Source: an uncultured Roseobacter sp. (GTDB lineage: Bacteria > Pseudomonadota > Alphaproteobacteria > Rhodobacterales > Rhodobacteraceae). Taken from it: 64,000 nucleotides of DNA. Below, one piece after another: positions 1 to 64,000 of this stretch (positions within the stretch are counted from its first letter, which is position 1; each line of letters begins with the position of its first letter). The notes under the pieces were generated by a model. The model was not told the DNA's origin. It saw only the letters and a list, made by a program, of their open reading frames with translations, and did not search any database. The DNA lies in the NCBI GenBank assembly GCA_947488305.1, contig CANKZM010000005.1, forward strand, positions 186,001 through 250,000, read 5' to 3'. The position numbers and the translations under genes were made by a program.

Positions 1-1332
1 CGTGGTAACGAAGGTTCCAGACGCCAGTGCCGGGTCCACGCCAGCCCTGTCCATCAACACAGGAATAGCGGTACCCGCAAGCCCCGCAACCACAAGATTC
101 ACCACCATCGCAATGGCGATCACGTAGCCGATGGCTGGTGAGCCAAACCAGATCAGGCCAACGATCCCCATCACGACCGCAAAGACAAGTCCATTGATCA
201 GGCCTACCAGGACTTCACGCCGGATGACGCGCCATACGTTCGCGCCGGTGAGGTCCTTGGTGGCCAGCGACCGCACAGCCACTGTCAGCGATTGGGTTCC
301 CGCATTTCCGCCCATCGACGCCACAATGGGCATCAGCACGGCAAGTGCCACGATCTTGGCAAGAGCATCTTCGAAAACGGAAATCACCAGCGAGGCCGCG
401 ATGGCGGTCAGCAGATTCACGGCCAACCAAGGCAACCTTTGTTTCGTCGTGTTGATCACATTGTCGGAAAGCGACCCATCTCCGACACCGGCCAGACGCA
501 GGATGTCCTCTTCATGTTCTTCATCCAGAACCGCCATGGCGTCATCAATGGTGATCACCCCGATCAGGCGTCCCTCTTCGTCGACTACCGGCGCGGAGAT
601 CAAATGGTATTGATTGAAGGCATAGGCCACATCGGATTCCGCCTGATTGGCCGGTATGACCTGAAAGGTTTCCTCTTGCAGGGTCATCAGGGGCGTTTCG
701 CGCTTGGACCGCATCAACTTTCCCAGCGTAACATTTGCCACCGGGTGAAGCCGTGGGTCGACAATAACGATGTGATAAAACTGGTCCGGCAGTTCCTCTT
801 CCGGCGTCGCGCGCAGATGGTCGATGGCCTGCCCCACTGTCCAGTGTTCGGGCGCCATGACAACTTCGCGCTGCATCAACCGTCCGGCGGAAAACTCCGG
901 ATAGGACAATGCCTGCTGGACAGCGGCGCGGTCTACCTCCTTCAGGGTGCCAAGAATGGCTTCCTGCTGAGCGTCCTCCAGATCTTCCACCAGATCAACG
1001 ACATCATCGCTGTCCAGATCCCGAACTGCTTCCGCAAGGACCTGAGGCTTCAGAACGGCGATGACTTCTTCGCGGATGCTATCATCCAATTCGGACAGGA
1101 TATCGCCGTCGAATTCATGGTCATAAAGCCGGATGAGCCGCGAGCGATCAAACGAGTTGATCTGCTCAAGCAGGTCCGCGATGTCCGCTGGATGCAACGG
1201 CTCCATCAATTCCGTGAGCTTGGCCTGATCCTCGATATCGACCGCGTAAAGGATGGCGGCGATGGCTTTTGGACCCAGCAGGTAGGCGTCATCCTCGGCT
1301 TCGATTACTGGTTCTTCTGTTTGCTCAGACAT
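1..1332 (-). CDS. mgtE: Magnesium transporter MgtE (3' end beyond window)
   Basis: Inner-membrane Mg2+ channel/transporter. Translating the reverse strand from the ATG at 1332 gives 444 uninterrupted codons to the window edge. The acidic cytoplasmic N domain is at about residues 20-145, the paired CBS domains at about 155-275 and the membrane domain from about 300. The pore signature PIVASMGGNAGTQSL is at 335-349, and a GVDPALASGTFVTT segment, typical of the last pore helices, is at 431-444. MgtE proteins are usually about 450-465 residues, so only a short C-terminal tail is missing. In known members the N and CBS domains bind Mg2+ and close the pore when cytoplasmic Mg2+ is high. It is divergent from guanine deaminase, with about 105 bp between them. 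The family is certain; some homologues also carry Co2+. Confidence 0.96.
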   Translation of the reverse strand, partial: MSEQTEEPVIEAEDDAYLLGPKAIAAILYAVDIEDQAKLTELMEPLHPADIADLLEQINSFDRSRLIRLYDHEFDGDILSELDDSIREEVIAVLKPQVLAEAVRDLDSDDVVDLVEDLEDAQQEAILGTLKEVDRAAVQQALSYPEFSAGRLMQREVVMAPEHWTVGQAIDHLRATPEEELPDQFYHIVIVDPRLHPVANVTLGKLMRSKRETPLMTLQEETFQVIPANQAESDVAYAFNQYHLISAPVVDEEGRLIGVITIDDAMAVLDEEHEEDILRLAGVGDGSLSDNVINTTKQRLPWLAVNLLTAIAASLVISVFEDALAKIVALAVLMPIVASMGGNAGTQSLTVAVRSLATKDLTGANVWRVIRREVLVGLINGLVFAVVMGIVGLIWFGSPAIGYVIAIAMVVNLVVAGLAGTAIPVLMDRAGVDPALASGTFVTT

Positions 1333-1438
1333 CGACGCCTCCTCGCTCCCGCCGGACCATATGCGCGGTCCGACGCGGATACAATGGGGCGGCCTGTTCC
1401 CCGTTGTGCCCCATGGTATCTGCGCCTAAAGCTAGGGC

Positions 1439-2755
1439 ATGGATGCAGGCGATTTGCTTATTGGTCATACCTTTGAAGTCAGCGGGGATGCGATGGCATC
1501 GCCTTGGCAGGAGGTGGTGCGCATCAACAGTGCGGGTGCGGTTTTCATCCGCGGCGGCCGGATCATCGAGATTGGCGACCGGAAATCGCTCAAAGCTGCG
1601 CATCCGCATGCGAGGGTCGCGGATTATGGCGATCACCTGATCTGTCCGGGCTTTGTCGACGCCCATGTGCATTATCCGCAAACCGCCATCATCGCGAGTT
1701 GGGGAAAACAGCTTATCGACTGGCTGAACACCTATACTTTCCCGGAAGAAATGCGTTTTTCAGATCCCGCCTACGCTCGCCTGATCGCCGACCGATATCT
1801 AGACATCGCGTTGGCCAATGGCACAACAACGGCTTGTTCATATGCGACCATTCACCCTGGCAGCGTCAATGCCTACTTTGAAGCCGCTGAAGCACGTGGA
1901 ATGCGTTGCGTCGCCGGCAAGACCTGCATGGATCGCAACGCCCCACAAGGGCTGCAAGACACGGCGCAAAGTGCCTATGATGACAGCAAGGTCTTGCTGC
2001 AACACTGGCACGGGCGCGGGCGCGCGACCTATGCGATTACGCCGCGATTTTCGCCAACCTCCACACCCGAGCAACTCTCGGCGATTGGTGCACTTTGGGA
2101 GGAGTTTCCTGATTGCCTGATGCAGACACACCTCAGCGAGCAACCGCAAGAAATCTCCTGGGTGCGATCGCTTTTTCCAGAGGCACGCGACTATCTGGAT
2201 ACTTACGAACGACATGGACTTTTGGGTGCGCGCGCCGTTTTTGGCCACGCGATCCATCTGGAGCCTCGCGAAATAGACAGGATTGCAGAAACCGGTGCGG
2301 CCCTTGTGCACTGCCCCACGTCAAACAGTTTCATTGGCAGCGGCCTGATGGACGTAGCCGGTTTGACCGCGCGAGGCATTCCTTTGGGGTTGGCCACAGA
2401 TACCGGTGGCGGGTCGTCATTCTCCATGCTTCGCACAATGGCCGCAGCATATGAAATCGCGCAATTGCGTGGCACCGCCTTGCATCCTGCGCAACTGATG
2501 TATCTCGCCACTGCTGGGTCCGCCAAGGCCTTACATCTGAACACCCGGATCGGCACGCTCGCAGCAGGGTTTGAAGCGGATCTGACCGTGCTCAACCTCT
2601 ACTCCACGACAGCCATCGCACAGCGCGCGGAGCGGGCAAATAATCCATGGGAGGCGCTGTTCCCCACGATCATGATGGGCGATGACCGGGCCATCGCTGA
2701 TGTCTGGATTGCGGGTCAGCGCCGCGTCAACACCCTGGCCTCGCCAACACCATAA
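1439..2755 (+). CDS. guaD: Guanine deaminase
   Basis: Cytosolic zinc amidohydrolase converting guanine to xanthine and ammonia in purine salvage and catabolism. The 438-residue length fits the family. Metal and substrate ligands are visible: HVH at residues 76-78 in the PGFVDAHVHYPQ motif (the trailing YPQ is characteristic of guanine deaminases), H231 in QTHLSE, H270/H273 in GHAIHL, and D321 in ATDTGGG. The start is the ATG preceded by CTAGGG. It converges on the CAP-domain gene and the two 3' ends overlap by about 29 bp. A second amidohydrolase acting on an oxidised guanine base lies on the other side of that gene, so purine-base deamination is a local theme. No xanthine dehydrogenase is seen in the window. 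Confidence 0.93.
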   Translation: MDAGDLLIGHTFEVSGDAMASPWQEVVRINSAGAVFIRGGRIIEIGDRKSLKAAHPHARVADYGDHLICPGFVDAHVHYPQTAIIASWGKQLIDWLNTYTFPEEMRFSDPAYARLIADRYLDIALANGTTTACSYATIHPGSVNAYFEAAEARGMRCVAGKTCMDRNAPQGLQDTAQSAYDDSKVLLQHWHGRGRATYAITPRFSPTSTPEQLSAIGALWEEFPDCLMQTHLSEQPQEISWVRSLFPEARDYLDTYERHGLLGARAVFGHAIHLEPREIDRIAETGAALVHCPTSNSFIGSGLMDVAGLTARGIPLGLATDTGGGSSFSMLRTMAAAYEIAQLRGTALHPAQLMYLATAGSAKALHLNTRIGTLAAGFEADLTVLNLYSTTAIAQRAERANNPWEALFPTIMMGDDRAIADVWIAGQRRVNTLASPTP

Positions 2756-3155
2756 CCCAAGTGTTGTCGTCACCTTCCACCAACGCAAATTCGGTGACGT
2801 CAGCGGACAGCATGTTGCGCCGATGACCAGGGGACTCCGCCCAGGCCTTCATGACTTCAGCCAAATCGCGCTGACCCTTTGCGATATTCTCTGCAACGAC
2901 GCACCACCCGTAGCCCACGCTGCTGACGCGTGCGGCCACATCTGACCCGTCACTTCCCGTATGGGAAAAGATGCCCGCGCGCACCATGTCGTCAGCGTGG
3001 CGCAATGCAGCTTGTTCCAGCGTATCAGAGAAGCTGACCGGTGCGCGGTTGTTCTCTGCCCGAAAACCGTTCAACGCTTGCGTCATTTGTGGGTCGGCGA
3101 CGACCTGACCAGAGACGAGTAACCCGCCCAGAATGCCGATCCAACGCCAAATCAT
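2727..3155 (-). CDS. Secreted CAP/SCP-domain protein
   Basis: A 142-residue protein with an N-terminal signal peptide (hydrophobic stretch about residues 4-18, likely cleavage after VVA) followed by a CAP (SCP/PR1, YkwD-like) domain. Family landmarks are the ALRHADDM helix, the SHTGSDGS segment and GYGWCVVAENIAKG, then the SPGHRRNML motif. The two conserved histidines and an acidic residue expected for the CAP cavity are present. The function of bacterial CAP proteins is mostly unknown; they act in the periplasm or outside the cell. The ATG overlaps the stop of the upstream amidohydrolase (ATGA), so it is probably the last gene of the hisN-like operon. Its 3' end overlaps guaD in antiparallel orientation. 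Confidence 0.85.
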   Translation of the reverse strand: MIWRWIGILGGLLVSGQVVADPQMTQALNGFRAENNRAPVSFSDTLEQAALRHADDMVRAGIFSHTGSDGSDVAARVSSVGYGWCVVAENIAKGQRDLAEVMKAWAESPGHRRNMLSADVTEFALVEGDDNTWVMVLARPGC

Positions 3156-4492
3156 ATCGTGTCACGCAAGGCTCGCGCCATCGTAGTCTGACGCGCGATC
3201 ACGTCCTGCAGTTCCAAAGTGACAATCTGACCGTCGCGCACCACCTCATCGCCCTCCACGATCAGGTCGCGCACGGTTGTCGGCCCGGCAAGGAGAAGCG
3301 CCGCAGGGTCCCAACTGCCCGCACTTTCGATGCCGCTGACATCCCAGATCGCGATATCGGCCCGCGCACCGACGGACAGATGGCCGCATTCAGGCCGGCC
3401 CAACACCTCTGCACCACCACGCGTCGCGATCTCCAGCGCTTCGCGCGCGCTCATTGCGTCTGCGCCCCGGGCCACCCGTTGCAGCAGCATCGCCTGACGG
3501 GCTTCTGCCACAAGGTTGCCCGCATCATTGCTGGCCGACCCATCTACACCCAAACCTACGGGCACGCCTGCGTCCCGCATCGCACGCACCGGTGCAATCC
3601 CACTGCCCAACCGGCAGTTTGAGCAAGGGCAATGTGCCACCCCGGTCCCCGTTTCTGCAAACAGGGCGATCTCTGCGGCGTCGAGCTTTACGCAATGGGC
3701 GTGCCATACGTCCCGGCCAACCCATCCAAGGCTTTCCGCGTATTCGCCTGGACGACAACCAAAGTTTTCGAGTGAATAGGCGATGTCTTCTTCGTTCTCC
3801 GCGAGATGCGTGTGCATCATGACGCCTTTGTCCCGCGCCAACAGGGCCGCATCTCGCATCAATTCCCGGCTGACGGAAAAAGGCGAACACGGTGCCACGC
3901 CCACCCGACACATCGACGAGGGCGCGGGATCGTGGAAGGTATCGATCACCCGGATACAATCCGCCAGAATGTCCGTTTCGCGTTCCACAAGACTGTCCGG
4001 TGGCAAGCCGCCGTCCGATACGCCGATGCTCATCGCGCCACGGGTGGGTTGAAACCGGATACCAAGTTCCGCGGCCGCATGAATGGTATCTTCCAGACGC
4101 GATCCGTTGGGATATAGATAGAGGTGGTCACTGCTGAGGCTGCACCCAGAAAGCGCAAGTTCCGCCAACCCAACCTGCGCGGAGGTGTGCATGTGCTCTG
4201 GCGTAAACCTCGCCCAGATCGGATAGAGCGTCTGCAACCACCCAAAGAGCAAAGCATCCTGGCCCCCGGGGACCGCGCGGGTCAAGCTTTGGTAAAGGTG
4301 GTGATGCGTATTCACCAACCCCGGTGTTACAACACACCCCCGTGCATCAATCGATGGCAGATCTCCAGCGATGTCCTGACCAACTGCCAGAATCTCCCCA
4401 TCTTCATAGAGGATGTCCGCCTCGACCAGTTCCTGTCTTGCAGCGTCCATCGTCAAAAGCCAGGACGCCCCTCGGATCGCACGCTTACTCAT
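3152..4492 (-). CDS. 8-oxoguanine deaminase-like amidohydrolase
   Basis: A 446-residue metal-dependent amidohydrolase of the cytosine deaminase/AtzB group, closest by eye to 8-oxoguanine deaminases (often labelled hydroxydechloroatrazine ethylaminohydrolase). The metal-binding NTHHH is at residues 61-65, with MMHTHLAENEED in the middle of the chain, HAHCVKLD after it and a GLGVDGSASND aspartate motif near residue 310. The start chosen is the ATG giving MSKRAIRG, which overlaps the stop of the HisN-like gene as ATGA; the reading frame stays open 33 codons further upstream but that part is unlike the family. It would turn 8-oxoguanine into urate and ammonia. The exact base specificity is inferred; cytosine or triazine substrates cannot be excluded. 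Confidence 0.82.
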   Translation of the reverse strand: MSKRAIRGASWLLTMDAARQELVEADILYEDGEILAVGQDIAGDLPSIDARGCVVTPGLVNTHHHLYQSLTRAVPGGQDALLFGWLQTLYPIWARFTPEHMHTSAQVGLAELALSGCSLSSDHLYLYPNGSRLEDTIHAAAELGIRFQPTRGAMSIGVSDGGLPPDSLVERETDILADCIRVIDTFHDPAPSSMCRVGVAPCSPFSVSRELMRDAALLARDKGVMMHTHLAENEEDIAYSLENFGCRPGEYAESLGWVGRDVWHAHCVKLDAAEIALFAETGTGVAHCPCSNCRLGSGIAPVRAMRDAGVPVGLGVDGSASNDAGNLVAEARQAMLLQRVARGADAMSAREALEIATRGGAEVLGRPECGHLSVGARADIAIWDVSGIESAGSWDPAALLLAGPTTVRDLIVEGDEVVRDGQIVTLELQDVIARQTTMARALRDTI

Positions 4493-5295
4493 GGCATCGC
4501 CGCTTTCAGAATCTCCAGCGCCTCCGCGTGGATTTGTTCGTTTGCAGCAGCGAGCGCCCGCCCCCCCGCGTGCGCTGGTGCGCCGGTCCAATCCGTCACA
4601 ACGCCTCCCGCCGCCTGAATGACTGCAATAGGGGCCTGAATGTCATAGGCCTGCAACCCCGCCTCGATCACCAGATCGATCTGGCCCGACGCCAGCAAGG
4701 CGTAGGCATAACAATCCATACCGTAGCGTGTCAGTTGCGCCTGCTCTGCCACTTTGTGAAAGGCCTTCCCCTCGGCGGGAGTGCCGACTTCCGGGAAAGT
4801 CGTAAAGACCGTAGCCTCCGACAAAGGCCGATACCCTCGTGTTCTGATCCTGCCGGACCGATGCGGGCCGTCAAAGAATGCGCCATCTGGGCCGCCGCGA
4901 AACCGTTCTCCAATGTAGGGCTGGTCAATGACACCATAGAACGGCCCCCGTTCGTTACTTAGCGCGATCAAAACGCCCCAAGTAGGTGTCCCGCTGACAA
5001 AGCCACGTGTGCCATCAATCGGGTCCAGTACCCAGGTCAGGCCACTGGTGCCCCTTGTTTCGCCGTACTCCTCACCCAGAATTGAATCGTGTGGGCGGTC
5101 CTCCGCAAGGATTTCGCGCATTGCGCGTTCGGCTGCGCGGTCCGCTTCGGTGACGGGATCGAAACCAACGGAGAGCTTGTTGTCTTGCGACAGGTTTTCA
5201 GACCTGAATAACGGCAATATGGCCGCCCGTGCCGCATCTGCCATGCGGGACGCCACCGCATCGATGTTTTCAAATTCGAGGTTTTGGGTTGTCAT
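4489..5295 (-). CDS. hisN: Inositol-monophosphatase-family phosphatase, histidinol-phosphatase-like (HisN)
   Basis: A 268-residue Li+-sensitive-type, Mg2+-dependent phosphatase. The family metal sites are clear: DPVTEADRAAE (motif for the second metal), a GEEYGE segment and LDPIDGTRGFVSG, followed by PTWGVLIAL, which is the pattern of HisN-type histidinol phosphatases. A second WTGAPAH-like motif lies near the C-terminus where IMPases have the last metal ligand. Start at the ATG giving MTTQNLEF; an in-frame ATG 12 codons upstream is less likely. It is first in an apparent three-gene operon with the 8-oxoguanine deaminase-like gene and the CAP protein, a context that does not itself point to histidine synthesis, so inositol-phosphate or nucleotide phosphates remain possible substrates. 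Confidence 0.82.
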   Translation of the reverse strand: MTTQNLEFENIDAVASRMADAARAAILPLFRSENLSQDNKLSVGFDPVTEADRAAERAMREILAEDRPHDSILGEEYGETRGTSGLTWVLDPIDGTRGFVSGTPTWGVLIALSNERGPFYGVIDQPYIGERFRGGPDGAFFDGPHRSGRIRTRGYRPLSEATVFTTFPEVGTPAEGKAFHKVAEQAQLTRYGMDCYAYALLASGQIDLVIEAGLQAYDIQAPIAVIQAAGGVVTDWTGAPAHAGGRALAAANEQIHAEALEILKAAMP

Positions 5296-5379
5296 CCTCA
5301 AGCACGTGCCATTTAAGGCCGAACCTCGCAAGGGGCGGCCTCAATTTTTCTGTCACAATTTTTGAGGGAATTATCGCTC

Positions 5380-5754
5380 TCAGGCGACATCACTCAGGAC
5401 ACGTGCCAGCTCGAAAAGCCGACGGCGTTGGTTCTCGGGAATGGCGTAATACGACCGTACAAGGTCCATCGCTTCCTTGTCGCCCATCATATCGGTTGGA
5501 ACATTGGACTGCACCGGCTCTTCCGCAGTACTTTCGCTCTTCAACCCTTCGAAGAAGAAAGCCACATCCACCTCAAGTGCATCAGCAATATCCCATAAGC
5601 GGGATGCGCTAACCCGGTTAGCGCCTGTCTCGTATTTCTGGATTTGCTGAAATTTGATACCTACGCATTCGGCCAGTTTCTGTTGGGTCATTCCAACCAA
5701 CCAGCGCCGCTGGCGAATTCTTTTGCCTACATGAACGTCTACGATATGAGCCAT
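5380..5754 (-). CDS. XRE-family helix-turn-helix regulator
   Basis: A 124-residue cytosolic DNA-binding protein. An XRE/Cro HTH spans about residues 10-65, with TQQKLAECVGI as helix 2 and QQIQKYETGANRVS as the recognition helix. The C-terminal half contains an AMDLVRSYYAIPENQRRRLF segment ending in ARVLSDVA, an arrangement common in short Rhodobacteraceae XRE regulators. The first two codons are both ATG; the second is used here. It is transcribed away from a 500 bp non-coding stretch that may carry its own operator. Target genes are not evident from the sequence. Confidence 0.85.
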   Translation of the reverse strand: MAHIVDVHVGKRIRQRRWLVGMTQQKLAECVGIKFQQIQKYETGANRVSASRLWDIADALEVDVAFFFEGLKSESTAEEPVQSNVPTDMMGDKEAMDLVRSYYAIPENQRRRLFELARVLSDVA

Positions 5755-6259
5755 CATTGTTCCTTACTCTTACCAGTGTTGATCACATGATACCGGTCAC
5801 ATATTTCGCGAGCACCCGAAGCACGCGCGATGCGGCATCAAACTTGTTACACGTCGGACAATACGAAAAACGCCGTGTGGATCAACATTTTTAACTGCAC
5901 GAAAAGGTGTGCAAGGTGTCACAATACTCAATCTATGCGTGTTTTGTGAGGGTAATCTTGTGGTTAGCATAAATCTGCCAACGCGAATCCGTTTATCTAA
6001 AATTCTAAGTTTCTAAGTTGTATCAACCCCTTCACTGCGCAATTCCCAGTTGTGATGCTTGGCCAGCAGAGGTTGAATAATTCTCGTTAGGCGGGTATTT
6101 GCTCAATTTGACCCAAAGCTGACGTTGCGTAAAGAATCGGCCATCGCGTCAGTTTTTTACCCTTCTCGCACAAATTGTGGAAGAAAGTGACCCAAGCGAC
6201 ACAATCTGTTGAAGTATTTGATCGCCTGATGTGAGCAATTTCATTCCACAGGCTTCTTC
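5755..6259. other. 500 bp intergenic region, no gene recognised
   Basis: Stretch between the XRE regulator start and the LysR gene end that is A/T-rich compared with its surroundings and holds no plausible ORF. It contains a tandem octamer-like repeat (attctaag followed directly by tttctaag, about 6000-6016) and two opposite-strand copies of a ttgatc/gatcaa core (about 5779 and 5880) that could serve the XRE promoter. A short regulatory RNA cannot be ruled out. Confidence 0.5.
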
Positions 6260-7135
6260 TTAGCCCGCCATAAGCTGACGCCTGTCAGCACCTGAAAAGC
6301 CCTGCCGCAAGAAGTCAGCCAAAGTATCGTGCACAAGACCATTGGTTGATTGGGCACCGTATAGGTTGATCTGTTGCATCGGCAAGTCAGGCAAGACACC
6401 GCCGTGCGATATTCTTTCCAGATGCGGCGGCTCCGTCCCCTCGATCATGGTGTGTATCGCAAGGTCTGCACTCACCGTTGCTTCGATCGTGCGGTCACTT
6501 TCCGTCTCGACAATAACGTCCCAGGGGATGTTTGCTTCATCAAGCGCTTCAATAACCCTCGGTCGAAAGGTGCACAGCCGGCCAAATGCAAGTTTCAGAG
6601 GTTTTTGACGCCATGCCGCCCCGCCCGGTGCCCCGATCCAGATCAACGGCTTGCGGCACAGGGTTTCAGCGCCGGGATCCAGTGTTGTTTCCGTCGTCAG
6701 GATAAGATCGCATTCACCGCGACCGAATTGTTCTTTCAGACCCCGGGTATAAGACGACACGAGATGGACCCGCACACGCGGGAAAGCGGCGTGAAATTGC
6801 TTCAGCACCTGTGGGATTGCCGGGTAAACGATGTCGTGGGGCACCCCAAGCGTGATTTCACCTTCATAGGCCTGATCGGTCAACCGGCCCACAACCTCGT
6901 CATTCAATGCAATCATCCGGCGCGCGTAGACCAGCAGTTGCTCTCCAGATGCAGTAAGCGCAATTGTCCGCCCGGTGCGGTCTAGCAGGTCCAGCCCAAG
7001 AAGCTCTTCGAGCCGTTTCAACTGCATGGAAACAGCAGATTGCGTCAAATGCAGGAATCCGGCAGCGCGAGTTACGCCACCAGAGTCCGCAACAGCAACA
7101 AATGACCGGAGTGTCGTGATATCCAGATTCCTCAC
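6260..7135 (-). CDS. LysR-family transcriptional regulator
   Basis: A 291-residue LTTR. The winged HTH is at about residues 5-65 (LRSFVAVADSGGVTRAAGFL, then LTQSAVSMQLKRLEELLG, then the linker DRTGRTIALTASGE), followed by the periplasmic-binding-protein-like effector domain starting at GEITLGVPHDIVYP. It diverges from a DUF1127 gene across about 120 bp rich in A/T, the usual LTTR arrangement with autoregulation and control of the divergent gene. The effector and regulon are unknown. The DUF1127 gene is the most likely neighbour target. Confidence 0.92.
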   Translation of the reverse strand: MRNLDITTLRSFVAVADSGGVTRAAGFLHLTQSAVSMQLKRLEELLGLDLLDRTGRTIALTASGEQLLVYARRMIALNDEVVGRLTDQAYEGEITLGVPHDIVYPAIPQVLKQFHAAFPRVRVHLVSSYTRGLKEQFGRGECDLILTTETTLDPGAETLCRKPLIWIGAPGGAAWRQKPLKLAFGRLCTFRPRVIEALDEANIPWDVIVETESDRTIEATVSADLAIHTMIEGTEPPHLERISHGGVLPDLPMQQINLYGAQSTNGLVHDTLADFLRQGFSGADRRQLMAG

Positions 7136-7258
7136 ATCAACGATCCTTATATATCATCAAACAAACATTCATTCCCCTTATTTCATCTTACGCACCATAT
7201 ATCAAGCATGCTGATGAGAAAGAGGACTCTCATCACTTTCATACGAAAGGATCAAGAC

Positions 7259-7474
7259 ATGACCATCGCAATCCAAAAAACCGAATTGGGTTTTCGTTCG
7301 CTTCGGCGTTTCGTTTCGAGTGTAAGAACAAGGCTGGACCTTTGGCGCACACGCCGGGCCCTCGCACGGCTCGATTCTCACTTGCTGAAAGACATCGGCA
7401 TCACACCCGAACAAGCCCGTCATGAAGCGGAGCTGACAGTCTGGGATGTGCCTGCAAACTGGTCAGATCGTTGA
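7259..7474 (+). CDS. DUF1127 small protein
   Basis: A 71-residue basic protein with the DUF1127 (YjiS-like) core RTRRALARLDSHLLKDIGIT followed by PEQARHEA. The start is the ATG after a GAAAGGATC ribosome site; the reading frame extends 17 codons further upstream without another good start signal. DUF1127 proteins are short arginine-rich proteins that in some alphaproteobacteria influence RNA turnover and phosphate or stress physiology; nothing here fixes the role. It is divergent from the LysR regulator. Confidence 0.88.
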   Translation: MTIAIQKTELGFRSLRRFVSSVRTRLDLWRTRRALARLDSHLLKDIGITPEQARHEAELTVWDVPANWSDR

Positions 7475-7641
7475 GATACTCAGCCCAACGGCTGCGGGTT
7501 TACGGATTCTTCACCAATTTCGACGATTTCGCGAAGTTCCTGAGCGAAAAGCCTTGAAAAGGCCACCGTGGCCTCCGATATTCAACGCGAGAGCGCGCAG
7601 AATAGCTGACGCGCCGGTTATTCTAAGTTGGAGGTCTCTAA

Positions 7642-8379
7642 ATGGCTGACGTGAATACAATCCGGTCCGCAGCCGGATCCCGCGCCGCCCAAATTGATGA
7701 GGGTCTGCGCGCCCACATGAACAAAGTCTATGCGACAATGTCGATAGGCATGCTGATTACATTTGCTGTTGCCTGGGCTGTTGGAACCGCGCCCGGCTTG
7801 CTGGCGGTTTTCCGCGATCCGGTGACGCTTCAACCCAACATTCTGGGTTGGATCATCATGTTCGCGCCCCTGGCAATGGTGTTCATGTTCGGTGCCGCGA
7901 TCAATAAGCTCTCGGCTGCCGGGGCTCAGACCTTCTTCTACGCCTTCGCAGGTGTGATGGGGCTGTCGCTGTCATGGATTTTCGTTGCCTTCACGGGCAT
8001 GTCCATCGCACAGATCTTCCTGATTACGTCGATTGCCTTCGCGGGTCTGTCGCTCTGGGGTTACACCACCAAGAAAGACATCTCTGGCTGGGGTAGCTTC
8101 CTGATCATGGGTGTGATTGGTCTGGTGGTTGCGTCCATCGTGAACCTGTTCCTTGGCTCCCCCGCGATCATGTTCGCGATCTCTGCCCTGGGCGTGCTGA
8201 TCTTCGCAGGGTTGACCGCATATGACACGCAGAACATCAAGAACACCTATCTTGCGCATGCGCATCACGGTGACCAGGAGTGGCTGCAGAAGTCGGGTAT
8301 CATGGGCGCGTTGAGCCTCTACCTGAACTTCATCAACATGTTCATGATGCTGCTGCAACTGTTCGGCAATCGGGAATGA
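7642..8379 (+). CDS. Bax inhibitor-1/YccA family membrane protein
   Basis: A 245-residue inner-membrane protein with about seven hydrophobic helices and the short C-terminus typical of the BI-1 (TMBIM) family. Landmarks include the N-terminal MNKVYATMSIGMLITF helix, a GLTAYDTQNIK motif between the last helices (the conserved aspartate of the family's pH-sensing pair) and the LYLNFINMFMMLLQLFG end. Bacterial relatives are pH-sensitive Ca2+ leak channels or modulators of FtsH proteolysis; which applies here is unknown. A TTGGAGG ribosome site lies 8 bp before the ATG. It is single in its transcript, with a strong terminator immediately downstream. Confidence 0.93.
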   Translation: MADVNTIRSAAGSRAAQIDEGLRAHMNKVYATMSIGMLITFAVAWAVGTAPGLLAVFRDPVTLQPNILGWIIMFAPLAMVFMFGAAINKLSAAGAQTFFYAFAGVMGLSLSWIFVAFTGMSIAQIFLITSIAFAGLSLWGYTTKKDISGWGSFLIMGVIGLVVASIVNLFLGSPAIMFAISALGVLIFAGLTAYDTQNIKNTYLAHAHHGDQEWLQKSGIMGALSLYLNFINMFMMLLQLFGNRE

Positions 8380-8403
8380 TCTGCAGGTCATAAAGTAAGA
8401 CGG

Positions 8404-8432
8404 GGCCGGCTCACTTGAGCTGGCCTTTTTTT
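8404..8432 (+). terminator. Rho-independent terminator after the BI-1 gene
   Basis: A nine- to ten-base-pair stem (GGCCGGCTCA pairing with TGAGCTGGCC, one G-T wobble) followed by seven T residues, 24 bp after the BI-1 stop codon. Confidence 0.9.
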
Positions 8433-8489
8433 GTCCGGAAGCCCTCCACACTGGAACGAGGCGTTCGAGCAAAAGCAGGAGGATATGAC

Positions 8490-8948
8490 GTGGCAATTGT
8501 AAGAGCCAAGACGGCCAACACTAAAGAAAGCAAGCCTGGCGATCCACTGGGTGACTTTAAAGCAGAGTTGATCAGTGACACGGCCGGTCTCACGCAATTT
8601 GGCGCATTTCTGGAAGAACTGGCACCCGGCGCGTGGTCGTCCCTACCACACTGGCACTCAAACGAAGATGAGTTCGTCCTGATCCAGTCAGGCGCAGTCA
8701 CGTTGACTGAAAATGGCGTGCAGACAGAACTGCTACCCGGGGATGCCGCATGTTGGAAAGCCGGGACAACGGTCGCGCATTGCCTGTTTAATCACACGGA
8801 CCAGCCCGCTACCTACCTTGTTGTTGGCACCCGCGCCGTCAAAGATCGTGTGACCTACCCCGAACACGACCGCATACTCTATTTGGATCGCGCCGCAGGA
8901 ACCCGTCGATATACAACCCTGTCAGGCGAAGAGGCCGACGCCCCCTGA
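8490..8948 (+). CDS. Cupin-domain protein
   Basis: A 152-residue single-domain cupin. The GTG at 8490 is preferred because an AGGAGG ribosome site ends 7 bases before it; an in-frame ATG 25 codons upstream lies inside the terminator of the previous gene. Cupin motif 1 is recognisable as PHWHSNEDEFVLIQSG (His-His-Glu metal ligands) and motif 2 as LLPGDAACWKAGTTVAHCL with the fourth histidine. Members of this group (ManC/ethanolamine-type small cupins) may bind sugars or be dioxygenase-like; no substrate can be read from context. It is a monocistronic gene bounded by terminators on both sides. Confidence 0.82.
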   Translation: MAIVRAKTANTKESKPGDPLGDFKAELISDTAGLTQFGAFLEELAPGAWSSLPHWHSNEDEFVLIQSGAVTLTENGVQTELLPGDAACWKAGTTVAHCLFNHTDQPATYLVVGTRAVKDRVTYPEHDRILYLDRAAGTRRYTTLSGEEADAP

Positions 8949-8960
8949 TCCCAAGAAACA

Positions 8961-8990
8961 AAAAAAGCCGCGCATCAGCGCGGCTTTGCA
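8961..8990. terminator. Bidirectional terminator between the cupin gene and rpmG
   Basis: Perfect ten-base stem AAAGCCGCGC / GCGCGGCTTT with the loop ATCA, preceded by an A run and followed by T residues, so it can serve both convergent transcripts. Confidence 0.9.
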
Positions 8991-9008
8991 GTCAGAAAGA
9001 AGCTGATC

Positions 9009-9176
9009 TTACTTGATCTTGCCTTCTTTGTATTCGACGTGCTTGCGTGCAACCGGGTCATACTTTTTGATGACCATTTTTTCGGTCATTGTGCGCGCGT
9101 TTTTCTTTGTCACATAGAAATGGCCTGTCCCCGCCGAGGAGTTCAGACGAATCTTGATCGTGGTTGGCTTGGCCAT
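9009..9176 (-). CDS. rpmG: 50S ribosomal protein L33
   Basis: A 55-residue basic protein read from the ATG at 9176: it starts [18 protein letters not shown], continues with [12 protein letters not shown] and ends VEYKEGKIK, which matches the L33 family over its full length. This version lacks the CxxC pairs that zinc-binding L33 paralogues carry, so it is the Zn-independent (C-) form. It binds 23S rRNA near the E site of the large subunit. It is too short for a standard ORF cutoff. It ends against the bidirectional terminator shared with the cupin gene. Confidence 0.97.
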
Positions 9177-9307
9177 GGTGTCTCTCCTGATGCGTCCCGG
9201 CTCAAACGAGGGGCCGCGTGAATTCCTGAAGCCCGGCTTTTACCGGGATCGTCGGGCGAGTCAACTCCAAAAGGCGCTGCGAAACCCGCTTTTCAGCCCC
9301 CTACACT

Positions 9308-9338
9308 GGAAAAGACCGACGCCTATATGCGCCGGTCT
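9308..9338 (-). terminator. Terminator of the amt gene
   Basis: On the minus strand AGACCGGCGC pairs with GCGTCGGTCT (one mismatch) around a six-base loop and is followed by TTTTCC; it lies about 20 bp past the amt stop codon. Confidence 0.8.
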
Positions 9339-9359
9339 ATTCTCACGGGCCAACATCCG

Positions 9360-10541
9360 TCAAGAACTGATGTCATAGGCTCGCTCGCCATGCGATGAGA
9401 GGTCAAGGCCGGTTACCTCTTCTTCCTCGCCCACCCGCAATGGAACGATCGCTTTTGCAACTAGGATGATCAGTGTTGTCGTCACAATCGTCCAGACACC
9501 GACGACGGCAAGACCACCAAGTTGCGCGGTCCAGCCTGCGTGCCCGAAGGCTGCCAGCATCAGGATGCCAAACATGCCCCCTACGCCGTGAACCGCAAAG
9601 ACGTCCAAGGTGTCGTCGATCTTTAGGCCATGTTTCACCAACCCGCACAATTCCTGACACATGACGCCCGCAACAGCGCCGATGATCACCGCCTCCAACG
9701 GACCGACGGACCCTGATGCCGGTGTGATGGAGGCCAGACCAGCAATCGTGCCCGTCACCATCCCTACGAGGGAAGCCTTGCCGTAACGGATTTTCTCCCA
9801 TGCCGCCCATGTCAGGGACGCGGTGGCGGCAGAGAGATGCGTGACTGTCAGCGCCATCGCCGCGCCGCCGTCCGCGGCAAGCTGGGACCCGCCATTGAAG
9901 CCGAACCAACCAACCCAAAGCATAGCAGCACCGATCATCACCATGCCGGGATTATGCGGTGGGACATGATTGTTCTTGCGCGGTCCAAGCATGGCCGCAA
10001 GGATCAGCGCCGCGATCCCAGCTGTCTGGTGGACAACGATACCACCCGCAAAGTCGTTTACGCCTTCCTCGAAAAGCGACCACTCGGCACCTGCAAGAAG
10101 TCCGCCACCCCATATCCAATGGGCGACCGGCGCATAACAGATCAGCATCCAGAGGGATGAAAACAGCAGCACGAAGCCATAGCTGATCCGCTCAACATAC
10201 GCCCCGACGATCAACGCGGGGGTAATGATGGCAAAGGTCATCTGGAAGGCAAAGAACAAGACCTCCGGTATCGTGCCTGAAACAGTGTCAGCGTCCACCC
10301 CGTTCAAAAACGCTTTCCCCAACCCGCCCCAATAGGCATTGCCGTCACCAAAGGCGATCGAGTAACCGGCTGCCAGCCAAAGCAGGCTCATCAGGCAGGC
10401 GATCGAAAAACACTGCATGAAAACGCTAAGGACGTTTCTTGCCCGGACCAAGCCTCCGTAAAACAGGGCAAGCCCCGGCAATGTCATAAACAGCACGAGC
10501 GCTGTTGCCACGATAATCCATGCGGTGTCAGCTCCAACCAT
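9360..10541 (-). CDS. amt: Ammonium transporter (Amt family)
   Basis: A 393-residue inner-membrane ammonium channel with about eleven helices. The pore twin histidines are present as H171 in GGIVVHQTAG and H318 in VFAVHGVGG, and the family signature around FAGGIVV is intact. There is no signal peptide: the protein starts directly with the first pore helix (TAWIIVATALVLFMTLPG), as in short Amt proteins. Unlike the usual proteobacterial arrangement, no glnK is present in the 187 bp upstream or anywhere else in the window, so regulation by a PII protein, if any, must come from a distant gene. The terminator is directly downstream. Confidence 0.95.
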   Translation of the reverse strand: MVGADTAWIIVATALVLFMTLPGLALFYGGLVRARNVLSVFMQCFSIACLMSLLWLAAGYSIAFGDGNAYWGGLGKAFLNGVDADTVSGTIPEVLFFAFQMTFAIITPALIVGAYVERISYGFVLLFSSLWMLICYAPVAHWIWGGGLLAGAEWSLFEEGVNDFAGGIVVHQTAGIAALILAAMLGPRKNNHVPPHNPGMVMIGAAMLWVGWFGFNGGSQLAADGGAAMALTVTHLSAATASLTWAAWEKIRYGKASLVGMVTGTIAGLASITPASGSVGPLEAVIIGAVAGVMCQELCGLVKHGLKIDDTLDVFAVHGVGGMFGILMLAAFGHAGWTAQLGGLAVVGVWTIVTTTLIILVAKAIVPLRVGEEEEVTGLDLSSHGERAYDISS

Positions 10542-10639
10542 GGTATTTCCCCATCCTTCTGGTCGTCAGTTTCGGGTGGGGTGGAACAATGAGGTGCTGA
10601 AATAAACAGCAAACCAATCTGGATGCGCACATTATTACA

Positions 10640-10678
10640 GCAATTTTCAGAGTGCTTACAAATTGCCCGGCTACGGGC
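10640..10678. promoter_or_regulatory. Inverted repeats between amt and rnpB
   Basis: Two small dyads lie here. GCAATTT at 10640-10646 is mirrored by AAATTGC at 10660-10666 (13 bp spacer) and could be an operator for amt. GCCCG/CGGGC at 10665-10678 forms a five-pair hairpin on the minus strand about 50 bp past the rnpB 3' end and may act as a weak rnpB terminator. Both assignments are inference from symmetry only. Confidence 0.35.
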
Positions 10679-10728
10679 GTCTTTGCCTATTTATTATGCG
10701 GTATTTGAACGACTGAGGACCCAAAAGT

Positions 10729-11128
10729 GCGCGGAGAGGCTATAAGCCGGATTCTGTTCCCCGAGTTGCCCCGGTTCGATGACCATTCCTCTTGCCATCC
10801 GGTTGCCCGAACAGCTCTAGCTGCCAACCCGGATCTGCTGGGGCAAAAGCAACCCCGTCTTGCGACGCGCGATCCCTATTTGGCATTGCTCCCGGTGGGG
10901 CTTGCCATGCCGCCCCTGTTGCCAGCGGCGCGGTGGGCTCTTACCCCACCTTTTCACCCTTGCCGCACGAATGCGGCGGTTTGTTTTCTGTGGCGCTTTC
11001 CGTCGGGTTCCCGGCAGGTTCCCCTGCCGATCCCCGCCCGGGCGTTACCCGGCACCGTCGCTTTTTGGAGTCCGGACTTTCCTCTGCTGATGGAAACCCA
11101 TCACAGCGGCCATCCGCCTCTCCGCGCG
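10729..11128 (-). ncRNA. rnpB: RNase P RNA, bacterial type A
   Basis: Catalytic RNA subunit of RNase P, which removes the 5' leader of pre-tRNAs. The minus strand shows the diagnostic P4/CR-I block GAGGAAAGTCCGGACTCC near the 5' end, the ACAGAAAAC core segment, a GGTAAGAGCCCACCG region and the 3' block ending in ACAGAATCCGGCTTATAG. The first bases (GCGCGGAGAGGC) pair with the last (GCCTCTCCGCGC), forming helix P1 and fixing both ends at about 400 nt. A TTGACG hexamer at 11162-11157 sits about 30 bp upstream of the 5' end and is a plausible -35 element. ORFs across this interval are artefacts. Confidence 0.95.
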
Positions 11129-11182
11129 AGACTGCTTTGCGCGCAAAATCCATCTGCGTCAAGCGCAGCAACCACTGGCAGG

Positions 11183-11815
11183 TTAGATGCGGTGAAAAAG
11201 CTCGCTGTCCGCATCGACCAACGGCCCGTCACGCCAAGGGGCAAAACGCAGGCGCACGGCGGACAAGAGTGTCTGTGTATCGACTTCTGCAGTAAAGCCC
11301 GCAGACCGCGCGGTGGTGACGAAATCCCCTGCGGATGGTGGTACCTGCGTCGGCCCCGCGAGCCCCTGGCGAGCCAAACGCGTCCAATCGAACCTCCCCC
11401 CGGGGTCGCATTTGCGGCCGGGCGCCATGTCCGAATGACCAATCACATCCTCTGGCGCTATCTGCCAACGCGCGCAAATCTCTGCCAACAATGTTTCAAG
11501 CGAGGCCATCTGCGGTTCAGAAAACGGGCAATTGCCGGGATTGTCGAGCTCAATCCCAATCGAACGGGAGTTGATGTCATCCTGACCGCGCCATTCGCCC
11601 GCGCCTGCATGCCAGGCCCGGGCGATCTCCTCGACCATGCGGGTCACCATGCCATCGCGTGCGATCAGGTAGTGGGCTGACACCTCTGCATCAGGGTCGC
11701 ACAAGCGGGAAAGCGCTGCGTCCGCGCTTTCCATTGCGGTGTAATGGATAACAACGATCGTTGGTTTCAGACCATTGCGGCGCGGACCAAAATTCGGGGA
11801 AGGATGCAGGCGCAA
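11183..11815 (-). CDS. N-acetylmuramoyl-L-alanine amidase (AmpD-like)
   Basis: A 210-residue zinc amidase of the Amidase_2 family, which cleaves the bond between N-acetylmuramic acid and the stem peptide. Zinc ligands are visible: H24 in VVIHYTAM, then WHAGAGEWRG with a second conserved histidine region, and HSDMAPGRKCDPG with the last histidine and the catalytic/zinc aspartate. NSRSIGIELDNPG is the usual mid-domain signature. There is no clear signal peptide, so a cytosolic AmpD-type role in anhydro-muropeptide recycling is likelier than a secreted autolysin. It is the last gene of the gatC-gatA-lipoprotein cluster, 3 bp after the lipoprotein gene. Confidence 0.9.
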   Translation of the reverse strand: MRLHPSPNFGPRRNGLKPTIVVIHYTAMESADAALSRLCDPDAEVSAHYLIARDGMVTRMVEEIARAWHAGAGEWRGQDDINSRSIGIELDNPGNCPFSEPQMASLETLLAEICARWQIAPEDVIGHSDMAPGRKCDPGGRFDWTRLARQGLAGPTQVPPSAGDFVTTARSAGFTAEVDTQTLLSAVRLRFAPWRDGPLVDADSELFHRI

Positions 11816-11818
11816 GGA

Positions 11819-12559
11819 TCAGCCTTGGGAGGCCTTGCGGAAGGGGGACGGATCCCAGCCACAAGCGTAACCATCCCCATCCGGATCAAGACCGCGCCCA
11901 TCGCGTTTTGGCCCACCGCGTTGAAGGAAATCGATCTGCGCAAGGTCTGGAGAGGCGTAATCCCGGCAGTTGCGTTCCGCACGCGCAGCGCCATTCAGCC
12001 CCGCCCGCGCATAGACGCGCGTCCCAACCGGATGGTTGGTTGATAGCGCAAAGGCCACTATATTGGGCTGGCTGCTACCGCTGCGCTCTGGCAAAGCCTG
12101 TGGTTCCACAACCGTATATTGGGCGCGGTTTTGTTCCCTTCGCGCGGCATCGCCTTCGATCGAGCGCTGGCCAGATACCGCGTCAAAGTTGTTCTCGTTG
12201 GAAATGCCCAAACTGTTTGTCACCGCTCCCGCCTGTGGCGCAGCTTGTCCGCCGGACTGTGCGGGACGGGTTTCTGCGAGGATACGGGTCGTCTCGGCTG
12301 CTGTGGCTTCGGCTGACCCTGGCAGAGGCGAAACACCCGTGACTGGCTGTGGCGCGCCGGTGCCCCCTTCCGGAGGCAGGACCGTAAGCGGCACATTGGG
12401 GTCAGACCCTCGCAACGCTGCATCTCGCGCCTGCACAGCCTGCACAGAGTCAAACCCAACGCCACGCGCACTGTCGGGGACCTGAGGCGCACACGCGCCA
12501 AGCGCCACAATCGGCACGATCAGAATAGAAAAGCGCTTGCGTATCACGTGTCTGCCCAT
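11819..12559 (-). CDS. Lipoprotein with C-terminal Excalibur-like calcium-binding motif
   Basis: A 246-residue predicted lipoprotein. The signal peptide (residues 1-22) ends in a lipobox ALGAC with C23 as the acylation site. A long low-complexity linker rich in P, G, A, Q and S follows. The C-terminal part contains AERNCRDYASPDLAQIDFL and then DPDGDGYACGWDP, an Excalibur-type Asp-rich loop (DxDxDGxxC) with its paired cysteine. It therefore sits in the envelope, possibly binding Ca2+. It follows gatA by 24 bp and precedes the AmpD-like amidase by 3 bp, suggesting an envelope or peptidoglycan-linked role. The molecular function is unknown. Confidence 0.78.
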   Translation of the reverse strand: MGRHVIRKRFSILIVPIVALGACAPQVPDSARGVGFDSVQAVQARDAALRGSDPNVPLTVLPPEGGTGAPQPVTGVSPLPGSAEATAAETTRILAETRPAQSGGQAAPQAGAVTNSLGISNENNFDAVSGQRSIEGDAARREQNRAQYTVVEPQALPERSGSSQPNIVAFALSTNHPVGTRVYARAGLNGAARAERNCRDYASPDLAQIDFLQRGGPKRDGRGLDPDGDGYACGWDPSPFRKASQG

Positions 12560-12583
12560 ATCGTCACCCCAGTCGCGAAAAGG

Positions 12584-14071
12584 CTACCACCATTTGGACG
12601 GTTTGGCCACAAACCCCGCCGCCTGTTCCAGCGCGTAAGCCGTATTCAGCAGATCGGCTTCTTCCCAAGGTTTGCCAATCAGCTGAAGGCCAAGGGGAAG
12701 CCCTTGCACATCCAATCCTGCTGGGACGGCCACTCCCGGCAGACCTGCCAGATTGACCGTTACTGTGAAAACGTCATTGAGATACATGGCCACCGGATCC
12801 GCGTCGGTCATCTCTCCCAGACCAAAAGCCGCCGACGGTGTGGCGGGCGTCAGGATCGCATCGACACCTTGTGCAAAAACCGTCTCGAAATCGCGTTTGA
12901 TCAACGTGCGCACTTTGCGCGCGCGGTTGTAATAGGCGTCATAGAAACCGGCGGAAAGAACGTAGGTACCAATCATCACCCGGCGCTGCACCTCTGGACC
13001 AAACCCTTCAGCACGTGTCTTTTCGTACATCTCGGTGATGCCATCGCCTTGTTGGAGCGTCGCACGATGTCCGTAACGAACCCCGTCATACCGCGCGAGA
13101 TTGGACGATGCCTCTGCCGGAGCAATCACGTAGTATGCGGGCAGAGCGTATTTGGTATGCGGCAGGGAAATGTCGATGATTTCGGCTCCCGCGGCCTTCA
13201 TCATCGCGATGCCTTCCTGCCAAAGCGTCTCGATCTCATCCGGCATGCCATCCATGCGGTATTCCTTCGGGATACCGATTTTCTTGCCTCGAATGTCGCC
13301 TGTCAGTGCTGCTTCGAAATCCGGCACCGGCAGATCAGCGGACGTGCTGTCCTTGGGATCATGTCCACACATCGCTTCGAGCATGATCGCCGCATCGCGC
13401 ACGGATTTGGTCATCGGGCCCGCTTGATCGAGGGAGGACGCAAAAGCGACGATACCCCAACGCGAGCAACGGCCGTATGTTGGTTTGATCCCCACGGTCC
13501 CGGTGAAAGCCGCTGGTTGCCGGATCGAGCCGCCTGTATCGGTGCCTGTTGCCGCAAGGCAGAGATCCGCCGCAACAGCGGCTGCCGACCCGCCCGACGA
13601 CCCGCCGGGTGTCAGTGCCGCATCGTCGTTTCCACGGCGCCACGGATTGACCGCGTTGCCATAGACCGACGTCTCATTGGAGGACCCCATGGCAAATTCG
13701 TCCATGTTCAGCTTTCCAAGCATGACCGCGCCCGCGTCCGCGAGGTTCTGGCTCACGGTGGACTCATATTCCGGCAGGAACCCTTCCAGAATACGCGACC
13801 CGGCTTGGGAGGCTACACCTTTGGTGCAGAAAAGATCTTTGATGCCCACAGGCAAGCCACACATGGCCGGCGCATCGCCACTCGCCAGCCGCGCATCTGC
13901 CGCAGCGGCGCGATCCATCGCGAGATCCGGAGTCTTATGCACAAAAGCGTTCAGCGCCCCTGCGGCGTCGATCGCCGTCAGACAGGCTTCGGTCAGTTCC
14001 TTGGAGGTTGTTTCACCTGCGCGCAACGCATCGCGCGCCTCGGCCAATCCCAGCTCGTTCAACTTGCTCAT
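12584..14071 (-). CDS. gatA: Asp-tRNA(Asn)/Glu-tRNA(Gln) amidotransferase subunit A
   Basis: A 495-residue amidase-signature subunit of GatCAB, which converts mischarged Glu-tRNA(Gln) and/or Asp-tRNA(Asn) to the amide form; GatA hydrolyses glutamine and supplies ammonia. The catalytic Ser-cisSer-Lys triad is present: Lys in [11 protein letters not shown] (about 78), the GGSSGGS loop (about 156-162) and the serine of [13 protein letters not shown] (about 182). The start is ATG at 14071; an adjacent GTG at 14074 overlaps the gatC stop and is also possible. It is translationally coupled to gatC. gatB is not in the window, so the operon is split, which is common in this group. Confidence 0.96.
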
Positions 14072-14358
14072 CACTCAACCACCTTTGGCACGGCAAAAAA
14101 CCCTTCGCGGGCATCTGGCGCATTGGACAAGATCTTGGCCTGCTGGTCCCCGTCTGTCACCTCGTCAACCCGGCGCTTCAGGACCTGCGGGGTCACGGAG
14201 GTCATCGGTTCGACCCCCTCGATATCCACTTCATTTAGCTGTTCGATGAACCCCAGGATCGTATTGAACTCTCCCGCCAGCGCGGGCAGCGCGTCGGGTT
14301 CCACTTTGATCCGGGCGAGTTTGGCCACACGGGCCGCCGTGCTCTCATCAATCGACAT
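14071..14358 (-). CDS. gatC: Asp-tRNA(Asn)/Glu-tRNA(Gln) amidotransferase subunit C
   Basis: A 95-residue GatC subunit, which stabilises GatA and belts GatA to GatB. It has the family pattern: N-terminal VAKLARIKV helix, [21 protein letters not shown] in the centre and the C-terminal [14 protein letters not shown]. The ATG at 14358 has AAGGATT 4-10 bases upstream and is preferred to a TTG two codons before. The stop overlaps the start of gatA. Confidence 0.95.
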
Positions 14359-14386
14359 GTTCAATCCTTATCTGCATGCGCGCCGT

Positions 14387-15043
14387 TTACCCCGCAACAG
14401 CAGGCTTGCCAAGCCTCAGCCGGCGGTAAACCTCGATCATCCAACCCAACATAACTGCGTTAAGCAGATGCCACATGAAATGGGTGCCTGCCGGGAAGTT
14501 ATTACACAGCGGCAGGTCCAAGGTCCGGAAGGTGAGCGACACTACAAGGATCGCAGCCCCAATCGCCAGACCACGCGCGAAATCCGGCAGTATTGAGCGC
14601 AAGAACGCGGCATAAAGAAAGATCAAAAGTGCGACGGGCGCATATCCGGCTGTGGCTCCGAGACCGGGCACAAGCGAAAACGCCGGCGCCATCATACCGG
14701 CATAGGGAAAAAACAGAGCGGTCAACCCAAGCGCGGGCAAAACGCCCAGATCAAAGGCCTCCCGGTTTACGGCGAAAAGGTAGATCAGGATGAAAAGTGC
14801 GATTGGCACAACGTCCGCGAGACCCGCCCAGGACTGCGCATGGGTGTGAAAGAGGAAACTGCCAATGCCGATGGCGGCCAGGATCAGGCAAAGCGCCCGG
14901 GCCATCGTGATGCCTTGGGTGCGCCGCCACATCACGAAAGCTGCAACCAGGAATGCGGCATTGGTCACGGCGTTGATGGGCTCGGCCCAATACTCTGGCC
15001 CCATCCTTTCGCAATAGTTGTCAACCGCACGTGTCCAGTCCAA
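14387..15043 (-). CDS. Ceramidase-domain (CREST superfamily) membrane protein
   Basis: A protein of about 218 residues with seven hydrophobic helices and the alkaline-ceramidase pattern: a DNYCER...YWAEPINA N-terminus with D, E and N, SFLFHTHAQ in an early helix and GTHFMWHLLNA near the end, supplying the three histidines expected to hold the catalytic zinc. I chose the TTG at 15043 because GGAAGGAAG lies just upstream and relatives begin with the DWTRAVD segment; an in-frame TTG at 15064 is the alternative. The substrate is unproven: CREST proteins include ceramidases, adiponectin-type receptors and lipid-modifying enzymes. It is placed 28 bp upstream of gatC on the same strand. Confidence 0.8.
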   Translation of the reverse strand: MDWTRAVDNYCERMGPEYWAEPINAVTNAAFLVAAFVMWRRTQGITMARALCLILAAIGIGSFLFHTHAQSWAGLADVVPIALFILIYLFAVNREAFDLGVLPALGLTALFFPYAGMMAPAFSLVPGLGATAGYAPVALLIFLYAAFLRSILPDFARGLAIGAAILVVSLTFRTLDLPLCNNFPAGTHFMWHLLNAVMLGWMIEVYRRLRLGKPAVAG

Positions 15044-15141
15044 AACGTCTTCCTTCCCTGTCAAAAAATATCGTGCTGTGAGGTTTCCCCCATCGATCCT
15101 TGGGGCTTAAGGTCGAGATATCGCACAAAGGGAGAGGTTCA

Positions 15142-15831
15142 ATGAAAATCATCTGGCTGGGTCACGGCAGTTTCCGCATCGAAATCGAAGATCAGGTTCT
15201 GCTCATTGACCCCTGGCTAACCGGCAATCCGATGCTGGCCGAAGATCAGCACAGCAAAGCCACCCAGGGTGCAACCCATATCCTGATAACCCATGGCCAT
15301 TTCGATCACACCGCAGACCTTGTTGCTCTGGCAAAGTCGCTGAACGTACCCGCAGTCGGGATCTACGATTTCATGAGTCATTTTGAGGAAAAAGACGGCC
15401 TGAGCGTGGTTGGGTTTAACATGGGTGGCACTGTGGCCTTGGGCCGGGTCGCGGTCTCAATGGTGCCCGCCATGCATTCCACATCCTATGCGGGCGATCC
15501 GGCGGCTCCCACGGGGCGCGAAGCAGGTTTCATCATCAAGGGCGAGGGCCACACGATCTACCTGTCAGGCGATACGGGCATCATGGCAGATATGGAATGG
15601 ATCGGGGACTACTACAAACCTGATATCGGCATTCTGAGCGCTGGCGGTCATTTCACGATGGACATGAAAGGGGCAGCTTACGCGGCGCGAAAGTATTTCG
15701 ACTTCAAGACGGTCATCCCTTGTCATTACAAGACCTTCGATCTTCTGGAGCAATCCGCGAAAGACCTGATCGAAGGGCTGCCTGGTGTCTCCGTCATTGA
15801 ACCCGAGGTCCTAAAGCCGATCAGTATTTGA
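15142..15831 (+). CDS. UPF0173-family metal-dependent hydrolase (beta-lactamase fold)
   Basis: A 229-residue MBL-fold protein. The metal motif HGHFDHTAD is near residue 50, with an N-terminal WLGHGSFRIE strand, a DTGIMADM segment and a C-terminal IPCHYKTFDLL histidine. It matches the UPF0173/YtkL group, for which no physiological substrate is settled. Start at the ATG after GGGAGAGG; an upstream in-frame ATG 14 codons earlier lacks a ribosome site. It is convergent with tadA, with a 14 bp gap. Confidence 0.88.
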   Translation: MKIIWLGHGSFRIEIEDQVLLIDPWLTGNPMLAEDQHSKATQGATHILITHGHFDHTADLVALAKSLNVPAVGIYDFMSHFEEKDGLSVVGFNMGGTVALGRVAVSMVPAMHSTSYAGDPAAPTGREAGFIIKGEGHTIYLSGDTGIMADMEWIGDYYKPDIGILSAGGHFTMDMKGAAYAARKYFDFKTVIPCHYKTFDLLEQSAKDLIEGLPGVSVIEPEVLKPISI

Positions 15832-15845
15832 GGTCGAAGAACCTC

Positions 15846-16295
15846 TTATCTGCGTGCGGTAAAAAATCCCCGCAACATCGCTTCGGCTTCCTCGGCGGCG
15901 ATACCGTCAAAAACCTCCGGCACATGATGGCACTGCGGATGGGAAAAGACGCGCGCGCCGTGGGCGACACCGCCGGACTTCGGATCGCTTGCAGCATAAT
16001 ACAGTCGCGCAATACGCGCGGCTGAGATCGCGGCGGCACACATCGCGCAAGGCTCCAAGGTCACATAAAGCGCGTGGTCTGGCAGGCGTTCGGACCCGGC
16101 CGCCGAACAGGCTTCGCGTATGGCAAGGATCTCCGCGTGCGCCGTTGGGTCGTTGTCAGTGCGTGTTCGATTGCCCGCTGATGCGAGAACAGCGCCATTT
16201 GGGTCCACGATCACGGCCCCAACTGGCACCTCACCGCGTTTGGCAGCAGCGCGGGCTTCGGAGAGAGCCTGTTCCATGTGGGTGTTGAACTGCAT
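15846..16295 (-). CDS. tadA: tRNA-specific adenosine deaminase
   Basis: A 149-residue zinc deaminase making inosine at the wobble position (A34) of tRNA-Arg(ACG). The catalytic motif HAE is at residues 53-55 in DPTAHAEILAIR, and the zinc cysteines are at PCAMC, 82-86. GEVPVGAVIVD near the N-terminus is the family signature. The start is the ATG at 16295; the frame stays open nearly 100 codons upstream but that part overlaps the divergent pseudouridine synthase gene and has no family resemblance. A guanine deaminase of the CDA fold would lack this spacing, so tadA is favoured. Confidence 0.92.
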   Translation of the reverse strand: MQFNTHMEQALSEARAAAKRGEVPVGAVIVDPNGAVLASAGNRTRTDNDPTAHAEILAIREACSAAGSERLPDHALYVTLEPCAMCAAAISAARIARLYYAASDPKSGGVAHGARVFSHPQCHHVPEVFDGIAAEEAEAMLRGFFTARR

Positions 16296-16358
16296 GATGC
16301 GCAGTTGGACGCAAACTCTCGGGTTTCGCAAGCCCCGCAAACAGGCTATCCCCGCCCC

Positions 16359-17192
16359 ATGTCCAAAACAGCCCCCCCCACCGGCGACCGGATCGCCAAA
16401 ATGCTCAGCCGTGCCGGTGTCGCAAGCCGACGCGAGGCCGAACGCATGATTGAAGCGGGACGTGTCGCCGTGAACGGGAAAACGATTGAGAGCCCGGCGC
16501 TGAATGTCACGTCTTCGGATAAGATAAGTGTAGATGGCAAGGAAATCACGGCACCTGAGCCGCCGCGTCTTTGGCTTTATCACAAGCCTGCCGGTTTGGT
16601 GACAACCGACCGGGATGAGAAAGGGCGCGATACGATCTACGACAAGCTTCCAGATGACATGCCCCGGGTCATGAGTGTCGGACGCCTCGATATCAACTCA
16701 GAAGGGTTGCTGTTGCTGACCAATGACGGCGGGATCAAACGTAAACTGGAGTTACCCTCTACCGGATGGTTGCGGCGCTACCGGGTCCGCATCAACGGAC
16801 GCCCCACCGACGAGATGCTTGAGCCCTTGCGCAAAGGGATCACGGCGGATGGAGAGCGTTTTCAGCCGATGCAGGTCTCGCTGGACCGGCAACAAGGCGC
16901 AAATGCCTGGCTGACAGTGGGCTTGCGCGAAGGCAAGAACCGCGAAATCCGCCGCGCTTTGGCCGAGATTAACCTGACGGTGAACCGCCTGATCCGCATC
17001 AGCTACGGCCCGTTTCAATTGGGGGAGCTCAAGCAAGGCGCCGTGGAGGAAGTCCGCCGTCGAATTCTGCGGGATCAGCTTGGGCTGGATAACGATGTTG
17101 ACGCGGCCTCCAAGCCCACCGGAACAGCCGTGAAAAAACGGCCCTCAGCGGTGAAGCGCAAACGATCCGCACCAGCCGCCCGTCGAAGATGA
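16359..17192 (+). CDS. rluB: RluB-type 23S rRNA pseudouridine synthase
   Basis: A 277-residue enzyme with an N-terminal S4 RNA-binding domain (residues about 10-60, MLSRAGVASRREAERMI) and an RsuA/RluB/E/F catalytic domain. The catalytic aspartate is D111 in VGRLDINSEGLLLLTND; KPAGLVTT and REGKNREIRRAL are the other conserved blocks. The C-terminus carries a Lys/Arg-rich tail of about 30 residues that probably binds rRNA. It most likely makes Psi2605 in 23S rRNA; RluE/RluF-like specificity is less likely given the S4 domain and length. It is divergent from tadA with a short shared promoter region and no clear Shine-Dalgarno. Confidence 0.88.
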   Translation: MSKTAPPTGDRIAKMLSRAGVASRREAERMIEAGRVAVNGKTIESPALNVTSSDKISVDGKEITAPEPPRLWLYHKPAGLVTTDRDEKGRDTIYDKLPDDMPRVMSVGRLDINSEGLLLLTNDGGIKRKLELPSTGWLRRYRVRINGRPTDEMLEPLRKGITADGERFQPMQVSLDRQQGANAWLTVGLREGKNREIRRALAEINLTVNRLIRISYGPFQLGELKQGAVEEVRRRILRDQLGLDNDVDAASKPTGTAVKKRPSAVKRKRSAPAARRR

Positions 17193-17373
17193 TAAAACCA
17201 GACAGATTTTCCCCCTGATGCCTGCCTCCCATTTCCAGTCTGAAATGCCTAAATACATGAGCAATTGAGCTTTCAGAGGCGTCCATCCCGGCGACCGGCA
17301 CGGCGTAACACGCCTCTGGCGCGTCAGGCGGCTAGCGCCTATATTTAAATTCGAAACTGACCAGGGGCATGGC

Positions 17374-17463
17374 ATGACGCCAACACCATTTCAAAAAATC
17401 GCTTACCTGGCATTGTTGCTGCTGATGCTTGGTGTGGCAGCGGGCCTGACGGGGGGCATGTAG
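17374..17463 (+). CDS. Small hydrophobic ORF (29 codons) at the head of the XpaC-TelA operon
   Basis: Translation gives MTPTPFQKIAYLALLLLMLG and nine further residues ending in GM, a single hydrophobic helix with a short polar N-terminus. Its TAG ends one base before the TTG of the XpaC-like gene, so the spacing suggests translational coupling. The length and composition fit a small membrane protein. No family is recognised. Conservation ahead of XpaC genes in relatives would show that it is real; a chance ORF remains possible. Confidence 0.5.
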   Translation: MTPTPFQKIAYLALLLLMLGVAAGLTGGM

Positions 17464-17464
17464 G

Positions 17465-18349
17465 TTGGCACAACGTTTTGGCGGCAAATACAGCCCTAAG
17501 GGTGCAGAGCAGCCCCAATCTCAGGCGCAATCCAACTTTGTTGCCGCTACGGTAGATCCCGTCGGCGCGCGCGCAAACCTGATGTTTCTGCCTGCAGTGG
17601 TTCTGCTTTTTACATCGCTTTTCAATGGCGCATTGAGCATGGCAGTCGGTGTCGCAGGCGCCGGTGTTTTGTCACTTGGTGCCTGGGTTTTGCGCGGAGG
17701 TTTGCAAGCGGAAGCTGCCTATCATAGCCGCAAGGTTGCCCGCCGCCCTGCGATGCCGCGCAAGATTCTCGCGGCTCTTCTGGCTGGCGCTGGGACTGGC
17801 CTTGCCGCCATCAGCCATGGAAGCGGCCTGATCGCTGCCGTCCTGTTCGGTGCCGTTGTTTGCGGCCTTCACGTCGCAGCTTTTGGCGTGGATCCGATGT
17901 CGGACAAGGGCATGGAAGGCATCGACACCCACCAACAAGACCGGGTCGCCCGCGTCGTGGATGAGGCCGATGCGCATTTGTCAGCGATGACAGACGCGCT
18001 GCGCCGGGTCGGTGACCGCACCATCAATGACCGTATGACCGGATTTCAAACCGCCGTGCGCAAACTCATCCGCACCGTTGAAGAGGATCCCAGAGATCTC
18101 ACGGCTGCGCGAAAATACCTCGGCGTCTATTTGTTGGGGGCCCGCGATGCGACCATAAAGTTTGCCGACATCTACTCCAGCAATCAAAGTGAAAAAGCGC
18201 GTGAAGACTATCTGGTGCTGCTCAATGATCTGGAACGAAATTTCGACGCAAGAACGGAAAAATTGCTGCTCGACGATCATAGCGACCTGACCGTTGAAAT
18301 CGAAGTACTAAGAGAACGACTGGACCGCGAAGGCGTGCGCCTCGACTGA
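17465..18349 (+). CDS. xpaC: XpaC-family membrane protein (5-bromo-4-chloroindolyl phosphate hydrolysis family)
   Basis: A 294-residue protein starting at TTG. Hydrophobic segments at about residues 38-75 and 100-140 anchor it in the membrane. The C-terminal half is a soluble helical domain (LSAMTDALRRVGDRTINDRM ... LGVYLLGARDATIKFADIY), the XpaC/PF10112 pattern. The name comes from an indolyl-phosphate phenotype of the Bacillus gene and does not establish an enzyme activity. XpaC and TelA genes are commonly adjacent (xpaC-yaaN in Bacillus), as here, where telA follows by 37 bp. I infer a membrane partner for TelA in an envelope-stress function. Confidence 0.82.
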   Translation: MAQRFGGKYSPKGAEQPQSQAQSNFVAATVDPVGARANLMFLPAVVLLFTSLFNGALSMAVGVAGAGVLSLGAWVLRGGLQAEAAYHSRKVARRPAMPRKILAALLAGAGTGLAAISHGSGLIAAVLFGAVVCGLHVAAFGVDPMSDKGMEGIDTHQQDRVARVVDEADAHLSAMTDALRRVGDRTINDRMTGFQTAVRKLIRTVEEDPRDLTAARKYLGVYLLGARDATIKFADIYSSNQSEKAREDYLVLLNDLERNFDARTEKLLLDDHSDLTVEIEVLRERLDREGVRLD

Positions 18350-18386
18350 CGCACTGCGCGACACTACTAATTACAAGGGAGTTACC

Positions 18387-19583
18387 ATGTCTGAAGAAAT
18401 ACGCGCAAAGGCGCAAGAAGCGCTCACAATGGTGGAAGAAGTGACCGCGGCGGTTCTGCCCGAACCCATCGAAGCAAATGCGATCGTGCCTTTGGCCGAA
18501 GCGGATGCACCCGCCAGCGCCGAGATTACCAAGCGCATGGCCGAGATCGACATGACGGATACGCAATCCATCGTCTCCTTTGGAAGCCGCGCGCAAGTCG
18601 AGCTTCAGGAAATCAGTCAAGCCATGCTTGGCGGCGTGCGGAACAAGGATGTAGGCCCTGCGGGTGACAGTTTGCGCAACATGGTGACAACGATCCGTGG
18701 CTTTTCGGTCGATGAACTGGATGTACGTCGCGAACGCAGCTGGTGGGAAAAGCTTATCGGCAAGGCAGCACCCATCGCCAAGTTCACCGCTAAATTCGAA
18801 GAGGTGCAGGATCAGATTGACCGGATCACGGACGAGCTTTTGCAGCATGAGCATACGCTTCTGAAAGATATCAAGTCGCTGGACATGCTCTATGAAAAGA
18901 CCCTGCAGTTTTATGATGAGCTCGCACTCTACATCGCAGCAGGCGAAGAAAAGCTACGAGAACTGGACGAAACCATCATACCCGAAAAGGCCGCCGAAGT
19001 AGATGCCGCGCCGGAAAATGATCAGGTCATGGTCGCACAGGAGTTGCGCGATCTTCGCGCAGCTCGGGATGATCTGGAACGCCGCGTTCATGATCTGAAG
19101 CTAACTCGACAGGTCACCATGCAGTCGCTCCCTTCCATCCGGTTGGTGCAGGAAAACGACAAGAGTCTTGTTACCAAGATCAACTCAACATTAGTCAACA
19201 CGGTGCCGCTTTGGGAAACTCAGTTGGCCCAGGCTGTGACGATCCAGCGATCATCAGAAGCTGCCAAAGCCGTACGGGAAGCCAATGACCTGACCAATGA
19301 GCTTCTAACGGCAAATGCCAAGAATCTGCGGGAAAGCAACAAGATGATCCGCGAAGAAATGGAGCGTGGTGTCTTTGACATCGAGGCCGTGAAACAGGCC
19401 AATGCCGATTTGATCGGCACGATTGAAGAGAGCCTTCAGATTGCCGACGAAGGTAAGGCCAAACGTGCGGCCGCCGAGGCGGATCTCGAAGAGATGGAAA
19501 CGAAACTGCGCGACACTCTCGCTTCCGCCAAAGCAAGAGGCGACGGCACCGGCGACACCGCGGCCACCTCGGTTCCTTCATAG
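18387..19583 (+). CDS. telA: TelA/YaaN-family toxic anion resistance protein
   Basis: A 398-residue, largely helical cytosolic protein of the TelA family (PF05816). It shows long amphipathic coiled-coil-like helices, a central SWWEKLIGKAAPIAKFTAKF segment, EHTLLKDIKSLDMLYEKTL, and the conserved SLPSIRLVQENDKSLV and TVPLWETQLAQAV blocks. The acidic N-terminus is less conserved. Family members were linked to tellurite, nisin and other envelope-stress resistance, but the mechanism is unknown. It is preceded by a GGGAGTTACC ribosome site. Operon partners XpaC, DUF2927, SPFH and zinc-ribbon proteins suggest a membrane complex. Confidence 0.9.
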   Translation: MSEEIRAKAQEALTMVEEVTAAVLPEPIEANAIVPLAEADAPASAEITKRMAEIDMTDTQSIVSFGSRAQVELQEISQAMLGGVRNKDVGPAGDSLRNMVTTIRGFSVDELDVRRERSWWEKLIGKAAPIAKFTAKFEEVQDQIDRITDELLQHEHTLLKDIKSLDMLYEKTLQFYDELALYIAAGEEKLRELDETIIPEKAAEVDAAPENDQVMVAQELRDLRAARDDLERRVHDLKLTRQVTMQSLPSIRLVQENDKSLVTKINSTLVNTVPLWETQLAQAVTIQRSSEAAKAVREANDLTNELLTANAKNLRESNKMIREEMERGVFDIEAVKQANADLIGTIEESLQIADEGKAKRAAAEADLEEMETKLRDTLASAKARGDGTGDTAATSVPS

Positions 19584-19589
19584 GAACCC

Positions 19590-20534
19590 GTGACAGCCGC
19601 AAGATCCATATGGCGCATGGGCGCGGCAATCGCCGCGCTCACCGCTCTTGCGGCGTGTGACATGGGGCTGGAATCCAGTAGCACACCACGTTCCCGACCC
19701 GCGGGCCTCGCAGAACCTGCGGTTCGCCCGACGTCCGAAGAAAGTGCGGCGCTGCGCAGCTATCTGGTTCAGGTCCAATCCGCCCAGTTAAGCCAGGGGC
19801 TGCTCCGTGAGGACGGTGGAGGACCAGATACGCCCTTCACGGCGGATATGCTGGCGCGCAACTTCGAGGAAATTGTTTTCTTCAACGAATACGCCAACGC
19901 GCTGCGGGGCAGAGGCGGCGCAAGCCCCCTGCGCCGTTGGCAGGGAACGGTACGCGTAAGCACAATTTTTGGGGCGAGCGTCCCCAAATCCCAGCAAGCA
20001 AAAGACTCAAACGATGTAAAAAACTATGCGCGGCGGCTGGCCCGGGCTACGGAACACCCGATCACAACGTTTGGGACGCCCAATTTCATCGTCGTCTTCG
20101 CAAGTGAGGATGATCGCGCCGACGCCCTGCGAGAGGCCGCAAGAAGACTTCCGGGCATTACAGAGCAAAGCCTCGCCCCCTTGCGCAAGCTCGATCAAGA
20201 TACCTACTGTGTGGTTGCCGCCTATGCGTCGGGCCGTGATGCAAATACCTACACCGCCGCCGTCGCTGTTATACGCACCGAAAACCCGGCTTTGTTGCGG
20301 CTGAGCTGTATCCACGAGGAACTGGCCCAGGGGCTTGGTCTGGCAAACGACAGCCGAACCGCCCGACCATCCATTTTCAACGATGACGACGAGTTTGCAT
20401 TGCTGACCGACCACGACGAGCTTTTGCTCAAAATGCTATACGACCCGCGCTTGCAACCCGGCATGTCAGCAAGCGAAGCCGCGCCGCTGACCCGTATCAT
20501 CGCGCGCGAACTGATATCAACCGACCCCCTCTGA
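19590..20534 (+). CDS. DUF2927 lipoprotein
   Basis: A 314-residue protein with a GTG start 6 bp after telA. The signal peptide ends with ALAAC, so C23 is the lipidation site. The mature part has the DUF2927 pattern, with RRWQGTVRVSTIFG, a LPGITEQSL stretch and SCIHEELAQGLGLANDS; that last motif contains an HE(x)2QxLG sequence resembling the HExxH-type metallopeptidase helix, although the second histidine is absent. FNDDDEFALLTDHDELLLKM follows. DUF2927 proteins are common in Rhodobacteraceae and have no established activity. It is the envelope-exposed component of the operon. Confidence 0.8.
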   Translation: MTAARSIWRMGAAIAALTALAACDMGLESSSTPRSRPAGLAEPAVRPTSEESAALRSYLVQVQSAQLSQGLLREDGGGPDTPFTADMLARNFEEIVFFNEYANALRGRGGASPLRRWQGTVRVSTIFGASVPKSQQAKDSNDVKNYARRLARATEHPITTFGTPNFIVVFASEDDRADALREAARRLPGITEQSLAPLRKLDQDTYCVVAAYASGRDANTYTAAVAVIRTENPALLRLSCIHEELAQGLGLANDSRTARPSIFNDDDEFALLTDHDELLLKMLYDPRLQPGMSASEAAPLTRIIARELISTDPL

Positions 20535-20561
20535 CGTTACCAGACCAAAGGACCGCTTATT

Positions 20562-21695
20562 ATGGGTATATTTGACTTTCTCTCCGGTGAATTCATCGAC
20601 GTCATCCACTGGACAACGGACTCACGTGACACGATGGTCTGGCGGTTCGAGCGCGAAGGACATGAGATCAAATACGGCGCCAAACTGACTGTGCGCGAAG
20701 GTCAGGCGGCAGTTTTTGTGCATGAGGGGCAGTTGGCGGATGTGTTCACGCCCGGCCTTTACATGCTGGAAACGAACAACATGCCAATCATGACCACGCT
20801 CCAACATTGGGACCACGGCTTTCGCAGCCCGTTCAAATCGGAGATCTATTTCGTCAACACAACCCGCTTCAACGATCTGAAATGGGGGACGAAAAACCCG
20901 GTAATTTGTCGCGATCCGGAGTTTGGGCCAGTGCGATTGCGCGCCTTTGGGACCTATTCCATCAAGGTAAGTGACCCCGCGCGTTTCCTGGTGGAGATTG
21001 TCGGGACAGACGGCGAATTCACAATGGACGAGATCAGCTTTCAGATCCGCAATATCATCGTGCAGGAGTTTTCTCGCACCATCGCCCGCGCCGGTATTCC
21101 AGTGATGGACATGGCCGCCAACACCCGGGAGCTGGGGCAGTTGGTTGGTAGAGAAATCAGTGCTCAACTGGCAGAATACGGCCTGACCATGCCAGAACTC
21201 TACGTGGAAAACATCTCGCTGCCGCCAGCGGTTGAAGAAGTCATGGACAAACGATCCTCCATGGGCGTGATCGGAAATCTCAACGAATACATGCAGTTTC
21301 AGGCAGCAGAAGCTCTGGGACGGGATGGTGGAGGAGCCGCGGCCATTCAAGCCGGACTTGGGGCAGGTTTGGGTATGCAGATCGGCCATGCAGCCGCGCA
21401 ACAAGTCGGCCCTTGGGGCGCAGCACCACAGCGGGCGGAGGCGCAAAACACGCAGCCCGCCGCCGTGCCGCCGCCCCTGCCCCCGGTCGAACATGTCTGG
21501 CACATTGCAGAGAACGGCGAAACCAAAGGGCCATTCTCAAAGGCGGCAATGGGGCGGATGGCGACAGAAGGTGCGCTGACCCGTTCGACGCTTGTATGGA
21601 CCCCGGGACAAGACGGTTGGCTTTCTGCAGATCGGGTGGCTGAGCTCGCACAGCTCTTCACGGTACTGCCACCTCCGCCACCCTCTGGATCGTGA
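20562..21695 (+). CDS. SPFH-domain protein (YdjI-like) with C-terminal GYF_2 domain
   Basis: A 377-residue protein. Residues 1-245 match the YdjI/virion-core-type SPFH family almost from the first residue (MGIFDFLSGEFIDVIHWTTD, EIKYGAKLTVREGQAAVFV, VRLRAFGTYSIKV, VGTDGEFTMDEIS, and SLPPAVEEVMDKRSSMGVIG). A Gly/Ala- and then Pro-rich linker (about 250-310) leads to a GYF_2/DUF4339 domain (VWHIAENGETKGPFS ... STLVWTPGQDGWLSA) likely to bind proline-rich or SPFH partners. In Bacillus YdjI helps bring PspA to the membrane. Here no PspA is encoded nearby. It follows the lipoprotein by 27 bp. Confidence 0.88.
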   Translation: MGIFDFLSGEFIDVIHWTTDSRDTMVWRFEREGHEIKYGAKLTVREGQAAVFVHEGQLADVFTPGLYMLETNNMPIMTTLQHWDHGFRSPFKSEIYFVNTTRFNDLKWGTKNPVICRDPEFGPVRLRAFGTYSIKVSDPARFLVEIVGTDGEFTMDEISFQIRNIIVQEFSRTIARAGIPVMDMAANTRELGQLVGREISAQLAEYGLTMPELYVENISLPPAVEEVMDKRSSMGVIGNLNEYMQFQAAEALGRDGGGAAAIQAGLGAGLGMQIGHAAAQQVGPWGAAPQRAEAQNTQPAAVPPPLPPVEHVWHIAENGETKGPFSKAAMGRMATEGALTRSTLVWTPGQDGWLSADRVAELAQLFTVLPPPPPSGS

Positions 21696-21792
21696 CGGGA
21701 CACCCTTTTTTCGTCGAGCCCTGTCTGGGGTAGCGCAGCCAATTGTGTGAACCAGGTCGGGAAAGAGTTAATCCACAAAGACGACTGGCGCC

Positions 21793-22902
21793 ATGAACTC
21801 TGACAGCCGACATACCGCTGAGACGCAAAGACACTTTCCCTGTGACGCTTGCGGGGCCGACTTGCGGTTTGATCCCGAGGGGGGGCAGTTGGTTTGCGCG
21901 CATTGCGGAAACACTGCGCCGCTCGTTCAAGGTCCCTGGGCGGCCGCCAAAATCCGTGAGCTGGATTTTCAATCCGCCATCAGTGGAGACCTTCCCGCCC
22001 CGGAGATGGAAGAAACCCGCGTCGCCAAATGCCCGAACTGCGCGGCCGAAGTCGAGTTTGATCCGACGGTACACGCGAGGGAATGCCCGTTTTGTGCGAC
22101 ACCGGTGGTGACGGATACGGGCGCGCACCGACATATCAAGCCCCGCGCCATCTTACCCTTTGCGTTTGATGAGGCCCGTGCGCACGGCGCAATGAATGAC
22201 TGGCTTGGGCGTCTCTGGTTTGCGCCAAACGGGCTCAATCAATACGCCCGCAAGGGGCGCAAGATGGATGGCATCTACGTCCCCTACTGGACGTATGACG
22301 CCGACACACAGTCACGCTACACAGGGGAGCGCGGCACGGTTTACTATGAGACTCGTCGCGTGATGCGTGATGGGAAATCGACAACCGTGCAGGTGGCGCG
22401 GGTGCGCTGGCGACCCGCACGGGGTCGTGTCGCGCGCTTTTTCGACGATGTTCTGGTGCTTGCGTCAAAAAGCCTGCCCAAACGCTTCACCGAAGGGTTG
22501 GCGCCATGGGACTTGTCCGCCCTCGAACCCTATACGCCAGAGTATCTTGCCGGGTTCCGCGCCGAGGGGTACGCCGTCACACTTGAGGAAGGGTTCGAAG
22601 AGGCCAAAACCATTATGGATGGCATTATCCGGCGAGATGTGAGGTTTGACATCGGCGGTGACAGGCAACGTATTCATCAGGTCGATACAGCAATAAAAGA
22701 TGTGAGTTTCAAACACATTTTGCTGCCGGTCTGGTTGGCTGCCTACAAATACAGGGGCAAAACCTACCGTTTCGTGGTGAATGGCGACACCGGCAAAGTT
22801 CAGGGGGAACGCCCCTATTCAGCGATCAAGATCGCTTTTGCGGTTCTCGCTGGCTTGATCCTTGCGGCGATCTTTGGCTATCTTTATGCCATGAACCAAT
22901 GA
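21793..22902 (+). CDS. Zinc-ribbon membrane protein (YdjG-like)
   Basis: A 369-residue protein. Two zinc ribbons open it: C17/C20/C35/C38 and C80/C83/C98/C101, both CxxC...CxxC. A central beta-rich region follows (GIYVPYWTYDADTQSRYTGE ... VARVRWRPARGRVARFFDD ... HILLPVWLAAYKYRGKTYRF), and a single C-terminal membrane helix is at about residues 343-365. This order is that of the YdjG/'PriA-like zinc ribbon' proteins that accompany SPFH proteins; annotations as helicase or primosomal protein come only from the ribbon. It is probably a membrane-anchored cytosolic adaptor working with the SPFH protein. Confidence 0.83.
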   Translation: MNSDSRHTAETQRHFPCDACGADLRFDPEGGQLVCAHCGNTAPLVQGPWAAAKIRELDFQSAISGDLPAPEMEETRVAKCPNCAAEVEFDPTVHARECPFCATPVVTDTGAHRHIKPRAILPFAFDEARAHGAMNDWLGRLWFAPNGLNQYARKGRKMDGIYVPYWTYDADTQSRYTGERGTVYYETRRVMRDGKSTTVQVARVRWRPARGRVARFFDDVLVLASKSLPKRFTEGLAPWDLSALEPYTPEYLAGFRAEGYAVTLEEGFEEAKTIMDGIIRRDVRFDIGGDRQRIHQVDTAIKDVSFKHILLPVWLAAYKYRGKTYRFVVNGDTGKVQGERPYSAIKIAFAVLAGLILAAIFGYLYAMNQ

Positions 22903-23570
22903 GCCAGATTGAGACTTTAGACGCCCTGTTGAGCACGCGATTTTCCTGCCGTGCCTTCAAACCCGATCCCGTTCCCCGCGCACAGATCGAACAGATCATC
23001 GACACCGCGAAACGAGCACCATCCTGGTGCAACGCGCAACCCTGGCAATTGGTGGTGACCGAGGGGGATGCAACCGCGCGGTTCCGTGACGCCCTTCAGG
23101 CGGAAGTCACGACTGGCCAATCACAGCTTGATTTGGAAGGCCCCTCCGAATACCCCGGCGTCTACGGCGACCGACGCCGCGCTGTCGGTTGGCAACTCTA
23201 TGATGCGGTTGGCGTTACAAAAGGCGATCGCGCTGCGTCTTCGGCCCAGATGATGCGAAACTTTGCGCTCTTCGACGCGCCGCATGTGGCCATCCTGACC
23301 AGCCCACGCGCCCTTGGCGGCTACGGCGCCATGGACAGTGGCGGTTTTGTCCTTTCCTTCCTTCTCGCCGCGCGCGCTCTGGGCATCGATACGATCCCTC
23401 AGGCCGCAATTGCGAATTATTCCGGCTTCGTGCGCGACTACTTTGATATTGCCGAGGATCGCATGATGCTTTGTGCCATCTCCTTCGGCTACGCCGATCC
23501 GGATCATCCGGCGAACAGCTTCCGCACAGAGCGCGCGCCGCAGGCAGAGATCGTGGAGTGGCGATCATGA
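22899..23570 (+). CDS. Nitroreductase-family flavoprotein
   Basis: A 223-residue FMN-dependent NAD(P)H oxidoreductase. The N-terminal [19 protein letters not shown] with the [15 protein letters not shown] block is the usual FMN/phosphate-binding start, and the [12 protein letters not shown] tail is typical. Substrates in the family range from nitroaromatics and quinones to enoates, so the physiological acceptor is unknown. It overlaps the zinc-ribbon gene by four bases (ATGA), and dtd overlaps its own end the same way, so it is transcribed as part of the long operon. Confidence 0.88.
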
Positions 23571-24013
23571 GAGCCCTCTTGCAACGCGTTTCAAGCGCAT
23601 CCGTCACAGTTGAAAATGAAACTGTTGGGGCAATCGGTCCCGGCCTATTGGTTTTCGTCTGCGCCATGCCGGGTGACACCCCCGAGACCGCTGCAAAACT
23701 GATGGCAAAAATCGCGAAGCTTCGGCTGTTCAAGGACGATGCGGGGAAGATGAACCTCAGCCTGTCTCAAACAGGGGGCTCGGCCCTTGTCGTCAGCCAG
23801 TTCACACTCGCAGCAGATACTGCACGGGGCAATCGACCGGGCTTTTCAGGAGCAGCTAAACCGGATCTGGCCGAGACACTCTATTTGCGATGTGTTGAAG
23901 AGCTTGGTGCCTTGGGTATTCCGGTTAGAACCGGGCGCTTTGGAGCGGATATGCAGGTCGCACTGGTCAACGATGGGCCTGTAACGATATGGCTCGATAC
24001 CGATGCCCCCTAA
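23567..24013 (+). CDS. dtd: D-aminoacyl-tRNA deacylase
   Basis: A 148-residue cytosolic enzyme that removes D-amino acids (and glycine from tRNA-Ala) from tRNA. The sequence runs [15 protein letters not shown] with the canonical [17 protein letters not shown] catalytic loop and the C-terminal [11 protein letters not shown] (GP-motif) block. The ATG overlaps the nitroreductase stop. It is a housekeeping proof-reading gene carried within the operon. Confidence 0.96.
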
Positions 24014-24031
24014 GTTCAACGGAAAAAACCG

Positions 24032-25141
24032 ATGACCACGCAAGATACACTAAAAGCCTTGTTCGACGCCGGTGTAACCGCAGTACGCGGGGATACGGCG
24101 GTTGCCAATTCGTTGAAGAATTCACCTGTCCCAACACCAGACCAAATCATTGCCGTCGGCAAAGCGGCAACCGCGATGGCACAGAGTGCCGCAACCCGGT
24201 TCCCTGATGCACCGCTACTGATTGTCACCAAGTACGGTCACGCGCACGGCGCCCCTGCCGGTGCCGAGGTGATTGAAGCGGCCCATCCTGTTTTGGACGA
24301 AAATTCAATCCTTGCCGGGCACCGCATCCTTGAGACCGTGACATCCATGGCATCAGGTAGCCATCTTCTGATGCTGGTCTCCGGTGGGGCCTCAGCACTA
24401 GCCGAGGCACCGGTTGACGGGCTTGATCTGAATGCCCTGAAGACCCGAGCGACAGAGCTTTTGGGCAGTGGTGCCGACATTCACGAAATGAACGCACTGC
24501 GGAAGACCTTAAGCCGCATCAAAGGCGGCAAGCTGCTAGCTCAATTCAAAGGCGCGCGCGTCACGACGCTCGCCATTTCCGACGTCGAAGGGGACGCGCT
24601 CGGCGTGATCGGGTCCGGGATCGGAGATATGCCGGACGTGGCACCCTGTGAATTTGCGCCCCAGATCGTTGCGAGTAACGCGATCGCCCGCGCTGCGGTC
24701 GTTGCGGCCGCACAGAAGCAAGGTCTGACCGTCAACACAAACGACGAAACACTCTACGATGACATCACCGCACTGGGTCCGCAGCTTGCGAAGACCCTGA
24801 TTGGCGGCGCCAAGGGGTTACATCTTTGGGGCGGTGAACCAACGGTTGTCTTACCTGCAAACCCTGGTCACGGTGGCCGCAATCAGGCGTTGGCATTGAT
24901 TATCGCCCGGGAAATTGCTGGTCAGGATGGGATTGAAGTGCTGGTCGCGGGCACGGATGGTACAGACGGGCCAACAGATGCCGCAGGCGCCATGGTGACG
25001 GGCGACACCTGGGATGCAAGCGGCGAAGATGCTTTGCGGCACGCTGATGCAGGAACCTGGCTGGATGCGCGCGGTGCATTGTTCAGGACTGGCCCGACCG
25101 GCACCAACGTGATGGACCTCGTGATTGCCTTGAAAGCATGA
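24032..25141 (+). CDS. Glycerate 2-kinase (DUF4147/MOFRL family)
   Basis: A 369-residue class-II glycerate kinase (GckA/TtuD type, frequently mislabelled hydroxypyruvate reductase), making 2-phosphoglycerate from D-glycerate and ATP in glyoxylate/serine-cycle carbon flow. Diagnostic blocks are IAVGKAATAMAQSA, LLMLVSGGASALAEAP, NALRKTLSRIKGGKL, the MOFRL-domain GGRNQALALIIA and LVAGTDGTDGPTDAAGA. It is shorter than some homologues (about 420 residues) at the N-terminus only. It follows dtd by 18 bp. Confidence 0.9.
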   Translation: MTTQDTLKALFDAGVTAVRGDTAVANSLKNSPVPTPDQIIAVGKAATAMAQSAATRFPDAPLLIVTKYGHAHGAPAGAEVIEAAHPVLDENSILAGHRILETVTSMASGSHLLMLVSGGASALAEAPVDGLDLNALKTRATELLGSGADIHEMNALRKTLSRIKGGKLLAQFKGARVTTLAISDVEGDALGVIGSGIGDMPDVAPCEFAPQIVASNAIARAAVVAAAQKQGLTVNTNDETLYDDITALGPQLAKTLIGGAKGLHLWGGEPTVVLPANPGHGGRNQALALIIAREIAGQDGIEVLVAGTDGTDGPTDAAGAMVTGDTWDASGEDALRHADAGTWLDARGALFRTGPTGTNVMDLVIALKA

Positions 25142-25192
25142 CCCGGCTCTCAGTGTGTTGACAAATTTCGACCGACGGCCAACCGTGGCACC

Positions 25193-27184
25193 ATGACAGC
25201 AAGCAATGCCCTACGAGAGATCGAGGAAGACCCTGATTTCGGTATCGTATTGAAGGACGGATGCCGTCTTTCTGCCCGGCTCTGGCGACCAACCGATGCG
25301 CAGGACGATCCCGTACCGGTCATCCTTGAATACCTTCCATACCGCAAACGGGATGGCACCTGCGCGCGCGATGCGCTGACCCATCCGTGGTTTGCCGAGC
25401 GTGGATATGCCTGCCTGCGGGTCGATATGCGCGGCAACGGTGACAGCGAAGGCTTGATGGCGGATGAGTACACGCCGCAGGAGTTATCCGACGCGGTCGA
25501 GGTGATCGAACAGATTGCTGCCGCCCCCTGGTGCAATGGGCGGGTCGGCATGATGGGCATCAGTTGGGGCGGGTTCAACGGTCTGCAAGTGGCCGCGCTC
25601 GCTCCGGACCCCCTGAAAGCGGTCATAACATTGTGCTCGACCGTTGACCGCTACAATGACGACATCCACTACAAGGGCGGATGCCTCTTGAACGAGAACC
25701 TCGGCTGGGGCGCCACGATGTGGGCCTATTCCAGCCGCGCGCCCGATCCCGCTCTCCGTTCGGATTGGCGAGAGATGTGGTTGAACCGGTTGGAGAACGA
25801 ACCGTTTCTTCCGGCCGCCTGGCTGCGCCACCAGCGCCGTGATGCCTATTGGCGGCATGGTTCCGTGATCGAGGACTACAGTGCGATCAAGGCAAAAGTG
25901 CTGGCGATTGGAGGATGGGGCGACGCTTATAAGAACGCCGTGCCACAGCTGGTCGAGGGCGTGGAGGGAGCCAAGGGGATTGTCGGACCCTGGGTCCACA
26001 AGTATCCGCATTTCGCCGTGCCAGAACCGCGCATTGGGTTTCTGCAAGAAGCACTAAGGTGGTGGGATCAGTGGCTGAAAGATGTGGACACCGGCGTCTC
26101 GGAGGACCCTGACTACCGTGCCTACGTCATGGACGGGGTCCGCCCACGGCGTTGGTATACTGAACGCGCTGGACGCTGGGTGGCCGAGGAATACGGAGCC
26201 ACATCACATATTCCACACCGAACCCTGCATCTGACCAATGTCGGGCTTTCAGACGGGTCCGGTCCCCTAAGGGCAAGCGTAAACTCACCGCAAGACTGCG
26301 GTGGAGAGGCCGGCGAATACTGCGCGATCTGGCTTGGACCTGAGATGCCGGGCGACCAGCGCCGCGACGACATGTTCTCGGCGACCTTCGATAGCGCACC
26401 TGCGGAGACCGACACGGATATCTTTGGCGCACCACGGATGACCCTGCGCCTGACGCCAGACAAGGCGCAGGCGCAGGTGGCCGTCAGGCTCAACCACGTT
26501 CATCCCGACGGCGCTACGACCCGCATTACCTACGGGGTGCTGAATCTCTGCCACCGCGATGGCCATGAGGCACCGACGCCCATGACGCCGGGAGAGCCCA
26601 TCAGGGTGAGTTTTCACCTGGATCACATTGCTTATCGCTTGCCCAAAGGCCATCAGTTGCGGGTTGCAATATCGACCAGCTATTGGCCGCTGATCTGGCC
26701 AGCCCCGGAAGTGGCGGGCCTGCAGTTGCATAGTGGCAGCATGAACCTGCCCGTTCGCCGGACCGCAACACGCGACGAGTGCAGTTTTGCGCCACCGACC
26801 AGCGCGCCGCCCTGGCAGGCCGAAATCCTCCGGGAGGGTGCAAATACGCGACGGCGGGAAGTGGACATGAAAACGGGTATTGTCGCTTTGGTCATTGAAG
26901 ATGACTTCGGCAAAAGGCGTGACGCCGATCATGGTCTCATCACCGGGTCGATCGCGCGGGAACGGTGGGAGATTCACCCCGAAGATCCTCTATCGGCGCG
27001 CGGCAAATGCCACTGGACAACCGAGCAGGAGCGAAACGACATTCGCCTGCGCACGGAAACACACAGCGAAATGTGGTGTGACGAAACGCATTTCTACCTG
27101 AGCGCGCGGATCGAAGCCTATGAAAACGATGTTCTGGTCTATGAACGCGACGAGTCTGAGCAGATTGAGCGGGATCTGATCTGA
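25193..27184 (+). CDS. CocE/NonD-family serine hydrolase (X-Pro dipeptidyl-peptidase-like)
   Basis: A 663-residue alpha/beta hydrolase. The nucleophile S124 lies in MGISWGGFNG (122-127), preceded by YLPYRKRDGTCARD and RGNGDSEGL, the family landmarks. The C-terminal jelly-roll domain (LTNVGLSDGSGPL ... RVSFHLDHIAYRLPKGHQLRVAIS) is as in cocaine esterase and X-Pro peptidases. The family hydrolyses acyl-ester or amide bonds of peptides and xenobiotics. It sits 120 bp before a complete peptide-type ABC importer, with no terminator clear enough to separate them, so I infer that it processes the imported compound. There is no signal peptide, so it is cytosolic. Confidence 0.86.
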   Translation: MTASNALREIEEDPDFGIVLKDGCRLSARLWRPTDAQDDPVPVILEYLPYRKRDGTCARDALTHPWFAERGYACLRVDMRGNGDSEGLMADEYTPQELSDAVEVIEQIAAAPWCNGRVGMMGISWGGFNGLQVAALAPDPLKAVITLCSTVDRYNDDIHYKGGCLLNENLGWGATMWAYSSRAPDPALRSDWREMWLNRLENEPFLPAAWLRHQRRDAYWRHGSVIEDYSAIKAKVLAIGGWGDAYKNAVPQLVEGVEGAKGIVGPWVHKYPHFAVPEPRIGFLQEALRWWDQWLKDVDTGVSEDPDYRAYVMDGVRPRRWYTERAGRWVAEEYGATSHIPHRTLHLTNVGLSDGSGPLRASVNSPQDCGGEAGEYCAIWLGPEMPGDQRRDDMFSATFDSAPAETDTDIFGAPRMTLRLTPDKAQAQVAVRLNHVHPDGATTRITYGVLNLCHRDGHEAPTPMTPGEPIRVSFHLDHIAYRLPKGHQLRVAISTSYWPLIWPAPEVAGLQLHSGSMNLPVRRTATRDECSFAPPTSAPPWQAEILREGANTRRREVDMKTGIVALVIEDDFGKRRDADHGLITGSIARERWEIHPEDPLSARGKCHWTTEQERNDIRLRTETHSEMWCDETHFYLSARIEAYENDVLVYERDESEQIERDLI

Positions 27185-27303
27185 AAACCGAACCTGCAGG
27201 TTTTGCTTATTAAAACTTGCGACCCGGGCAGAAATGCGCAAGCCTGTTGCCATAACTAAAAACGATCAAGGCGCAAAAAACGCCGTTCAACCGGGAGATC
27301 CAA

Positions 27304-28887
27304 ATGAACAACCAACTCGAATACTTCAGTAAACGTGTGACCAAGGGGCTGATGACGCGCCGCGAATTCGTCGGCCGGGCTGCTGCCATGGGCGTGACGG
27401 CTGCTGTTGCCAATACGATGCTCGCAAGTGCTGTGCGCGCTGCAGGACCGCAAACCGGCGGGACGCTGCGCATGGGCGTCCAGGGCGGATCGACGACGGA
27501 CAGCCTTGACCCGGCGCTCGCAGCAAACTCGGTAGCGACCCAGGTCAACCTGCTGTGGGGCGAGCCACTGGTTTCACTTAACGACGATGGAGGCCTTGAT
27601 GGGCGCGTCGCAGAGAGCTTCGAAGGCTCTGCGGACGCTAAGACATGGACCTTCAAACTGCGTTCCGGCATTACCTTCTCGAATGGTCAGCCTGTTACGG
27701 CGGAAGACGTTGCCGAAACCATCGACCGCCACGCCGGCGAGGACACGAAGTCCGGCGCGCTGGGGCTGCTTCGCGATATCGACACTGTGCGCGCAGACGG
27801 CAGCAACGTTGTCATCGGGCTAAAGAATGCGAACGCCGACCTGCCCTATTACATGCAGGATTATCACCTGGTCGTCCAACCGGGCGGCGGCAAATCAGAC
27901 CCGGCAGCAGCCATCGGCACCGGCCCATACGTCTTGAAAGAGCATGAAATGGGCGTGCGCTTTGTCTTTGAGAAAAATCCGAACTATTGGGGCGACTACG
28001 GCTATGCCAATGAGGTCGAGCTGATCGTTATCAACGACAATACGGCCCGTGTCGCCGCGCTTCAGTCGGGCCAGGTTGACCTGATTGACCGCGTACCGCC
28101 ACGGACAGCTGGCCTGGTCAGCCGCGCGCCGAATATCACCGTACATTCGGAGCCGTCAGCGGGTCATTACGTATTCATCATGCACTGCAACACCGCACCC
28201 TTTGACAACAATGATCTGCGGCTGGCGTTGAAATATGCGATGAACCGGCAGGAAATGGTCGACAAAGTGCTCTTCGGCTACGGCTCGGTTGGGAACGACA
28301 CGCCAATCAACTCCAGCTATCCGCTGTTTACCGAAATCGAGCAACGTGAATACGACCCCGACAAAGCGAAGTTCCACTTCGAAAAATCCGGCCACGACGG
28401 ATCGGTCTTGTTGCGGACATCTGACAACTCGTTCCCTGGCGCGCCGGACGCTGCGGCACTGTTCCAGCAAAGTGCTGCCGCCGCCGGCATCAATCTGGAG
28501 ATCAAGCGCGAGCCAAACGACGGCTATTGGTCCGAGGTCTGGAATGCCCAACCATTCTGCACCAGCTACTGGGGTGGGCGTCCAGTTCAGGACCAGATGT
28601 TCTCGACAGCGTATCTTTCGACCGCCGACTGGAACGACACCCGGTTCTTCAACGAACAGTTCGACCAGATGCTCCTCGCTGCGCGTGCCGAGTTGGACGA
28701 CAGCAAGCGCAAGCAGATCTACGCGGATATGGGCACCATCCTGCACAACGAAGGCGGCCTGATCTGCCCGATGTTCAACGACTTCATCGACGCGCAATCA
28801 GATCGTATCGCGGGCTGGGTGCCCGAAGTGCCGGGCTTTGCCTTCATGAACTACCACGCTCCGATGCGGATGTGGGTCGTCTCCTGA
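27304..28887 (+). CDS. ABC importer substrate-binding protein, SBP_bac_5 (peptide/nickel type)
   Basis: A 527-residue periplasmic protein. A Tat signal peptide is evident: TRREFVGRAAAMG with the twin arginines at 19-20, a hydrophobic stretch and AVRAAG as cleavage site. The mature protein follows the DppA/OppA pattern (GGTLRMGVQGG ... DPALAANSVATQVNLLWGEPLV ... WTFKLRSGITFSNGQPVTAEDV). It binds small peptides or similar compounds; the specificity is unknown. The two permeases and a fused ATPase follow on the same strand. The Tat route is shared with some other SBP_bac_5 proteins of the group and suggests folding before export. Confidence 0.9.
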   Translation: MNNQLEYFSKRVTKGLMTRREFVGRAAAMGVTAAVANTMLASAVRAAGPQTGGTLRMGVQGGSTTDSLDPALAANSVATQVNLLWGEPLVSLNDDGGLDGRVAESFEGSADAKTWTFKLRSGITFSNGQPVTAEDVAETIDRHAGEDTKSGALGLLRDIDTVRADGSNVVIGLKNANADLPYYMQDYHLVVQPGGGKSDPAAAIGTGPYVLKEHEMGVRFVFEKNPNYWGDYGYANEVELIVINDNTARVAALQSGQVDLIDRVPPRTAGLVSRAPNITVHSEPSAGHYVFIMHCNTAPFDNNDLRLALKYAMNRQEMVDKVLFGYGSVGNDTPINSSYPLFTEIEQREYDPDKAKFHFEKSGHDGSVLLRTSDNSFPGAPDAAALFQQSAAAAGINLEIKREPNDGYWSEVWNAQPFCTSYWGGRPVQDQMFSTAYLSTADWNDTRFFNEQFDQMLLAARAELDDSKRKQIYADMGTILHNEGGLICPMFNDFIDAQSDRIAGWVPEVPGFAFMNYHAPMRMWVVS

Positions 28888-28888
28888 T

Positions 28889-29848
28889 ATGGGTCCCATG
28901 ACAAAACTACTGGTCCAGCGAATTTCGCTGGGCCTATTACTTCTCTTGCTCGTCTCCGTCGTAATTTTTGTGGGCACCATGGTGCTGCCGGGAGACGTCG
29001 CACAACAAATCCTGGGACAATCCGCCACCCCTGAAGCGCTGGCTAACCTGCGCGCAGAACTTGGCGTCGATCAGCCACCGGTTGCACGTTATTTCGAATG
29101 GCTCGGGGGTCTTCTGACGGGCGATCTAGGTACAGCCCTCACATCCGGGCAATCCATCAATGAGGCCGTCGGTCGCCGGTTTTCCAATACGCTGTTCCTG
29201 GCAGTCTCAGCCGCGGTGATCGCCGTACCGCTAGCGATTTTCCTGGGATTGCTTGCGGTTCGCTATCGGGAGCGCTGGCCTGACAAACTGATTTCCGCGA
29301 CAACACTGACGACGATTTCGATGCCCGAGTTTGTGATCGGCTATATCCTGATGTTCGTCCTCGGCGTGCAGTTGCGCTGGTTCTCTCCCACCTCTGTGGG
29401 ATACCGACCCGATGCGGACTTGTTCACGCGGCTGGAATCCATTGCAATCCCGATCCTGGTTCTGACACTGGTCGTTCTGGCGCACATGATGCGGATGACC
29501 CGCGCCGCGATTCTTAACGTGATGCAGTCAGCCTACATCGAAACCGCTGAGCTCAAGGGTATGCCGATGCTTAAGATCATCCGCAAGCATGCCCTGCCGA
29601 ATGCCATCGCACCGATCGTAAACGTTGTCATGCTCAACCTTGCTTACCTGGTGGTCGGCGTCGTTGTGGTCGAGGTGGTGTTTGTCTACCCCGGCATGGG
29701 ACAATACCTCGTGGATCACGTGACCAAGCGTGACATTCCGGTTGTACAGGCCTGCGGCATGATATTTGCCGCGATCTACATTGGCCTGAACCTCGTGGCC
29801 GACATCGTCTCTATTCTTACAAACCCGCGTTTGCGGCATCCGAAATGA
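28889..29848 (+). CDS. Peptide-type ABC importer permease (DppB-like)
   Basis: A 319-residue inner-membrane subunit with six hydrophobic helices and the ABC-importer EAA loop ETAELKGMPMLKIIRKHALPN. The N-terminal VSVVIFVGTMVLPGD and the periplasmic GVDQPPVARYFEWLGGLLTGDLG segment are typical of DppB/OppB. It begins directly after the SBP stop; a second ATG three codons on is an alternative start. Its TGA overlaps a 27-codon ORF that bridges to the next permease. Confidence 0.92.
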   Translation: MGPMTKLLVQRISLGLLLLLLVSVVIFVGTMVLPGDVAQQILGQSATPEALANLRAELGVDQPPVARYFEWLGGLLTGDLGTALTSGQSINEAVGRRFSNTLFLAVSAAVIAVPLAIFLGLLAVRYRERWPDKLISATTLTTISMPEFVIGYILMFVLGVQLRWFSPTSVGYRPDADLFTRLESIAIPILVLTLVVLAHMMRMTRAAILNVMQSAYIETAELKGMPMLKIIRKHALPNAIAPIVNVVMLNLAYLVVGVVVVEVVFVYPGMGQYLVDHVTKRDIPVVQACGMIFAAIYIGLNLVADIVSILTNPRLRHPK

Positions 29849-29928
29849 AGCGCGTCATGCAAAGCAGATCACTAATCAAAACGCCTGTCGCATTTGCGGT
29901 CCAAGTTGCGTTCGGGGGGAAAGCCTGA
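29845..29928 (+). CDS. Possible 27-codon bridging ORF between the two permease genes
   Basis: An ATG overlaps the DppB-like stop (ATGA) and the reading frame ends in TGATG overlapping the DppC-like start. The peptide (MKRVMQSRSLIKTPVAF then AVQVAFGGKA) contains a PVA-containing hydrophobic patch resembling the first residues of the following protein (VRIPVAAMLGLF). It may be a coupling ORF, an N-terminal remnant of the permease gene, or chance. No product is claimed. Confidence 0.35.
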   Translation: MKRVMQSRSLIKTPVAFAVQVAFGGKA

Positions 29929-30749
29929 TGTTTGTCCGTATTCCCGTGGCCGCCATGTTAGGCCTGTTTTTCACCGGACTGTTCTTTTTCATAGCGATAT
30001 TCGCGCCGCTGATCGCCCCCTTCGGCTATGACGAAGTTGTTTCGCAAGGCTTCTGGGACCCCCCCAGCAGCGAGTACCTGCTTGGAACCGATGGCATCGG
30101 GCGCGACCTTCTGAGCCGGATGATTTACGGGCTTAGGACGACCATCTGGATCGCAACCATTGCGACCATCCTCAGCTTTGTGACCGGGTCGGTGCTTGGC
30201 TTTCTGGCCGCGGTTGTCGGCGGATGGGTGGATCAGGCCTTGTCGCGGTTCGTTGACCTCATCATGTCGATCCCATCCCTGATCTTTGCGCTTGTTATCC
30301 TGTCGATCACGCCGATCACTGTCGGTGTCCTTATCCTTGTGATGGGCTTTCTGGACAGCACGCGGGTGTATCGTCTGGCGCGCGCGGTTGCGGTCGATAT
30401 CACGGTCATGGACTATGTCGAAGCGGCACGCCTGCGGGGCGAGAAAACAGGCTGGATCATCTTTCGCGAAATCCTGCCGAACGCGCTGTCGCCTCTGGTG
30501 GCGGAGATGGGGCTGCGGTTCATCTTCATGGTGCTCTTCATTTCCACGCTCTCGTTCCTTGGTCTTGGCATTCAACCGCCACAGGCTGATCTGGGCGGGA
30601 TCGTGAAAGAAAACACCGAAGGGCTCACCTATGGCATCGGCGCCGCTCTCTGGCCGGCTTTGACAATCGCGGTTCTGGCGATTTCCGTAAATCTGGTGGC
30701 CGACTGGATTCTGAACCGGACGACCAGCCTGAAGGGAGGTCGCGGATGA
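29928..30749 (+). CDS. Peptide-type ABC importer permease (DppC-like)
   Basis: A 273-residue six-helix permease. The first helix is followed by APLIAPFGYDE, then LLGTDGIGRDLLSRMIYGLRT, both DppC signatures, and the EAA loop VEAARLRGEKTGWIIFREILPN. Compared with many DppC proteins (about 290-300 residues) the N-terminus before the first helix is very short, only about six residues. The gene end overlaps the ATPase start by four bases. Confidence 0.92.
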   Translation: MFVRIPVAAMLGLFFTGLFFFIAIFAPLIAPFGYDEVVSQGFWDPPSSEYLLGTDGIGRDLLSRMIYGLRTTIWIATIATILSFVTGSVLGFLAAVVGGWVDQALSRFVDLIMSIPSLIFALVILSITPITVGVLILVMGFLDSTRVYRLARAVAVDITVMDYVEAARLRGEKTGWIIFREILPNALSPLVAEMGLRFIFMVLFISTLSFLGLGIQPPQADLGGIVKENTEGLTYGIGAALWPALTIAVLAISVNLVADWILNRTTSLKGGRG

Positions 30750-32383
30750 CCGACGAAATACTCAAGGTACGCGGGCTCAAGATTGGCGCGACCATCTATC
30801 CCCCCGGTGAAAAAGCACGCGATATCGCGATTGTCCACGGCGTGGATTTCGATCTGGAACGCGGCAAGGTTCTGGGGCTAATCGGCGAGTCCGGTGCTGG
30901 CAAATCCACGATCGGGCTGGCGTCCATGGCCTATGGTCGTGGCGGTGTTGAGCTGACAGGCGGGTCAGTGGAAGTGAATGGTCGGGATATCCTGAAAACC
31001 GGGATCCGCGACATTCGCAGCCTGCGGGGCGGCGAAGTAACCTATGTGAGCCAATCTGCAGCTGCCTCATTCAACCCTGCCAGAAAAATCATGGAGCAGG
31101 TGACGGAGGCGGCCATTCTTCACGGGAAATTCGGCCGTAAGGAAGCCGAAGAGCGCGCCGTCACCCTGTTTCGAAAGCTGGGCCTTCCAGACCCAGAGAA
31201 TATCGGGGAGCGGTTCCCCCATCAGGTGTCTGGTGGTCAGTTGCAGCGCTGCATGACAGCACTTGCCCTTTGCCCCGAACCAGACCTGGTTGTTTTTGAC
31301 GAACCGACCACGGCTTTGGATGTTACGACACAAATCGACGTGCTCGCCGCGATCAAGGAAGCCATTCGCGACACTGGCGTCGCGGCACTCTATATTACCC
31401 ACGACCTCGCTGTTGTGGCTCAAGTGTCCGACCACATCATGGTGCTGCGCATGGGCGACATGGTCGAATACGGAACCGTTGATCAGATCATCAACTCCCC
31501 CAAGGAAGACTATACCAAGGCCCTCGTCTCAGTACGTTCCATTGAGCATGAGGAGAAAAAACCAACTTCAGAGCCAGTGTTGAAGGTCGAAGGGATCACC
31601 GCGCGGTACAGAGGCACCAATTTTGACGTCCTCAAGAACATCAATGTGGACCTGCACCCCGGCCAAACGCTCGCTATTGTGGGTGAATCCGGGTCCGGGA
31701 AGTCCACGCTTGCAAGGGTCATAACAGGGCTTTTGCCTCCAAGCGCCGGTCAGATCACATTTAATGGGCGGACGCTTACGCCAGACCAGCCGAGCCGACC
31801 ACTTGAGGATTTGCGCGAGCTACAGATGATCTATCAAATGGCTGATACAGCCATGAACCCGCGCCAGACGGTCGGTACAATCATCGGGCGCCCGCTAGAG
31901 TTCTACTTCGGGCTGAAAGGCAGTGAGAAGCAAAAACGTATTCAAGAGCTTCTTGATGAGATCGAACTTGGGTCAGGCTTTCAGGACCGCTACCCTGCTG
32001 AGCTTTCGGGCGGTCAAAAACAGCGGGTCTGCATTGCGCGCGCGCTGGCGGCCAAGCCCAAGATGATCATCTGCGATGAGGTGACCTCGGCCCTCGACCC
32101 TCTTGTGGCGGACGGAATTCTGAAACTGTTGCTGAACCTTCAGAAGATCGAAGATGTGGCATACCTCTTCATCACCCATGACCTTGCCACCGTGCGGGCA
32201 ATCTCGGATAGCATTGCCGTGATGTATCAAGGCGAAGTCGTGCGCTACGGGTCGAAAAGCGAAGTACTCAGCCCACCCTTCGATGACTACACCGACCTTC
32301 TGCTCAGTTCGGTTCCGGAGATGCGCCTTGGGTGGCTGGAAGATGTCCTTGCCAATCGAAAGATGGAAAGCGCTGGGAACTAG
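30746..32383 (+). CDS. Fused double ATPase subunit of the peptide importer (DppD-DppF type)
   Basis: A 545-residue protein with two ABC domains in tandem. In the first, Walker A is at 47-55 (GESGAGKST), the signature is VSGGQLQRCM and Walker B is DLVVFDEPTTALDV. The second, beginning near residue 270, has GESGSGKST, ELSGGQKQRVCIARAL and MIICDEVTSALDPL. The first signature reads VSGGQ rather than LSGGQ, common in DppD halves. One polypeptide thus provides both ATPases. The membrane partners are the two permeases immediately upstream. Confidence 0.93.
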   Translation: MTDEILKVRGLKIGATIYPPGEKARDIAIVHGVDFDLERGKVLGLIGESGAGKSTIGLASMAYGRGGVELTGGSVEVNGRDILKTGIRDIRSLRGGEVTYVSQSAAASFNPARKIMEQVTEAAILHGKFGRKEAEERAVTLFRKLGLPDPENIGERFPHQVSGGQLQRCMTALALCPEPDLVVFDEPTTALDVTTQIDVLAAIKEAIRDTGVAALYITHDLAVVAQVSDHIMVLRMGDMVEYGTVDQIINSPKEDYTKALVSVRSIEHEEKKPTSEPVLKVEGITARYRGTNFDVLKNINVDLHPGQTLAIVGESGSGKSTLARVITGLLPPSAGQITFNGRTLTPDQPSRPLEDLRELQMIYQMADTAMNPRQTVGTIIGRPLEFYFGLKGSEKQKRIQELLDEIELGSGFQDRYPAELSGGQKQRVCIARALAAKPKMIICDEVTSALDPLVADGILKLLLNLQKIEDVAYLFITHDLATVRAISDSIAVMYQGEVVRYGSKSEVLSPPFDDYTDLLLSSVPEMRLGWLEDVLANRKMESAGN

Positions 32384-32419
32384 GGCAAAGGCCGAGGCTC
32401 ACAAGGAGAAGGGCCGATC

Positions 32420-33232
32420 ATGGCCAGGTCCGAACGAAATAGCTTGCTCGATTTCGCGATCCGATGGGGGCAGGTTCTGGCGGTCTTTGCCGCAGGTATT
32501 TGGGCGGTCTTCCAATTCGGCGTGAATGAAGCCAGTAAGACCATGGTGCTTGAACTTAAGGTAGAGCCCAGTGTCGGCGCCCCCCTGTCGGGGGAGTATT
32601 TTGGCGGTTTGATTCCCGTCACGCTTGATATCGAAGTACGAAACGCAGGCGACAAAGGTGTGAACATTCTTCTCGGGACCGCCGTGTTTGGCACGGAATT
32701 ATTTCCGGATCTTCAAACGACCCCACCGCATCCCATCCGGCCCTATACCTCCATGGATGAAGTAGGATTCAGCTATTCCACCGCCTTCGGAGAACGCATC
32801 TATGGAGGCTCATTTGCGTTTGAATTTTTTGCCCCGGCCTACTGGATCAATCCTGGCGAAAACAAGAAATATCAAGCGCTCGCATTTGGCTACAGCGAAG
32901 AAGATACGCTGTTTTCATACGAGGTCTACTACCTCGCCGCGGAACGTTGCGAAGGCATCTTTCCGTTCACAAAATGCTATGAGTTCTCTGTCGATGTTAC
33001 CGAAAGAGCCGCAGAAGACACATGCGATGCGCCCCATGCTTATGAAACCGTCTTGGGAGGGGACATTCCCATGTGTGTCCAGACCTTTCGCCGCGTTGAA
33101 GGATCATCGAGCGAGGCGCAACCTGTATCACTGGATGAGATGACAACCCGGCACAAGATGGCAGTACATGAGCGCCATGGCACCGTCATTTTCCGCCATC
33201 CGAAACCTGAGGTACAGGCGGCACCAAACTGA
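32420..33232 (+). CDS. Hypothetical single-pass membrane protein
   Basis: A 270-residue protein of unknown family. One hydrophobic helix lies at about residues 16-35 (WGQVLAVFAAGIWAVFQFGV) and is preceded by a short basic N-terminus, so the bulk is presumably periplasmic. The rest looks like a beta-sandwich (VPVTLDIEVRNAGDKGVNILLG region, aromatic-rich strands) with four cysteines in ERCEGIFPFTKCYE and DTCDAPHAYE...PMCVQTF, which may form disulfides. It follows the importer ATPase by 37 bp on the same strand but has no functional link I can defend. Confidence 0.65.
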   Translation: MARSERNSLLDFAIRWGQVLAVFAAGIWAVFQFGVNEASKTMVLELKVEPSVGAPLSGEYFGGLIPVTLDIEVRNAGDKGVNILLGTAVFGTELFPDLQTTPPHPIRPYTSMDEVGFSYSTAFGERIYGGSFAFEFFAPAYWINPGENKKYQALAFGYSEEDTLFSYEVYYLAAERCEGIFPFTKCYEFSVDVTERAAEDTCDAPHAYETVLGGDIPMCVQTFRRVEGSSSEAQPVSLDEMTTRHKMAVHERHGTVIFRHPKPEVQAAPN

Positions 33233-33310
33233 ACTGCCCCGCGGTTCTTCAGATCGGTCCGATCCTGCGGGATAAGCAACGAACAGAACACCGGCCTTCA
33301 CCACAGGGAG

Positions 33311-33331
33311 GCAGGCGTCAGAGCAGCCTGC
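33311..33331. terminator. Hairpin between convergent genes
   Basis: GCAGGC and GCCTGC pair around a nine-base loop in the 110 bp between the hypothetical membrane protein gene and the thioredoxin-like gene. No strong T run, so terminator function is tentative. Confidence 0.35.
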
Positions 33332-33344
33332 GCGGTGCTGGCTC

Positions 33345-33824
33345 TTATGCTTGTGTCACAGCTTTATGCTCGGCAATTAATGGGCTCAACTGACTGCTAC
33401 TGTGCATGCCGTTGACACTGCTGAGCAAGGTCCCGTCGCCGTCAAAGAACAATAGGGTTATGTTCGGAACACCGTAGCGGGCAGCAAACGCAGCACCATC
33501 CTGGGTCTTGATATCGGCCACCAGATAGATCAGCCCGCAATCATCAAATTCCTTCAATGCCGCGCGCGCCTGCTTTTGCAGCGCAGTGCAGGTCGAACAC
33601 TGTGGGTCATGCACCTGAACGATGACAGGCGCCCCCTGCCCCATACGGCTCAGGTCATGCTCTGCAGCATACGCCCTGAACGAGCCCGTGGCCCAATATC
33701 CAGCGCCCCCTATCGCCGTCACCGCCAAGGCACCGTTTCTCAGAAACTTCAGTGTGTCACGCCTTGTCGGTTGATCAGTGTCAGGCGCTTGTTTTTTCTT
33801 TCGAATTTTTTTGGATTTGCTCAT
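33345..33824 (-). CDS. Thioredoxin-like protein with Tat signal
   Basis: A 159-residue protein. A lysine-rich start precedes a twin-arginine motif (PTRRDTLKFLRNGALAV, RR at 21-22) and a hydrophobic segment to about residue 45, so it is exported or membrane-anchored by Tat. The remainder is a thioredoxin fold with the active-site pair C76/C79 in DPQCSTCTALQ, then IYLVADIKTQDGAAFAARYGV-PNITLLFF, which places the cis-proline. The CSTC dithiol suggests a periplasmic thiol-disulfide or redox sensor role. The ATG giving MSKSKK is preferred to the ATG ten codons upstream. Confidence 0.8.
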   Translation of the reverse strand: MSKSKKIRKKKQAPDTDQPTRRDTLKFLRNGALAVTAIGGAGYWATGSFRAYAAEHDLSRMGQGAPVIVQVHDPQCSTCTALQKQARAALKEFDDCGLIYLVADIKTQDGAAFAARYGVPNITLLFFDGDGTLLSSVNGMHSSSQLSPLIAEHKAVTQA

Positions 33825-34017
33825 CCCATACTCCAGACGGTTTGATGGCCCCATATTGCGCGAAGGTTGACCCTCTGGCGAAACGCGATTGCCTGACGCG
33901 TTTTCACATTCACGTCATTTCGGCCCGAACCGACTCCTGTCGGTTTCTTCTTCAAGACCACTTGCAACGCCCGAAAACTTGAGCGCAAAGTCGGCATAAG
34001 GACGCGGAGATAAAGTC

Positions 34018-34854
34018 ATGCAGAACAAGCTACTTCTCATCATTTTGGATGGTGTGCCCTACCGCAACTTTCGCCGCCTTTTTGGAAATCTGGAAGGATG
34101 GGTGGACAGTGGCGAGGCGCGCGTCTGGACGCATCGCTCTGTCCTGCCTTCAATGTCGGCCCCTTGTTATGCCTCGATACACACCGGCCTTGCACCTGCC
34201 GTGCATGGCTGCACCGGCAACCATGATGTCAGGCGTCTTGAGCACGCGGATGTGTTTTCGCAAGTGCGCGCTGCAGGCGGGGTCACCGGCGCGGTCGCAC
34301 ATTCCTTCTGGTCGGAGTTTTTCAACCGGGCGCCTTTCGATTACGTGCGCGACATCGAATATGACGAGCCGCAGAGCGCGTCGATCAACCATGGGCGGTT
34401 CCACACGATGACAGGCTATGGCCTGATCAATCAAATGACGCCAAGCGATGTCGATCTCTTTGCGACGCTGACCCGACTGTGTACGAACTTCGGCCTGAAC
34501 TACGGGATGCTGCATACCTGCACGCTGGATTGCATGGGGCATCGCTTCTTTCACGATTGCCGGGAAATGGATGATGCCTGCGCGACGATGGATGCGATGC
34601 TTGCGCCATTTATTCCCAAATGGCGCGCGGCTGGGTACGAGGTGATTGTTACGGCCGACCATGGACAGGACGCACGCGGCCATCACGGCGGGCGCGACCC
34701 GCTGCAACAGGAAACGGCGCTCTACTATTTTGGACCCGCAGAAGGGCCGGACAGTGACGCCGTGATCGACCAACTGCAACTGGCACCAACTATTCTGTCA
34801 AGACTGGGTGCGCCCATCGCCGACACGATGGAAGCAACCGTCTTCCTGAAGTGA
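34018..34854 (+). CDS. Alkaline-phosphatase-superfamily phosphodiesterase (NPP type)
   Basis: A 278-residue enzyme of the type-I phosphodiesterase/nucleotide pyrophosphatase group. The first metal aspartate is D11 in IILDGVPYRNF. The nucleophile is likely S47 in SVLPSMSAPCYASIHTGLAP, where related enzymes have Thr or Ser. TADHGQDARGHHGG near residue 218 carries further metal ligands. No signal peptide, so it is probably cytosolic. Candidate substrates are nucleotide or phosphonate esters. It converges on the acyl-CoA synthetase with a 3 bp gap. Confidence 0.85.
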   Translation: MQNKLLLIILDGVPYRNFRRLFGNLEGWVDSGEARVWTHRSVLPSMSAPCYASIHTGLAPAVHGCTGNHDVRRLEHADVFSQVRAAGGVTGAVAHSFWSEFFNRAPFDYVRDIEYDEPQSASINHGRFHTMTGYGLINQMTPSDVDLFATLTRLCTNFGLNYGMLHTCTLDCMGHRFFHDCREMDDACATMDAMLAPFIPKWRAAGYEVIVTADHGQDARGHHGGRDPLQQETALYYFGPAEGPDSDAVIDQLQLAPTILSRLGAPIADTMEATVFLK

Positions 34855-34857
34855 TCG

Positions 34858-36750
34858 TCAGGCGGCAACTGCGTCGTCGGTCACTTCCCAAGGCCGCACA
34901 AACGCGTTGAGGCTTTTGGCAATGTCGTCCTCACTCGCCCCGTTTGCGGCAATCATTGCGACCAGCCCGCGCTTCTTGTCGTCGACCACCATTGTGACCC
35001 GAGCGGCAACGCCGTCCTGCGCCAACGCCTCATTATAAATCCGCGTGATCGCGTGTTTGCGAAGATCCGGTTTGAAAATCTTGCCAACGGCAGTTTTCGG
35101 CAATTCCGGCATGATGGTCATATGTTTGGGCTGTGCCGCCCGTTCATGCACATGTTCTTTGCAAAACGAGAGCAATTCTTCTTCCGAGACAGAGCCACCA
35201 TCCACAAGCTCGACAAAAGCGCAGGGCACCTCCCCGGCATGGGCGTCCGGTTGCCCGATGGCACCGGCGAACGCAACAGCCTCATGATGCAACAGCGCCT
35301 CTTCGATCTCGGCCGGATCGATATTATGTCCGCCCCGAATGATCAGGTCCTTGGCACGACCCGTGATCCAGAGGTAGCCATCCGCATCCACACGCCCCAG
35401 ATCACCGGTGCGCAGGTGATCGCCATAGTAAAGATCCACGTTTTTTTCGACCTCGGTATAGGTGTTGCCGCTATAAACGCCCGGGTTCGACACGCAAATC
35501 TCTCCGATCTCATCTAGCTCTGCTTCAACGGGACCGTTTGGCGTGCTTTTGATGATTTTTACGTCGCAGTAAGGGAATGGGATACCAATACTGCCGACCT
35601 TTTTCTCACCATCGGTCGGGTTGCAGGACACAAGGCAGGTGGCCTCTGTCAGCCCGTAGCCTTCGACCAGGGTCACACCTGTGGCTTCTTCAAAACGTCG
35701 GAACAGTTCAAGCGGCAGAGGCGCGGATCCTGAAAAAGCGGTTTTCACGGAACTGACGTCCGCATCAATGGGGCGCTGCATCTTGGCAGAGATCGCCGTC
35801 GGCACCGTGATGATGAATGTAACCCGCCAGCGCTCCACCAGTTTCCAGAAATTGTCCATGACCCCTTCGCCGCGATACCCCTGAGGGGTGGGAAAGATCA
35901 CATGAGCCCCCGATGTAACCGCCGCCATCAATATGACATGGCACGCAAAAACGTGAAAAAGCGGCAGCGGGCAGATGATGTTGTCTTCCTCTGTGAAGAG
36001 CAGTTTCGTCCCGATCCAACCGTTATAGATCAGCCCCGAATACCGATGCTGGGCGACCTTTGGCATGCCCGTCGTCCCGCCCGTGTGGAAATAACAGGCG
36101 ACCCGGTCGCCATCGCTATCGGGGAATGTCAGGGATTTGGGTTGCTTCGAGACTTCAGCGTTGAAATTCAGGTATCTTGCATGGTTCTGCACGCTGCGTT
36201 TTGGACGGATGAGCGGCACAATCCACGATTTTGGCGGCGTCAGGTAGCGCAACAGGTCGACTTCGAGCACGGTTTGTACGTTGGGTGCCAAGGCCACGGC
36301 TTCAGCCGTCTTGTCCGCAACATCTGTCTTTGGGAAGGGACGAAGTGTAACGACAACCTTTGCATTTGTTTCCCGCAAGATTGATCCGATCTGCTCCGCG
36401 TCCAGCAATGGGTTGATCGGATTGGCGATGCCCGCCACGGCACCGCCCAACAATGCCAGAACCGTTTCATTTGCATTGGGCAGGACATAGGCGACCACGT
36501 CGGTCTCCCCCACACCTAGCGACCGAAACAGATTGGCCGTTTGGGTGACCCGGTCCTTGAGGTCCGTCCAGGTCAGTGTTTCCGCCTTGTCTTTTGGGCC
36601 TGAGAAAATCTGGTAACTGATAGCGTTGTTGTTGGGAAATCGCTCTGCCGTACGGCTCAGAAGTCCATACAGAGTTGGTGGCAGGTTGCGCTGCTCCCAC
36701 GGCATTTCGTTTTCGATCGCATTGCGATCGTCCAGTCCTGCAAACGTCAT
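34858..36750 (-). CDS. Acyl-CoA synthetase (AMP-forming)
   Basis: A 630-residue ANL-superfamily ligase that activates a carboxylic acid to the acyl-AMP and then acyl-CoA. The P-loop HTGGTTGMPK is at 222-231, followed by VEGYGLTEATCLVSCN and LWITGRAKDLIIRGGHNIDPAEIEEAL with the hinge aspartate. The last 60 residues form the C-terminal domain with PKTAVGKIFKPDLR, supplying the catalytic lysine. The length and closing motif are closest to long- or medium-chain fatty acyl-CoA synthetases. Chain-length preference cannot be read. 123 bp separate it from the ABC exporter gene downstream. Confidence 0.91.
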   Translation of the reverse strand: MTFAGLDDRNAIENEMPWEQRNLPPTLYGLLSRTAERFPNNNAISYQIFSGPKDKAETLTWTDLKDRVTQTANLFRSLGVGETDVVAYVLPNANETVLALLGGAVAGIANPINPLLDAEQIGSILRETNAKVVVTLRPFPKTDVADKTAEAVALAPNVQTVLEVDLLRYLTPPKSWIVPLIRPKRSVQNHARYLNFNAEVSKQPKSLTFPDSDGDRVACYFHTGGTTGMPKVAQHRYSGLIYNGWIGTKLLFTEEDNIICPLPLFHVFACHVILMAAVTSGAHVIFPTPQGYRGEGVMDNFWKLVERWRVTFIITVPTAISAKMQRPIDADVSSVKTAFSGSAPLPLELFRRFEEATGVTLVEGYGLTEATCLVSCNPTDGEKKVGSIGIPFPYCDVKIIKSTPNGPVEAELDEIGEICVSNPGVYSGNTYTEVEKNVDLYYGDHLRTGDLGRVDADGYLWITGRAKDLIIRGGHNIDPAEIEEALLHHEAVAFAGAIGQPDAHAGEVPCAFVELVDGGSVSEEELLSFCKEHVHERAAQPKHMTIMPELPKTAVGKIFKPDLRKHAITRIYNEALAQDGVAARVTMVVDDKKRGLVAMIAANGASEDDIAKSLNAFVRPWEVTDDAVAA

Positions 36751-36873
36751 GCGGTTTCCTCCCCAAAACTGACATGAAGATCTTTGTGTTGGCGCGCAGG
36801 ATGCTGGGGAACGAGGCGCGACGCAAGCCCAGTGACGTGGCGTGAAAAATATAGACGCAGCGTCAGAAACGGA

Positions 36874-38685
36874 TCACTCCGCTGCCATGCCTTCTGTGAA
36901 CTGCAGTTTTGCAAGCCGTGCATACAACCCGTCTTCTGCAACAAGCTGGTCATGCGGACCCGTGGCCACGATCCGGCCTTCGTCCAATACGACAATGCGA
37001 TCTGCCTTTTTCACAGTCGCCAGACGATGCGCCACGATCAGCGTCGTACGCCCGTTGCTCAAGGTATCGACGGCTTGCTGTACGGCGCGCTCACTTTCAG
37101 CATCAAGGGCGCTTGTCGCCTCGTCGAGCAGCAGAACCGGCGCATCGCGCAGGATCGCCCGCGCAATCGCGATCCGCTGCTTCTGACCACCCGAAAGCAT
37201 AACCCCGCGTTCACCAAGATAGGAGTCATAGCCATCCGGCAAGGCAGAAATGAAATCATGTGCTGCGGCCGCACGTGCCGCTTCTTCGATCTCGGCGTCG
37301 CTGGCATCGGGCCGGCCAAAGCGAATATTCTCTCGCGCCGAGGCGGCAAAAATAATTGGGTCCTGAGGCACAAGCGCAATCGATTTCCGGAAATCGTCAC
37401 GTCGCAGATCGGACAGATCCACACCGTCCAATGTGACTTTGCCGGATGCCGGGTCGTAAAACCGCAAAAGCATCTGGATGATTGTCGTCTTGCCCGCCCC
37501 CGAAGGCCCGACAAAGGCGATGGTCTCTCCGGGCTCTACTGCGAGATTGACGTGGTCCAGCGCAAGAATGTTCGGTCTGGATGGATAAGAGAAACTGACG
37601 TCCTCGAAGCTGATGCGGCCAGTTACAGGCTCTGGCAAAGCCTTAGGCTGCGCTGGATCCTTGACCGAATCTTCACTGCGCAACAACTCTACCAAACGTT
37701 CCGTAGCACCTGACGCGCGTTGCAACTCGCCCCAGATCTCCGACAAGGCAGCGACCCCACCTGCCACCATCACGGCGTAGATGACGAATTGTACCAATGC
37801 GCCCTGGGTCATGTCGCCTGACCGCACATCGCGCGCGCCGACCCACAAGACGCCGACAATGCCCGCAAAGACAAGAAAGATCACAATCGCTGTCATGATT
37901 GCGCGGGTTTTGACCCTCCGTCTCGCGGCATCATAGGACAATTCGGTCACGTCCGAGAACTGTGAACGGCTCGCGGCCTCATGGGTGAAAGCCTGAACTG
38001 TCTGCACGGCACTCAAGGATTCCGATGCATTGCCGGAGGAGGCAGCGATCCAGTCCTGGTTTTCCCGGCTCAAGACCCGGAGCCTTCGCCCCAAAACAAG
38101 AATCGGAACAATCACGGCAGGAACGATAAGAAGCACCAAGCCGGTCAACTTCGCAGAGGTCAAAAGCATCAAGGCAAGCCCACCGACGAAAATCAGCAAG
38201 TTACGCAAGGCAATCGAAACAGATGACCCGATCACGGAGAGGATCAGCGTCGTGTCCGTCGTGATACGGCTCAGCACTTCCCCCGTCATGACCTTTTCGT
38301 AAAACGCCGGGCTCATCCCGATGACCCGGTCAAAAACGGCTTTGCGGATGTCGGCGACCACACGTTCGCCAAGACGTGTAACAAGGGCATACCGCAGCGC
38401 GGTCCCGACCGCGAGCAGACCCGCAATCGCCAGCGCAGCCGCAAAGTACAGATCCAGTGTTTGCGGATCCTTGGTGTAAAAATTGTCAACGACGCGGCGC
38501 ACGGCGAGTGGCAAGGTCAGCGAAATCATCGCCGTGACGATCAATGCCGCCAGAGCGCCCGCCACCAAAGCCCGATAAGGCCGCAAAAACGGCAGCAAAG
38601 CTTTGAGAGAACCCAGTTTTCTGGATTTCTCCCGTTCCTCAGTTTGCCCGGGCGCACCGGGGCCCGTGGGTGTGGGCCGAGCCAT
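36874..38685 (-). CDS. ABC exporter, half-transporter with fused membrane and ATPase domains
   Basis: A 603-residue type-IV exporter (MsbA/BmrA-like). Six membrane helices occupy about residues 35-325, and the ATPase has Walker A GPSGAGKTT at 393-401, signature MLSGGQKQRIAIARAIL, Walker B VLLLDEATSALD and the H-loop VAHRLATVKKAD. It works as a homodimer, exporting lipids, drugs or peptides; the substrate is unknown. The N-terminal Pro/Gly-rich tail of about 20 residues is unremarkable. Genes around it give no clue. Confidence 0.91.
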   Translation of the reverse strand: MARPTPTGPGAPGQTEEREKSRKLGSLKALLPFLRPYRALVAGALAALIVTAMISLTLPLAVRRVVDNFYTKDPQTLDLYFAAALAIAGLLAVGTALRYALVTRLGERVVADIRKAVFDRVIGMSPAFYEKVMTGEVLSRITTDTTLILSVIGSSVSIALRNLLIFVGGLALMLLTSAKLTGLVLLIVPAVIVPILVLGRRLRVLSRENQDWIAASSGNASESLSAVQTVQAFTHEAASRSQFSDVTELSYDAARRRVKTRAIMTAIVIFLVFAGIVGVLWVGARDVRSGDMTQGALVQFVIYAVMVAGGVAALSEIWGELQRASGATERLVELLRSEDSVKDPAQPKALPEPVTGRISFEDVSFSYPSRPNILALDHVNLAVEPGETIAFVGPSGAGKTTIIQMLLRFYDPASGKVTLDGVDLSDLRRDDFRKSIALVPQDPIIFAASARENIRFGRPDASDAEIEEAARAAAAHDFISALPDGYDSYLGERGVMLSGGQKQRIAIARAILRDAPVLLLDEATSALDAESERAVQQAVDTLSNGRTTLIVAHRLATVKKADRIVVLDEGRIVATGPHDQLVAEDGLYARLAKLQFTEGMAAE

Positions 38686-39090
38686 GTTCAGTCCTTCATT
38701 CTATCGCACACTTTGATGGCCTTACTGCAGTCGGTCGTCAAGGTATCGCGAGGGGTGTCGGACAATTACACGCAGGCTCACAAACGCAACTCGGTTTGAG
38801 GACAGCGTTGATCTTCTCCGTGCTCGCCACGACACTGTATTTGATCAGGTCTTACGGCGTTGAGCGGGCTTTTGGAGAAGAGGACCGAGGGGGTCGATTT
38901 CGGGTTGTCTCGGTCGGCAAATCAAGAGGTGTGCTATCGCCCCGCAATAGGGCTGCCCGAAAAACCAAAATGCGACGTGCTTGCAAAGCACGCTGTCCGA
39001 CACCGCACGCGGGGTAACAGCCAAAAACCTAGCAGCCTGCAAGGACTCTCGTTCGAAACCAAACCGCTCTTGGATCGGTGGCCGCTCAGT
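38686..39090. other. 405 bp intergenic region, possible gene remnant
   Basis: No convincing ORF. A minus-strand frame at about 38845-39042 reads through 65 codons but lacks a ribosome site and recognisable motifs, and plus-strand frames are shadows. The stretch lies upstream of the ABC exporter and downstream of the Imm11-like gene. It may contain the exporter promoter and a decayed gene. Confidence 0.4.
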
Positions 39091-39744
39091 TTATCCCGCA
39101 ACCGGACAGCGCGTAACCTGCATGTCGCCCATAAGGCCCGCCCGGCGGATTGCTTCAAGAGATGCATCTGTGAAGAACAGCGACCAGAGCAGGCTGTTAT
39201 CCTGCCACATGTCCTGCCCGGTCAAGGCCTCGGCGCGGACGGAAATATCATTGTCGGTAATATCCCAAGGTATGGTTCCAACGTGGTTATCATCGTCATA
39301 CCGGTTCGGTTTATAGCGCCGGGAATGCTCTGGATCGAAAGTTGAAACCCTGTCTGGCATGTAGAGGAAGTAATGCGTTCCGGGCCAAGGCGTTTTTTTG
39401 TCGCTATGCAGCAGTTGCACCGGGATGAAGCAAGAGGCGCCAAGGTCAAAGGCTTCAAGGACATCCTTCATTTCCTGAGACGCTATAAAAAAACCATTTG
39501 CCTTGAACAGATGCGGCAAGCGCTTCTTTCTGTTGTCGCTGTCGTTGGAACACCACATTATTTTGGGTAGTTCGTCACCACTGACCTCTTTTCCTAGCTC
39601 GAAGCGCCAAATGAGATCAATGAATTCGTTCTTTGCTGTCTCCAACGCGTGACAGGAAAACCCAAATTCCTCTTTCATGCTCAACAACGTGCGCGACAAC
39701 CAAACGTGTTTGGTATTTCTTGCTCGATTGTTGTCCCTATTCAT
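39091..39744 (-). CDS. Imm11-like (DUF1629) protein, orphan
   Basis: A 217-residue cytosolic protein. The order FFIASQEMKDVLEAFDLG, then FIPVQLLHSDKK, then HYFLYMPDRVSTFDPEHSR, and finally LLWSLFFTDASLEAIRRAGLMGDMQV resembles the Imm11/DUF1629 fold seen among immunity proteins of polymorphic toxin systems. The recognition is by eye and moderate. The ATG at 39744 has a GGAGGG about 11 bp upstream; the frame runs 35 codons further with no better start. No toxin gene is adjacent. The gene appears richer in A/T and less typical in codon use than its neighbours, which suggests acquisition. Confidence 0.55.
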   Translation of the reverse strand: MNRDNNRARNTKHVWLSRTLLSMKEEFGFSCHALETAKNEFIDLIWRFELGKEVSGDELPKIMWCSNDSDNRKKRLPHLFKANGFFIASQEMKDVLEAFDLGASCFIPVQLLHSDKKTPWPGTHYFLYMPDRVSTFDPEHSRRYKPNRYDDDNHVGTIPWDITDNDISVRAEALTGQDMWQDNSLLWSLFFTDASLEAIRRAGLMGDMQVTRCPVAG

Positions 39745-40099
39745 CCGGCCTGCGCCCTCCTTTGAGCTCTCTAGACCCATAGCGGCTTTTGCTGAAGCCT
39801 TGCAACCGTCTGTCAACATTGCGAAAGTGTCGCCATGGGCGGTTTTCAATCCCGTTGATGCACTGTTCCTGATTGACTTTAGTTTTGGGCACAGTCGGTT
39901 TCGGCTGAATAAATGTCGCTTGTGCCTGATTTACGTGGTTTTGAACCATGATCTGACAGGTAGAAATGCACTTTACGCCAAGCCAGCCAAGACGCTCCAG
40001 ACGTCCGTCAAATAATCCTTCCTAAACCACAACCTCAGCGCGTAGGTTTATCTGATGTCATTCTGCATGATGGAGGATGGCCCCAAGGGAGGACTAAGA

Positions 40100-41269
40100 A
40101 TGAACGACCGTATGCGTTTTGGCATTTTTCTTGCCCCATTTCATAAACCCGGGATCAACCCGACACTCGCGCTCGAACAGGATCTGGAACTTGTTCAATG
40201 GCTGGACCGGTGTGATTATGACGAGGTCTGGTTTGGCGAGCACCATTCCGCCGGATCCGAAATATCTGCCAGCCCTGAAATCATGATTGCCACTGCCGCT
40301 CCGCGCACCAGACGGATCAAGCTGGGAACCGGTGTTGTGTCTGTCAGCTATCACAACCCGCTGTGGGTGGCCGAAAAGATCGTGCAGCTTGACCACCTGA
40401 CACGCGGGCGGGCGATGCTTGGCCTTGGGCCCGGATCTCTGCCGACCGATGCTGCCATGATCGGGCTGTCGCAAAAAGACACACGCGGGTTGCTGGCTGA
40501 TGGGCTGGATATCATTACGCGGCTTTTGCGCTCCGACGAACCGGTCAATTTCGAAAACGACCGCTGGGTGCTGAAAGACGCGCGACTGCATCTGCGGCCT
40601 TATTCCAACTTTGATCTGGCCACTGCTGCCGTCGCATCGCCCACCGGCCCAAAACTGGCGGGCAAATACGGGACCGGGCTGATCTCTATCGGGGCGACAA
40701 CGGCCGCCGGTTTTGACGCGCTCGCGCTGCACTGGGACGTCATCGAAGAGGAAGCGAAACACTACAAGCAGCAGGTCGACCGGTCAAAATGGCGGCTTGT
40801 GGGCCTGTGCCATATCGCCGAAACCGTCGAACAGGCACGGCGCGATGTGGAATATGGGATCGAACACTGGTTCAACTATTTCCAGGAAATCGCTGCCTTC
40901 CCGCAAATGTCGATGCCTGGGCAGAACGCCAAGGAGATGATCGACTTCATCAACGATAGCGGTTTCGGGGCCATTGGAACGCCCGAGATGTGCAGGGCGC
41001 AAATCGACAGACTCTGGACCCAATCCAATGGTGGCTTCGGTGCCTATCTGATGCTCGCGCACAACTGGGCCAATTTCGACGCGACACGCAAATCCTATGA
41101 ACTGATCGCGCGCGAAGTCTTCCCGCATTTCCAGGGGCAGCACATGTCAACCATGAACGCGGCCATGCGTGCGCAGAAGATGCGGCCAGAACTGGCCGAG
41201 ATCCACGCCAAAGCGGTAGAGACTGCGCAAAACAACTATGCGGCGGAGAAAGAGAGCCGGGCCGGATAG
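40100..41269 (+). CDS. LLM-class flavin-dependent monooxygenase
   Basis: A 389-residue bacterial-luciferase-like enzyme using FMNH2 and O2. The barrel start RFGIFLAPFHKPG, then EVWFGEHHSAGSEISASPEIMIAT and LGTGVVSVSYHNPLWVAEK, with GRAMLGLGPGSLP, match limonene-monooxygenase-like members. The substrate is not predictable. A strong AAGGGAGG ribosome site precedes the ATG at 40100, which rules out the in-frame ATG 15 codons upstream. It is a single gene ending at an inverted repeat shared with the MarR gene. Confidence 0.9.
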   Translation: MNDRMRFGIFLAPFHKPGINPTLALEQDLELVQWLDRCDYDEVWFGEHHSAGSEISASPEIMIATAAPRTRRIKLGTGVVSVSYHNPLWVAEKIVQLDHLTRGRAMLGLGPGSLPTDAAMIGLSQKDTRGLLADGLDIITRLLRSDEPVNFENDRWVLKDARLHLRPYSNFDLATAAVASPTGPKLAGKYGTGLISIGATTAAGFDALALHWDVIEEEAKHYKQQVDRSKWRLVGLCHIAETVEQARRDVEYGIEHWFNYFQEIAAFPQMSMPGQNAKEMIDFINDSGFGAIGTPEMCRAQIDRLWTQSNGGFGAYLMLAHNWANFDATRKSYELIAREVFPHFQGQHMSTMNAAMRAQKMRPELAEIHAKAVETAQNNYAAEKESRAG

Positions 41270-41285
41270 CTACCGGATCAACTCA

Positions 41286-41314
41286 GCCGTCGCACCTCGT
41301 GTAGGCGCGACGGC
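41286..41314. terminator. Inverted repeat after the luciferase-like gene
   Basis: Perfect eight-base arms GCCGTCGC and GCGACGGC with a 13-base loop, 17 bp beyond the stop. No T run follows, so factor-independent termination is uncertain; the symmetry is clear. Confidence 0.45.
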
Positions 41315-41537
41315 GTAAGAAGCTGAACACGAGGCCGTTGCACTGTCGACGCAGGAGGGGGCCATCTGACCGGCGTGTTCGACACTTTGTATTTGCGAGA
41401 TAGTCAGTACACTTATCGACTAAAGAACGCAGGTCCGCTGCCTTTTTCAGCCAAGACGCTGCGATCGTCAAAGGTTCCAACCGAGTGCAATTTTCCAGGT
41501 GTTGCAGGGCGACTTGAACTTGGCCTCTCATACATAG

Positions 41538-42008
41538 CTAGTCCGGTGAGCCTGATGCCCTTTCGAGGCGGTTTTTCAGGTATTTGATTACCTCTTGCGC
41601 GGTCTCAATGTCATCTGTCGACAAACCTTTGGAGAGATCATTCGCCCAAGGAACCTGTAAGGTAATGGCAGCTTCGAAGAGCTCTTGGCCCTTGTCAGTC
41701 AGCGCAACAAGATGTGCTCTTTTGTGTTGCGGATTTGGGCGGAACTCAACAATTCCTTCCTTTTCCAGTTCATTTGCGATGCGTTGAACACCCTGTCGGT
41801 GAACGCCCATCGTACGGGCGTGTGATGCAACCGAGTCCGGCTTTTCGGCTTGTGCAATAGCGCCCAGAATCTGCCAGCGCGCGCTGGTCAGTCCAAGATC
41901 CGCAACCAGCCGGTCACCCGCCAGTACAAGTCGACCATTCAGTCGAAACACGTCCAGTATCAGTGCTGTTACCGCTTCACCGTTCTTCGTCCACTGCTTC
42001 TTTGTCAT
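41538..42008 (-). CDS. MarR-family transcriptional regulator
   Basis: A 156-residue winged-helix repressor. The DNA-binding domain is LGLTSARWQILGAIAQ ... VASHARTMGVHRQGVQRIANELEKEGIVEFRPNPQHKRAHLVALT. The ATG giving MTKKQWTK is preferred; the frame continues upstream across the divergent promoter, which is not plausible coding. Two perfect inverted repeats lie in the divergent promoter region, one just upstream of this start, so autoregulation and control of the ABM gene are likely. The inducing ligand is unknown. Confidence 0.9.
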   Translation of the reverse strand: MTKKQWTKNGEAVTALILDVFRLNGRLVLAGDRLVADLGLTSARWQILGAIAQAEKPDSVASHARTMGVHRQGVQRIANELEKEGIVEFRPNPQHKRAHLVALTDKGQELFEAAITLQVPWANDLSKGLSTDDIETAQEVIKYLKNRLERASGSPD

Positions 42009-42025
42009 GCCGATTGCATAATTTG

Positions 42026-42043
42026 TTGACAACACATTGTCAA
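42026..42043. promoter_or_regulatory. Operator-like palindrome 1 in the MarR/ABM intergenic region
   Basis: Perfect arms TTGACAA and TTGTCAA separated by CACA, 18 bp in all, beginning 18 bp upstream of the MarR start. The size and symmetry are what MarR dimers bind. Confidence 0.7.
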
Positions 42044-42062
42044 AATGATTATCAGCACTAAA

Positions 42063-42075
42063 TGACAACATGTCA
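42063..42075. promoter_or_regulatory. Operator-like palindrome 2 in the MarR/ABM intergenic region
   Basis: TGACA and TGTCA arms around ACA, sharing the TGACA/TGTCA half-site with palindrome 1; centre-to-centre spacing about 34 bp, near three helical turns. It lies within the likely promoter or leader of the ABM gene. Confidence 0.65.
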
Positions 42076-42108
42076 CCATTTTTAAAACTATTCATGGAGC
42101 AAAGTAAG

Positions 42109-42477
42109 ATGGTCAATTTCAAACCCCTCGATCCCAAATGGCCAATAGAGAAACAACTGGGCGTCGACGCCGGACCAATAGTTTTGGTCAACCTCTTCAC
42201 CGTCGACACCGCTGATCGAGACGCGCTGGTTGAGGCCTGGAAAGAAGACGCGCTCTGGATGAAGAAACAGCCGGGATACATCGGCACGCAACTGCACGAG
42301 GCGATTGGCGACAGCAGCATGTTTCTGAATTACGCGACCTGGGATTCCGTTGCTGATTTCAGAGCAGCATTCTCAAATCCAGAGTTTCAAAGCGCACTCA
42401 GCCACTACCCGTCCAGTGCCGTCACAGCACCGCATCTGTTCGAAAAGATTGCCGTACCTAATTGTTGTACGGCGTAA
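42109..42477 (+). CDS. Antibiotic-biosynthesis-monooxygenase-domain protein
   Basis: A 122-residue ABM/dimeric alpha-beta-barrel protein (IVLVNLFTVDTADRDALVEAWKE, then QPGYIGTQLHE, and LNYATWDSVADFRAAFSNPEF). Such proteins oxidise quinol-type polyketides or degrade haem; many act in defence against quinones. The ATG at 42109 is chosen for the GGAG 9 bp before it; ATG codons at 42070 and 42094 are alternatives. Divergent from the MarR gene and presumably repressed by it; the membrane protein gene follows closely. Confidence 0.75.
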   Translation: MVNFKPLDPKWPIEKQLGVDAGPIVLVNLFTVDTADRDALVEAWKEDALWMKKQPGYIGTQLHEAIGDSSMFLNYATWDSVADFRAAFSNPEFQSALSHYPSSAVTAPHLFEKIAVPNCCTA

Positions 42478-42516
42478 ACCGTGCCCCGCCAAAAAGTCGG
42501 CTTTGAGGATAAGAAG

Positions 42517-42954
42517 ATGAAAAAACGCGTTCACGCAATTGCAGGTGGCATTGGATTCCTGATGATCTTCCTTTTCTGGACGTCCACGGCGATCAGCGAG
42601 TTGTTTGCGGGTCATGAGACAATCGCAACCGTCAAGGTTTTGATCCTGAAGGGTATGTTTATTCTCATCCCGGCAATGGCGATCGTGGGCGGATCGGGCA
42701 TGGCAATGGGCCGGAGACGCAAAGACGGCGCTGCAAAAGCCAAGAAAAAACGCATGCCCATCATCGCGCTGAACGGGTTGGTGGTTCTGGTACCAGCTGC
42801 ATGGTTTCTTGCTGGTAAAGCGGCTGCCGGGGAATTCGATAGCACCTTCTATGTCGTTCAGTCTGTTGAATTGTTCGCAGGGGCGGCAAACCTCACTATG
42901 ATGGGGCTGAACATTCGTGACGGCTTGAAAATGACCGGCAGGATAAGACGTTGA
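42517..42954 (+). CDS. Small four-helix membrane protein
   Basis: A 145-residue hydrophobic protein with four predicted helices (about 5-25, 35-60, 75-95 and 105-125) and a lysine/arginine-rich loop MGRRRKDGAAKAKKKR between the second and third. No motif beyond this is recognised. It follows the ABM gene by 39 bp and may form with it the MarR-controlled unit, for example as an efflux or quinone-related membrane component. The start at ATG 42517 follows GGATAAGAAG. Confidence 0.6.
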   Translation: MKKRVHAIAGGIGFLMIFLFWTSTAISELFAGHETIATVKVLILKGMFILIPAMAIVGGSGMAMGRRRKDGAAKAKKKRMPIIALNGLVVLVPAAWFLAGKAAAGEFDSTFYVVQSVELFAGAANLTMMGLNIRDGLKMTGRIRR

Positions 42955-43275
42955 CCGGAGATCCTACTCTCAAGTCAGAATGCTAACGAGCTTTTGGGGT
43001 GCAATGAGTTCGGCAACCGGTGTTTCGCGGCATAGAATAGTTATGCGCGAGTGACTTTAGCTAAACGAACACAATAACTTGCTAGTCGATCAACGTCCAG
43101 AAATGCGGGTTTCAAGCGCAGCCCGACAAATTGGCACGCAATGACCAAAATGTGCAGAGACCAAACTCAATCTGATCGGGCACCGTTCGACGCATGCAGC
43201 CCGTTCCGCACAACAAATGGCATGTGATGCCCGCGCAATTGGGCCGAGGCTCCGGCCAGGTACGCCGTACTTCTG
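42955..43275. other. 320 bp intergenic region, no gene recognised
   Basis: Non-coding between the membrane protein and the first kinase of the catabolic island. No ORF with a ribosome site. Short palindromic patches only. Confidence 0.4.
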
Positions 43276-44181
43276 TTAGGGTACGTTTCGACGGACGGCC
43301 TCTATATGCCGCGTGAACTCGGGTTGGGCCATCAGCGACTTGCAACGCACAAAGCGTTCGTCGGCGTAGGCGCGGAAGTCTTCTGCGGTGTTCTCGTTTG
43401 CGAGCTGGATTAGACCCCATAGGGTCCAGAGCAGATCGCACATTGCCTTGTAGATCACCATACGACCGTGATCGGCTGTCGAGGGAGCACCGCCAAAGTA
43501 AGCCTCGAGCAGTTCCTTGTCCTGCGCCGCATCGAAGCCGCCCTCAACGGACAAATCACCCAGGTCCCACATTGGATCGTTCATTCCGGCATATTCCCAG
43601 TCGACGATCCACATCCGTTCGCCGGTATCGAGGAAATTCTCGCACAAAGGATCGCAATGACAAGCCACCGGATCAGGCGACGCGGCTTCGAGCACCGACC
43701 GCATCTTTTCTGATTGTGCCACGGCGTCGTGGTATCCTTCCGGCAGCGCCACGTTTTTCGTCGAGAGTACAGCGAGATATTCCTCGATCATCCCGAACAA
43801 ATCGAAACGCGCGGGAAAGGTTGCACCTGACGTGTGAAGGATGCGAAACGCCTCACCAGCCCTGCCCGGCGCACCAGGAATGGCGCGAAAGGCATCCGGG
43901 CTCATTGTGGTAGCGCCTTCGACATAGCGCGTGACCATCACCCCGGTTTCAGGTGCAACGTGGAGCACTTCGGGGCTGACACCCGCGCGCGCGGCTTCTT
44001 CAGCGGCAACCTTCTCGTCCGAGCGGTTTATGTATTCCTCGGTACCCTTGCCCGGCATGCGCAGCACAACGTCGCCTGCGCGGTACACGATGTTGGTTAA
44101 CCCGCCCAGCCGCTCCAGCGGACCATCATATCCGGCAAGTACCGGTATACCCGCAAGCGTTTTGCGCATGTCGTCTTTCAT
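43276..44181 (-). CDS. Choline/ethanolamine-kinase-like phosphotransferase 1
   Basis: A 301-residue LicA/APH-type kinase. The Brenner-type catalytic loop is HCDPLCENF (catalytic Asp and the Mg-binding Asn), followed by the second metal Asp in MWIVDWEYAGMNDPMWDLGDLS. The N-lobe starts LERLGGLTNIVYRAGDVVLRM with the ATP-binding glycine-rich strand. It phosphorylates an alcohol of an amine- or sugar-type substrate, perhaps choline. Divergent from the methyltransferase. Its partner in the island is a second kinase of the same family. Confidence 0.85.
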   Translation of the reverse strand: MKDDMRKTLAGIPVLAGYDGPLERLGGLTNIVYRAGDVVLRMPGKGTEEYINRSDEKVAAEEAARAGVSPEVLHVAPETGVMVTRYVEGATTMSPDAFRAIPGAPGRAGEAFRILHTSGATFPARFDLFGMIEEYLAVLSTKNVALPEGYHDAVAQSEKMRSVLEAASPDPVACHCDPLCENFLDTGERMWIVDWEYAGMNDPMWDLGDLSVEGGFDAAQDKELLEAYFGGAPSTADHGRMVIYKAMCDLLWTLWGLIQLANENTAEDFRAYADERFVRCKSLMAQPEFTRHIEAVRRNVP

Positions 44182-44256
44182 AGTTCACCTCCGTTGCGTC
44201 CCGGGGTATCAATGTGCCCGGCAAGACTTTCCTTTTCTGCCATGGGGATGCGCGAC

Positions 44257-44871
44257 ATGACAAACACTGATCGACATCTGAATGCAGTCTATGGCGCAGA
44301 AAGCGCGGACGACATTGCGCTGCGGTACAATGCGTGGGCTGATGGATACGAAGGCGATATGGCGCAAGCAGGCTATCGGCATCCATCAATAGCGACCGCG
44401 CTCTGTGCCCGGCATCTTCCAATGGGCGCGGCACCGATACTTGATGCTGGTGCGGGTACCGGGCTGGTTGGCGAATGGCTACATCTTATCGGCTACGCCC
44501 AGATCGAGGCACTGGATATCTCCGAGGGTATGTTGGCAGTGGCCCAGAAGAAAGGTGTCTACGATGCGTTTCATCATCATGCGCTGGGTGACCCTTTACC
44601 TTTTGAGGACGGGCGCTTTGCAGGCGTTGTATGCGCGGGCGTCCTGACCACCGGCCATGTCGGTACCGAAGCGCTGCCCGAGTTGGTGCGCAGCACGACC
44701 TCAGGCGGCATTCTGATCCTCACGGTGAAGGAAACACTTTGGACCGGGGAGATGTCAGATTGCCTTGCCGGGTTTGGCCTCGAAATCATTGACGCAACGC
44801 AGCCTTATCTTTCCATGCCGGGCGCCCAGAGTGCGACCCCCAGCCGCGCGGTCGCCCTGAAACGACGTTAA
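44257..44871 (+). CDS. Class I SAM-dependent methyltransferase
   Basis: A 204-residue methyltransferase: PILDAGAGTGLVGEWLH is motif I (GxGxG, SAM binding), IEALDISEGMLAVAQKKG the acidic motif, and VVCAGVLTTGHVG the later strand. The substrate cannot be predicted; it may be an amine given the neighbouring genes. I use the ATG at 44257; in-frame ATG codons 5 and 3 codons earlier are alternatives. It converges on the DMGDH-like gene with a 4 bp overlap. Confidence 0.82.
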   Translation: MTNTDRHLNAVYGAESADDIALRYNAWADGYEGDMAQAGYRHPSIATALCARHLPMGAAPILDAGAGTGLVGEWLHLIGYAQIEALDISEGMLAVAQKKGVYDAFHHHALGDPLPFEDGRFAGVVCAGVLTTGHVGTEALPELVRSTTSGGILILTVKETLWTGEMSDCLAGFGLEIIDATQPYLSMPGAQSATPSRAVALKRR

Positions 44872-47294
44872 CATTTCACGCGGGTATTCTGCGGGTCATA
44901 GAAGGCGCGCAGGGTCACCTCTGCAGGCACGATATCACCAGCGACGTCCAGCGTGTAGCTACCTGAAGTGATCCAATTCTCACTGATGCCGTCGGGGTTG
45001 CGCAGGTAGCCATAACCGATGGCGGCATTCAGAGTATGGCCATACCCGCCAGAGGTCAGATATCCAACGGGGCAACCATCGCGAAGGATTGTCTCGCGAC
45101 CAAGAAGCACCGTTTCGGCGGGCGCACGGAATCCTGCGAAGCGCTTGGTAAGGGGTTGGGCGGACTGCCGCTCCAGAGCGTCCCGACCGATAAAACTGCG
45201 GTTCGACTTCATCTTGACCGCCCACCCCAGCCCGGCTTCAAACGGTGTGTCATTGGGCGTGATGTCCGACGACCATGCCCGGTACCCTTTCTCAAGGCGC
45301 AGGGATTCGAGCGCCTGGTAGCCGACCGGGGCGAGCTTGTCGGCACCTCCGGCGTCCATGAGTGCGTCAAAGACCTGGCCGACCTGTGCTATGGGCACGT
45401 GAAGCTCCCAGCCCAATTCGCCCACATACGTCACGCGGAGAGCGCGCAGCATCACGCCGCCAACAGAGATCTCGCGCGCGCTGCCGAAGGGAAAGGCGTC
45501 ATTCGACAGGTTGGCCGACGTTAACCGCTGAAGAATTGCGCGCGCACGCGGGCCCATCAAAGACAGCGTGCCCCATGCCTCCGTGACGTCTTCAATGGAG
45601 GCGCCTGTTGCTGGCAGGTGATCCGATATCCAGCCGAAATCATGGGTTCGAAAACCGGTACCGGTGACGATATAAAAATGGTCCTCTGCCAGGCGCGCCA
45701 CAGTCAGGTCAGCCTCTATCCCGCCGCGACTATTCAATATCTGTGTATAGGTCAGGCACCCCGGCTGGCGGGTCATGTTGCCTGCGCAGATATGGTCAAG
45801 CGCTGCTTCCGCCGCGCTTCCGGTGACTTCGAACTTTGCAAAGGAAGATTGATCAAACACCCCTGCCGCCTCGCGCACCAAAGCATGTTCCCGACCAACC
45901 TGATCAAACCAACTCGGACGGCCCATGGACTGCTTATCCAGCGCATCCCCTCCGAACCTGTTTGGACGCTCCCAGCCCAGTTTCGATCCGAAGACCGCGC
46001 CTTCCGCACTCAGGCGCTGATAAAGGGGCGAGACAATGCGGGGCCGCCCGCTTTCCATTTCGCTGTGGGGGTAGGAGATCGCGTAGTGTTTGCCGTAAGC
46101 TTCGCAGGTCCGCTCGCAAACCCAATTGCGGTCCTTGTGCAGGTTTGAAAACCGACGGATGTCGACCGGCCAAAGATCGAGCGGCGCTTCGCCCGTGGCA
46201 ACCCAATCGGCGAGAACCCAACCTGCCCCTCCCCCGGCTGCAATGCCGAAGGCGTTGAAGCCTGCCCCGACGAACATATTCGCACATTCAGGGGCTGCGC
46301 CGAGTATGAAATTTCCATCCGGGGTGAAGCTTTCGGGACCATTGATCATCCGCTTCACGCCCGTTGATCCCAGCGCCGGGATACGCTGCATTGCTGCTTC
46401 CATGTGCTGCGCGAAGTGATCGTAATCGTCGTCAAACAGCTGGAATTCCCATTGATCGGGTACATCACCTGTTGTCCACGGCTGAGGGTTCGGCTCGTAA
46501 CCGCCCATGACCAGCCCGCCGACCTCCTCCTTGAAATAGGTCCGCAGGTCTGGATCGCGGATCGTTGGCATTTCGGGGGAGACGCCAGCGACTGGTTCCG
46601 TAATGATGTACTGGTGCCGGATCGGCTGCAAAGGCACGGTGATGCCCGCCTTTTGCCCAAGTTGCCTCGACCACTGACCAGCGGCATTGACGACCTTGTC
46701 GCAACGGATGCGACCCTCGGTAGTTTCGACCGCCGTGATGCGGTTGCCGTCCATCGCAAAGCCGGTTACGCGCACCCTTTCGCGGATTTCAGCGCCATGC
46801 ATCCGCGCGCCCTTGGCAAGCGATTGGGTGATATCGCTTGGGCTCGCTTGACCATCCGTAGGAAGCCAGCTTGCGCCCACAAGATCGTCGACATCCAAAA
46901 GAGGCGCCATCTGGCGCACTTCGTCGGGGGAGATCAGATGCATCTCCATCCCGAAGCTGCGGGCGGTCGTGGCAAGACGTCGGTACTCAAGCCAGCGGTC
47001 CTGATTTGTTGCGAGCCTGAGGCAGCCGGTCATTTTCCAGCCGGTCTCAAGTCCGGTTTCCTCACCCAGCCTCTCGTACAGGCTGACCGAGTATTTCAGA
47101 ACCTGCGTGATGGAGGCTGAAGAGCGCAACTGCCCCACAAGTCCTGCCGCATGCCATGTCGAGCCCGAGGTAAGCGCACCTTGCTCAAGCAACACAACCC
47201 GCAGCTTGTGGTCGCGGGCGAGATGATAAGCGGTCGAACAACCAATGATCCCGCCGCCAATGACAACGACGTCCGCGTCTTCAGGCAAGCTCAT
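44868..47294 (-). CDS. Dimethylglycine/sarcosine dehydrogenase-like flavoprotein
   Basis: An 808-residue enzyme of the DMGDH/SDH family: an N-terminal DAO-type FAD domain with GGGIIG at 13-18 and the covalent-FAD histidine H48 in TSGSTWHAAGLVG, a FAO_M region in the middle, and a C-terminal GcvT-like folate-binding domain. It would oxidatively N-demethylate a methylated amine, passing the one-carbon unit to tetrahydrofolate. Its electron acceptor and exact substrate (dimethylglycine, sarcosine, or a larger N-methylated amino acid) are undetermined. The ATG giving MSLPEDADVV is preferred to one 11 codons upstream. Confidence 0.9.
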   Translation of the reverse strand: MSLPEDADVVVIGGGIIGCSTAYHLARDHKLRVVLLEQGALTSGSTWHAAGLVGQLRSSASITQVLKYSVSLYERLGEETGLETGWKMTGCLRLATNQDRWLEYRRLATTARSFGMEMHLISPDEVRQMAPLLDVDDLVGASWLPTDGQASPSDITQSLAKGARMHGAEIRERVRVTGFAMDGNRITAVETTEGRIRCDKVVNAAGQWSRQLGQKAGITVPLQPIRHQYIITEPVAGVSPEMPTIRDPDLRTYFKEEVGGLVMGGYEPNPQPWTTGDVPDQWEFQLFDDDYDHFAQHMEAAMQRIPALGSTGVKRMINGPESFTPDGNFILGAAPECANMFVGAGFNAFGIAAGGGAGWVLADWVATGEAPLDLWPVDIRRFSNLHKDRNWVCERTCEAYGKHYAISYPHSEMESGRPRIVSPLYQRLSAEGAVFGSKLGWERPNRFGGDALDKQSMGRPSWFDQVGREHALVREAAGVFDQSSFAKFEVTGSAAEAALDHICAGNMTRQPGCLTYTQILNSRGGIEADLTVARLAEDHFYIVTGTGFRTHDFGWISDHLPATGASIEDVTEAWGTLSLMGPRARAILQRLTSANLSNDAFPFGSAREISVGGVMLRALRVTYVGELGWELHVPIAQVGQVFDALMDAGGADKLAPVGYQALESLRLEKGYRAWSSDITPNDTPFEAGLGWAVKMKSNRSFIGRDALERQSAQPLTKRFAGFRAPAETVLLGRETILRDGCPVGYLTSGGYGHTLNAAIGYGYLRNPDGISENWITSGSYTLDVAGDIVPAEVTLRAFYDPQNTRVKC

Positions 47295-47360
47295 GTATGG
47301 TCCTTCCCGGTCTCTTGGCCGGAGCATTCATCTGTGGAGCGAAGAAGGCGCTTGAGCACG

Positions 47361-48251
47361 TTAGAAATCCTTTAAGTAGGTACTGAGCGCAGCCCGGTAC
47401 GTATCGAGATTTTCCTGAGTGTAGGCGCGGTAGTCAAAGTCGATCGTCGACGTGAGTTCAGACACCATGCTCCACATCGCCTCGCGCAGGAGAGACGCGC
47501 ATTTCATGGCGCCGTAGCGTCGCCAGAGATCGCTATCCGGCGGTTCTCCGAAATACTGGCGCAGCATCGCTTCTTCGGCGTCACGCGGCAGGCCCGCGTT
47601 TGTAGCGAGGCCTCCCAGATCAAACAAAGGAGAGTTCAACCCGCCATATTCCCAGTCGATCAGCCAAACCCGATCAGGACCTCGAAGGATATTGGCGGGC
47701 AACAGATCATTATGTCCAAGGACAAGCGATACCGCGCCGACGCGCGTCTCCAGATCCCCGGCCTGTTCCAGCAGAGTGTCGAGGGCAGGCGCGTGATCGG
47801 ATTTGTTGGCGCGCAGATATGCGGCGTAACTGCGCAAAATGTGAAATACCCAGAAACTCAGAACCGGACCGGTCAGAGAGGCTAGCCCGTGTACGTGCAG
47901 TCGACGCACCAGGTCAACAGTTGCGCTAAGCGTGCCAGGATCATGCAGATCTTCGCCGCTCAACGCATCTGCCTCGACATATCGCAGAACAAGTACACCC
48001 GGTTCGGCGTGGACCACCTCTGGCGCAATCCCGGCGGCATGGGCTGCGCGGCTAATCGCAAGCTCGTTCCACCGCATCACCATATGTTCCGGTATGTCAT
48101 GGCCGAGGCGCACCACGAAAGAGTTACCGTTATCGCGGACGAAGACGTTGTGGTTGGTGATCCCGCCTTCGAGCAGCGCCGCGTGATCTGGTGCTTTCCA
48201 GAGTTCCAAGCCAAGTGCTGTCCGGACGGGATTTGCGCCCTGTGACGTCAC
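47361..48251 (-). CDS. Choline/ethanolamine-kinase-like phosphotransferase 2
   Basis: A 296-residue LicA/APH-type kinase starting at GTG, supported by GGAGGAGG about 7 bp upstream. The catalytic loop is GHNDLLPANI, with the metal Asp in VWLIDWEYGGLNSPLFDLGGL. Sequence differs clearly from kinase 1, so they are not a recent duplicate. It sits just upstream of the DMGDH-like gene on the same strand, giving a likely operon. Its substrate may be an amine-containing alcohol; no direct evidence. Confidence 0.85.
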   Translation of the reverse strand: MTSQGANPVRTALGLELWKAPDHAALLEGGITNHNVFVRDNGNSFVVRLGHDIPEHMVMRWNELAISRAAHAAGIAPEVVHAEPGVLVLRYVEADALSGEDLHDPGTLSATVDLVRRLHVHGLASLTGPVLSFWVFHILRSYAAYLRANKSDHAPALDTLLEQAGDLETRVGAVSLVLGHNDLLPANILRGPDRVWLIDWEYGGLNSPLFDLGGLATNAGLPRDAEEAMLRQYFGEPPDSDLWRRYGAMKCASLLREAMWSMVSELTSTIDFDYRAYTQENLDTYRAALSTYLKDF

Positions 48252-48395
48252 TGTATTTCCTCCTCCAGCCCGTCTTTTTTGCAAGCATGTCCAAGTGCAG
48301 GACCAGTTGCAATCCGTTCATTCAGCATCATCCGGCAGCGCCGGGTAACACATTCTGGATACACAAGAGCGGTAAAATGGTCTAGGACGCATACC

Positions 48396-49205
48396 ATGAG
48401 TTTGCACCGACTTCACCTCAGCCCGAACAGAATCGCACCCAGCGATCGCCTTAGCGGTCGCACCGCTCTTATCTCGGGTGGAGCGAACGGAGTGGGTGCG
48501 GCAGCAGTCAGAGCCTTCGTAGCTGCAGGCGCCGAAGTGGCCATTCTGGACCGCGATGGAGCCTCAGGTGCAGCACTTGCCGAAGAGCTTTCCGAAGCTG
48601 GCGCAACAGTCGTCTTTTTGGAAGCAGACGTCTCAAAGGCGGAAGAAGTAGCCCGCGCAGTGGATGCGGTGATTGAGCGTTTTGAGCATATCGACATCCT
48701 GTTCAATCATGCGGGCGACATCATCGTGAAGCCTTTTCTGAGCTATACCATCGAGGACTGGGACCGCATGATGGACAACAATGCCAAAAGCGCGTTCCTC
48801 GTTACCCGTCGTGTTTTGCCCGGCATGATGAAACGTGGCTATGGCAATATCATAAACACCTCTTCGACAGCGATCTCGGTTTGTTCGAAAATGGAAAGCG
48901 CCTATATTGCGTCCAAAGCGGCCATGCACCAGATGGCGCGAGCGGTTGCGGTTGAATTCCGGGATAGTGGTGTGCGGTGCAACCTCATCTGTCCGAACTT
49001 CATCCGCACCAAACACGGCGAAGACGAGATTGAACAATTACGCGCCTACGGGGTGCTGGCCACCGAAGAAGACGTGAATACATTGCAGGGACGTATCTGT
49101 GAGCCGGAGGAGGTCGCGGCTGTTGCACTGTTTCTCGCAAGCGACGAATCGAGCTTCATCAACGGGGCGGAAATCTATGTGGACAATACATTTACGGCGG
49201 TTTGA
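48396..49205 (+). CDS. Short-chain dehydrogenase/reductase 1
   Basis: A 269-residue NAD(P)-dependent oxidoreductase. The cofactor motif is GGANGVG (28-34) after strand LISGG, then FNHAGDIIV (NAG-like) and the catalytic S...YxxxK as TSSTAISVCSKMESAYIASK, in which the serine precedes the tyrosine by the usual distance. The C-terminal EVAAVALFLASDESSFINGAEIYV is standard. It shares an unusually similar C-terminal part with SDR 2. It precedes the GntR gene by only 3 bp. Substrate unknown. Confidence 0.88.
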   Translation: MSLHRLHLSPNRIAPSDRLSGRTALISGGANGVGAAAVRAFVAAGAEVAILDRDGASGAALAEELSEAGATVVFLEADVSKAEEVARAVDAVIERFEHIDILFNHAGDIIVKPFLSYTIEDWDRMMDNNAKSAFLVTRRVLPGMMKRGYGNIINTSSTAISVCSKMESAYIASKAAMHQMARAVAVEFRDSGVRCNLICPNFIRTKHGEDEIEQLRAYGVLATEEDVNTLQGRICEPEEVAAVALFLASDESSFINGAEIYVDNTFTAV

Positions 49206-49208
49206 GCA

Positions 49209-49907
49209 ATGCTTTGGGGTTTGAAACCGGTAAAGCAGCAGGCAGCACACGGGCTTGCGACGGATCGGCTGCGGCGCTCTATCCAACAAGGATTGTTTGT
49301 GCCGGGAGAGCGGCTCGCATCGGAGCGAAAGATGGCCGAGCAGATCGGGATTTCCCGCGTCACTCTGCGCGAAGCGTTGAGCGTCCTTGAGGCCGAGGGT
49401 TTTGTTACGATCCGACGCGGAGCCGCCGGTGGCGCCTTTGTGGCCACCGAAGAAGACTTGCGACAGATCATGTTGCACCAGTACGCTGCCGAACCCGCAC
49501 GGGCGCTTCGGATCGAGGAATACCGCACTCATGCGGAACCTGAGGCGGCACGCCTTGCCGCGATAAGGCGTAGCCCTGCGGACCTCAAGCGCATCGACGC
49601 CGCCGTTGAGGGGTTGGGGGATGCCGCGACCCCAGGTGCAATTCGCCAGCATGAGGCCGCTTTCCATCTGTCGGTGGCGCAAGCGTCTGGGAATCCATAC
49701 TTTGCATCTTCGATCGAGGACGCTTTGGCGGGGCTCGTTCTGCCCTTTCCGCAAGGCGACGCCGGGCGGGAGGCGCAAGCCAGCCAGACGCTTCGCGCAG
49801 CCGTGGCCTCCGCAATTCACGCGCGCCGGGCTGAAGCGGCCTTCACCGCGATGGAGAAGGTCATTGCCGCCAGTCGAGACCGTGCACCGAAATTGAGCGT
49901 TGCCTGA
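49209..49907 (+). CDS. FadR-subfamily GntR transcriptional regulator
   Basis: A 232-residue regulator. The winged HTH is ATDRLRRSIQQGLFVPGERL, ASERKMAEQIGISRVTLREALS, VLEAEGFVTIRRGAAGGAFV, and the C-terminal FCD ligand domain contains HEAAFHLSVAQASGNPYF with metal-binding histidine. FCD regulators usually sense a carboxylic acid or amino sugar metabolite and repress catabolic genes. It lies between the two SDR genes of the island and is probably autoregulated. The inverted repeat at 49942-49958 is a candidate operator. Confidence 0.9.
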   Translation: MLWGLKPVKQQAAHGLATDRLRRSIQQGLFVPGERLASERKMAEQIGISRVTLREALSVLEAEGFVTIRRGAAGGAFVATEEDLRQIMLHQYAAEPARALRIEEYRTHAEPEAARLAAIRRSPADLKRIDAAVEGLGDAATPGAIRQHEAAFHLSVAQASGNPYFASSIEDALAGLVLPFPQGDAGREAQASQTLRAAVASAIHARRAEAAFTAMEKVIAASRDRAPKLSVA

Positions 49908-49941
49908 GGAATGCATGGCGGCATTGACAGCCGCTCAAAAA

Positions 49942-49958
49942 GGTACATTAATTATACC
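49942..49958. promoter_or_regulatory. Candidate GntR operator upstream of SDR 2 and the importer
   Basis: GGTA and TACC arms with a 9 bp A/T-rich centre. FadR-family operators commonly consist of short inverted TGGT/ACCA-type half-sites; the assignment to this GntR is by position only. Confidence 0.45.
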
Positions 49959-49984
49959 ATTATATTTGAGCCTTCGGGGGAAGC

Positions 49985-50794
49985 ATGCCCGGCATTCAGG
50001 AAATTGGCGCGCGGGGCGCGGGCGCTAAAAGACGGTTTGAAGGAAAGTCCGTCCTGATTACCGGCGGCGCTGGCGGCATGGGTCTTGCCGCAAGCCGGAT
50101 GTTTGCTGCGGAAGGTGCACGGGTGTCGGTACTTGACCTTTCGGCGGAGGCGGGTACCGCAATGCAGACCGAGTTGGCTAAAGACGGCCACAAGTCATTT
50201 TTCAAACAGGCGGATCTTTCCCAGCAGGACGACGTCGAAGCGGGGATCGAAGCCGTGCTTGCCAAACAGGGTCAGATTGACGTCTTGTTCAACCACGCGG
50301 GCACGATCATCGTGAAGGCGTTCCACGAAACGGACGAAGCTGATTATGATCGGCTGATGGATATCAACGTGAAATCGGCTTTCATGGTCACACGCAGGGT
50401 TGTGCCGCATATGGTGACACAAGGGGGCGGTTCCATTGTGATCACCGGTTCCATCGGCAGCGGCAAGGCATTCACCTATGAGTCGCTCTATTGCATGTCG
50501 AAGGCGGCCTGCCTGATGCTGTCCAACTCAATTGCGGTAGAATACCGCGATCAGGGCATCCGCTGCAACGCGGTCTGTCCGGGTTTCGTGAAAACGGCCC
50601 ACGGGTTACGGGAGATCGACGAGCTCGATGGATTGGGACAAGAATGGCAGGATGGCGATCTGGCGGCAACGCAGGGACGTATTTGTGAGCCGCATGAGGT
50701 TGCAGCCGCCGCGCTTTTCCTGGCCTCGGATGAGGCGAGTTTTATCAATGGATCGGCGCTCTACGTCGATAATGGCTGGTACGTAAAAGGCTAA
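49985..50794 (+). CDS. Short-chain dehydrogenase/reductase 2
   Basis: A 269-residue SDR, same length as SDR 1. Cofactor motif TGGAGGMG (26-33), NHAGTIIV, and catalytic SIGSGKAFTYESLYCMSKAA with YxxxK. The C-terminal half (EPHEVAAAALFLASDEASFINGSALYVDN) resembles SDR 1 closely. The two may be paralogues acting on successive alcohols or on epimers. Start at the ATG after CGGGGGAAGC. It is the first gene of the importer operon. Confidence 0.88.
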   Translation: MPGIQEIGARGAGAKRRFEGKSVLITGGAGGMGLAASRMFAAEGARVSVLDLSAEAGTAMQTELAKDGHKSFFKQADLSQQDDVEAGIEAVLAKQGQIDVLFNHAGTIIVKAFHETDEADYDRLMDINVKSAFMVTRRVVPHMVTQGGGSIVITGSIGSGKAFTYESLYCMSKAACLMLSNSIAVEYRDQGIRCNAVCPGFVKTAHGLREIDELDGLGQEWQDGDLAATQGRICEPHEVAAAALFLASDEASFINGSALYVDNGWYVKG

Positions 50795-50845
50795 ATTTTG
50801 GCATTCCAAAAAACCGGAAGCCATATGCACATAGGGAGAAATATG

Positions 50846-51811
50846 ATGAAGAATACAAATTGGCTGGCGCGTGCAGCTATCCTTGCCGTGGCATTGACAA
50901 TCTCTGCACCGGCTTCTGCGCAAAGCGTGCCTGAGTCCGACGAAACGATCAAAATCATGACGGCCGACTGGACCAGTATCGGGCTGCAAGGCGAGATCAT
51001 GTCGCTCATCCTTCAAACGGTCGGCTACAATACAGAACTGGTGGTTGCGGACGATTCCGGACGGTATCCTGGGTTCGAGAATGGCGACCTGCATATCGCG
51101 ATGGAAACGTGGCAAACCACGCAGCTTCAGAACCTTGAAAAATCAGTGGCCACGGGCAACGTGCTCGACATGGGTGAAACGGGCCTGCAAGGCGTCGAGG
51201 ACTGGTGGTACCCGATGTACATGAAAGACCGCTGCCCCGGTCTTCCTGATTGGGAAGCATTGAAGGAGTGTGCAGAGGTCTTTGCAACAGCGGATACAGC
51301 ACCGAAAGGACGCTATGTCGGCGGCCCCGTGAGCTGGGGTGATCATGATGAACGCATGATCGCAGCACTCGACTTGCCCTTTGACGTAGTACACCCCGGC
51401 ACTGACGCGGCGATGTTTGCCGAGCTGAAATCGGCTTATGACCGCGAAGCACCGATCGTTCTTTGGGTCTGGCAACCGCACTGGGTAACGTCGGTATATG
51501 AAGGCGAATACGTCCAGTTTCCACAATTCGAAACAGGCTGCTTCGACGATCCGGCGTGGGGCCCGAACGCCGAAGCCACCTATGACTGCGGCAAACCATA
51601 TGGTTGGATCAAGAAGATGGCCTGGGCCGGCGGAGAGCAAGTCTGGCCCTGTGCATACGAGATCGTCCGGAACTACGAGATGACCAACGAAATCATCAGT
51701 GCGCTTCTTGTCGAGATTGATCTGAACGGGCGCTCAACCAGCGAAGTTGCAACAGAATGGCTTCAGAACAACCGTGACACTTGGGAGGGCTGGGCTTCCT
51801 GCGGGCTCTGA
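50846..51811 (+). CDS. Glycine-betaine/proline-type ABC substrate-binding protein
   Basis: A 321-residue periplasmic OpuAC/ProX-type binding protein with a Sec signal peptide (WLARAAILAVALTISAPASA). The mature sequence IKIMTADWTSIGLQGEIMSL with AMETWQTTQ and the following VLWVWQPHWV provides the aromatic residues typical of quaternary-amine pockets. It is probably for betaine- or choline-like ligands. An AGGGAG ribosome site lies 7 bp before ATG 50846; ATG 50843 is equally in frame. A strong hairpin separates it from the permease gene, typical for uneven expression of SBP and membrane genes. Confidence 0.86.
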   Translation: MKNTNWLARAAILAVALTISAPASAQSVPESDETIKIMTADWTSIGLQGEIMSLILQTVGYNTELVVADDSGRYPGFENGDLHIAMETWQTTQLQNLEKSVATGNVLDMGETGLQGVEDWWYPMYMKDRCPGLPDWEALKECAEVFATADTAPKGRYVGGPVSWGDHDERMIAALDLPFDVVHPGTDAAMFAELKSAYDREAPIVLWVWQPHWVTSVYEGEYVQFPQFETGCFDDPAWGPNAEATYDCGKPYGWIKKMAWAGGEQVWPCAYEIVRNYEMTNEIISALLVEIDLNGRSTSEVATEWLQNNRDTWEGWASCGL

Positions 51812-51828
51812 AAGAGTATTGAGTTGAG

Positions 51829-51857
51829 TCGCCCGGCGTCACTCTGGCGCCGGGCGA
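51829..51857 (+). promoter_or_regulatory. Intercistronic hairpin after the binding-protein gene
   Basis: Perfect ten-base stem TCGCCCGGCG / CGCCGGGCGA with a nine-base loop, 18 bp after the stop; no T run beyond TATTTG. Likely stabilises the SBP message and/or partially ends transcription before the permease gene. Confidence 0.6.
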
Positions 51858-51876
51858 TATTTGATTTCATTGGTCA

Positions 51877-53895
51877 GTGACCACGCGGAGCAGTAAACCC
51901 GGAATGGCACACGCTGATATTTCCAGACAGAGCGGCCAGCAGTTGTGGTCTTCTCCGTCCACCCGTGCGCTCATCTTTCTGGCGTTGCTGAGCTCTGCTG
52001 TCTGGCTCGGACCGACCTGGACGCGCGTAATCCCGGATGCCCTGACCTTTCCAATTGCCACCACCGTCGGCGACGCTTTGAACTGGTTCGCCAGGGAGGC
52101 AACGATCAACGGACTCGCCGTCAAGGACATGACGCGTGCTGTCGCCTCATTCTTCGATTACATCATCGAAAGTGTCGTCATCGTCCTGTCCAAGGGCATC
52201 TACACAGGTCGCGGGCTTAACGTCACGCAGGCCGTGCCGCCGCTTTCGTGGTTCGCTATTGCCGGTGCAATGGTGATTGCCGCCTATCGTTTTGGCGGAA
52301 GGTCACTGGCGGTGGTCTGCGCTGTATGTCTTGGGTTTCTCGTCATCTTCGGACTATGGGAAAACGCTATGGTGACGTTGGCAAGTGTACTTGTCAGCGT
52401 GCTGCTCGCGATGGCAATTGGGCTGATCCTCGGCATCTGGTCCTACCGGAGCAGCAACGTGGAAAACGTCACGCGCGGCATCATGAACGTGATGCAGACG
52501 GTGCCGATTTTCTCGTATCTGGTGCCGACGCTTTTGCTTTTTGGCTACGGGCCGAGTGCCGCTCTTTTTGCGACCGTGCTCTATGCCCTGCCGCCAATGG
52601 TCCACAACACGGTCCTGGCACTGAAATCCGTTCCGGCAGAAGTCACAGAGAGCGGGAAGATGATGGGGTGCCATCCGCGTCAACTATTGTGGAAAGTTCA
52701 GCTTCCCGCCGCTCTGGCCAAGCTCGCTGTGGGCATGAACCAGACGATAATGATGACGCTGAACATGGTCATCATTGCCTCCATGATCGGCGCAGGCGGC
52801 CTTGGGTTCGATGTGCTCCGCGCGCTCAGAAAGCTCGACATTGGGTCCGGACTTGAAGCCGGTATGGGAATTGTCGCATTGGCTGTCGTGCTGGACCGGC
52901 TGTCGCAGGCTGCAGCACATCGCGCCGCCCACGGCCAGCACCGCAAACCCGGCCAGTTGCCGCTCTGGCAGTTGCTTGCAGGTTGGCTGGTGATTGCAAC
53001 TGTTGCCGCTCTTGTCGTCGGCCCGCTTCAAAGCTGGCCCGCCGCTTGGCAGGTCTCAACCGCGGAGTTCTGGAATGCCGCGGTAACCTGGATCAACAAG
53101 GAACTATTCGATGTCCTCGAAGCGTTCCGCAATTTCGCGCTGTTGAGTGTGATGCGGCCTTTTTCTGCGTTTCTGGCAGCCGCACCCTGGACCTTGGTGA
53201 TCGGCTCAGTCGCAGCGTTAGCCTGTGTGCTGGGCGGCTGGCGTCTTGCCGCGCTATGTACCGGGTTCGGCATGTTCATCGTAATCACCGGGTACTGGGC
53301 CCCTGCGATGAATTCGGTTTACCTGATCACCATTTCGGTCACGCTGGCTGTTTTGATGGGGTATCCAATCGGTTTCTGGCTGGCGACACGTCCCAAGGCG
53401 CAGGGCACTGCAGGCTTTGTGCTCGACACACTGCAGACCTTGCCCACGCTGGTCTATTTGCTTCCGGCCGTAATGCTCTTTCGTATCGGGGACGTATCGG
53501 CGGTGATTGCCGTGACGCTTTACGCCACAGCGCCTGCCGTGCGTTACGCGATGGTTGGCATGGCGCAGGTACCCAAGGCGCGCCTTGAGGCTGCAGAGAT
53601 CGCGGGGGCAACCCGTTGGCAGACCCTGATCTGGGTGCGTTTGCCGTCCGCCCTGCCGACCCTGTTGATCGGCATCAATCAAACGATCATGATGGCATTT
53701 TCGATGCTGATCATCGCAGCCCTTGTCGGCACCAAGGACCTTGGCCAAGAGGTGCTGATCGCGTTGAACCGATCGCTTGTGGGCGAAGGTATCGTGGCAG
53801 GGTTATGCGTGGCCTGCCTTGCGTTGATCTGCGATGCACTGCTGAAGGCTGCAGCTGCGCGCGCCACGTCTCCAGCTCGGAGCCGCGCGCAGTGA
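51877..53895 (+). CDS. Fused double permease of the betaine-type ABC importer
   Basis: A 672-residue protein consisting of two ProW-like permease domains in tandem: one ends in about residue 355 and the second occupies about 420-655. Each has a BPD_transp_1 core with an EAA-type loop (first near SGKMMGCHPRQLLWKVQLP, second near RLEAAEIAGATRWQTLIWV) followed by an NQTIMM segment. A soluble linker of about 40 residues lies between them. ProW is normally a single domain acting as homodimer, so the fusion yields both halves in one chain. The stop overlaps the start of the ATPase gene as TGATG. Confidence 0.86.
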   Translation: MTTRSSKPGMAHADISRQSGQQLWSSPSTRALIFLALLSSAVWLGPTWTRVIPDALTFPIATTVGDALNWFAREATINGLAVKDMTRAVASFFDYIIESVVIVLSKGIYTGRGLNVTQAVPPLSWFAIAGAMVIAAYRFGGRSLAVVCAVCLGFLVIFGLWENAMVTLASVLVSVLLAMAIGLILGIWSYRSSNVENVTRGIMNVMQTVPIFSYLVPTLLLFGYGPSAALFATVLYALPPMVHNTVLALKSVPAEVTESGKMMGCHPRQLLWKVQLPAALAKLAVGMNQTIMMTLNMVIIASMIGAGGLGFDVLRALRKLDIGSGLEAGMGIVALAVVLDRLSQAAAHRAAHGQHRKPGQLPLWQLLAGWLVIATVAALVVGPLQSWPAAWQVSTAEFWNAAVTWINKELFDVLEAFRNFALLSVMRPFSAFLAAAPWTLVIGSVAALACVLGGWRLAALCTGFGMFIVITGYWAPAMNSVYLITISVTLAVLMGYPIGFWLATRPKAQGTAGFVLDTLQTLPTLVYLLPAVMLFRIGDVSAVIAVTLYATAPAVRYAMVGMAQVPKARLEAAEIAGATRWQTLIWVRLPSALPTLLIGINQTIMMAFSMLIIAALVGTKDLGQEVLIALNRSLVGEGIVAGLCVACLALICDALLKAAAARATSPARSRAQ

Positions 53896-54941
53896 TGGAC
53901 ATGCGCGCACAATCAGCACCCGTGAGCACGACGTCGATCAAATGTGAAAACGTGTGGAAAGTTTTTGGGGCGACCCCTGCGGAGTTCGAGCAGGCAGGCG
54001 GCCCTGAGATGGACGCAGAAGCCTTGCAGCGCAAAGGATGGACCGCGGCAGTGCGGGACGCCACCTTCGATATCTCAACAGGCGAGGTTTTTGTCATCAT
54101 GGGCCTGTCAGGGTCCGGTAAGTCTACGATTGTGCGCTGCCTATCGCGCCTGATTGAACCTACCAACGGCAGGATCCTCGTTGAGGGTGCCGACCTTTTG
54201 AAGGCGAGCCCCGCCGAGTTGAACGACATACGCAGGCGCAAAATGGGGATGGTTTTCCAGCACTTTGCCCTGCTGCCAAATCGCAATGTGCTGGGCAACA
54301 TTGGCTTTCCTCTGCAGATCCAGGGCATGCCGCGCGCAGAATACGAAGCGCGAGCCAGAGAAATGGTGGAACTTGTTGGCCTTAAAGGACGTGAGGATCA
54401 TTTCCCGGATGAACTTTCAGGCGGTCAGCAGCAGCGCGTCGGGATTGCACGATCGCTTGCCAGTGATCCCGCGATCTGGTTTCTGGATGAGCCCTTCTCT
54501 GCCCTTGATCCGTTGATCCGCTCGGATCTTCAGGACGAGCTGCTGCGCTTGCAACAGCAGCTCGCCAAGACCGTCGTTTTCATCACGCATGACCTCGATG
54601 AGGCGATCAAAATCGCGGACCGTATTGCGATAATGGAAGAAGGTCGGATCGTGCAGATTGGCTCTCCCGAAGATCTGATCCTGCATCCGGCCAACGATTA
54701 TGTATCGCGTTTCACCCGTGGTGTGCCGCGCGCCAAAGTTGTCCGGGCCAAGACCATCATGCGCCCGGTCGACGCAGACGAAGGTGAGGCCACGGCGTTT
54801 GTGGGCCCTAATGACCGGATCGCTGATGTCGCTGAAGTGCTGTTGCAATCGGGCAATTTGATTGCTGTGCGGGACGACGCGGGTCGAACCCATGGGGTGA
54901 TAGACCGCGAGGCCTTTATCCGCGTTTTGGCAGGCGCCTAA
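53895..54941 (+). CDS. ProV-like ATPase of the betaine-type importer
   Basis: A 348-residue ABC ATPase. A conserved N-terminal extension KCENVWKVFGATPAEFEQAGG precedes Walker A GLSGSGKST (70-78), signature ELSGGQQQRVGIARSL, and Walker B AIWFLDEPFSALDPL; this is the ProV/OpuAA pattern. A C-terminal partial CBS-like region (IADVAEVLLQSGNLIAVRDD) may sense ionic strength. Start ATG 53895 overlaps the permease stop. It powers the transporter whose permease and SBP lie upstream. Confidence 0.91.
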   Translation: MDMRAQSAPVSTTSIKCENVWKVFGATPAEFEQAGGPEMDAEALQRKGWTAAVRDATFDISTGEVFVIMGLSGSGKSTIVRCLSRLIEPTNGRILVEGADLLKASPAELNDIRRRKMGMVFQHFALLPNRNVLGNIGFPLQIQGMPRAEYEARAREMVELVGLKGREDHFPDELSGGQQQRVGIARSLASDPAIWFLDEPFSALDPLIRSDLQDELLRLQQQLAKTVVFITHDLDEAIKIADRIAIMEEGRIVQIGSPEDLILHPANDYVSRFTRGVPRAKVVRAKTIMRPVDADEGEATAFVGPNDRIADVAEVLLQSGNLIAVRDDAGRTHGVIDREAFIRVLAGA

Positions 54942-54944
54942 GCG

Positions 54945-55865
54945 GTGGCGGCCCCCGGATCGGATCATCAACCACTGGAAACTGAGGGGCGTGTCCCGGT
55001 GCCCGGTGGCGAAGTCTGGTACGGAATTGCAGGACAGCTGAGGCATGATCGCCTGCCGCTTTTGGTCCTCCATGGCGGTCCTGGCATGAACCATAAATAC
55101 CTGTTGCCTCTCGCTGATCTGGCAGATGAACGCCCGGTAATCTTTTATGATCAGCTTGATGCGGGCCAGTCAGACAAGCCAAACAAACCGGCAAACTGGA
55201 CGGTCGCACGCTATTTGCGGGAAATAGACGCCGTCCGCGAAGCGTTGGGGCTCGAACGTGTCGCCGTTTTCGGTAATTCGTGGGGCGGAACGCTTGCTGC
55301 CGCTTACGCCGCATCACGACCCAACGGACTTGCGGGCGTGATTTTGTCGTCCCCCCTGATCCGGACCAAAACCTGGGTTGCCGACAACGAAGCCTACAGA
55401 GCGGCTTTGCCCGAAGAGCTAAAGAAGATCATGGGGACTTGCGAAACCGAAGGACGGACCAGCGATCCTGCCTACGAAGATGCTGTAAACGTGTTCTATC
55501 GCCGCCATTTCTGCCGAACGGACCCGTGGCCCAAATTTCTTGTGCAATGCCTCGATGAGATGAACATGGCCTGCTACGAAGCCATGTGGGGACCCAACGA
55601 ATTCACCTGCACCGGTGTTCTTTCGGACTATGACGGTTCAGACTCGTTGTGCCGCATCGACGTGCCCGTGGTCTTTACATGCGGCGCTTATGATGAGGCT
55701 ACTCCCGACAGCACGCGGGCCTTTGCGGAACGCGTGCCGGGCGCACATGTCGAAGTTTTTGCGGCCTCGTCTCACATGGCCTTCATCGAAGAGCGCGACG
55801 CTTACATCGCATCCATCCGACAATTCCTTAACACCCTCGATACACAAGGAACTTCGAATGAATAG
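54945..55865 (+). CDS. Prolyl-iminopeptidase-family alpha/beta hydrolase
   Basis: A 306-residue alpha/beta hydrolase beginning at GTG, 3 bp after the ATPase gene. Oxyanion loop HGGPG is at 43-47, nucleophile S112 in FGNSWGGTLA, and FYDQLDAGQSDKP is the family DQxGxGxSD block. The acidic residue probably in CGAYDEATP and the histidine in ASSHMAF. Members cleave N-terminal proline or other amide/ester bonds. Here a hydrolysis step in the degradation of the imported compound is plausible. Its stop overlaps the flavoprotein start by 8 bp. Confidence 0.86.
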   Translation: MAAPGSDHQPLETEGRVPVPGGEVWYGIAGQLRHDRLPLLVLHGGPGMNHKYLLPLADLADERPVIFYDQLDAGQSDKPNKPANWTVARYLREIDAVREALGLERVAVFGNSWGGTLAAAYAASRPNGLAGVILSSPLIRTKTWVADNEAYRAALPEELKKIMGTCETEGRTSDPAYEDAVNVFYRRHFCRTDPWPKFLVQCLDEMNMACYEAMWGPNEFTCTGVLSDYDGSDSLCRIDVPVVFTCGAYDEATPDSTRAFAERVPGAHVEVFAASSHMAFIEERDAYIASIRQFLNTLDTQGTSNE

Positions 55866-57084
55866 CACTTCGCAGGCAACTTGGACCAATTGGGTTGGCA
55901 ACCAGTCTTGTACGCCAAAGACGGTGCTTATGGGCCGAAACGAGCAGGAGGTGGCAGAGGCCGTGCGCATGGCACAAGATGCTGGGTGCGTGTTACGGAC
56001 CGCCGGTAGCGGGCATTCGTTTTCCCCGGTGGTCAATACAGATGGCATCTTTCTGGATACGTCCGCCCTCAGCGGGATCATTTCGATCGATCCGCTGGAA
56101 ATGACCATCACAGCGGGCGCGCAAACCACTATCCGCGAGATCGGGCCCCCTTTGCTTGAGGCGGGATTGGCCCTGAAAAACCAAGGCGACATTGATACGC
56201 AAACCCTGATTGGTGCCGTATCTACCGCGACCCACGGGTCGGGACTCGATTTTGGCAGTTTCTCAGGCGAGCTCGTGGCGTGCCGTCTGGTTGACGGAAC
56301 CGGCGAAATCCGCGCGCTGTCCCGTGAAAAGGATCCGGATGTTTTTCCTGCGGTCCAATGCGCCATCGGGACGCTGGGTATTGTCACCGAAGTCACGCTG
56401 TCCTGCACCCAGGCCTATCGCCTGAAGGAAGATATCAAGATCATGCACGTGGATGCGCTTCGCGAACGTTGGGATGATTTACTCGCAAACTACCGGCATT
56501 TTTCTTTCTTTTGGATGCCAACTGACGTGTCATCGGGGCTCTACGGCTTTCCCGAGGCGCCGGCGGACAGTTGTTATGTCAAGCTTTACAGCGAAACGGT
56601 TGCGCCTGCGGGATCTGGCGGGTCGGACGTGGGCAAGCGCATTGACGAAGCCCATAAGATTTACCCGCATGTTTTTGAGCCAAACTTTCACGAGCTCGAA
56701 TATTTCGTTCCAGCCGATCAGGGTATCGAGGCCTTTGAAGCGCATCGTGAACTGATGTTGTCTCTTCTGCCCGACAGTGTCTTCCCGATGGAGGTGCGTT
56801 TCGTGCGCGCCGAAGACGCCTGGATGAGCCCGAACTATGATCGCGATAACATGGTAATCTCCGTCTCTGGTGCGCCAGGCACCGACTATTGGCCGTACCT
56901 GCGGGCCTGTGACCAGCACCTTTATGATCGGCTCGGGCGCCCGCATTGGGGCAAGCTGCATTTCATGACTGCCGAACGCCTTGCAGAACGCTTCCCCCGC
57001 TACGGTGATTTCGGAAAAGCGCGGGAGCAATTCGATCCGAACGGCATCTTTCTGAACGAGCATCTTCGCGCCCTGTTCGGGTAG
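55858..57084 (+). CDS. FAD-linked oxidase (sugar-lactone/alditol oxidase family)
   Basis: A 408-residue VAO-type oxidase: the FAD-binding domain has TAGSGHSFSP, where H53 is at the position of the covalent flavin attachment, then VSTATHGSGLDFGSFSG (the second FAD segment), and the C-terminal D-arabinono-lactone-oxidase domain ends GKLHFMTAERLAERFPRYGDFGKAREQFDPNG. It would oxidise a lactone, alditol or related hydroxyl with O2. It is unusual in a betaine-like locus and implies a polyol- or sugar-containing substrate. It ends the cluster. Confidence 0.85.
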   Translation: MNSTSQATWTNWVGNQSCTPKTVLMGRNEQEVAEAVRMAQDAGCVLRTAGSGHSFSPVVNTDGIFLDTSALSGIISIDPLEMTITAGAQTTIREIGPPLLEAGLALKNQGDIDTQTLIGAVSTATHGSGLDFGSFSGELVACRLVDGTGEIRALSREKDPDVFPAVQCAIGTLGIVTEVTLSCTQAYRLKEDIKIMHVDALRERWDDLLANYRHFSFFWMPTDVSSGLYGFPEAPADSCYVKLYSETVAPAGSGGSDVGKRIDEAHKIYPHVFEPNFHELEYFVPADQGIEAFEAHRELMLSLLPDSVFPMEVRFVRAEDAWMSPNYDRDNMVISVSGAPGTDYWPYLRACDQHLYDRLGRPHWGKLHFMTAERLAERFPRYGDFGKAREQFDPNGIFLNEHLRALFG

Positions 57085-57516
57085 TAGCTAATGCGCACCG
57101 TTTGTAATTTTGTGTTTGCAACAACCGCTTGAGGTCATCTCATTCCAAGATTTCAAGGCAACAACTGATTCCAATGTCGCGCTGTCGTTGCTTCTTGTCG
57201 CAGGACCACGTTTATGACTGCAAATCAGTTCTGTCGCGCCGCTTCCTGAGAATGATGCGACAGAATATTCTCACCAAAGAACAGACTCGTTATTGACTGA
57301 AGGTGTACTGGACGAGGCTGACAAGCCGACGTTTAAATCGACGTAGTACGAGACTGTATTCATCCCAAGACTGAATCAATTCAACGTCAACCCCCATTCA
57401 TGATGCGATAATCGCCGCTGTCAAAAACCGACGTGATGATTTTGACATCGCGCATCAGAGCATTGACTCTTGGTTCAAATATTTAGTACGGTAATAGAAC
57501 GAATTAATGGTGGGCC
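57085..57516. other. 430 bp A/T-rich intergenic region
   Basis: Separates the first catabolic island from the ROK operon. No convincing gene; a 35-codon minus-strand frame (57290-57397) lacks a ribosome site. The last 60 bp, with a TTGACT at about 57463 and A/T-rich sequence up to the ROK start, are probably the ROK-operon promoter and operator. Confidence 0.45.
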
Positions 57517-58728
57517 ATGATCGGATCAAAGCATATCTCACGCCAACTGTCGCGAAGTGCGGTCATGCAGGCGGTGATCAACGAAGGGCCAATTTCGCGG
57601 GCCAGCGTTGCGAAACAGGTCGGTTTGTCCAAACAGGTCGTCTCCGAAATCATGCAAAATCTGTGCGACGAGGGCTGGGTGCGCGAAACCGGGCGCACCA
57701 AGGGCCATGTTGGTCGAACCGCCGTCACTTATGAAATTGTCCAGGACGCCGCCTACATCTACAGCGTCGATCTTGGCGGGACCAAGATACGGGCTGCTGT
57801 TGTCGATCTGAATTGCCGTGTGGTCGCTGAAGTCGTCGAGCCAACGGGTATGGCAGGTGGAAAATACATCATAGCGCAGATCGGTCGTGTTTGCCGGGCG
57901 GCCGCGCAGCAAGCTGGTGTTTCATCGGAATCTGTTCGTTTCGCTGTGGTCGGAGTGCCCGGCGTTCCAAATCCTGATGACGGATCAGTTCAGATGGCGC
58001 CTAACATCCCCGACATCCACACTTTCGACGTCAGCGAAAGCATCCGTGCGGAACTTGGCTGCGATGTCGTGGTCGAGAACGACGTGAACCTGGCAGCATT
58101 GGGCGAACAATGGGCGGGATGCGGCATCGATTGCGATAATTTGGCTTTCGTCGCCTTGGGCACGGGCATCGGCGCGGGCCTCATCCTGAACGGACAATTG
58201 ATGAAAGGGACCACGGGGGCAGCAGGCGAATTGGGGTTCATGGCTTTTGGTGCTGATCCGTTCGAACCGGAATCGCTGCGGGTAGGGGCATTTGAACGTG
58301 CTGCAGGTTCAGTCGCAATCAAGGCGCATTATTTCAAACTTACCGGCAAAAAACTCGACGTTCCTGCCATCTTTGACAAAGCGGCCGACGGCGATGAACA
58401 CGCGAAAACCGTCCTGCAAGATGCTGCCCGGGTCATTGCTCGCGGCCTTGCCACCCTTGCTGCGCTGGTTGATCCGGATGTTATTATCCTTGGTGGATCA
58501 ATCGGGCATCGCACGGAGCTGCTGTCCGAGATCAAAACCGCCTTGCACCAATGCTTTCCACATCCAGTACGGGTCGAGCCAAGCCAATTAGGCAAACATG
58601 CCGCCCTTGTCGGCGGCGCAGCCGTCGGATTGTCCCGTCTCCATCACACGTTGTTTGCCGACGGGCTGGCCGGTGTCGAAGTCTCGCTACCCCAGTTTCG
58701 CGCCCCGGATTGGGAGGGAGCCGCGTGA
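57517..58728 (+). CDS. ROK-family transcriptional repressor
   Basis: A 403-residue NagC/XylR-type ROK protein: MarR-like HTH (ISRASVAKQVGLSKQVVSEIMQ, about 26-47), DLGGTK at 85-90 (phosphate/sugar-binding start), NDVNLAALGE with catalytic-type Asp and GELGFMAFGAD. The usual zinc site HxxxxxxxCxCGxxGC after GELGH is replaced by GFMAFGADPFEPESLRVG with no cysteine, so zinc is presumably not bound there. The effector is likely a sugar or sugar-like compound taken up by the downstream importer. The stop overlaps the GTG of the M20 gene. Confidence 0.9.
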   Translation: MIGSKHISRQLSRSAVMQAVINEGPISRASVAKQVGLSKQVVSEIMQNLCDEGWVRETGRTKGHVGRTAVTYEIVQDAAYIYSVDLGGTKIRAAVVDLNCRVVAEVVEPTGMAGGKYIIAQIGRVCRAAAQQAGVSSESVRFAVVGVPGVPNPDDGSVQMAPNIPDIHTFDVSESIRAELGCDVVVENDVNLAALGEQWAGCGIDCDNLAFVALGTGIGAGLILNGQLMKGTTGAAGELGFMAFGADPFEPESLRVGAFERAAGSVAIKAHYFKLTGKKLDVPAIFDKAADGDEHAKTVLQDAARVIARGLATLAALVDPDVIILGGSIGHRTELLSEIKTALHQCFPHPVRVEPSQLGKHAALVGGAAVGLSRLHHTLFADGLAGVEVSLPQFRAPDWEGAA

Positions 58729-60008
58729 CCGGGCATACCAGCCTCGGGGCCCGGATCGACCAGGCGCTGGACCGCTCGGCGGCTTTGGCGCTTTTGCGCG
58801 AAGCCGTCAGTATCGAAAGCATTACGGGCAACGAAGCCGCGTTTGCCCGAACCTTACGCAATCATATGAATGCTCGCGGCTTTCAAACCGACAGTGCCGA
58901 GTTTTTGCCCGGGCGGCCCAATGTCTGGGGGCGACGGGATGGCGACGGCAAGGGCCCGCATCTGTTGGTTACAGGCCATACCGACACTGTACGTGTCGAT
59001 GGATGGCGCGAAAAGTGGGAGGGGACGGACCGCGAAAACCCCTTTGGCGGGGTTGAGGTTGACGGAGCGATCTGGGGGCGCGGTGTCACCGACTTGAAAG
59101 GCGGGATCTGCGCCGCAATCGCCGCCGTGGACGTTCTGAACGCCGCCGGCATTGAACTGGCCGGAGATCTTAGCCTTGCCTTCATCGGTGATGAAGAAAG
59201 CGGCGAAGAAGGTACCGGCGTCAGTGCCGGAATTGACCACTACACTAATATGATAGCCAAGGGCGATATTCCTAAACCCGACTTTGCCGTTTATGTCGAA
59301 CCAACGGGCCTGTCTGTCTACGCCGCTCAGATCGGATTCTTCATTGCGGATGTGACCGTTACCGGCCAGTCAGCCTATTTTGGGCGGCCCGAACTTGGCG
59401 TCGATGCTCTGAAGGCAACGCATGCAATCCTGGCAAAGGTTTGGGCGCAGGAAGAAGAACTGCGCGCGCGCGCGCCGCATCCCATGACCGGCCCGTCAGG
59501 GCTTTTGGTGACAGGTCTGAATGCTGGTGGTCTGATCGCTGTGCCAGGCACTTGCTCGTTCTCGGTTATCGGCTCGTTGCAACCGGGCGAGGATTTGCAC
59601 GATCGGACCGAAGCATTTGAAGCTGCCATTCGCGCAGCGGAGGTTCACAAAGATATATCCATTGATATCACTTATCCCGCTGGTCGCGACCAACTGCGCG
59701 GCGGCTCAGCAACCGAAACCGATCCACAGCTTGACACGGTTCGGAAACTGCAATCGGCAATCAAGGAATTCGACCCTGACCGGGGCGACATATCCGGGGC
59801 ACCCTATTGGTCGGAAAGCCCATACCTGATCGAGCGGCTTGGCATCCCTGCCGTCTACTGCGCAGCCGGTAACATCGCCTGCTGCCACACCACCCGAGAA
59901 CACCTGAATATCGAAGAATACCTGACCGCCATCCGCGCTTTCGCCTTGTTCATGGCGACCTATTGCGGCGTGGCGAAACAGGGCAAAATCACCAAGGAGG
60001 AAACATGA
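58725..60008 (+). CDS. M20-family peptidase/deacylase
   Basis: A 427-residue M20 (ArgE/DapE/carboxypeptidase G2) hydrolase. Metal ligands: H85 and catalytic D87 in GHTDTVRVDGW, D123 in GRGVTDLKGG, and the glutamates in GDEESGEEGTGV (E157/E158). GTG start overlaps the ROK stop, with GGGAGGGAG just upstream. It would hydrolyse an N-acyl amino acid, dipeptide or N-carbamoyl compound; the operon's transporter suggests it acts on an imported conjugate. The stop overlaps the next start. Confidence 0.9.
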   Translation: MTGHTSLGARIDQALDRSAALALLREAVSIESITGNEAAFARTLRNHMNARGFQTDSAEFLPGRPNVWGRRDGDGKGPHLLVTGHTDTVRVDGWREKWEGTDRENPFGGVEVDGAIWGRGVTDLKGGICAAIAAVDVLNAAGIELAGDLSLAFIGDEESGEEGTGVSAGIDHYTNMIAKGDIPKPDFAVYVEPTGLSVYAAQIGFFIADVTVTGQSAYFGRPELGVDALKATHAILAKVWAQEEELRARAPHPMTGPSGLLVTGLNAGGLIAVPGTCSFSVIGSLQPGEDLHDRTEAFEAAIRAAEVHKDISIDITYPAGRDQLRGGSATETDPQLDTVRKLQSAIKEFDPDRGDISGAPYWSESPYLIERLGIPAVYCAAGNIACCHTTREHLNIEEYLTAIRAFALFMATYCGVAKQGKITKEET

Positions 60009-61051
60009 TGTCTTTCAAGAAAACCATTGGCGCGAGCGCAATTGCTCTAGCGCTTTTCTCGCTGCCCTTATGGGCTGAAACCGTTGGGCCGGGTGGCGAG
60101 ACCGCAACCCCGTCAAATGAAGTCACCGTCGATGCTGCGATGCTGACGGGCAAAGGATACACCGCCGCCCTTTTGTGGCATGATCAATCGGATTTCGTGA
60201 ATGCCGTTACCGCCGGGGCAACAGACGAATTCACCCGCCTTGGCATCGAAGTCACGATCACCACATCTGCAGGCTTTGACGCCGCAAAACAGCGCAGCGA
60301 CATCGAAACTGCGCTGGCGCGCAGTCCGAACATTATCCTTGCGTTGCCGCTTGATCCGGTCACCTCAGCCGCCGCATTCAAACCAGCGTTGGAAGAAGGC
60401 GTGTCACTGGTTTTCCTGTCAAACTTGCCTGCTGACTTCGCGCACCCCGACGACTACGCCGCCATCGTAACTGACGATCTGTTCCAGATGGGCAAACAGG
60501 CGGCGGATGCTTTGGCCGCTTCGATCAACAACGAAGGCAAGGTGGGCTGGATCTTCCACGACGCGACCTATTACGTCACCAACCAGCGCGACAACGCGTT
60601 CAAAACCACCATCGAAAACGACTATCCCAATATCGAGATCGTCGCCGAAGCAGGTATCTCCGATCCGGCACGCGCCGAGGAAATCGCCAACGCAATGCTC
60701 CTGCGTAACCCTGATCTGGCGGGCATCTATGTGACCTGGGCCGGACCCGCCGAAGGCGTGTTGGCCGCGCTACGAGCTAATGGCAACAAAACCACCAAGA
60801 TCGTGACGCTTGATCTCAGCGAACCCATCGCGCTCGACATGGTCAATGGCGGCAACGTCGCCGCGATTGTGGCCGACGAAGCCTACGAGTTGGGCCGAGC
60901 GATGGCTGCGGCTGGAGCGCGCAAATTGCTGGGCGAGGAAACGCCGCCCTTTGTCGTGGCACCTGCTTTAACTGTCACGGCGGATAACGTCGCTGAAGGT
61001 TGGCAAAACTCCTTGCGCATCGACGCACCGGCAAGCCTGACCGGAAACTGA
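60005..61051 (+). CDS. Ribose-type ABC substrate-binding protein (Peripla_BP_4)
   Basis: A 348-residue periplasmic binding protein with a Sec signal (residues 1-27, LPLWA cleavage). The LacI/RbsB-like fold starts GKGYTAALLWHDQSDFVNAV, then ITTSAGFDAAKQRSDIETAL and ILALPLDPVTSAAAFKPALE, typical of RbsB/autoinducer-type proteins. It binds a sugar or polyol-like ligand. An AAGGAGG ribosome site precedes the two adjacent ATG codons. A GC-rich hairpin follows the stop. Confidence 0.88.
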   Translation: MMSFKKTIGASAIALALFSLPLWAETVGPGGETATPSNEVTVDAAMLTGKGYTAALLWHDQSDFVNAVTAGATDEFTRLGIEVTITTSAGFDAAKQRSDIETALARSPNIILALPLDPVTSAAAFKPALEEGVSLVFLSNLPADFAHPDDYAAIVTDDLFQMGKQAADALAASINNEGKVGWIFHDATYYVTNQRDNAFKTTIENDYPNIEIVAEAGISDPARAEEIANAMLLRNPDLAGIYVTWAGPAEGVLAALRANGNKTTKIVTLDLSEPIALDMVNGGNVAAIVADEAYELGRAMAAAGARKLLGEETPPFVVAPALTVTADNVAEGWQNSLRIDAPASLTGN

Positions 61052-61059
61052 TCCTCCCT

Positions 61060-61096
61060 GGTTCGGTCCCCCACGTTGGGGCCGAACCACCATTTT
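61060..61096 (+). terminator. Partial terminator/hairpin after the sugar-binding-protein gene
   Basis: GGTTCGG-T-CCCC pairs with GGGG-CCGAACC (bulged T), followed by ACCATTTTTC. Located 9 bp past the stop and 18 bp before the permease ATG; probably limits read-through. Confidence 0.65.
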
Positions 61097-61106
61097 TCCA
61101 TTCGGA

Positions 61107-62057
61107 ATGCCCATGACACTTCTGCCCAGCACCTTCGATATCAGGAACTACATCGTCTATCTGGGCTTTGTGGCAATCTTTCTGTTTTTCGCGATCACGC
61201 TGTTCGACTATGGGTTCCTCAGCACCCGCAACCTGACCAACATCGTCCTGCAAACCGCGCCGGCCACGATCATGGCCATCGGGCTGGTCTATGTGCTCTC
61301 GGCTGGCGAAATCGACCTTTCCTTCGGCTCAATCACCGCTGTCTCGGCCCTTGCCGCCGCAGTGACGATGCAAAGCTATCCGATGCCGTTCGGGGTTGCA
61401 GCTGGCCTGGGTGTCGGCCTTGCCATCGGAGCCTTCAACGGCCTTCTGGTCGCCTGGCTACGCCTGCCATCATTCCTTGTCACGCTTGCCACCTTGGGCC
61501 TTTTCGCCGGGGTCGCGCGCACCATGACCGACTTGCGTTCGATCCCCGTGGTCGACCCGGCGTTCACCGGTTTCTTCGGATCCGGCCAGCTGTTTGGTGT
61601 GCCCTCGCTGGTCTGGTGGACGTTCTTTTCAATCGCCATTGCCCATGTGATCTATCGCCAAACCCGGTTCGGGGCACACATCCTGGCAACCGGAGACAAC
61701 CCCCGCGCTGCACAGGTCTCAGGCATCAAGGTGCCTCGCATCCGCTTTCTGGTTCTGACCTTCTGCGGTGGTTGCGCGGGGCTTGCCGGGTTGCTTTATG
61801 CAGGACGTCTACAGGCCGCAAAGTACACTCTTGGCGAAAGCGATCTGATGACCGTCATCGCTGCCGTGATTGTTGGCGGTACGGCCCTGAACGGCGGCAA
61901 AGGTTCGGTCATCGGCGCCCTCGTAGGATCGCTCATGATGGGCATGTTGAACAACGGGCTGATCCTGATGGGCCTGTCTGTGTCCGACCAGATGATCGTG
62001 CGCGGCCTTATCATTCTTGTCGCTGTCGCTGTGTCGCTGCGCGACGTGACCCGTTAG
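61107..62057 (+). CDS. Ribose-type ABC permease
   Basis: A 316-residue BPL_MSP-type inner-membrane permease of RbsC family with about 8-10 helices, for example LFFAITLFDYGFLSTRNL, and the signature GEIDLSFGSI. The EAA-equivalent loop ATGDNPRAAQVSGIKV and GGTALNGGKGSVIGALVG are RbsC hallmarks. Works with the SBP upstream and the ATPase at the window end. Substrate not fixed, likely a monosaccharide, polyol or related small molecule. Confidence 0.92.
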   Translation: MPMTLLPSTFDIRNYIVYLGFVAIFLFFAITLFDYGFLSTRNLTNIVLQTAPATIMAIGLVYVLSAGEIDLSFGSITAVSALAAAVTMQSYPMPFGVAAGLGVGLAIGAFNGLLVAWLRLPSFLVTLATLGLFAGVARTMTDLRSIPVVDPAFTGFFGSGQLFGVPSLVWWTFFSIAIAHVIYRQTRFGAHILATGDNPRAAQVSGIKVPRIRFLVLTFCGGCAGLAGLLYAGRLQAAKYTLGESDLMTVIAAVIVGGTALNGGKGSVIGALVGSLMMGMLNNGLILMGLSVSDQMIVRGLIILVAVAVSLRDVTR

Positions 62058-62066
62058 GAGACGCTA

Positions 62067-63266
62067 ATGTTCCTTGACCTTCTCACCCGCCGAAACCCCG
62101 GATTTCTGGACGCCACCGTCGCACTGCACCAAGCCGGAAAACTTCCTGCGAATTGCTACGTGCTGGATCTGGATGCGGTGGAAGCCAACGCCCGGCACTT
62201 CACCACTGAAGCCGACAAGCTCGGCCTGAAAACCTTCGCAATGACGAAACAGGTCGGACGACATTCCGGCTTCTGCCAAGCTGTGATGGCAGGTGGGATC
62301 AAGGCCGCCGTTGCGGTGGATATTGCGTGCGCCGTCGCCTGTAAGCGCGCAGGCATGGACATCGGCCACTTGGGACATCTCGTTCAGGTGCCCCGCCACG
62401 AGGCTCCGCTTGCAGCCAACCACCTGCACCCGGACTACTGGACGGTCTTCAATGACACCAAGGCAGTTGAAGCCGCCGCCGCTTCCAAGGCCGAGGGGCG
62501 CGACCAAGCGTTGCTTGCCCGAATACAAACTGACGGCGACATCTTCTATCGCGGCCATGAGGGCGGCTTTGCTGCCGAGAACATTGTCGACGTCGCCAGT
62601 CAGTTTGACGCTCTGGACGGCGCGCATTTCGCAGGCATCACCACCTTCCCTGCCCTGCTGTTCGATCAAGACACTCGCAAGGTGAAGCCAACCCCGAATC
62701 TCGAAACCTTGTCGAAGGCCGCCGAAGCGCTTGCCAAGGCGGGTCGCCGTAACATCGAGATCAACGCCCCGGGCACCACCTCCTCCGCTGTGCTCGCCGC
62801 GCTCGCCGATGCTGGCGCCACCCAATGCGAACCGGGCAATGGCCTTCATGGCACGACTCCTCTGCACGCCACCGAAGACCTGCCAGAGCTACCCGCAGTG
62901 TGTTATCTCAGCGAAGTCAGCCATTCCCACGCCGGCCGCGCCTATTGTTTCGGTGGCGGACTTTATATTGATCCGGTCTTCCCAGACTATGATGTGCAAG
63001 CGATCGTCACCAAAGACCCAGGCTACCGTCCGACCGCGTCAATCGAGATACCCGCCACATCAGCCATCGACTATTACGGCATGATCGACACAACCGGCGC
63101 GGTCCGCCCTGAGCCAGGCGACAGCGTGATCCTCGGGTTCCGAGGTCAGGCCTTCGTAAAGCGCAGTTTCGTAGCCGGCGTGAAAGGCATCGCAAGCGGT
63201 AGACCAGAGGTGACGACCATCGAAAACCCCTACGGTCAACTCGAAAACTGGCCGAACCTGCGATGA
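62067..63266 (+). CDS. YhfX-like PLP-dependent enzyme (alanine-racemase N-terminal fold)
   Basis: A 399-residue protein. Starts MFLDLLTRRNPGFLDATVAL, the YhfX-family opening; K61 in AMTKQVGRH is the probable PLP Schiff-base lysine, and GTTSSAVLAALADAG, LHGTTPLHA and the C-terminal GDSVILGFRGQ are barrel/second-domain parts. YhfX members belong to Escherichia's yhf catabolic locus with no settled reaction; racemase or aldolase on an amino or phosphorylated compound is likely. It is embedded between permease and ATPase genes, so its action belongs to the transported substrate. Confidence 0.83.
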   Translation: MFLDLLTRRNPGFLDATVALHQAGKLPANCYVLDLDAVEANARHFTTEADKLGLKTFAMTKQVGRHSGFCQAVMAGGIKAAVAVDIACAVACKRAGMDIGHLGHLVQVPRHEAPLAANHLHPDYWTVFNDTKAVEAAAASKAEGRDQALLARIQTDGDIFYRGHEGGFAAENIVDVASQFDALDGAHFAGITTFPALLFDQDTRKVKPTPNLETLSKAAEALAKAGRRNIEINAPGTTSSAVLAALADAGATQCEPGNGLHGTTPLHATEDLPELPAVCYLSEVSHSHAGRAYCFGGGLYIDPVFPDYDVQAIVTKDPGYRPTASIEIPATSAIDYYGMIDTTGAVRPEPGDSVILGFRGQAFVKRSFVAGVKGIASGRPEVTTIENPYGQLENWPNLR

Positions 63267-64000
63267 CCGAAATCTCCGAACCCGTCCTGTCACTGCAAGA
63301 CATCCACAAGGCCTTTGGCGGTGTTGTCGCTATTGAAACCTTCTCGCTTGATCTTCATCCCGGTGAGATCGTGGCGCTCGTGGGTGACAACGGGGCGGGC
63401 AAATCAACACTGATCAAGATGATCTCGGGCGTCCACGCTCCAACTTCTGGCGATATCCAACTGGAAGGTAATCCGGTCACTTTCGCCGACGCCTCAGGCG
63501 CGCGTGCTGCCGGAGTCGAAGTGGTCTATCAGGACTTGGCACTGGCTGATCAACAACCGGTTTACATGAACATGTTTCTCGGACGCGAGTTGACCAAAGG
63601 CCCGCTTGGCTTGCTCGACAAGAAATCCATGATCGCCGAGACCCGATCCCTCGTCGAAGACCTGGATGTGCGCATCCCTTCGGCCCAGGCGATCATCCGC
63701 GATTTGTCCGGTGGTCAGCGCCAAGGTATCGCAATCGCGCGCGCCACCCATTGGGCCAGCAAATTAATCCTCCTCGATGAGCCAACCGCTGCTTTGGGCG
63801 TCGCAGAAACCGCCAAGGTCGAAGAACTGATTAAGACCCTTCGCGCCCGCAATCTCGCGGTTCTCATCGTCAGTCACAGCCTCGATCAGGTGTTCCGCCT
63901 GTCCGACCGCATTTGCGTACTGCGCCGCGGTCAGCAGATCGGCGTACGGCGAACGTCCGAGACCGACAAGAATGAAATCATTGCGATGATCACCGGTTTA
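63263..64000 (+). CDS. Ribose-type ABC ATPase (3' end beyond window)
   Basis: The first 246 codons of an ABC ATPase. Walker A GDNGAGKST at 41-49, signature LSGGQRQGIAIARA, Walker B LILLDEPTAALGV. Only one ATPase domain is expected: the closing segments (VSHSLDQVFRLSDRICVLRRG ... MITG) match FrcA-like single-domain proteins of about 260 residues. The ATG overlaps the YhfX stop. It completes the importer with the upstream SBP and permease. Confidence 0.92.
   Translation, partial: MTEISEPVLSLQDIHKAFGGVVAIETFSLDLHPGEIVALVGDNGAGKSTLIKMISGVHAPTSGDIQLEGNPVTFADASGARAAGVEVVYQDLALADQQPVYMNMFLGRELTKGPLGLLDKKSMIAETRSLVEDLDVRIPSAQAIIRDLSGGQRQGIAIARATHWASKLILLDEPTAALGVAETAKVEELIKTLRARNLAVLIVSHSLDQVFRLSDRICVLRRGQQIGVRRTSETDKNEIIAMITGL

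What the first reader, a model, noticed from the sequence alone, without database searches (positions are those of the whole stretch)
17374..22902. Composite XpaC-TelA-DUF2927-SPFH/GYF-zinc-ribbon operon
Six closely spaced genes on one strand encode an XpaC-like membrane protein, TelA, a DUF2927 lipoprotein, an SPFH protein almost identical in layout to YdjI but with an added GYF_2 domain, and a double zinc-ribbon membrane protein like YdjG. In Bacillus subtilis xpaC-yaaN and ydjGHI (with pspA) are separate envelope-stress loci. Here the two sets are joined, PspA is missing, and a lipoprotein gives the set an envelope-facing component. I infer a membrane-bound complex sensing or repairing envelope damage, with the SPFH protein as scaffold and GYF/zinc ribbons as adaptors. 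This is the best candidate for an undescribed system in the window.
Basis: partly seen in the sequence, partly recalled or inferred. Interest (0 to 1): 0.78.

Follow-up and report, generated by a model that had tools for sequence, protein, structure and literature searches.

The report
PspA-free envelope-stress operon of Rhodobacteraceae
A six-gene set, kept in the same order across many marine bacteria, joins two membrane-protection gene sets that are separate in Bacillus and adds a surface lipoprotein shaped like a tissue-digesting protease whose metal-binding residues are gone; it is probably a membrane-damage response machine, and it is testable.

Summary
Window 17374-22902 carries six same-strand genes: a 29-aa single-TM microprotein, XpaC-like (PF10112), TelA (PF05816), a DUF2927 lipoprotein, SPFH+GYF_2, and a two-zinc-ribbon protein with a C-terminal TM. 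The order is not strain-specific: in the 80 nearest loci xpaC-telA adjoin in 78/78, telA-DUF2927 in 75/75, DUF2927-SPFH in 67/72, and the zinc-ribbon gene follows SPFH within 3.5 kb in 66/67. Four loci from three other alphaproteobacterial families keep the order without DUF2927, so the lipoprotein probably came later. The window's genome has one TelA, one XpaC and one SPFH of this type, all here, and no PspA or TPM/YdjH match.

New here: (1) DUF2927 models (pLDDT 90) as a matrix-metalloproteinase fold with HExxHxxGxxH replaced by EExxQxxGxxND: a predicted pseudo-matrixin. (2) The microprotein recurs in 76 of 79 loci. (3) A promoter-like element, TTCCCCCTAG-N18-CCTAAgTT, marks the operon in 55 of 77 loci; its exact first block occurs nowhere else in their 1.26 Mb. 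The window's own clade lacks it.

Best reading: a PspA-independent, SPFH-scaffolded envelope-integrity complex. Function is inferred from homologues, untested. New variant of a known kind.

The parts
17338..17346 (+). CCTATATTT block, possible remnant in this clade of the two-block upstream element (TTCCCCCTAG-N18-CCTAAgTT) seen in related genera
   Evidence: Read by eye; TTCCCCCTAG is absent from the whole window. Weak for the window itself.
17374..17463 (+). 29-aa single-TM microprotein gene; one base separates its stop from the xpaC start
   Evidence: relatives of 27-30 aa, all ATG, in 76 of 79 loci; hydrophobic stretch 9-27; no Pfam or NCBIfam match over cut-off
17465..18349 (+). XpaC-like protein: N-terminal membrane part, C-terminal PF10112 domain
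   Evidence: 2.5e-26; three hydrophobic stretches within residues 35-133; only PF10112 match in the genome
18387..19583 (+). TelA (PF05816), all-helical model, no TM
   Evidence: 5.6e-109; only match over cut-off in the genome; model of moderate confidence with a long helical hairpin
19590..20534 (+). DUF2927 lipoprotein (lipobox LAAC, Cys24); predicted matrixin fold without the zinc motif (E243, E244, Q247, G250, N253, D254)
   Evidence: 1.5e-62; model pLDDT 90.2; VIA-align matches; motif
20562..21695 (+). SPFH (Band_7_1) protein with C-terminal GYF_2 domain, no TM
   Evidence: only Band_7_1 match in the genome
21793..22902 (+). YdjG-type protein: two zinc ribbons, middle domain, C-terminal TM (344-362)
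   Evidence: 26% identity over 371 aligned positions to the zinc-ribbon protein of an Enterococcus SPFH/zinc-ribbon/TPM set

Best explanation
This is a conserved envelope-integrity operon of Rhodobacteraceae and some other alphaproteobacteria that can work without PspA. The zinc-ribbon protein, anchored by its C-terminal TM, recruits the soluble SPFH-GYF_2 protein to the inner face of the cytoplasmic membrane, as YdjG/YdjH do for YdjI in B. subtilis. The SPFH protein oligomerises there as a scaffold. The membrane protein XpaC and the helical protein TelA are the effector pair that protects or remodels the damaged membrane. The DUF2927 lipoprotein, a matrixin-like fold that has lost its zinc ligands, is a later addition on the outer side and probably binds envelope polypeptides without cutting, reporting to or restraining the complex. 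The microprotein is a small TM partner made together with XpaC. In most related genera a promoter-like element found nowhere else in the sequence examined drives the operon. Shown: gene order, conservation, domain content, no PspA or YdjH match in the genome, predicted fold, loss of the zinc motif, specificity of the element. Inferred: co-expression, complex formation, membrane protection, sensing.
For: Order and adjacency: 78/78, 75/75, 67/72, 66/67. In genomes drawn from the family, TelA in 132 of 148, with a DUF2927 gene downstream on the same strand, at most 534 nt between domain ends, in 115 of those 132 (from the listed rows); of the other 17, eight hold DUF2927 beside TelA in the fetched DNA. 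Outside the family: xpaC-telA-SPFH-zinc-ribbon in L117, L118, L120 and L122, with no hit there to rsuA, the nitroreductase, dtd or gckA of the window. SPFH/zinc-ribbon pair homologous to an Enterococcus set that includes TPM. Published: YdjI and PspA need YdjG/H for membrane recruitment, and loss of YdjI lowers membrane fluidity (PMC8581546, sections read); both Bacillus sets are listed in the sigma-W regulon; a Listeria lmo1967 (TelA) disruption mutant is more susceptible to nisin and tellurite (PMC12791056 passages); the Lactococcus xpaC-telA pair is in the CesSR envelope-stress regulon table and its deletion partly impairs growth under membrane-protein overproduction (PMC3139573 passages). 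Element. Pseudo-matrixin.
Against: No expression, interaction or phenotype data for this operon. SPFH and zinc-ribbon genes adjoin within 150 nt in only 31 of 69 loci, with other frames often between. XpaC is not constant: in Paracoccus ferrooxidans the 150-aa protein upstream of telA has no Pfam match. PspA presence does not anticorrelate with TelA. TelA is not related to PspA by profile comparison (probability 3.4). The TelA family name points to tellurite. DUF2927 is missing from the operon in L157, L165, L168 and L170, and L155 and L159 show only xpaC-telA, L164 only xpaC-telA-DUF2927. The element is not intact in the window's own clade, and with one mismatch allowed its first block also occurs 19 times elsewhere.
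Confidence: 0.55

Rival explanations
1. A tellurite / toxic-oxyanion tolerance operon: TelA with XpaC lowers the damage or uptake of oxyanions, and the other genes are accessories.
For: TelA family name; a review names chromosomal telA of Rhodobacter sphaeroides (same family, recalled) among tellurite-resistance elements (PMC6955997 passages; the primary paper, PMC168794, is not held).
Against: In 132 of 148 family genomes; the SPFH and zinc-ribbon partners have no oxyanion role that I know of; the Listeria TelA disruption affects nisin more than tellurite (4-fold against 2-fold).
Confidence: 0.15
2. Two independent modules (xpaC-telA and SPFH-zinc-ribbon) that lie together by inherited synteny without working together.
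For: Flanks are also partly kept (rsuA within 1.5 kb upstream in 61 of 74); SPFH/zinc-ribbon pairs stand without TelA on Vibrio, Comamonas and Tsukamurella plasmids; other frames often lie between SPFH and the zinc-ribbon gene.
Against: Order kept in other families without the window's flanking genes; tight gaps; both B. subtilis sets share the sigma-W regulon.
Confidence: 0.15
3. As the best explanation, but the DUF2927 lipoprotein is an active metalloprotease or amidase that matures or degrades an envelope substrate and so transmits the signal.
For: Matrixin fold; the Glu at the catalytic position is kept; L154 has a His at the second ligand position.
Against: Canonical HExxHxxGxxH/D in 0 of 77 operon copies and 0 of 12 further ones; the three ligand positions read E, Q and N in the window.
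Confidence: 0.08
4. An anti-phage or other conflict system.
For: The SPFH/zinc-ribbon pair lies near a gene annotated as TIR-domain on a Vibrio plasmid.
Against: PADLOC gave one weak match over five proteins (PDC-S64, E 0.009); TelA is in 132 of 148 family genomes, unlike patchy defence islands.
Confidence: 0.04

Closest known systems
Bacillus subtilis pspA-ydjGHI (SPFH YdjI, zinc-ribbon YdjG, TPM protein YdjH, ESCRT-III-like PspA)
   Same: Soluble SPFH protein with a small C-terminal adaptor domain; membrane protein with two zinc ribbons, a middle domain and a TM (architecture as described in passages of PMC11237479).
   Different: No PspA and no TPM match in the genome; the adaptor on the SPFH protein is GYF_2, not a zinc ribbon; XpaC, TelA, a DUF2927 lipoprotein and a microprotein are in the operon.
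xpaC-telA(yaaN) pairs of Bacillus, Listeria, Lactococcus
   Same: XpaC gene followed by TelA gene; an envelope-stress setting in Firmicutes.
   Different: A pair there; here joined to an SPFH/zinc-ribbon pair and a lipoprotein.
Stand-alone SPFH-GYF_2 / zinc-ribbon pair (Vibrio coralliilyticus plasmid)
   Same: Same two proteins, adjacent, GYF_2 included (44% and 38% identity).
   Different: No XpaC, TelA or DUF2927 annotated within the 7 kb shown on each side.
Matrixins (MMP catalytic domains, karilysin)
   Different: Zinc ligands replaced (EExxQxxGxxND); lipoprotein; no solved metzincin found by sequence.
Other alphaproteobacterial TelA operon: telA - lipoprotein (SBP+VWA) - xpaC - SBP-like
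   Same: TelA and XpaC with an extracytoplasmic lipoprotein.
   Different: A different lipoprotein; no SPFH or zinc-ribbon gene detected by my profiles in these loci.

Membership tests
PspA-YdjGHI system | PspA/IM30 protein | tested here: not met
   0 matches in the own genome; control rings in 9 of 14 named genomes
PspA-YdjGHI system | YdjI-type SPFH protein without TM | tested here: met
   PF13421 2.9e-101, no TM; 21% identity to the SPFH protein of the Enterococcus set, E 3e-11
PspA-YdjGHI system | Zinc ribbon at the C-terminus of the SPFH protein | tested here: not met
   GYF_2 instead; the Enterococcus relative has weak zinc-ribbon matches there (DZR 7.1e-5, DUF7130, both under cut-off)
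PspA-YdjGHI system | YdjG-type two-zinc-ribbon protein with TM | tested here: met
   The B. subtilis YdjG sequence itself was not available for comparison.
PspA-YdjGHI system | YdjH (TPM domain) membrane anchor | tested here: not met
   0 PF04536 matches in the own genome; control rings in 8 of 14
XpaC-TelA pair | PF10112 gene directly upstream of a PF05816 gene | tested here: met
   xpaC relative directly upstream in 78 of 78 loci. PF10112 rang in only 1 of 14 controls (L. lactis), not in B. subtilis.
Matrixin / metzincin peptidases (for DUF2927) | Matrixin fold of the catalytic domain | tested here: met
Matrixin / metzincin peptidases (for DUF2927) | HExxHxxGxxH/D zinc motif | tested here: not met
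   0 of 77 plus 0 of 12
Matrixin / metzincin peptidases (for DUF2927) | Peptidase activity | not testable with these tools
   needs biochemistry
ESCRT-III/PspA-like (for TelA) | Sequence-profile relationship to PspA | tested here: not met
   hhalign probability 3.4
Membrane-sculpting helical proteins, BAR / ClyA-like (for TelA) | Fold match above the helical background | tested here: inconclusive
Ter tellurite/stress systems | TerC/TerD neighbours | not tested
   no TerC/TerD search was run

The most novel reading that the evidence does not exclude
A PspA-independent class of SPFH-based membrane-repair machine: TelA is its membrane-acting helical component (in place of PspA), XpaC takes the anchoring role of YdjH, and a catalytically dead matrixin on a lipid anchor is the outside sensor, all run from a promoter element that the genome uses only once. 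DUF2927 as a whole would then be a family of bacterial pseudo-metalloproteases used as envelope sensors or adaptors.
Probability: 0.25. Interest if true: 0.78.

Novelty: new variant of a known kind. Interest (0 to 1): 0.62.

Why it matters
TelA/XpaC and YdjG/YdjI-type proteins are widespread and poorly understood. An operon that keeps both sets together through most of one bacterial family (TelA in 132 of 148 genomes, PspA over cut-off in 25 of 148) offers a clean setting to find out what TelA does, whether SPFH platforms work without ESCRT-III-like PspA, and what DUF2927 (no paper in the held library names it) is for. The pseudo-matrixin prediction, the microprotein and the operon-specific element can each be tested in a model roseobacter.

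Tried and rejected
TelA as a PspA homologue: profile comparison gave probability 3.4 for TelA and 0.1 for XpaC, against ten PspA domains from family genomes. PspA replaced by TelA in evolution: no anticorrelation over 148 genomes (22 of 132 with TelA and 3 of 16 without it have PspA over cut-off). DUF2927 by sequence: nothing convincing among solved structures (best E 0.21 by phmmer, 0.028 by profile) and no second Pfam family shared by more than 4 of the 51 aligned members; only the fold showed it. My first register for the motif, with the conserved His of HEExxQ as a ligand, was dropped when divergent members proved to lack that His. YdjH (TPM) as the gene that often lies between SPFH and the zinc-ribbon gene in relatives: the frames found there are diverse (some are on the opposite strand and may be spurious) and were not family-scanned. 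Sequence matches to solved structures for the other proteins: none for TelA (E up to 0.1), a weak GYF-region match for the SPFH protein (gliding-motility protein, 7z3c, E 0.0025), weak zinc-ribbon matches for the last protein. In one search, families other than matrixins may stand below the 50 rows shown. Foldseek's own search was never run. The microprotein's pN/pS (median 0.41 over 1006 pairs) has near-saturated synonymous sites and is weak support by itself. In the 17 family loci the microprotein pattern gave only two convincing hits (L162, L166) and one spurious locus (L161), so it is shown for the nearest loci, not for the whole family.

Limits of the counts: the 80 loci are the closest of 223 TelA relatives, so they lean to near kin; denominators leave out loci whose DNA ends too soon. 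The 77 DUF2927 copies include the window's own (L001) and leave out one over-long frame of 78; one of the 77 (L015) was later found to contain a stop in my frame and was left out of alignment A1. A1 used 49 of the 50 diverse operon copies that chose, plus the window and the paralogue. L081 shows no lipobox, probably because my start is too late. The lipobox pattern is loose. The microprotein pattern was written after seeing the first list. Of the 3 one-mismatch loci, L003 is an edge hit and not convincing. The five genomes were chosen because their locus has the element. works on listed rows only; one search's list was cut.
Full report
Check of the observation. The window region 17374-22902 contains six same-strand genes. 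One search lists five of them and one search shows the sixth, a 29-codon frame (MTPTPFQKIAYLALLLLMLGVAAGLTGGM, translated) whose stop is one base away from the xpaC start. Pfam assigns PF10112 (XpaC family), PF05816 (TelA), PF11150 (DUF2927) and PF13421 + PF14237 (SPFH with GYF_2); the last protein has only weak matches to zinc-ribbon and other zinc-binding models, one of 15 over its cut-off. NCBIfam has no family over cut-off for these five. A simple hydropathy scan gives three hydrophobic stretches in XpaC, none in TelA or the SPFH protein, one C-terminal in the zinc-ribbon protein and one in the microprotein. The DUF2927 protein starts with a lipoprotein-type signal (LAAC), as do 76 of 77 copies by a loose pattern.

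Is the set conserved? A scan of named genomes with TelA returned 80 loci, the best of 223. Their titles name roseobacter-group and related genera, or only Rhodobacteraceae, Paracoccaceae, Rhodobacterales or Alphaproteobacteria. Placing the window's proteins on them and counting adjacency where the DNA reaches far enough: xpaC within 150 nt upstream of telA 78 of 78; DUF2927 within 150 nt after telA 75 of 75; SPFH within 150 nt after DUF2927 67 of 72; zinc-ribbon gene within 150 nt after SPFH only 31 of 69, but on the same strand within 3.5 kb in 66 of 67 (not in L013); nitroreductase within 150 nt after the zinc-ribbon gene 39 of 66; rsuA within 1.5 kb upstream of xpaC 61 of 74. In genomes drawn evenly from the window's family, TelA is in 132 of 148 and DUF2927 in 142 of 149. 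From the listed rows, DUF2927 lies downstream of TelA on the same strand, at most 534 nt between domain ends, in 115 of 132. I fetched the TelA regions of the other 17. A profile search finds DUF2927 beside TelA in eight (L154, L156, L158, L160, L161, L162, L164, L167). In L157, L165, L168 and L170 it is absent although SPFH and the zinc-ribbon gene follow. L155 and L159 show only xpaC-telA. L163, L166 and L169 end too soon. So the order is the rule in the family, with exceptions. On a Paracoccus ferrooxidans plasmid telA, DUF2927, SPFH and zinc-ribbon genes are annotated in this order, but the 150-aa protein upstream of telA has no Pfam match, so XpaC is not constant.

How old is the junction? 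Of 20 TelA neighbourhoods from other families of the class, four (L117, L118, L120, L122; three families, f131, f57, f117) show the order xpaC-telA-SPFH-zinc-ribbon without DUF2927. L121 (short contig) and L123 have xpaC-telA only. The window's rsuA, nitroreductase, dtd and gckA were not found in these loci. The simplest reading is that the four-gene core predates the family and DUF2927 was inserted between telA and SPFH later. The other 14 loci and the 20 have other contexts; in L145 a gene downstream of TelA codes for a protein with GYF_2 and a weak Band_7_1 match. A separate arrangement is telA - lipoprotein with SBP and VWA domains - xpaC - SBP-like (L119, L135; domains scanned in L135 only). 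Recruitment of an extracytoplasmic lipoprotein to TelA/XpaC may thus have happened more than once (inference).

What is missing. The window's genome has one TelA over cut-off, one PF10112 protein and one Band_7_1 protein, all in this operon, no PspA match and no TPM/YdjH match; the same PspA and TPM searches ring in 9 and 8 of 14 control genomes. In the family PspA is over cut-off in 25 of 148 genomes. PspA and TelA do not exclude each other, so absence of PspA here stands but replacement is not shown.

Relation to YdjG/YdjI. I had no B. subtilis YdjG sequence. A plasmid-borne Enterococcus gallinarum locus supplies the bridge: SPFH protein, zinc-ribbon protein and TPM protein side by side, with no PspA annotated in the stretch shown. 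Our zinc-ribbon protein aligns with its counterpart over nearly full length (98 of 371 identical, E 5e-38 for the pair) and the SPFH proteins at 21% (E 3e-11). The two-zinc-ribbon, middle-domain, TM architecture is the one PMC11237479 describes for YdjG (passages); the terms TelA, XpaC and GYF have no occurrence in that paper's main text. An SPFH-GYF_2/zinc-ribbon pair stands without TelA on a Vibrio plasmid, and SPFH/zinc-ribbon pairs on Comamonas and Tsukamurella plasmids. So two modules that occur apart are joined here. In B. subtilis both are listed in the sigma-W envelope-stress regulon: xpaC-yaaN core, pspA-ydjGHI secondary (PMC3498285 passages).

Microprotein and element. Microproteins of 27-30 aa, ATG start, ending from 1 nt inside to 5 nt before the xpaC start, were found in 76 of 79 loci (pattern written). 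No family model matches over cut-off. Some 60-90 nt upstream of the microgene lies TTCCCCCTAG followed, at 18 nt in 46 and 19 nt in 4 of the 50 that fit the search, by CCTAAgTT-like sequence. Exact TTCCCCCTAG occurs 55 times in the 1,258,565 bases of the 80 loci, always 146-177 nt upstream of xpaC, against about 3 expected from base composition; of 77 loci with enough upstream DNA 55 have it exactly. Allowing one mismatch there are 59 hits at the site and 19 elsewhere. In five whole genomes, chosen because their locus has it, TTCCCCCTAG-N18-26-CCTA occurs once each, at this operon; the reversed control pattern occurs once in all (places matched by hand to the ranges). Roseobacter, Tateyamaria, the Sulfitobacter loci tested, some others (19 loci with two or more mismatches) and the window lack the first block; seven more distant loci scanned with one mismatch allowed show no hit. 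A fixed spacing and a single site suggest a dedicated promoter; which factor reads it is unknown.

Mechanism. Shown: gene order, conservation, no PspA or YdjH match, homologies, predicted fold, motif loss, element specificity. Inferred from homologues: zinc-ribbon protein recruits SPFH to the membrane (B. subtilis: PMC8581546, sections read; there YdjH rather than YdjG showed the two-hybrid contact with YdjI); TelA/XpaC protect against envelope attack (Listeria, Lactococcus; passages). Inferred only: that the two halves form one complex, that XpaC stands in for YdjH, and that the lipoprotein reports from outside. Tellurite tolerance (review passage) is the main rival. I found no paper that joins these families: XpaC, TelA and SPFH together in 0 papers, toxic anion resistance with Rhodobacteraceae in 0, and nothing of the kind among the listed papers (searches listed 20 of 33, 19 of 21 and 15 of 41). 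The library lacks most subscription journals, so a description elsewhere is possible.

Verdict. Real, conserved and, in the papers I could search, undescribed.

Noticed in passing
L133:4336-5697 (own genome, minus strand): A second DUF2927 lipoprotein-like gene (453 aa) with the same EExxQxxG motif, near genes that by eye look like a VWA protein, an M48-type protease and a MoxR-type ATPase (not family-scanned).
   Followed up: partly
L154:5082-6023: DUF2927 copy with EExxHxxGxxNH: a His at the second zinc-ligand position, possibly an intermediate between an active and a dead matrixin.
   Followed up: no
G307 contig C1:46652-66787: Seven DUF2927 matches, at least two of them pieces of one frame, clustered within about 20 kb in a genome of the same class.
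   Followed up: no
L161, L163, L166: Two XpaC-like frames in tandem upstream of telA in some family members.
   Followed up: no
L010:12628-13047, L016:11208-11741, L022:12122-12544: Similar small hydrophobic proteins (139-177 aa) recur between the SPFH and zinc-ribbon genes; frames of similar length occur there in L068 and L076.
   Followed up: no
L172:1718-9154 (Vibrio coralliilyticus plasmid): The SPFH-GYF_2/zinc-ribbon pair lies near divergently oriented genes annotated as TIR-domain and TRAFs-binding proteins.
   Followed up: no
window 22899-25141: A nitroreductase-family gene overlaps the end of the operon by 4 nt and is followed by frames that look like dtd and a glycerate kinase (names by eye except the nitroreductase); the transcript may run on.
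   Followed up: partly
L119:7838-11448, L135:4320-8827: Different TelA operon in other alphaproteobacteria: telA, a lipoprotein or secreted protein (SBP+VWA in L135), xpaC, then another protein (weak SBP match in L135).
   Followed up: partly
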